Shown here: in pieces, positions 1-21,039 of the stretch | Numbering within the stretch: the stretch's first letter is position 1 | Layout of the letters: every line of letters starts with the position of its first letter | NCBI GenBank assembly: GCA_021796315.1 | Contig: JAJYOH010000035.1 | Coordinates: 1-21,039, forward strand | DNA length: 21,039 bases | Reading direction: 5' to 3' | DNA from: Chloroflexota bacterium | Lineage (GTDB): Bacteria > Chloroflexota > Anaerolineae > Anaerolineales > Villigracilaceae | Notes under the pieces: generated by a model | What the model was told of the DNA's origin: nothing | Databases searched by the model: none | The model's input: only the letters and a program-made list of their open reading frames with translations | Position numbers and translations under genes: made by a program

Positions 1-3000
1 GTCCAGCAGGTAGCCCTTGCCGTTCTCGAAGATCTGGAACGAAAATTTATCGCGGCCGTGGAAAGAGATCAGCGTGCCGTAAATGGTTTTGATGCGGCGC
101 TTATCGCGCTCGTGGTCGCCAGTCGACCTCAGCAAAACCGTGATCTGCTTCGGCGGATGCTTCTGGTCGGCTTCTTCTTTTGCAAGCGGGACGTACAGCG
201 ACGGCGGGATGATCGGACGCGGTTGCTCGATGTGGGACAAGATGCCATCTTGTCCTACCGCCTCACGCGGAACTTCAATCGGCTCCCGTTCTTCGGGTTC
301 TGATTCGGCTTTGGCCTTCTCCACGAAATTGCGCGGCGCGACAGGTTTGTTGTCAACTTTCGGCGCCGTCCTGAGTTCATCGAAGGGCTCGGGCCTCGAT
401 GCAATAATTTCTTCCTCGAACGACGGTTGCCAGTCATCGGGAAAATTATCCGGTGGAGGCGGCATGGAATTGTCAGTCCATTCGCCCTCACCCTGAGTCC
501 CTCTCCCAGTGGGAGAGGGTGCCGAAGGCAGGTGAGGGGATGCCGCATAAGTTGCAGGCGCTTCGGCAACTTGCCGCGCGGGAGTCATCGGCGCGGGTTT
601 GATAACGGGTTGAGGCGCGGGACGCGGCATGGCTTTTGAAGCGGGAGCCGCCTCGGGCGCGGATTGTTGCGGCGCAGGCGCATCCATCGAGACCAACATC
701 TTTAATTCAGTCCGCACTGCGTCCACTAAAATTTTTGGCGGCGTGGACTGCGCGTCCACCTTGCCTTCGATGATGACGATGTTGCCAACGTTCAAGACAG
801 CTTGATAATCTTTCCACGTGCGCGGGAAAAGCACGAGGTCCATGTTGCCTTGAATATCTTCGAGCGTGACGAAGCCCATCGGCTTGCCCGCCTTGGTTTG
901 ATACGGACGCACGCTGGTGACCAACCCGGCCACGCGCACTTTTTCTTCGTGTTGCGCCTCGTTGAGTTGACCTGAAAAATAAGTCACGATCTGCGCCAGT
1001 TGCGATTGAATGGGCGTGAGCGGATGATCGGAAATATACAAGCCGATCAACTCGCGTTCCCAATTGAGCATTTCGCGCTTATCGACATTTTTTACATCGG
1101 GCAATGTGATCTCTTCGATCACGCCGGTGCTCGTTCCGAACAAAGACATTTGTCCGGCTTCGGCGGCGCGGAAATGATTGCTGCTGATGGCAACGATGCG
1201 GTCGAGCGATGCGAGCAGCGCGGCGCGGTTGCCGAGCGAATCCAGCGCGCCAACTTTGATCAGAAATTCGAGAGAACGTTTGCCAACCTTTTGCAAATTG
1301 ACGCGGCGCGCAAAATCGTTGAGGTCGATGAATTTCCCGTTCTTGCGCGCTTCGACAATTAATTCCACCGCGTTCTGCCCGACGTTTTTGATCGCGCCGA
1401 GTCCAAAGCGAATGGATGGTTTGGTTTGTTCTTTGCTTGAGCCGCCGTCCTCGGCGGCGGGGACGCCGCCGGAAGCAGGAAGGTCTTCAATTTCAAAATC
1501 CCAACCGGATGAATTAATGTCCGGCGGCAAAACCGGTACGCCCATCGCGCGCGCATCGGCAACATAGAAAGCAACTTTTTCGGTGATACTTGCCGATGCT
1601 GAAAGAAGCGCGGTCATGTATTCGGCAGTGAAATGTGTCTTGAGATAGGCGGTCTGCACCGCGATCACGCCATAATCGGCGGCGTGAGATTTGTTGAAGC
1701 CGTAACGCGCGAATTCTTCCCAGTCCGAATAAATACTTTCGGCGATGTCCTTGACCATGCCGTTCTTCACCGCGCCGTCCACAAATTTCTTGCGATGCTT
1801 CTCGATGTCTTCCTTCTTTTTCTTCGAGATGGCTTTTCGCAATTCGTCTGATTCGGATGGCGTGTATCCCGCCAGTTCGACTGCGGCGCGCATCAACTGT
1901 TCCTGGTAAAGCGGAATGCCGAACGTGGATTCGAAAATGGGTTTCATCGCCGGATGACGATATTCGACCTCCGCTTCGCCGTGCATGCGCGCGATGTAAT
2001 CCGGGATGAACTGCATCGGGCCGGGACGATACGCCGCGACCATGGCGATGACGTGATCCAGCTTAGTCGGCTTCATTTGGACGATGTAGCGCGTCATGCC
2101 GCCGCCTTCCACCTGAAAGACGCCCGCGGTTTGACCAGAACCCAGGAGTTCAAACGATTTCGGATCGTCGAGTGGAATGTTGCTCAAATCAAGATGAACG
2201 CCATGCCGCTTCTCGATCATGTCGCAGCAGCGTGCCATGACGGACAATGTGATCAGTCCGAGAAAATCCACTTTGAGCATTCCCAAAGAATCGAGAATAC
2301 CCATTTCGAATTGCGTTACAGATTTGATCGGTGTTTCTTCCGAGCCGGAGGTCGGGCGGTGCAGAGGCAGATATTCAAGCAAAGGTTTATCGGAAATGAC
2401 CACGCCCGCGGCATGTGTCCCGGCATTGCGGACGGTGCCTTCCATTTTTGCGGCGATGTCGATCAGTTCGTGCATCTCCGGCGATGTATCGTAAATCTTC
2501 TTGAACTCAACGACTTCCATCGCATCGGCCATGGTGGTCGCGCGGCCTGAGACGAACGGCACGAGTTTTGCAACGCGGTCCACTTCGGGCAGGGGAATAT
2601 CCTTGACACGCGCCACGTCGCGCAGCGCGGCTTTTGTGCCCATCGTGCCGAATGTGATGATCTGCGCCACTTTGTCGTTGCCGTATTTTTCGGCGCAATA
2701 GGCCAGCATCTCGCTGCGACGGTCGTCGCGGAAGTCGAGGTCGATATCCGGCATCGAGATGCGTCCCGGATTCAGGAAGCGTTCGAAAATGAGGTCGTGC
2801 TGGATGGGGTCGACGATCGTGATGTTGAGTGTGTATGCAATGATCGAACCGGCTGCCGATCCGCGCGCGTTGTACCAGATATTATTTTCGCGCGCATACC
2901 GACACAGGTCCCACACGATCAGGAAGTAGGCATCGAATCCCATTTTGTGGACAATGCCCAACTCGTAATCGAGTCTTTCGTGGACCTGTTGACTGCCAGC

Positions 3001-3936
3001 CTGTTCCCCGTATCTTTTCCTCGCCCCTTCTTCGCAAAGATGGCGCAAATAAGTTTCGGCGGTGTATCCTGCGGGAACAGGAAAGTCGGGCAGATGATAA
3101 CCTTTGAAGCCAAGGTCGACGTTGCAGCGTTCGGCGATGAGTAACGTGTTGCTCAAAGATTCGGGAACCTCGGCGAAGAGTCGACTCATCTCAGCCGGGC
3201 TGCGCAGATAATAAGATTCGTCCGTCATCCTCATGCGCTCTTTGTCGCTCAACAAAGAGTTTGTTTGAATCGCAAGCAGGATGTCCTGGAGTTTTGCGTC
3301 TTCCTGGTTGATGTAATGAACATCATTTGTGGCGATGTATTTTGCGGAATAACGTACGCCCATTTCGAGCAGGCGCTTGTTCAAGCCGACGATCTCGGGA
3401 ATATTATGCTGTTGCAGTTCGACGAAGAACCTGTCCGGGCCGAAGACATCGTAATACCAGTTCATGCGGCGCACGGCTTCTTCGGGATTATCGTCGAGCA
3501 GCGCGCGCGGAATTTCAGCGGACATGCAGCCCGAGGTGCAGATCAGCCCTTCGGAATGAGCCGCCAAAAAGTCCCGATCGATGCGCGGATAATAATAGAA
3601 GCCTTCGAGCTGCGCGGCAGAGGCGATCTGCAGCAGGTTCTTGTATCCAGTTTCATTTTCCGCCAGTAAAAGTAAATGATAGGATTTTTTGTCGAGCTTG
3701 GAATCGCGGTCAGTCATGCCGCGCGCAGCCATGTACGCCTCAAGCCCGATGATGGGTTTGATGTCCTCGGCTTTGGCGGCTTTGTAAAAATCGATCACGC
3801 CGAACATCGTGCCGTGGTCCGTGATGGCGACGGCGGGCATGTTCATCTCTTTGACGCGTTTGACCAGCTTCTTGATGTTGCTGAAGCCGTCGAGCATGGA
3901 ATATTCGGTGTGAACGTGGAGGTGAGCGAAAGACAT
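1..3936 (-). CDS. dnaE: DNA polymerase III subunit alpha (3' end beyond window)
   Basis: Catalytic subunit of the replicative DNA polymerase. The frame is open from ATG at 3936 to the window edge, giving 1312 residues without a stop. It begins MSFAHLHVHTEYSMLDG, the start of the PHP domain. The polymerase motif PDIDLDF lies at residues 396-402, with D397 and D399 as metal ligands and a third Asp in KVDFLGL at about residue 557. This spacing matches the E. coli DnaE triad. The motif IRFGLGAIKNVG follows at about residue 840, then an OB-fold segment (VRVAGLVTSVRPYQTKAGK, about residue 1000) and a Pro/Ala/Glu-rich linker at about residues 1075-1245. The protein is longer than E. coli DnaE (1160 residues) because of this linker and further C-terminal sequence. 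Three palindromic-repeat-derived stretches lie in frame (residues about 820-833, 1133-1151 and 1182-1190). No Shine-Dalgarno is visible before the start. It is transcribed from an extended -10 promoter near 4031-4039. Confidence 0.97.
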   Translation of the reverse strand, partial: MSFAHLHVHTEYSMLDGFSNIKKLVKRVKEMNMPAVAITDHGTMFGVIDFYKAAKAEDIKPIIGLEAYMAARGMTDRDSKLDKKSYHLLLLAENETGYKNLLQIASAAQLEGFYYYPRIDRDFLAAHSEGLICTSGCMSAEIPRALLDDNPEEAVRRMNWYYDVFGPDRFFVELQQHNIPEIVGLNKRLLEMGVRYSAKYIATNDVHYINQEDAKLQDILLAIQTNSLLSDKERMRMTDESYYLRSPAEMSRLFAEVPESLSNTLLIAERCNVDLGFKGYHLPDFPVPAGYTAETYLRHLCEEGARKRYGEQAGSQQVHERLDYELGIVHKMGFDAYFLIVWDLCRYARENNIWYNARGSAAGSIIAYTLNITIVDPIQHDLIFERFLNPGRISMPDIDLDFRDDRRSEMLAYCAEKYGNDKVAQIITFGTMGTKAALRDVARVKDIPLPEVDRVAKLVPFVSGRATTMADAMEVVEFKKIYDTSPEMHELIDIAAKMEGTVRNAGTHAAGVVISDKPLLEYLPLHRPTSGSEETPIKSVTQFEMGILDSLGMLKVDFLGLITLSVMARCCDMIEKRHGVHLDLSNIPLDDPKSFELLGSGQTAGVFQVEGGGMTRYIVQMKPTKLDHVIAMVAAYRPGPMQFIPDYIARMHGEAEVEYRHPAMKPIFESTFGIPLYQEQLMRAAVELAGYTPSESDELRKAISKKKKEDIEKHRKKFVDGAVKNGMVKDIAESIYSDWEEFARYGFNKSHAADYGVIAVQTAYLKTHFTAEYMTALLSASASITEKVAFYVADARAMGVPVLPPDINSSGWDFEIEDLPASGGVPAAEDGGSSKEQTKPSIRFGLGAIKNVGQNAVELIVEARKNGKFIDLNDFARRVNLQKVGKRSLEFLIKVGALDSLGNRAALLASLDRIVAISSNHFRAAEAGQMSLFGTSTGVIEEITLPDVKNVDKREMLNWERELIGLYISDHPLTPIQSQLAQIVTYFSGQLNEAQHEEKVRVAGLVTSVRPYQTKAGKPMGFVTLEDIQGNMDLVLFPRTWKDYQAVLNVGNIVIIEGKVDAQSTPPKILVDAVRTELKMLVSMDAPAPQQSAPEAAPASKAMPRPAPQPVIKPAPMTPARQVAEAPATYAASPHLPSAPSPTGRGTQGEGEWTDNSMPPPPDNFPDDWQPSFEEEIIASRPEPFDELRTAPKVDNKPVAPRNFVEKAKAESEPEEREPIEVPREAVGQDGILSHIEQPRPIIPPSLYVPLAKEEADQKHPPKQITVLLRSTGDHERDKRRIKTIYGTLISFHGRDKFSFQIFENGKGYLLD
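368..392. repeat. Short interspersed repeat within dnaE (PFDELRT type)
   Basis: The plus strand reads CCTGAGTTCATCGAAGGG, a variant of the interspersed CCCTTCGAC...CTCAGG repeat. Read in the dnaE frame it encodes PFDELRT. A relative, GCCCTGAGCGCTCAGTCGAA followed by GGG, occurs at 7324-7348 in the transporter fusion. Both lie in linker sequence and keep the host frame open. Confidence 0.6.
484..539. repeat. Palindromic element inserted in frame in dnaE linker
   Basis: Outer arms CCCTCACC (485-492) and GGTGAGGG (531-538) enclose a tight inner palindrome, CCCTCTCCCA (499-508) and TGGGAGAGGG (510-519). The same architecture and arm sequences recur in secA at 19467-19550. In dnaE it encodes the stretch containing PSPTGRGTQGEGE, within the Pro-rich C-terminal linker, so it is tolerated as coding sequence. 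Confidence 0.8.
1440..1472. repeat. GC-rich palindromic element in dnaE
   Basis: GCCGCCGTCCTCGGCGGCG at 1441-1459 is identical over 19 bp to 18974-18992 in the secA upstream region. It is followed by the partly complementary GGGACGCCGCC. In the dnaE frame it encodes ASGGVPAAEDGGSS, an insertion just before IRFGLGAIKNVG, where most DnaE proteins have only a short connecting loop. The core GCCGTCCTCG also occurs at 14357-14366. Confidence 0.7.
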
Positions 3937-3946
3937 TTTAGCTGGG

Positions 3947-4028
3947 TAGTTTGATAGTTGCATAATTTTGTAGTTCGGCAGTTCTGTGTTCGACTATGTA
4001 ACTACGAGACTATTTGACTATCAGACTA
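3947..4028. repeat. Ten-unit 8-bp-period dyad array in dnaE leader
   Basis: Five consecutive 8-mers of form TAGTTNNN (3947-3986; TAGTTTGA, TAGTTGCA, TAATTTTG, TAGTTCGG, CAGTTCTG) are followed by 2 bp. Five 8-mers of the inverted form NNNRACTA come next (3989-4028; TTCGACTA, TGTAACTA, CGAGACTA, TTTGACTA, TCAGACTA). The two 40-bp halves are imperfect inverted repeats, and many of the T/C differences would be G-U pairs in RNA. If the promoter at 4031-4039 is used, nearly all of the array falls in the dnaE 5' untranslated region. Confidence 0.75.
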
Positions 4029-4030
4029 AA

Positions 4031-4039
4031 ATTATAGCA
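4031..4039 (-). promoter_or_regulatory. Extended -10 promoter for dnaE
   Basis: On the minus strand the sequence is TGCTATAAT, a perfect -10 hexamer with the TGn extension. Transcription would begin near 4024, about 88 nt before the dnaE ATG. No good -35 is seen at 17 bp spacing. An identical TGCTATAAT precedes secA (19094-19102). Confidence 0.6.
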
Positions 4040-4072
4040 CGCATGTTCAAACGATTAGTCGGCGGTTGGCTT

Positions 4073-4112
4073 AAAAAATACACCGGCCTTGTTTTGCTGA
4101 CCGGTGTATTTT
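4073..4112 (-). terminator. Rho-independent terminator of the glycosyltransferase gene
   Basis: The 12-bp arms AAAATACACCGG (4075-4086) and CCGGTGTATTTT (4101-4112) enclose a 14-nt loop. Read on the minus strand the stem is followed by six T (complement of 4073-4078). It lies 30-70 bp after the stop codon of the minus-strand glycosyltransferase gene and isolates it from dnaE. Confidence 0.85.
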
Positions 4113-4142
4113 GTGTCGATTTATTTTGCGGCTGAAAATATT

Positions 4143-5738
4143 CTATGGGTAATGAGTTCCATTCAAACGATAGACGACCGCATTCTTGAAGGTGATCTCA
4201 AGATGATAATTATCGTCGATGAACTTAAGTACATCATTGATGTTCGCCGGCAGGAAGGGCCATTGATAGTGGGCCGCAAGCTGGGCCGCTCTTTTTTGCG
4301 GATCAATCGAAAGCGCTTTTGTGTATTCCATGTCAATGATCAACACGGGACGATTCTGTGTGAGATCGCGCATGAATTGGGCGCTGAACCCCTCTGATAA
4401 ATTCGAGTCGAGCAATAAAGGATAAGTGATGTAGGCAGTGGGGGATGCTCGATGTGCCATTAGATTCTCGCCGGGAAAGCCGCCCCAGAAGATGACCTGA
4501 TCGTTTGGGTTGGTATTGTTTTCCACATAATCCGAAATGACTGAGATGCGTTCAACATCGGTACGCTTGACTACATTTATAAAAGAGTCCCAATATTGGA
4601 TTGCCTGTCCGCTAATAACAAAAAAGCCGATGGCGAGCGCCAATGCGGAACCGACGAGCATAGGTTCAGCGCTCGGCTTGTTTTGAAAATTTGGAATCAA
4701 CTTACTTTGAATTATGTAAATGATCAATCCGCTAAGCAAGGCGATGAAAGGCAGCCAGTTAATAAAATAATGTCCGTAGTTCCTTTGCGCCGGGTCACTG
4801 ACTGCAACTGCGAACGGAACGCCGATCACCAGCAAAAGCAGGATCGGGGATGGCTTGTTCCGCCATTGCCGGATCAATAGGATCAAGGCGGCAACATAAC
4901 CCGCCACGCCAATCCATCCTGTTATTCCCAATATTTTGAGACCGGCAACCAAAGCAGGCGAACCTGCAAACGTTGTCTCACTATATGTGATGTTGTAAAG
5001 AATCGAAGCGGCAAACATCTCATTGAACAAGTGTTGAGTCCAAAAATAAATGGCTGTGCCGAGAATGGGGACCAGCGCGCCGATTGCCATCCAGGCTAAT
5101 TGCTTGAATATGGTGCGGAAATTTCGCTGCAAAACTTGAAGCGCCATCAGAATCAGCACAACGACAGTTTCTACCGCTGCATTGTTGGCCCGGAACATAA
5201 AGCTGACTCCGAAAGCCAGTCCGATCAACAAGTTGGCCCAGGGATTTTCTGGGGATTCAGTGAGCACGAGAAAAAGGAGCAGGGCCAGAAAGTGAAACGG
5301 AAGTGGATATTCTTCAGTTGAGTTTCCGCCCTGCAGTGTGAGACTGAGACCGTATAACCAGATGGCCGTCCCGAGTAGAGCGGGCAGGACTCCCCAGGAC
5401 TTCTTTATCAAGAAATAGGAAAGCAGGATCGCCGCGAACAGTGAAACAAATTCAATGGTCCAAATGCCCCAACGCAGGCCATGCCCGATCCAAAGTCCGA
5501 ACGCATCAAAATAAAAAATGGCGGGAGGTTTGTGATCCCAGGCATCCCTGTATGGCAATTTCCCCAGCAGGATCTGTTGGCCGATATAGGAAAATATCCC
5601 ATAATCGCGGCCGGGCAGGTTTAGTCCGGGGTTTGACTGTATCAACACGGTTAATGCCAATATTCCGGCCAATGCAAATACAAGGCATGTGCTGATGATA
5701 TTAATATTGCGGGAAGAAACGGGGGATGTCTTGATCAT
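4143..5738 (-). CDS. GT-C fold membrane glycosyltransferase (ArnT/PMT-like)
   Basis: A 531-residue integral membrane protein. It has an N-terminal membrane segment followed by a loop with GRDYGIFSYIGQQILLGKLPYRDAWDHKPP at about residues 43-72. This resembles the first extracytoplasmic loop of the dolichyl-phosphate-mannose mannosyltransferase/ArnT superfamily, with acidic residues (D45, D64, D67) followed by HKPP. About ten hydrophobic segments follow, and then a soluble C-terminal region of about 140 residues. Such enzymes use polyprenyl-phosphate sugars as donors on the outer face of the membrane; the acceptor here cannot be told. The gene is divergent from the transporter fusion and ends before a strong terminator. 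No Shine-Dalgarno precedes ATG 5738. An AT-rich, -10-like CATAAAAT lies only a few bases upstream, so the mRNA may have a very short leader. Confidence 0.75.
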   Translation of the reverse strand: MIKTSPVSSRNINIISTCLVFALAGILALTVLIQSNPGLNLPGRDYGIFSYIGQQILLGKLPYRDAWDHKPPAIFYFDAFGLWIGHGLRWGIWTIEFVSLFAAILLSYFLIKKSWGVLPALLGTAIWLYGLSLTLQGGNSTEEYPLPFHFLALLLFLVLTESPENPWANLLIGLAFGVSFMFRANNAAVETVVVLILMALQVLQRNFRTIFKQLAWMAIGALVPILGTAIYFWTQHLFNEMFAASILYNITYSETTFAGSPALVAGLKILGITGWIGVAGYVAALILLIRQWRNKPSPILLLLVIGVPFAVAVSDPAQRNYGHYFINWLPFIALLSGLIIYIIQSKLIPNFQNKPSAEPMLVGSALALAIGFFVISGQAIQYWDSFINVVKRTDVERISVISDYVENNTNPNDQVIFWGGFPGENLMAHRASPTAYITYPLLLDSNLSEGFSAQFMRDLTQNRPVLIIDMEYTKALSIDPQKRAAQLAAHYQWPFLPANINDVLKFIDDNYHLEITFKNAVVYRLNGTHYP

Positions 5739-5760
5739 GTATATTTTATGGGTACATTGT

Positions 5761-5793
5761 TTGTTGGCCGTCTGAATCGGTTTGTATTATACT
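5761..5793 (+). promoter_or_regulatory. Probable promoter giving a leaderless transporter mRNA
   Basis: A -10-like TATACT (5788-5793, overlapping TATTAT at 5785-5790) lies 6 bp before ATG 5800. TTGTTG (5761-5766) or TTGGCC (5764-5769) lies 18 bp upstream of these hexamers. The expected start of transcription coincides with the ATG, and no Shine-Dalgarno is present. The 61-bp gap between the two divergent start codons holds no other feature. Confidence 0.45.
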
Positions 5794-5799
5794 CGGCTA

Positions 5800-8298
5800 A
5801 TGACTCGACTAAAATTACTTTTTATTGTTATTGTCGCGTTACTTGTAACGGCTTGTGCGACTGCAGCGCCAACTCCCACACCTGTTGCGAAAATAAATTC
5901 CAGTCCGTACGATGGACTTTGGGAAGGCAAGGGGCTGGCGCAGGATGGACGCGAAGTTACGGTCAAGTTCACGGTCCAGGATGGGGCGATTTCATCATTT
6001 ATTTATTCCTATCCCAAAGTTGACCACAGCATCTTGTGTACCAATCTTGACTACACGGTCATTGCTGCTGATTCCCAGCCTCGCATCACAAACAATTCAT
6101 TTTCCCAAACCTTCGGCTCTGACCTGACTGCTGACGGGACATTCGCTTCTTCAAGTTCGGCGACCGGGCATATCTCCGTCAATTGGCAGGGACGTTACAC
6201 CAGCGGCTGTGTTGCAACTTTGCAGGCGGCATGGACCGCGACCAAACAGCAGGTTGCGCAAACGACCACGTCTGCTCCCGTCACAATTGCGTGGTGCGGA
6301 AAGAATGTTGATTGTGGCGGCTTGCTTTTTCAACTGCTGATCTTCGGACTGGTCAACGGCGCGATCCTGGCGTTGAACGCCATCGGCGTGACGGTCATCT
6401 ACAGCACGGTTCGCACGCTGAACCTTGCGCACGGCGATGTCTTTGCCATGACGACTGCGCTGGTAACCTCCACTATAAATTTTGTCGGCATCAATCAAAA
6501 CTGGCCGCCTGCCACGCGCATCTTTGCATTGTGCGGAGTATTGCTGGCTTCGATAATTTTCGGCGCGTTGTTGAGCGTCGGCGTGGAAGAACTGGCCTTC
6601 CGCCCGTTTCGCGGACGCTCGAAGCTGGCTCCGCTCATCGCTTCGCTTGGCATTTCATTTATTCTGTTTCAAGGTTCATTGGTTTGGCGCACCATGCAGG
6701 CTTCGTTCATTCGCGGGGAACATCGCAGCGTGCCGGGATTGAACGAAGTTCCAACGGATGGAATTCCGAATTTTTTGCCGCCTGGAAATCTTCTTTCAGG
6801 GAAAGTGGTCCTGCAATTTTCGGATTTGTTCGTTTTTGTGGCCGCGATTCTTTTCGTGTTGGTCACAACTTATATTTTGCAAAAAACAAAAACGGGACAG
6901 GCCATCCGCGCGGTGGCGCAAAATGAAGAGCTGGCGCAGATCGTCGGCGTGCCGCGCGATGGAGCCATTTTGCGCGCCTTTGCTTTGGGTGGAGCGTTGG
7001 CAGGCGCGGCAGGCTTTGTCTTTGCGTTGTATTACTCGCGTCCATTCGGACAGGCTGGCGCGGAAAGCGGCCTCGTCGCCTTCGCCGCTGCGCTTTTGGG
7101 CGGTATCGGCAGTCCACTCGGCGCGTTGATCAGTGGATTGACTCTTGGCGTGGTCGGTTCGTTCAGCGATTATTTTTTGACATCTTCATGGACGCCAGTG
7201 CTTTTACTTGGCTTGCTGACTGCGCTTCTCGTCTGGCGGCGCGGCGGTTTCGGCGGGGAGTCTTTAACGGAACAGGATTCGGCGCGCGACTCGGTTGTTT
7301 TGACGGCGCCCACTTCAAGCGCCGCCCTGAGCGCTCAGTCGAAGGGTCCGAGAATGAAGCGGTTTCTCATCGCGCTTTTGATCGCGCTTATTCCTCTTCC
7401 GCTCATCATGTCTGCCTTCAACACTGGCGGCCAAAGTCTGTTGACCGGCGTCGGCATTTTTATTTTGTTGACGCTCGGTCTCAATCTTTTGCTTGGGCTG
7501 GCAGGCGTGCTCGATCTTGGATACGCCATGAGCTTTGCGATTGGCGGTTATGCCGCGGCTTTGCTCCGGCTCGATTTCACTCTTGTAGTTTTGATCAGCG
7601 CGGGAGCGGCGGCGTTGTTTGGTTTGCTGAAAGGAGGATTGGCAAGCCGACTGCGCGGCGATTATCTGGCGGTTGCGACTCTTGCGCTGGGTTTGATGAC
7701 CCAGCAGGCCATCGTGAACACGCCGACTTTGACCGGCGGCGCGAACGGACTCAGCGCCCTGCCGCCGCCGCATCTTTTTGGACTGGCGCTGTCTGCGCCG
7801 TCCGCACAGGTTTATCTCGTCCTGGGGTTTGTGCTTCTCGCCGCGCTCGCCAGCGGACGGTTGATCTCGTCCCGAACTGGCCGCGCCTGGATCGCCGCGT
7901 CTGAAGATGAATCTGCTGCCGGTTCCTTCGGCGTGGACACGGCCCGTTATCGTTTGTTGGCTTTTGTGCTTTCGTCTGCGCTGGCAGGAATCGCGGGCGC
8001 GTTATATGCCAGGCTTTATGGTTATATCGACCCTGACATTGCCGCTTTCCATGTTTCGGCCATGATGCTGGCGATGGTGGTCCTGGGCGGCGCAGGCAGT
8101 GTTGGTGGGGCAGTGCTGGGAACAGTGTTGATTTACAGTTACGACAAAATTATCGTCGGACAAATAGCTGCGTTGATAGCTTTGCTCTGGCCGCAGGGCT
8201 TATACATTGGCATGGTCCCCGATATTCGCGGTACGAACTTTTTTAACTTTGGAATTGCGCTGTATCTGACGGTGTTATGGCGGGCGAGAAAAAAGTGA
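5800..8298 (+). CDS. Fused lipoprotein - LivH-like - LivM-like branched-chain amino acid ABC permease
   Basis: An 832-residue single frame with three parts. Residues 1-19 are a lipoprotein signal (hydrophobic core, lipobox VTAC, Cys19). Residues 20-160 form an extracytoplasmic domain with a Thr/Pro-rich start and SPYDGLWEGKG. From about residue 175 it matches LivH-type permeases (STVRTLNLAHGDVFAMT, then VGVPRDGAILRAFALGGALAGAAGF). From residue 519 (MKRFLIALLIALIPLP) it matches LivM-type permeases (GLAGVLDLGYAMSFAIGGYAA, LRGDYLAVATLALG, TGGANGLSALPPP). HAAT-family importers normally use LivH and LivM as separate subunits plus LivF, LivG and a binding protein, none of which is nearby. An upstream in-frame TTG (5782) is possible, but ATG 5800 starts the signal peptide cleanly. 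An internal ATG at 7354 follows AAGGG by 7 bp, so LivM could also be made separately. Confidence 0.85.
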   Translation: MTRLKLLFIVIVALLVTACATAAPTPTPVAKINSSPYDGLWEGKGLAQDGREVTVKFTVQDGAISSFIYSYPKVDHSILCTNLDYTVIAADSQPRITNNSFSQTFGSDLTADGTFASSSSATGHISVNWQGRYTSGCVATLQAAWTATKQQVAQTTTSAPVTIAWCGKNVDCGGLLFQLLIFGLVNGAILALNAIGVTVIYSTVRTLNLAHGDVFAMTTALVTSTINFVGINQNWPPATRIFALCGVLLASIIFGALLSVGVEELAFRPFRGRSKLAPLIASLGISFILFQGSLVWRTMQASFIRGEHRSVPGLNEVPTDGIPNFLPPGNLLSGKVVLQFSDLFVFVAAILFVLVTTYILQKTKTGQAIRAVAQNEELAQIVGVPRDGAILRAFALGGALAGAAGFVFALYYSRPFGQAGAESGLVAFAAALLGGIGSPLGALISGLTLGVVGSFSDYFLTSSWTPVLLLGLLTALLVWRRGGFGGESLTEQDSARDSVVLTAPTSSAALSAQSKGPRMKRFLIALLIALIPLPLIMSAFNTGGQSLLTGVGIFILLTLGLNLLLGLAGVLDLGYAMSFAIGGYAAALLRLDFTLVVLISAGAAALFGLLKGGLASRLRGDYLAVATLALGLMTQQAIVNTPTLTGGANGLSALPPPHLFGLALSAPSAQVYLVLGFVLLAALASGRLISSRTGRAWIAASEDESAAGSFGVDTARYRLLAFVLSSALAGIAGALYARLYGYIDPDIAAFHVSAMMLAMVVLGGAGSVGGAVLGTVLIYSYDKIIVGQIAALIALLWPQGLYIGMVPDIRGTNFFNFGIALYLTVLWRARKK
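7324..7348. repeat. Interspersed repeat at the LivH/LivM junction
   Basis: GCCCTGAGCG (7324-7333) through TCGAAGGGTC (7339-7348) is the CCTGAGC...GAAGGG repeat type also seen in dnaE (368-392). It sits 5 bp before the codon that would be the natural LivM start (ATG 7354). In this frame it encodes ALSAQSKGP. Its GAAGGG end could act as a ribosome binding site for LivM. Confidence 0.6.
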
Positions 8299-8352
8299 CG
8301 CGTTGTAAATAAGCTGGGGAAAAAGATAATGAGTTAAATGGCTTTGCTCTCT
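8299..8352. other. Short convergent intergenic gap
   Basis: 54 bp between the transporter stop and the stop of the minus-strand membrane regulator. It is A/T-rich, and I see no convincing terminator stem. Confidence 0.5.
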
Positions 8353-9489
8353 TTATTTTTGTTGAGATTGTCGCACCTCAATAAGAATGATTATTGTAAT
8401 GGCAATCAGGATCATAAATGCCCCCAGCGCCGGGGTTAATAGAATTGAGTAAAACTGCATGAAGAAGATGCCCCAGAGTGGTCCTAAAAGGGCGGTGATG
8501 AAGAACATCCAGCCATCAGCGACATTCAATCGTCCATAGACAAGCCATAGGTTATAGGGGACGAGGCGCGCCGCCATGTTTCCCGTAATCAATGGCAGAA
8601 CTGCGGCAGCCAGTTCAAACCAAAGAGGCGATGCGATGCGCAGGTGGTATCGAAATAAGCTTATCCCTAATACCAAAAAATATCCTATGTTAAACCCAAT
8701 TCCCGCGCCTTGATAAACGTAAAGACGGGTCGCCCTTGCATTGCCCAATTTTCGCTTTTCCCAAAAAGGATTATCTTTTGTGTTTGTTAGCAGTCCAATC
8801 AAAAGAGGAATTGCCACCGACGCGGCTATAAATAGCCTTATATCCAGAGATGCCTGTTCCTCATTTGCAAATGACAGGCGCAGGGACGGTGCAGTCAATA
8901 GCCATGTCAATAACCATATCCAGATCCAAAGAATAGCCTGGGCGGCTAACGATGTTGACCAAGGGTCTGCCGCGTTTCGCCATAAAGCCACCAGCACGCG
9001 CGGCCAGGTCGGTGGCGGTCCATCTTGCGCTTTGACGATCAAACCGCGCAACTCTTCATTCGAACCAATTAATAATTGATCCAGCAGGGATTGATATGAA
9101 GGATCTGGTGTGCGTGTGATTGAAGGCAAGTCAATCTTGTCTGAGGAAAAGATCTGTTTCATCTCCGTCGGATTCAATGCCCGGTAATTGCCCGCCTCCA
9201 AAAGCTCGTTTGCTTCTTTAAGAACCCTAATACCGCCATGTTCATGCAACACTTTTAGCAGGCACACCAATACGCGGCGGTCATCCGCGTGGATTTTGCT
9301 GGCGCCACGTTCCCAATCACTAATAGCAGCAGCGGTAAAGCCGCGCGTGCCAAGCTCCACACCCAGTAATTCACCCAGGCGACCCTGGCTTAAGATACCT
9401 CTCCTATCTTTTGGATATTTACATTCCTGGCGAAAGATACGAAGCAAATTTCCAAATTCGTTCACGAATTCATTCCTTGATTCAAGCAT
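8353..9489 (-). CDS. XRE-type helix-turn-helix protein with C-terminal multi-span membrane domain
   Basis: 378 residues if started at ATG 9489, the first ATG in a frame that is open back to a TTG at 9642. The TTG would add 51 residues and overlap the comP end by 28 bp. Residues about 8-80 form a Cro/C1-type helix-turn-helix (FGNLLRIFRQEC, LSQGRLGELLGV, AAAISDWERGASKI). A linker follows, and then about six hydrophobic segments from residue 183 to 371 (for example ILWIWIWLLTWLL and FMILIAITIIILI), ending in a short basic tail. This is the layout of a membrane-tethered transcription factor. It lies directly downstream of the ComP-like kinase on the same strand and may be co-transcribed with it. 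No clear Shine-Dalgarno supports either start, so the start is uncertain. The target is unknown. Confidence 0.7.
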   Translation of the reverse strand: MLESRNEFVNEFGNLLRIFRQECKYPKDRRGILSQGRLGELLGVELGTRGFTAAAISDWERGASKIHADDRRVLVCLLKVLHEHGGIRVLKEANELLEAGNYRALNPTEMKQIFSSDKIDLPSITRTPDPSYQSLLDQLLIGSNEELRGLIVKAQDGPPPTWPRVLVALWRNAADPWSTSLAAQAILWIWIWLLTWLLTAPSLRLSFANEEQASLDIRLFIAASVAIPLLIGLLTNTKDNPFWEKRKLGNARATRLYVYQGAGIGFNIGYFLVLGISLFRYHLRIASPLWFELAAAVLPLITGNMAARLVPYNLWLVYGRLNVADGWMFFITALLGPLWGIFFMQFYSILLTPALGAFMILIAITIIILIEVRQSQQK

Positions 9490-9497
9490 TGCTTGAA
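9481..9497. promoter_or_regulatory. Palindrome at the start of the membrane-tethered regulator
   Basis: TTCAAGCATTGCTTGAA is an almost perfect 17-bp palindrome that includes the candidate ATG (9487-9489). Further TTCAAG and TTGA half-sites follow nearby (ATTCAAGTGA at 9501-9510). It could be an operator for autoregulation by the HTH protein. It also lies in the extended frame, so it may be coding only. Confidence 0.3.
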
Positions 9498-9614
9498 TGG
9501 ATTCAAGTGATTCCCGATGGATGGATAAATATATAGGGCTTATAACGCTCAGAAATAAGTTGAAAAGTTCGGTACATGGAACCTTAACAATAGAATGATG
9601 TGCGCGATGAAGTA

Positions 9615-11879
9615 CTAGGAATTTGCATTCCTCTCGTTCCAAGTGATATGCACCTCTGTTCCCATCCTGGGCGAAGACACGAACTTGATGTTGGCTTCGA
9701 TCATGGCAGCGCGTTCGACGATCCCCGCCAAACCGAAGTGTCTGCTGGCAAGCAGGCTGTGCAGTTCCAGTCCGTTTGCAATTTCAAAGCCAACCCCGTC
9801 ATCTTCGATCTTGAGCTGGACCGTCTGCGGGGCCAGTATGCCTGAGATCATGACTTGTTTCGCTTTTGCGTGATGGAGCGCATTCTCGCAGGTTTGTTGC
9901 ACGATCCGAAATATATGCTGCTCAACGTCGGCAGGATAGCGTTGTTTACTGTGGTTCAAATTCACTGTTACGTTGACGGCATCCTTGTTGCGCTCCATTA
10001 AGTTTTCGGCCATTTCTTCGAGGCCGTCTTTCAAACCGTAATCGAGCATGGGTGGACGCAGGTCGCTCACGATCTCGCGCAGGCGTTGTGTCACTGTCTC
10101 ATAGGTGCTTTGAAAATTCTCGGGCACGGCGTCTGGGTTGATGTTCAAGCGCAGAACCGCCAGTTCGTTCAACACTGAATCGTGCAATTCAAGCGATAGG
10201 CGCATTCGTTCCTGTTCGTAACGGTCGATGTTGGCTTTGTACATGGCTTTCAGGCGTTCGGTTTGCAGGATGTTGCTCAAGGCAACGGCGGTCTCATTGG
10301 CAAGCGCTTGCAGAACGTTGATCTCGGCCTGCGAATAAAGATCGTCCGGGTCGTGCCGGCCAAACAACCAGATACCAATTAAATCATCGCCAATTCTTAG
10401 CGGCAGGGCCAGGCGCACCCACGCATAACTTTCGCTTTGATGAGATTCAAGGGGACGATATTTTTCGGCCCAGCTTAGGAGTTCCTCGAGCTCTTTTTTA
10501 TCGGGGACCCGCTCCTCGGTCAGATCGGAAGCGAACAGGGTTTTTGCGGAACTGTTTTCAAATTCGATAAAGGCGAATTGGCGGATCAGCAAACTCGGCA
10601 GGACATCATCCTTCAAAAGTTGTAACAAGTTCGACAGGATAATTGTGCTGGTAATGCGCTTTGAATAAATCTCGACCAGGTTGTGGGGCGGCAGGCGAAC
10701 TCCCAGCAAACGTTTCTCCACAAAAGTCTCGAAGCGCGGAAATCCCCAAATGGATACCAAAGTGGCAAGTACCGCGGCGAAAGAGCCGATGAGCAATGTG
10801 TCATCGGGAGAAGTGAGCATACTGTCGGTCAGCGCCAGCAAGGGCACTCCAATGATTCCCATCAGGATGATGAAGAAATAAAGAGAGATGATGCGGTTGG
10901 CGCGCATTTCTGAGCTTCCCAATTGGCGGCGGTAGGCGGCATACAGATAGCCGATGGGAATGAGCGGAAAGCTTAACAGCATCAAGGCGCTGAATCTGGA
11001 TGATGCTTCGTAATAAATCCCGACTACTGCGAGAACGATCAGAACGGACATTTCCAGAATGGTTGTCGTAAGAAGCAGGCGCAGATCCCGGCGTGTGTCC
11101 GGCTGGCGGATTGCATGCACGATCAACAAAACCAGACTGCCGAGAATGGCGATCAGAAAACCGATAAAGTAAAGACTCTGAGAAAAGAGTTGAAGGGCCT
11201 GGGCGATGGCCAATGCCAACGCGATTCCGTAGACAGCCCAGACCAGCAGGCGTGGCAACTTCCCCAGCGGACGAGGAAACACCCAATGTAAATGTAAATA
11301 AATGGGAACGCTCAACCAGATCGCCATTCGCAGGATAACGGCGCTATACCAAATATGATAGTTGGACGTGCCGCCGCCAACACCCAACCAAATGGCAGTC
11401 AGAAAATTGAAGCCGGATAGCAGCCACCAGCGATCATCCTTCGGACGAAGGGACAGAAAGGTTACTGTGCCAGCCATCCAAAAGACATAGGCCAAAAACC
11501 ATTCGGAAAATATTTGTTCATTTACTTCACCCGGGTTACGTCCGGGCAGTTTCCACGGAATGGTGATGGTTTTGCCATCACGTTCCACCATAACCGGTAC
11601 GACAGTTCCCGGCTTGACCCCTTTGAAGAAAGTCTTTGTCAGATCGTTGTGGAAGGCATTCCAGGTCAGCGGCCCGATTTGCACCAGCCGGTCGTTCTCC
11701 ATGAGAGTTGGGCCTTCTTGATTAACAAAGACAGAGTAAATCGTGCCGTCAGCTTCCCAGGCAAATCCATAAGGGTGCTGAAAAATCTTTGCGTAGCTGT
11801 AGATCAACAATATTCCCAGGATGATCCACGGCAAGGTGAGTTCCACGAGCCTTTTGAGTTTTTCCTGACGGCTGTTCAT
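9615..11879 (-). CDS. comP: ComP-like multi-span sensor histidine kinase
   Basis: A 754-residue sensor kinase, close in length to B. subtilis ComP (about 770). One membrane helix (residues about 12-30) is followed by an extracytoplasmic PDZ-like segment (about 35-115; MENDRLVQIG, GVKPGTVVPVMVERDGKTI). About nine more membrane helices extend to about residue 385. A GAF-like cytoplasmic segment (about 415-540) is followed by a HisKA_3 dimerisation domain with phospho-acceptor His566 in LSLELHDSVLNELA. The HATPase_c domain has an N-box around Asn666 (TCENALHHA), a G1 box (EDDGVGFE) and a C-terminal GLAGIVERA. The single helix, PDZ-like loop and helix-bundle order is the ComP layout. The gene is divergent from the small comX-like gene, as expected for a receptor next to its signal. 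GAGG precedes ATG 11879 by about 9 bp. The ComP name rests on architecture plus context, since many NarX/DegS-type kinases share the catalytic half. Confidence 0.85.
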   Translation of the reverse strand: MNSRQEKLKRLVELTLPWIILGILLIYSYAKIFQHPYGFAWEADGTIYSVFVNQEGPTLMENDRLVQIGPLTWNAFHNDLTKTFFKGVKPGTVVPVMVERDGKTITIPWKLPGRNPGEVNEQIFSEWFLAYVFWMAGTVTFLSLRPKDDRWWLLSGFNFLTAIWLGVGGGTSNYHIWYSAVILRMAIWLSVPIYLHLHWVFPRPLGKLPRLLVWAVYGIALALAIAQALQLFSQSLYFIGFLIAILGSLVLLIVHAIRQPDTRRDLRLLLTTTILEMSVLIVLAVVGIYYEASSRFSALMLLSFPLIPIGYLYAAYRRQLGSSEMRANRIISLYFFIILMGIIGVPLLALTDSMLTSPDDTLLIGSFAAVLATLVSIWGFPRFETFVEKRLLGVRLPPHNLVEIYSKRITSTIILSNLLQLLKDDVLPSLLIRQFAFIEFENSSAKTLFASDLTEERVPDKKELEELLSWAEKYRPLESHQSESYAWVRLALPLRIGDDLIGIWLFGRHDPDDLYSQAEINVLQALANETAVALSNILQTERLKAMYKANIDRYEQERMRLSLELHDSVLNELAVLRLNINPDAVPENFQSTYETVTQRLREIVSDLRPPMLDYGLKDGLEEMAENLMERNKDAVNVTVNLNHSKQRYPADVEQHIFRIVQQTCENALHHAKAKQVMISGILAPQTVQLKIEDDGVGFEIANGLELHSLLASRHFGLAGIVERAAMIEANIKFVSSPRMGTEVHITWNERNANS

Positions 11880-11904
11880 ATGGTTGCATCCTCACAGCGA
11901 AATA

Positions 11905-11931
11905 AAAGGAGGTGAATTTTTTATGGCGTGA
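11905..11931 (+). promoter_or_regulatory. Perfect Shine-Dalgarno leading to a two-codon ORF upstream of comX
   Basis: AAAGGAGGTGA (11905-11915), which is fully complementary to the 16S rRNA 3' end, is followed after 7 bp by ATG GCG TGA (11923-11931). No longer frame starts here. It lies in the comP/comX divergent region. It may be a minimal upstream ORF if transcription starts upstream of it. On the opposite strand, the comP leader would carry CACCTCC. Confidence 0.35.
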
Positions 11932-11948
11932 ACAGGAAAATATTCTTT

Positions 11949-11975
11949 TTGCGGCTGTATCTATGAGTCTATAAC
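11949..11975 (+). promoter_or_regulatory. Candidate comX promoter
   Basis: TTGCGG (11949-11954) and TATAAC (11970-11975) are separated by 15 bp, which is shorter than ideal. Transcription would start about 18 nt before the comX ATG, leaving the Shine-Dalgarno AGGAG (11986-11990) in the leader. Confidence 0.35.
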
Positions 11976-11999
11976 ATCAACTAAAAGGAGAGATCTAAA

Positions 12000-12146
12000 A
12001 TGTCAAACATGACGAAATTTCAAATGGCGCTTAATGCTTCCTCTGGGAACCAAAATCCATACCTGAAAATGCTGAAAGCTCTCACGAAGGTCAGCCCAAC
12101 TCAATTGGTGGCGATGACCAGCGGCCTGGGCTGGCAACCCTGGTGA
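12000..12146 (+). CDS. comX: ComX-like prepheromone peptide
   Basis: A 48-residue peptide beginning MSNMTKFQMALN and ending SGLGWQPW. AAAGGAG (11984-11990) lies 9 bp before ATG. ComX precursors are about 55-75 residues and give a short C-terminal peptide in which a Trp, usually 3-5 residues from the end, is prenylated by ComQ. Here Trp45 is fourth from the end and Trp48 is last, next to a ComQ-type gene and opposite a ComP-type kinase. There is no Sec signal peptide, which agrees with ComX. The region before the tail (residues about 20-40, LKMLKALTKVSPTQLVAM) can form an amphipathic helix. The alternative is a prenylated RiPP precursor with another role. The identification is based on size, tail and context; small peptides give weak homology signals. 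Confidence 0.75.
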   Translation: MSNMTKFQMALNASSGNQNPYLKMLKALTKVSPTQLVAMTSGLGWQPW

Positions 12147-12176
12147 AATGATAAAAACAGCACGAGTATAGCACGA

Positions 12177-12200
12177 CTGGTCGGGGTTTCCCCCGACCAG
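12177..12200 (+). terminator. Strong hairpin after comX (terminator or attenuator)
   Basis: CTGGTCGGGG and CCCCGACCAG form a perfect 10-bp stem with a 4-nt loop (TTTC), 30 bp after the comX stop. Only TTT follows, so it is not a classic rho-independent terminator. It may cause partial termination or protect the comX mRNA 3' end, giving more comX than comQ transcript. Confidence 0.6.
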
Positions 12201-12220
12201 TTTCAGGCTCTCTGGGGTTT

Positions 12221-12340
12221 GCCGTGATTCTGTACACGGATTGAACGGATTCCACAGAATCTCACGGAAAAGCCTTTTAAAAAATCCGCGTTGATCTGTG
12301 TCCGTCCGTGTAATCCGTGTTCAAAAGGTTTAATCACGGC
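12221..12340. repeat. 120-bp MITE-like inverted-repeat element between comX and comQ
   Basis: Perfect 9-bp ends GCCGTGATT (12221-12229) and AATCACGGC (12332-12340) flank long imperfect arms. The left arm is 12234-12268 (begins ACACGGATT) and the right arm is 12285-12320 (ends AATCCGTGT). The centre is the A/T-rich 12269-12284. The arms carry the TCCGTGTAATCCGTGT-like words that I recognise as common in interspersed bacterial intergenic repeats. No ORF lies inside. Its RNA would fold into one long hairpin before the comQ ribosome binding site. Confidence 0.7.
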
Positions 12341-12372
12341 GATTCCCAATGAGCCCAGTTTTAGGAGAAAAG

Positions 12373-13347
12373 ATGGATATTTACATTTCAGTGGTTGATT
12401 ATCTTTCACGCCTGCCTGTTCTTCAGGGGTGGTCAGATGCACTCGTTCTCCTTGAGAAATTTGCATCCACGCGACCGCGCGATTGGCAGTTACCCATTTT
12501 GGCCTGTGAGGCGCTCGGTGGTACGAGAGCACAGGCCATCCCGGCCTCGGCAGCTTTGGCCTCCGCTCAAATTGGGATTATCTTGATCGATGACATGTTG
12601 GATTTGGATCCTCGAGGAGAATACCATCAGATTGGCGAAGGGCAAGCCGCTAATTTTGCAGCATCTTTTTTGTCGGCGGGATCGGAAGCTATTTTGCAGG
12701 GCGATGCGAATCCAGAGATCAAGCTGGCTGGAGTCCAGAGTCTTAACCGGATGATCATCGATACCGCACTTGGACAATTTTTAGATGGTCAGACCCCTCA
12801 GGACGAAATTGCGTATTGGCGCGTGGTCGAAACCAAAAGCGCCCCATTTTTTGGAACTGCGATCTATTTGGGCGCCTTGTTCGGGGGGGCATCAGGCGAT
12901 ACGCTTGAGCGAATGGAACAATTTGGCCGCCTGTATGGGGAGATCATTCAAATTCACGACGACGTAAACGACACCATGGCGGAACCTGCAAACCCGGATT
13001 GGATACAGGGGCGTTCTCCGTTGCCAATCCTTTTTGCGCAACTGGTTGAACATGCCGAACGGTCACGTTTCCTGGAACTGCGCCATGACATATCGAATAT
13101 TGATGCCCTGCGCGATGCACAGCAAATTTTGATACGTTGCGGGGCGGTCAGTTATTGTGTGGATGAGCTGCTAAAGCGATATCGCACTGCACAATCCATC
13201 CTGGATGCGATTCACCTTGTTCGTGGCGAGATACTTGGCTCGTTGCTGCATACCACCGTTGCGCCCGTCTTAAAACTTTTTGAGATGCTGGGGAGCGAGC
13301 CGCTGGATCGGGCTACCTTCTTGGAACAGTTGGAGGTTCGGGAGTGA
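12373..13347 (+). CDS. comQ: ComQ-like isoprenyl diphosphate synthase / pheromone prenyltransferase
   Basis: A 324-residue member of the all-alpha trans-isoprenyl diphosphate synthase fold, close in length to ComQ (about 300). The first Asp-rich motif is DDMLD at residues 73-77 (LIDDMLDLDPRG). The second is DDVND at residues 196-200 (IIQIHDDVNDTM). Lys155 in ETKSAPFFGTA matches the conserved diphosphate-binding Lys of the family. In ComQ these motifs bind Mg and the prenyl diphosphate used to modify the ComX Trp. The start was set at ATG 12373 because AGGAG lies 5 bp upstream; an in-frame ATG at 12349 has no ribosome binding site. The gene follows comX on the same strand after 226 bp of repeat-rich spacer. 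Its 3' end overlaps the convergent comA by 35 bp. Alone it could be a plain polyprenyl synthase, and the call as ComQ depends on the neighbours. Confidence 0.85.
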   Translation: MDIYISVVDYLSRLPVLQGWSDALVLLEKFASTRPRDWQLPILACEALGGTRAQAIPASAALASAQIGIILIDDMLDLDPRGEYHQIGEGQAANFAASFLSAGSEAILQGDANPEIKLAGVQSLNRMIIDTALGQFLDGQTPQDEIAYWRVVETKSAPFFGTAIYLGALFGGASGDTLERMEQFGRLYGEIIQIHDDVNDTMAEPANPDWIQGRSPLPILFAQLVEHAERSRFLELRHDISNIDALRDAQQILIRCGAVSYCVDELLKRYRTAQSILDAIHLVRGEILGSLLHTTVAPVLKLFEMLGSEPLDRATFLEQLEVRE

Positions 13348-14002
13348 TCAATCCCAGTTGTTTGGCTTTGGCGAGCGCGGCCGCGCGGGTCTGGACCTCG
13401 AGGCGGGCGTAGGCCCCCGAAAGCAGGTTGCGCACCGTTGAGTCTGACACTCCCATCTTGTCCGCCAATTCAGTGGTCTTGCTGTCAGGGTAGGCCTCGC
13501 ATAATGAAAGCGCCTCCAACTGGCGCGGGCTTAGGAGGCTGCCGCCCTGCGCGATCTGATATTTTTGGTAGAGTTCACCCGCTCGTTGGCTGAAGTAAAT
13601 GCCTCCCTCCGCCACCGAGATAATGACGTTCCCCAAATTGCGGATCGTGGATGGGTCATCCTTGATGATATAACCGTTGGCCCCGGCTTCCATCACGGCG
13701 CGGATCAGTCCACGCTCGGCGAACATACTGATGATCAGAATTTTTAGTTCAGGATAATTTTGGCGCAGTTGAGGGATGATGTGCAGGATCGGGTAAGGGT
13801 TGTAGTTATCGGGGGAAGTTGGAACGCTTATGTCGAGTAAAAGAACATCTGTGGGGTGTTCCAGCAGGGCTTGATCGAGTTCGTTGGCGTACGATATGGT
13901 TGCCGCGATCTCGATGTTCGGAATGCCGCTTAAACGAAAGACATAACCGTCTACGATGCTTTGATGGTCGTCCAGTATGGTCACTTGGATTTTTCGGGAC
14001 AT
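13313..14002 (-). CDS. comA: ComA-like NarL/LuxR-family response regulator
   Basis: A 229-residue two-domain regulator. The receiver domain occupies residues 1-125, with acidic pocket D11/D12 (VTILDDHQS), phospho-acceptor Asp57 (DVLLLDISVP), a switch Ser in LIISMFAE and Lys in GYIIKDD. A LuxR-type helix-turn-helix lies at about residues 155-215 (LSPRQLEALSLCEAYPDSKT, MGVSDSTVRNLL). This is the partner class for HisKA_3 kinases such as the ComP-like protein here, and ComA belongs to the same family. GAGGGAG lies about 9 bp before the ATG. The gene converges on comQ and the last 35 bp of the two overlap. The assignment to this system is by context, since many NarL-type regulators look similar. 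Confidence 0.85.
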   Translation of the reverse strand: MSRKIQVTILDDHQSIVDGYVFRLSGIPNIEIAATISYANELDQALLEHPTDVLLLDISVPTSPDNYNPYPILHIIPQLRQNYPELKILIISMFAERGLIRAVMEAGANGYIIKDDPSTIRNLGNVIISVAEGGIYFSQRAGELYQKYQIAQGGSLLSPRQLEALSLCEAYPDSKTTELADKMGVSDSTVRNLLSGAYARLEVQTRAAALAKAKQLGLITPEPPTVPRR

Positions 14003-14461
14003 AACCTGTGCTCCCTCTTTACATATACACTTACCACATTGTTTGCCACAAGGTTAGCAGAAAGTGGGCCGCAATGCAAGCCTCAGGATTAAATTCAGTA
14101 CAAACGCCTATGCTCAAACGGTTGCTTGTAAAAGGCATAGGCAATAAAATAATAAAGTAGTCGGGCAGGTTTCTTAACAGGTTTGCTCATTTTGAAAGGG
14201 GAAAAAGTTTTTATCTTTGCACTGATATCGATGGGGAATGTCGAGGAAGGGAGGAGAAGGGGGGAAGAAATTATTTTATTGGGATCATCTTTTTCTTGGC
14301 TCTTCCCAGGTAAATATGAATATGTGGCGGTATAAAAGTGGTTGTAAAGCTCGAATGCCGTCCTCGATAAGTGGACGGCACGTCGTTTTTCTTTGGGAGG
14401 GACCGGGCTTTTCAGCCCGATATATTAAACCCTAATACAATCTATTGTGGAGGAAGGTAAC
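14003..14461. other. Intergenic region with hairpins between comA and the HU-like gene
   Basis: No gene is seen in this 459-bp divergent region. The comA leader (complement of 14003-14060) has -10-like TGTATA about 16 bp after TTGTGG. GCCTATGC (14106-14113) pairs with GCATAGGC (14135-14142). A purine-rich stretch spans 14238-14272. GCCGTCC (14357-14363) pairs with GGACGGC (14373-14379), sharing the GCCGTCCTCG core of the dnaE and secA-upstream repeats. CGGGCT (14404-14409) pairs with AGCCCG (14414-14419), 42 bp before the HU-like gene. Confidence 0.5.
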
Positions 14462-14860
14462 ATGGCAAAGAAGATTCAAGCATGGACAGAGTTTGGCCCC
14501 CGACTGGAGCCAGCCACCCCGCTGACCGACAAGGAACTGATCGAGCAGATCACGGTTGGCTCAAATGAGAGTATGAGCTCCACCCTGGCCGTACTGGCTT
14601 TCATGGATGCAGTGCTGGAGCAGGCGCTTAAGTCCGGTCGTATTGTCCAACTGCCAAATGGAACGCATTTCAGACCAATTGGTAAGAAGGATGGTTCGAT
14701 TGAGATCACTGTGCGGGTTAACCCTGAACTGGTGCGGCGGATAAATGCCGATTTTCGCGGCAAATGGGTGAATGCCCAAAACATCGGCCTGAACGAGGAA
14801 GAGATCATCGCCTTGTGGAATGCTGCTCACCCTGATAACCTGATCGAGGTTACCGCGTAA
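14462..14860 (+). CDS. HU/IHF-like DNA-binding domain protein
   Basis: A 132-residue protein beginning MAKKIQAWTEFG. Residues about 25-105 look like an HU/IHF-type fold. The helical part is LTDKELIEQITVGSN...STLAVLAFMDAVLEQALKSGR, followed by VQLPNGTHFRPIGKKDGSIE at the place where HU has its G-x-G-x-F turn. The remainder has VRVNPELVRRINADFRG and a C-terminal extension, NAQNIGLNEEEIIALWNAAHP. It is longer than HU (90 residues) and lacks the usual long basic arm, so the role in DNA binding is likely but not proven. ATG 14462 was chosen because GGAGG (14449-14453) lies 8 bp before it; GTG 14447 is in frame but has no ribosome binding site. It is followed immediately by a dense cluster of palindromes, 14871-15018. 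Confidence 0.55.
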   Translation: MAKKIQAWTEFGPRLEPATPLTDKELIEQITVGSNESMSSTLAVLAFMDAVLEQALKSGRIVQLPNGTHFRPIGKKDGSIEITVRVNPELVRRINADFRGKWVNAQNIGLNEEEIIALWNAAHPDNLIEVTA

Positions 14861-14870
14861 GCTTCATAAA

Positions 14871-15018
14871 AATTAAGCCAGCGACATCATCGAATTAAGC
14901 TGGCCTTTTGTTTGAATTAAGCCAGCGATTTTCCTGAAAATCGCTGGCTTAATTAGAGAAAATCGCTGGCGAGATTCAGCAATTAAGCCACTCGATTTGT
15001 CCATCAAGCGGCTTAATT
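14871..15018. repeat. Cluster of alternating AATTAAGCC palindromic repeats
   Basis: Seven or so copies of AATTAAGCC(AGCGA) lie in both orientations. Direct copies are at 14871-14884, about 14893-14901 (variant AATTAAGCTGGCC), 14915-14928 and 14981-14989. Inverted copies are at 14937-14954, about 14959-14970 and 15010-15018. The strongest unit is a perfect 18-bp dyad, AATTAAGCCAGCGATTTT (14915-14932) and its complement (14937-14954) with a CCTG loop. The first dyad, with a following TTTTG, may terminate the HU-like transcript. The minus strand is open for 78 codons across this region, but I regard that as incidental. Confidence 0.75.
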
Positions 15019-15071
15019 GGTTGAGGCGTTCTCGCAGTTTGCCGGCAAAAATAGCAGAAAACCTAAAATCC

Positions 15072-15100
15072 TTGTCTTTTTTGGGACTCTGTGCTAAATT
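15072..15100 (+). promoter_or_regulatory. Promoter of the lipoprotein / membrane protein operon
   Basis: TTGTCT (15072-15077) and TAAATT (15095-15100) are separated by 17 bp, with a TGC extension before the -10. Transcription would start near 15107, about 65 nt before the lipoprotein ATG. Confidence 0.6.
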
Positions 15101-15172
15101 AGAGAACATTAATGTAAGCTGTTTCAGTTAATCGTTCTCAATTGGGTGACAGTAAGGAGATTGAGTAACAAC

Positions 15173-16261
15173 ATGGAAACAATGCGAACAAGGGTTCGGA
15201 AGTCAACCGGCGTAAAGGCTGCTCTCATTTTGTCTATTTTAGTATTACTTATATTGGGGGCTTGTCAGCCTACAAATCAACCACCACCATATGTAACTTG
15301 GACGCCTTCCCCATCAGTAACCCCTTCACCAACACCGCGCATTTGTCCCCCTGATCAAAAAATCGCATCAGCAAATGAACTAAAGTTGCATACAGCTTTT
15401 ATTGCTATATTGTTTGATCAAGACTCCGTCAAGAGTAATACAATGAAATATCTAGATGGGCGGACGACAGGCGATGCATTTGCATTTATCAAAGATGTCT
15501 TACCAGAGTTGTTGGGGCCAGGAGATCAGTATTCGATATTTCGATTAGGTTACAGAAGCTATGAAGCGGCCAGAGTAGATAGATACAGCTCAAAGATTAT
15601 GGAGTCGCCTCAAATTGGGGCTACTCCAGCGCCTTATGCCATTTTGCCTTCAATTACACCCCCAATTATATATACTGATGAAGCTGTATTGCAAAAAATA
15701 AAAGATGAGAATGCATATAAAACTGCTGTTGCTGAACAACAAGCAACTGCCACCCAGCAGGATTTTGAATATCACTGCAACATAGCTGCCTTTGATAATA
15801 TGTTTGCGGCAACAGCAACAATGTGGAGTGTCACGCAGACAGCAGTTTCAACAGAAATCTCATCCAAACTTGATGAAGCTTCCACGCCACCTGCTGTTGC
15901 CTTGCAAACACCTTTTGCAGACACCGTGTATGAGGGGCTGTCGGAAGCAACTGTCGACTTTGAAGCTCAATGTAGTCACTACGATAAATGTGCCTTGCTT
16001 ATTATTGACGACTTATATGATTGGCGTAATACAACCCCTGATCACAAAATTCCCGATTTACATATTAATCTCAAAAACGTAGAAATAATTTCAATAATGC
16101 CAAATTGTACAGATATATATCAACCTAGTTGTAAAAATACGCAGAATCTTTGGACAGATGAGCTAAAAGGTTTTGGCGCCAAAAGTGTGGAATATGTTAA
16201 CGGAAATGGTAACGAAAATAGTCTTGAAGAATATCTAATAGAAACAATAGGAGGCAGATAA
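15173..16261 (+). CDS. Secreted lipoprotein with degenerate von Willebrand A-like domain
   Basis: 362 residues from ATG 15173, with AAGGAG (15154-15159) 13 bp upstream. A basic start and hydrophobic core end in lipobox LGAC with Cys31, followed by a Pro/Ser/Thr-rich tether (about residues 32-60). After this, TAFIAILFDQDSVKSNTMKY resembles the first strand and metal-site region of a vWA domain, although the usual DxSxS is changed. The C-terminal half contains CALLIIDDLYDW and VEIISIMPNC...WTDELKGFGAKSV, like the later strands of a vWA fold. A long insert with an Ala/Thr/Gln-rich helix lies between (about 190-225). It is very AT-rich compared with secA or dnaE. It is followed after 1 bp by a membrane protein, so the two are probably one operon. 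The function is unknown; it may display a binding domain at the cell surface. Confidence 0.65.
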   Translation: METMRTRVRKSTGVKAALILSILVLLILGACQPTNQPPPYVTWTPSPSVTPSPTPRICPPDQKIASANELKLHTAFIAILFDQDSVKSNTMKYLDGRTTGDAFAFIKDVLPELLGPGDQYSIFRLGYRSYEAARVDRYSSKIMESPQIGATPAPYAILPSITPPIIYTDEAVLQKIKDENAYKTAVAEQQATATQQDFEYHCNIAAFDNMFAATATMWSVTQTAVSTEISSKLDEASTPPAVALQTPFADTVYEGLSEATVDFEAQCSHYDKCALLIIDDLYDWRNTTPDHKIPDLHINLKNVEIISIMPNCTDIYQPSCKNTQNLWTDELKGFGAKSVEYVNGNGNENSLEEYLIETIGGR

Positions 16262-16262
16262 A

Positions 16263-17264
16263 ATGAATGCTATAGGTCAAATCGTATACAATCTTCTCAA
16301 CTCGCAAGTCTTTTGGGTACTGCTTCTCGTTTGGGCCTTTATTTGTATCGCATGGGTGGAAAGATGGAAACCTTTGTTTGAACGATTGGGGAAATTATTT
16401 TTGAAGCCTGTAATATTTAAGCCGGCCTCTATATCTGATGATATCCCATTTTATCCACGGAGTTTTATGGAGGAAAGTGCCAATGGCCTCCGGGACACTT
16501 TAAGAAAACCCTTTGCGGATATTATCAAAGTGTTTTCTGGTTGGATTTCTAATCAATATCGACTTGTATATGATAAAGACCATCCATTCAGAACACTAGG
16601 TCATCTCCTTTTTTTTGGAAGCTTTTTGTTTTTTGTCCTTGCTGATGCAATTGCGGTTGCTAATACACTTCAAGTATTGGGCTATTGGTCTGGTACTATG
16701 CCGCCAATATTGGCAAGGTTTGACCTTGCGGTTTTTGGCGGATCTCTATTAGCATTAATAATTGGTATAGTTCATGTTTCTGAGATCCAGAGTGCCGACA
16801 GTGAATTTTCTCGTTGGTCAGAAAGAGACACTCGAACCAAAGCTTTGGCAAGGGCATTTTCCTTTCTTGTTGCATTGCTATCTCTCATAACCTTGATTGC
16901 TTGGGCCCTCTTTAGGCTTATTGAGCTGGGAAAATTGCAGTCGAATCCAATTTTGGACACCATACTTAATTGGATCTTGTTTGGTTTAGTGCCCATTAAT
17001 AGCGCATTAGGAGCAGCCATTACTTTTTCTGAAGCGATGATAGGATTTGTGGTCGCAGGTGTATTAATTGAGTGGATACTGATTGGAATTTTGTATTTGA
17101 TTGATTATGCCGTAACGATTCTGGGAACTATACTTCCGTTTGTTTTTGATTTAGTATACAGGCTTGTATACATTGTTGTCGATATACTTCAGTGGTTTAT
17201 AACAACACCTGTTCAGCTAGTTATGTTGCCTTTCAGGTTGATTGCTAAGACTTTTAGTAATTAG
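16263..17264 (+). CDS. Multi-span membrane protein of unknown function
   Basis: 333 residues; ATG lies 1 bp after the lipoprotein stop and the preceding AGGAGGC is its ribosome binding site. One membrane helix is at residues 14-32 (VFWVLLLVWAFICIAWVERW). A soluble region of about 85 residues follows, and then about five helices (LLFFGSFLFFVLADAIAVA, LAVFGGSLLALIIGIVHV, AFSFLVALLSLITLIAWALF, and two to three near the C-terminus up to LVYIVVDIL). I recognise no catalytic motif or family. It has the same low GC as the lipoprotein gene and presumably works with it at the membrane. Confidence 0.65.
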   Translation: MNAIGQIVYNLLNSQVFWVLLLVWAFICIAWVERWKPLFERLGKLFLKPVIFKPASISDDIPFYPRSFMEESANGLRDTLRKPFADIIKVFSGWISNQYRLVYDKDHPFRTLGHLLFFGSFLFFVLADAIAVANTLQVLGYWSGTMPPILARFDLAVFGGSLLALIIGIVHVSEIQSADSEFSRWSERDTRTKALARAFSFLVALLSLITLIAWALFRLIELGKLQSNPILDTILNWILFGLVPINSALGAAITFSEAMIGFVVAGVLIEWILIGILYLIDYAVTILGTILPFVFDLVYRLVYIVVDILQWFITTPVQLVMLPFRLIAKTFSN

Positions 17265-17268
17265 ACTC

Positions 17269-17544
17269 TATGGTCATTCTAATTTTGCGGCGCAGACGAA
17301 TTTAGGTTCTCAGCTAAAAATATTGGAGTTTTATAGTGGGTCATTTTGGTGTGATAACGCGTCAATTGTTGTAAAGTCAGGTGACAGTTTGGATTTCTCG
17401 GATATGTGCGGTCCGGGGTCGAGTGGATACATGTTGCCTATCGTAGTGAATTTGGGAAATAAGCAAATCACTGAAGTGGTTGTTTCTGCCAATGGAATTT
17501 CGAGCATTACAGATGCTAAATGGAGAATACCCATTTTCCATTAA
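17269..17544 (+). pseudogene. Possible small or remnant coding region after the membrane protein
   Basis: A frame open from within the membrane protein gene to TAA 17544 encodes about 92 residues with protein-like composition (NLGSQLKILEFYSGSFWCDN, GYMLPIVVNLGNKQITEVVV, alternating hydrophobic residues as in a beta-rich domain). There is no good start codon or ribosome binding site after 17264; the only upstream start is a TTG at 17242 inside the previous gene. It may be the 3' remnant of a decayed gene. Nothing else is seen between 17545 and 17648. Confidence 0.3.
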
Positions 17545-17648
17545 AGAGTAACTTTAGTATAAAGGGTCCTCGGGATCGACACTAACTATTACGAGATCAA
17601 TATGCTCGAAAAGCGGATCGCCAAAATCATTTGACACTGATAAAAACA

Positions 17649-17683
17649 AAAAACGCAGGCCAAATTTTCAGGCCTGCGTTTTT
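17649..17683. terminator. Bidirectional rho-independent terminator
   Basis: AAAAACGCAGGCC (17649-17661) and GGCCTGCGTTTTT (17671-17683) form a perfect 13-bp stem with a 9-nt loop and T-runs on both strands. It serves the minus-strand response regulator gene, which stops at 17730, and any plus-strand transcript from the lipoprotein operon. Confidence 0.9.
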
Positions 17684-17729
17684 CGTTTTCGAATATTTTG
17701 GATATCCACTGATAAAGGAAAACTTTGTT

Positions 17730-18755
17730 TCAGCGTGATGTGATGAGATCGAGCTGCGATGCGCTTGCGTCAATATTTTTGACAAGCAATCCGCTTCTGC
17801 GCATCGGTCGGTTTGTCACCCGTTCGGCGCCAGCCAGTGAGATCATCTCAGACATCATGCTGATGTCGTAGGCATTATTCAATGTGTCCCGTGCGTAGAA
17901 TTTGCATTCTCGTCCACCTTCTGACTTCGCCAGGGCGAGAGCGGCATTCGCATCCTGTAGAATTTCTTCCACATTGACATATCCGGCGTGGCATAGAATG
18001 ATCCCAATATCCACCTGTGACTGAAGCCCTTTTTCCTGCAAATATTTTCTCAGGCGATCCTGAATGCGATTCCCGATCACGATTGGAATATCCCAGTGGG
18101 CAACATCTTCAACCATGATCGCAAATTTTGCGCCGTCAAAACGAGCAATGGTGTCGATAGGCCGCAGGGTGCTCTTCAATATTTTGGCCGTTTCCTGAAG
18201 CAGGGTTTTGGAAAATTCCATGCCTCTTTCCAGTTCGATGGCCTGGAATTGATCGAGGTCGATCAGGAGCATGGTGAAATGACTTAGGTCGATTTGTTTC
18301 AAACGCGCCAATCCATAGTCCATCCGGCTGATGAAGAAGGAACGGTTATAGCAGCCGGTTTTTTCGTCGATGGGAGATTCGTGGATGGCTTTTTCGGTTG
18401 GCCGCAAACGCTGCACCAGTCCGCTCAGTTGCTCAATGTTGACCGGCTTGAGCAGAACCAGGTCCGGTTCGTCAGGCAGGCTTTGTGCGATATGGGCGTG
18501 CCCTGTGATCACAACAATTTTGGTGTCGGCCAAACGGGTGTCCGAGCGGATGAAGTGAAGGATCTCGGTACCGGAAACGACCGGCAGGGTCAAGTCCAGT
18601 AGAACGATATCCGGCTTGGACTCTTTTAGCCGCTCGATTGCCGTTTTGCCATGCAGGATGATCTCAGTACGGTACCCGGCTATATCGAGGACGTGACGGA
18701 AGAGGGCCACGATATCACGGTCATCGTCGATAATTAGAGCATATGGCTTATCCAT
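17730..18755 (-). CDS. Response regulator with degenerate GGDEF domain
   Basis: 341 residues. The receiver domain (1-118) has D10-D12 (LIIDDDRD), phospho-acceptor Asp54 (DIVLLDLTLPVVSG), Thr84 (VVITGHA) and Lys103 (LLKPVN), so it should be phosphorylatable. Residues about 128-300 form a GGDEF-type domain: TGCYNRSFFISRM replaces the usual TGL.NR, and the substrate loop LIDLDQFQAIEL is kept. The signature itself is RFDGAKF (205-211) instead of RYGGDEF. Loss of the second Gly and of both acidic residues argues against diguanylate cyclase activity. It may bind GTP or c-di-GMP or only mediate contacts. No kinase is adjacent. AAGG precedes the ATG by about 10 bp. Confidence 0.85.
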   Translation of the reverse strand: MDKPYALIIDDDRDIVALFRHVLDIAGYRTEIILHGKTAIERLKESKPDIVLLDLTLPVVSGTEILHFIRSDTRLADTKIVVITGHAHIAQSLPDEPDLVLLKPVNIEQLSGLVQRLRPTEKAIHESPIDEKTGCYNRSFFISRMDYGLARLKQIDLSHFTMLLIDLDQFQAIELERGMEFSKTLLQETAKILKSTLRPIDTIARFDGAKFAIMVEDVAHWDIPIVIGNRIQDRLRKYLQEKGLQSQVDIGIILCHAGYVNVEEILQDANAALALAKSEGGRECKFYARDTLNNAYDISMMSEMISLAGAERVTNRPMRRSGLLVKNIDASASQLDLITSR

Positions 18756-18826
18756 GGTCTGGCGCCTTATCTCTCTCTGAAAATATTTACTTTGGCTGCG
18801 AAGGGGACTTTATTGCTGCTGATATA

Positions 18827-18854
18827 ATTTTATCATTAATACGAGAGGATACAA
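18827..18854 (-). promoter_or_regulatory. Promoter of the REC-GGDEF gene
   Basis: On the minus strand, TTGTAT (18854-18849) and TAAAAT (18832-18827) are separated by 16 bp, about 65 nt upstream of the gene's ATG. Confidence 0.5.
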
Positions 18855-18911
18855 CTGGTTAAATAATTTTTGGAAAGCTGATAGCAAAGGCATTTTTTCA
18901 TCTTGTGCTGG

Positions 18912-19066
18912 AAATTTGGGTTAATAAAGTTCTGATAGGGGGGCACTCAAAGGTTGTTGGTAAATAGGCTCAAGCCGCCGTCCTCGGCGGCGCTTTGCGA
19001 GTAAATCCTGCGCCGAGGACGGCGCAGGGAGCAAACTCAAATTTGGGTTAATAAAGTTCTGATAGG
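18912..19066. repeat. 28-bp direct repeats flanking a GC-rich palindromic element
   Basis: An identical 28-bp sequence (starts AAATTTGGGTTAATAAAG) occurs at 18912-18939 and 19039-19066. Between them lies a 99-bp segment with a perfect 14-bp inverted repeat, CGCCGTCCTCGGCG (18977-18990) and CGCCGAGGACGGCG (19011-19024). The left arm region is identical over 19 bp to 1441-1459 in dnaE. The structure looks like a palindromic element inserted with, or next to, duplication of its flank. Confidence 0.75.
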
Positions 19067-19073
19067 CATCAAA

Positions 19074-19102
19074 TTCCCGTCCATTCTGTCTCATGCTATA
19101 AT
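19074..19102 (+). promoter_or_regulatory. secA promoter with extended -10
   Basis: TGCTATAAT (19094-19102) is a consensus -10 with TGn extension. A weak -35, TTCCCG (19074-19079), is 17 bp upstream. The start of transcription would be near 19109, giving a leader of about 195 nt before the secA ATG. Confidence 0.6.
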
Positions 19103-19136
19103 CCCACCCCGAAAGCAAAAAATCCTTTAGAAATTT

Positions 19137-19190
19137 GCCTGCCCTTAGTTCTTTGAGGGCTTGTCCTGCCTGCCCTTCGTTCTTTGAGGG
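19137..19190. repeat. Tandem 31-bp-period repeat in secA leader
   Basis: GCCTGCCCTTAGTTCTTTGA followed by GGG (19137-19159) is repeated with one change at 19168-19190. A partial CTTTCAGGGCCTG follows at about 19196. Each unit contains CCCT...GAGGG, so the leader RNA could form alternative small hairpins. Confidence 0.65.
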
Positions 19191-19304
19191 TGTTCTTTCA
19201 GGGCCTGCGCTGCACTCCTTCAGCGGTTTTCCTGGGGTCGGCGTTTTCGAGGATGCCTTCAATCAGCGTACTATCAAAAAAAACAGTTCCACGAAAGTGA
19301 TTAC

Positions 19305-21039
<1,735 letters not shown>

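What the first reader, a model, noticed from the sequence alone, without database searches (positions are those of the whole stretch)
9615..14002. Complete ComQXPA-like peptide quorum-sensing locus in a probable non-Bacillota genome
Four adjacent genes match the four roles: a multi-span HisKA_3 kinase with N-terminal PDZ-like loop and nine further helices (ComP-like), a 48-residue peptide with a C-terminal Trp tail, a prenyl synthase with both Asp-rich motifs (DDMLD, DDVND), and a NarL-type regulator. Established knowledge: in Bacillus, ComQ prenylates a Trp of ComX, the peptide is sensed by ComP, and ComA responds. I know this system mainly from Bacillota. The lineage here (probably Chloroflexota) is my inference, so novelty depends on confirming it.
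Basis: partly seen in the sequence, partly recalled or inferred. Interest (0 to 1): 0.95.

Follow-up and report, generated by a model that had tools for sequence, protein, structure and literature searches.

The report
Chloroflexota ComQXPA-like prenyl-peptide quorum sensing
Uncultured Chloroflexota bacteria carry a conserved set of four genes (a tiny tryptophan-tailed peptide, an enzyme of the prenyl-synthase fold, a membrane sensor related to ComP of Bacillus and a gene regulator) that is predicted to work as a lipid-tagged peptide quorum-sensing system, a kind of signalling so far described, as far as we could read, in Bacillota.

Summary
The four genes are real and at the stated coordinates (synthase start best set at 12373). 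The lineage is Anaerolineae-like Chloroflexota. A synthase-based scan fetched 38 related loci. In 36 of 38 sequences with usable upstream DNA (window included), a small ORF ending in W-x-x-W lies just upstream of the synthase, against 2.5% of shuffles, 0 of 38 antisense and 1 of 25 housekeeping paralogues. The sensor is ComP-type: its N-terminal module alone aligns to a real ComP (hhalign E 4e-6; controls 0.047 or worse). The synthases form one clade apart from housekeeping enzymes, and 42 of 42 lack the IPP-binding GKRxRP motif. One distant relative fuses a synthase domain and a ComP-type kinase in one ORF. A hairpin stem lies between peptide and synthase in 23 of 24 group-1 loci. Against strict ComQXPA membership: no ComX (PF05952) similarity, an intact DDxxD second motif (reported unsuitable in ComQ), different gene order. 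Prenylation, secretion and density sensing are untested. Verdict: a ComQXPA-like system, a new variant of a known kind, in Chloroflexota and some Acidobacteriota; the one census consulted reports none outside Firmicutes.

The parts
9615..11879 (-). ComP-type sensor histidine kinase (754 aa): TM1, PDZ-like loop, further TM helices, GAF-like, HisKA_3, HATPase_c
   Evidence: Pfam; AF2 model; full-length colinear hhalign to Anoxybacillus ComP; sensor-only hhalign with controls
11544..11777 (-). PDZ-like extracytoplasmic loop of the kinase (about residues 35-112)
   Evidence: strands in model; PDZ_2 matches 6 of 22 family members at E up to 0.1, not this member itself; PDZ models above Pfam cut-off in the fused relative L131
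11904..11914 (+). AAAAGGAGGTG, part of a conserved element in the divergent promoter gap (CACCTCC on the HK strand); the adjoining TATAAT-like box is degenerate in the window
   Evidence: TATAAT-like box plus CACCTCC in 16 of 23 group-1 gaps and 0 elsewhere in 543,678 bases; the window itself is one of the 7 without the full pattern
11983..11992 (+). ribosome-binding site of the peptide gene (AAAAGGAGAG)
   Evidence: sequence
12000..12146 (+). pheromone precursor peptide, 48 aa, ends W45-Q-P-W48; predicted prenylation on Trp45 (codon 12132-12134)
   Evidence: M4, F7, W45, W48 invariant in 24 aligned group-1 peptides; a single Trp remains in L024, L078, L081, L084, L103, L104
12175..12202 (+). 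intercistronic hairpin (12-pair stem) between peptide and synthase; in the window 2 of 40 shuffles of the long gap reach this stem length
12373..13347 (+). ComQ-like prenyltransferase of the isoprenoid-synthase fold (324 aa)
   Evidence: PF00348; family motifs; tree; AF2 model pLDDT 92.5; Foldseek
12589..12603 (+). first aspartate-rich motif DDMLD (short FARM loop, DPRG follows)
12958..12972 (+). second aspartate-rich motif DDVND, preceded by QIH
13313..14002 (-). NarL/ComA-type response regulator, convergent with and overlapping the synthase 3' end by 35 bases
8353..9465 (-). conserved neighbour: weak HTH_31 N-terminus plus hydrophobic segments, possible second output regulator (start judged from relatives; the listed ORF opens at 9642)
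   Evidence: in 17 entries, window and the identical pair L015/L016 included; Pfam HTH_31 below cut-off

Best explanation
This is a four-gene peptide-signalling cassette with a ComP-type sensor kinase, predicted to work like Bacillus ComQXPA: the synthase-fold enzyme would prenylate a C-terminal tryptophan of the small peptide, and the cut, exported product would be sensed by the kinase, which would phosphorylate the regulator. Shown by sequence: the linkage of the four genes across relatives, the conserved Trp tail, the enzyme's departure from chain-elongating synthases (IPP motif lost, first Asp-rich motif kept), the ComP-type sensor module, and the hairpin between peptide and enzyme genes. 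Inferred: the hairpin would let the precursor be made in excess of the enzyme; the first Trp of W-x-x-W is the likely prenyl site, because in single-Trp relatives the remaining Trp follows a Gly or sits where the first one does; the donor is GPP, FPP or GGPP; export and cutting need functions outside the window's cassette (an ABC exporter and an M50 peptidase lie near three related group-2 cassettes); the regulator acts on the cassette's own promoters and on other genes, perhaps a polyketide synthase in two relatives.
For: Peptide-synthase linkage with shuffle and antisense controls and a housekeeping control; in 10 of 11 further genomes a peptide with Trp in the last few residues, 4 of them by the W-x-x-W criterion, the others seen by reading the frames, the eleventh with only 475 bases upstream. 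Reciprocal search: 5 strong peptide hits in 298 genomes, each beside a family synthase (all five are also rows of the query; 3 weak hits at E 0.005-0.008 lie in long ORFs). GKRxRP 0/42 versus 22/25. Family clade SH-aLRT 100. Ord1, called a Trp farnesyltransferase in PMC13290415, is among the matched solved structures (rank 10, 38, 4). Sensor homology to ComP with negative controls. 14 of the 15 strongest ComP-type sensors in 298 genomes sit beside a synthase (several are rows of the query). Of 23 second-tier sensors 19 were examined: 15 have a PF00348-type neighbour or domain (13 by Pfam; one by motif; one by profile). Enzyme-receptor fusion L131. Stem of 9 or more pairs in 23 of 24 group-1 gaps versus 55 of 960 shuffles. 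ABC exporter and M50 peptidase near L028, L032, L034.
Against: PMC5331326 (section 7 read) says DDxx(D) in the second motif is unsuitable for Trp prenylation by ComQ, and an Asn-to-Asp change drastically lowered activity; all 42 family enzymes have DDxxD. PMC13290415 (section 9 read) puts the first SARM Asp in the Trp-binding network of PalQ/Ord1, so this is not decisive. ComQ does not group with the family (long branches). The peptide shows no relation to ComX. The PDZ loop alone gives no significant match to ComP. L024, L078, L081, L084, L103, L104 have one Trp only. G106 has peptide and synthase but no sensor hit and no kinase in the next 1.4 kb; L018 lacks a kinase within 8 kb; G101 has kinase and regulator but no synthase hit; three second-tier sensors (G151, G087, G044) show no synthase motif beside them and G100 is undecided. 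Group-2 kinases have HisKA, not HisKA_3, in the four scanned, and a regulator next door was confirmed by Pfam only in L025. No expression or chemical data.
Confidence: 0.8

Rival explanations
1. A prenylated RiPP antibiotic with an autoregulatory two-component system: the peptide is a product that acts on neighbours and the kinase senses it mainly to induce production.
For: Group-3 precursors have leader-like N-termini (MKDL..DPdFR..); a polyketide synthase lies beside two cassettes; an ABC exporter and M50 peptidase lie near three group-2 cassettes; the hairpin layout resembles RiPP operons (recalled).
Against: In group 1 no transporter, peptidase or immunity-like family recurs among the clustered neighbours with three or more loci, judged by eye and partly by Pfam; the sensor is ComP-type.
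Confidence: 0.1
2. The synthase is a diverged isoprenyl diphosphate synthase for lipids or carotenoids under control of the two-component system, and the small ORF is an unrelated regulator or leader peptide.
For: Both Asp-rich motifs are intact and the names given by the sources are geranylgeranyl, octaprenyl or polyprenyl synthase.
Against: IPP motif missing in 42 of 42; 12 of 12 genomes checked already hold canonical synthases; W45, W48, M4 and F7 are the invariant peptide residues; fusion to the sensor in L131.
Confidence: 0.06
3. A private, non-secreted device: the prenylated peptide stays in the membrane of the producing cell and acts on its own kinase in cis, so there is no density sensing.
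For: No exporter gene in the window's cassette; a fused enzyme-kinase exists (L131).
Against: ComX of Bacillus is secreted without an exporter in its locus (recalled); a genome with kinase and regulator but no synthase hit, G101, makes most sense if signal comes from others; the residues between the two Trp vary strongly between loci, as expected of pherotypes; ABC exporter near three group-2 cassettes.
Confidence: 0.1
4. Horizontal import of a Bacillus comQXPA locus.
For: Same four roles; 27% identity to Anoxybacillus ComP over 270 residues of the kinase part and 24% to ComA.
Against: Family and ComQ are separate deep branches; dnaE beside the cassette in 7 entries and secA in 4; no PF05952.
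Confidence: 0.02

Closest known systems
ComQXPA of Bacillus and relatives (references here: L070 Anoxybacillus plasmid, L069 B. velezensis plasmid)
   Same: four roles; enzyme of the isoprenoid-synthase fold with FARM and without GKRxRP (4 of 4 ComQ); ComP-type sensor with a PDZ-like loop; NarL/ComA-type regulator; short precursor ending in a Trp tail
   Different: peptide unrelated in sequence (W-x-x-W); intact DDxxD SARM; HK and RR on the opposite strand to peptide and enzyme; X before Q; hairpin between them; different phyla
PalQ / PalX of Paenibacillus alvei and the ChrPC prenyltransferase domain (PMC10853753 passages; PMC13290415 passages and section 9)
   Same: trans-IDS-like Trp prenyltransferases; a Gln just before SARM (also kept in the family, 42 of 42, but in canonical synthases too); PalQ acts on a C-terminal Trp
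   Different: no ComP-type sensor described in the passages read; sequences were not compared here
Ord1, farnesyltransferase of free Trp (PDB 9v4g)
   Same: same fold; sequence E 3.1e-7 to the window enzyme, Foldseek E 8.4e-7; ordinary prenyl synthases match as well or better
   Different: acts on free Trp; no peptide partner
housekeeping polyprenyl synthases of the same genomes
   Same: PF00348, both Asp-rich motifs
   Different: GKRxRP kept in 22 of 25 and long FARM loop in 20 of 25; separate clade; W-x-x-W ORF upstream in 1 of 25

Membership tests
ComQXPA (Bacillota) | precursor matches ComX, PF05952 | tested here: not met
   no hit for the window peptide, while L070 ComX scores 72.4 bits and L069 ComX 24.6, just under the cut-off of 25; profile comparison probability 1.2%
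ComQXPA (Bacillota) | Trp within 5-10 residues of the C-terminus of a short precursor (52-73 aa in B. subtilis, PMC4008528 passages) | tested here: met
   48 aa (slightly shorter), W45 and W48; both invariant in 24 of 24 aligned
ComQXPA (Bacillota) | ComQ: FARM kept, pseudo-SARM NDxxx or GDxxx (PMC5331326 section 7) | tested here: not met
   FARM met 42/42, but SARM is DDxxD in 42/42; NDxxx occurs only in two more distant Chloroflexota relatives, L130 and L135
ComQXPA (Bacillota) | ComP: multi-TM sensor with PDZ loop, HisKA_3, HATPase_c | tested here: met
   PDZ_2 seen in 6 of 22 relatives, not in the window member; ComP architecture from PMC9620489 passages
ComQXPA (Bacillota) | ComA: receiver plus LuxR-type HTH | tested here: met
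   PF00072 over cut-off, GerE 22.3 bits just under 23.5; 24% identity to ComA
ComQXPA (Bacillota) | order Q-X-P-A on one strand | tested here: not met
   P(-) X(+) Q(+) A(-) in the window; X-Q-P-A on one strand in L071 and L072
ComQXPA (Bacillota) | Trp is prenylated and the peptide acts between cells | not testable with these tools
   needs mass spectrometry and a reporter
housekeeping isoprenyl diphosphate synthase | IPP-binding GKRxRP and clustering with known paralogues | tested here: not met
   0/42; separate clade
PalQ/ChrPC-type RiPP prenyltransferases | sequence cluster membership | not tested
   no PalQ or ChrPC sequence was fetched

The most novel reading that the evidence does not exclude
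ComP-type sensors mark a family of prenyl-peptide signalling that runs through Chloroflexota, reached Acidobacteriota, has at least three gene architectures, includes a single-protein enzyme-receptor fusion and a receiver-only genome, and of which Bacillus ComQXPA is one branch; the W-x-x-W peptides are a new pheromone class made by a prenyltransferase that kept its second Asp-rich motif.
Probability: 0.5. Interest if true: 0.93.

Novelty: new variant of a known kind. Interest (0 to 1): 0.87.

Why it matters
The 2014 census (PMC4008528, abstract and passages seen) found comQXPA-like loci in no phylum but Firmicutes, and PMC8895600 (passages seen) grants Chloroflexi only the kinase-regulator pair. 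Six searches for such systems outside Bacillota listed no paper whose title or start of abstract describes one; these are capped listings (for example 20 of 124 and 12 of 102) of a library of open-licence papers without preprints, so it is not proof of absence. If the prediction holds, uncultured Chloroflexota use prenylated peptides to talk, a peptide code can be read from metagenomes (the residues between the two Trp), new Trp-prenylating enzymes become available, and an enzyme fused to its receptor lets signal-receptor pairing be tested in one protein.

Tried and rejected
First genome scan with the single synthase found 35 pattern hits and no confirmed relative; the alignment-based scan worked. 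PF05952 in 100 class genomes: nothing, but no control genome rang either, so it shows little. Rfam around the peptide: two weak matches below the gathering score, ignored. PHROGs for the peptide: E 0.016 to a family of unknown function, ignored. Foldseek of the kinase: the 50 listed matches are kinase-type or multi-domain sensor structures; none is named a PDZ protein. Considered and rejected: chance ORF; housekeeping synthase; NarX/NarL-type sensor (the kinase part scores 47-75 bits against NarX/NarQ models with cut-offs of 578 and 553; the sensor is ComP-type); import from Bacillus. Rows dropped before counts: L033 (no upstream DNA); L036 (synthase gene broken), L037, L038 (cut); L049, L059, L066 housekeeping rows from the tree, though they are in the 25. 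The housekeeping control used 800 bases and ORFs of 40-130 aa, slightly different from the 700 bases. L015 and L016 are the same sequence in two records and both count; L107 carries the peptide of L026 and was not counted as new. The element's 16 gaps include L016, which my script marked as outside only because its starts were not in the table. Nine sensor hits with E between 1e-18 and 1e-10 and four second-tier ones were not examined. The peptide profile sees group 1 only: it missed the 10 other strong synthase loci.
Full report
What is there. Pfam gives HATPase_c, HisKA_3 and GAF-like matches for the kinase, PF00348 for the synthase, a receiver plus LuxR-type HTH for the regulator, and nothing credible for the peptide. 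The organism names shown are Chloroflexota or Anaerolineales; of 38 records, 36 are Chloroflexota by title and two Acidobacteriota (L030 by title, L029 as Thermoanaerobaculum). Best local alignments of DnaE and SecA to those of related loci are 70-83% and 72-74% identical; no tree of them was built.

The peptide is tied to the synthase. A scan with synthase motifs only fetched 38 loci. Within 700 bases upstream, a same-strand ORF of at least 40 aa with W-x-x-W in its last 30 residues occurs in 36 of 38 sequences examined (window included, L033 left out for lack of DNA; L015 and L016 are identical), against 2.5% of 1140 dinucleotide shuffles and 0 of 38 antisense. Upstream of 25 housekeeping PF00348 genes of the same genomes, with nearly the same criterion, it is 1 of 25. 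The two misses carry a W-x-W (L037) and a single Trp (L024). In 11 further genomes (L078, L081, L082, L084-L087, L103-L105, L108) 10 show a peptide with Trp in its last few residues: four W-x-x-W, one W-x-W, five a single Trp; the last six were found by reading the frames, without a control; L105 has only 475 bases upstream. In group 1, M4, F7, W45 and W48 are invariant in 24 aligned peptides, while the two residues between the tryptophans vary freely. A peptide profile run over 298 class genomes gave 5 strong hits, each beside a family synthase; all five are also rows of the profile, so only the lack of strong orphans is new, and the profile does not see group 2.

The enzyme is not a housekeeping synthase. 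In 12 of 12 genomes checked there are canonical polyprenyl synthases besides the divergent one. The IPP-binding GKRxRP motif is found in 0 of 42 family enzymes and 22 of 25 housekeeping ones (two of the three exceptions also lack DDxxD and are probably wrong ORFs); the shortened FARM (DDxxDxDPRG) in 38 of 42 versus 0 of 25; DDxxD SARM in 42 of 42. The family forms one clade, SH-aLRT 100, apart from 22 housekeeping rows, five intermediate ones, two ComQ and two group-3 enzymes; ComQ branches are long and the tree is a quick one without bootstraps. The Acidobacteriota rows L029 and L030 nest among Chloroflexota group 2, which suggests transfer. The predicted fold (pLDDT 92.5) is that of isoprenoid synthases; Ord1 is among the matches, ordinary prenyl synthases rank above it.

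The sensor is ComP-type. Two true comQXPA references were taken from plasmid records. The whole kinase aligns colinearly with Anoxybacillus ComP over 676 columns (probability 99.8). With the kinase part cut off, the sensor module still aligns over 303 columns at E 3.9e-6, probability 87; reversed and shuffled ComP and five other membrane proteins give E 0.047 or worse, probability 1.1 or less. The multi-helix part alone gives E 2e-4, probability 45-48; the PDZ loop alone gives no significant match to ComP. PDZ_2 is seen in 6 of 22 family kinases, as PDZ is in ComP (PMC9620489 passages).

Sensor and enzyme travel together. A sensor profile hits 41 of 298 class genomes, 47 places. Of the 15 strongest (E below 1e-83, several being rows of the profile), 14 lie beside a family or group-3 synthase; the exception, G101, keeps kinase and regulator with no synthase hit in the genome. 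Of 23 weaker hits (E 1e-50 to 6e-24), 19 were examined: 15 have a PF00348-type neighbour or domain (13 by Pfam, one by motif, one by profile), 3 show none by motif scan (G151, G087, G044), 1 is undecided (G100), and 4 were not examined; nor were 9 still weaker ones. In L131 one 1067-aa ORF holds PF00348 (29.1 bits, cut-off 27), three PDZ models above the Pfam cut-off, GAF, HisKA_3 and HATPase_c. In the other direction, 13 of 15 strong synthases have the sensor beside them; G035 is at a contig end, and G106 has peptide and synthase but no sensor hit and no kinase in the next 1.4 kb.

Architectures. Group 1 (window, L001-L021, L023, L031, L036): kinase(-), peptide(+), synthase(+), regulator(-), with a second regulator and a displaced kinase in L031 and no kinase found in L018. 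Group 2 (L022, L024-L030, L032-L035 and others): peptide, synthase, kinase mostly on one strand, with a HisKA kinase domain in the four scanned; a regulator next door was confirmed by Pfam only in L025. Group 3 (L071, L072, most of L123-L136): leader-like peptide, synthase, kinase, followed by a regulator in L071 and L072 (Pfam), the nearest in layout to Bacillus; two of its enzymes, L130 and L135, have the ComQ-type NDxxx pseudo-SARM, and GKRxRP is absent in 16 of 16.

Export and cutting. The window's cassette has no transporter or peptidase gene. Near three related group-2 cassettes (L028, L032, L034) lie an ABC exporter (ABC_membrane plus ABC_tran; 356-2293 bases from the synthase) and, beyond it, a HEXXH membrane protein that is an M50 peptidase by Pfam in the two scanned. 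They are candidates for export and cutting there; the three loci are close kin, so this may be mere neighbourhood.

Non-coding parts. The gap between peptide and synthase holds a stem of at least 9 pairs (G-U allowed) in 23 of 24 group-1 loci against 55 of 960 shuffles (5.7%); stems are 10-16 pairs, end just before the synthase ribosome-binding site in most loci, and differ in sequence between loci. L031 has none; the L018 fold is no stronger than shuffles (z 0.0); in the window's long gap 2 of 40 shuffles reach the stem length. In group 2 it is 8 of 11 against 62 of 440, weaker evidence. In the divergent gap a TATAAT-like box followed by CACCTCC on the kinase strand occurs in 16 of 23 group-1 gaps and nowhere else in 543,678 bases; the window is one of the seven without the full pattern and keeps only the CACCTCC part. 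Its role is open: kinase promoter plus operator, or an RNA element.

How it most likely works. Precursor in excess of enzyme (hairpin, inferred); prenyl transfer to one Trp, probably the first (inferred); cutting and export by other functions (inferred); binding to the PDZ/multi-helix sensor (inferred by ComP homology); phosphotransfer to the NarL-type regulator (inferred); outputs unknown. A polyketide synthase follows the cassette in L018 and L031 (Pfam on L018 only), a parallel to surfactin control by ComA, but only in that pair of close kin.

What speaks against it. PMC5331326 reports that DDxx(D) is unsuitable for Trp prenylation in ComQ; PMC13290415 assigns the first SARM Asp a role in Trp recognition in PalQ/Ord1. 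The chemistry must be tested. What was seen of each paper: PMC4008528 (abstract, passages), PMC8895600 (passages), PMC10853753 (passages), PMC13290415 (passages, section 9), PMC9620489 (passages), PMC5331326 (passages, section 7).

Distribution. Family synthases: 15 of 298 class genomes at E below 1e-80, 6 of 400 phylum genomes, 4 of 199 genomes of the phylum of G011, the Thermoanaerobaculum MAG's genome, hence Acidobacteriota. The first two samples overlap in part and MAGs are incomplete.

Noticed in passing
L131 619-3822 (G283:C52): Single 1067-aa ORF fusing a PF00348 domain to a ComP-type PDZ sensor kinase.
   Followed up: partly
L142 4744-7974 (G101:C19): Kinase and regulator of group-1 type without peptide or synthase in the fetched 13 kb, and no synthase hit in the genome: possible receiver-only strain.
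   Followed up: partly
L086 (G106:C1): Peptide and family synthase with no sensor hit and no kinase within the next 1.4 kb.
   Followed up: partly
L028 2566-5708, L032 2015-5067, L034 4373-7620: ABC exporter and HEXXH (M50) membrane peptidase near three related group-2 cassettes; candidate export and cutting functions.
   Followed up: partly
L018 and L031, from about 10601: Modular polyketide synthase beside the cassette.
   Followed up: partly
L003, L008, L009, L014, L015, L016, L019, L036: Recurring neighbour module: large TPR/BTAD regulator (8 loci), a 90-95 aa protein of unknown family (7 loci) and an HD-domain protein.
   Followed up: partly
window 11904-11914 and the same gap in other group-1 loci: Conserved TATAAT-N-CACCTCC element on the kinase strand (AAAGGAGGTG on the other), resembling the 16S rRNA 3' end (recalled); role unknown.
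   Followed up: partly
L145 (read on the reverse strand) 6344-6556 and 6731-6943: Two near-identical 70-aa ORFs ending KNCAW after a group-3 cassette; RiPP-precursor-like.
   Followed up: no
L029 9219-9422; L030 5150-5960: These two Acidobacteriota cassettes have a second W-x-x-W peptide between synthase and kinase.
   Followed up: partly
L130, L135: Chloroflexota group-3 enzymes with the ComQ-type NDxxx second motif (QLVNDFNG, QLINDLNG).
   Followed up: partly
window 12222-12345: Repeat-like DNA between hairpin and synthase (gap 229 bases; most other group-1 gaps are 46-94, L018 168 and L006 259).
   Followed up: no
window 8353-9465: HTH_31-like protein with hydrophobic segments next to the kinase, conserved in 17 entries.
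   Followed up: partly
window 15146-17264: Pair of genes (lipoprotein-like and membrane protein) conserved between the cassette and secA in L009, L013 and L021; no Pfam assignment.
   Followed up: no
L139 (CP065518.1, labelled Stenotrophomonas rhizophila): Contains a Lysinibacillus-like comQ-comX-comP-comA set beside transporter-like genes; the record may be mislabelled or contaminated.
   Followed up: no
L036 7995-8970; L069 5191-7492: Synthase gene of L036 is broken into two frames; comP of L069 is annotated in two pieces.
   Followed up: no
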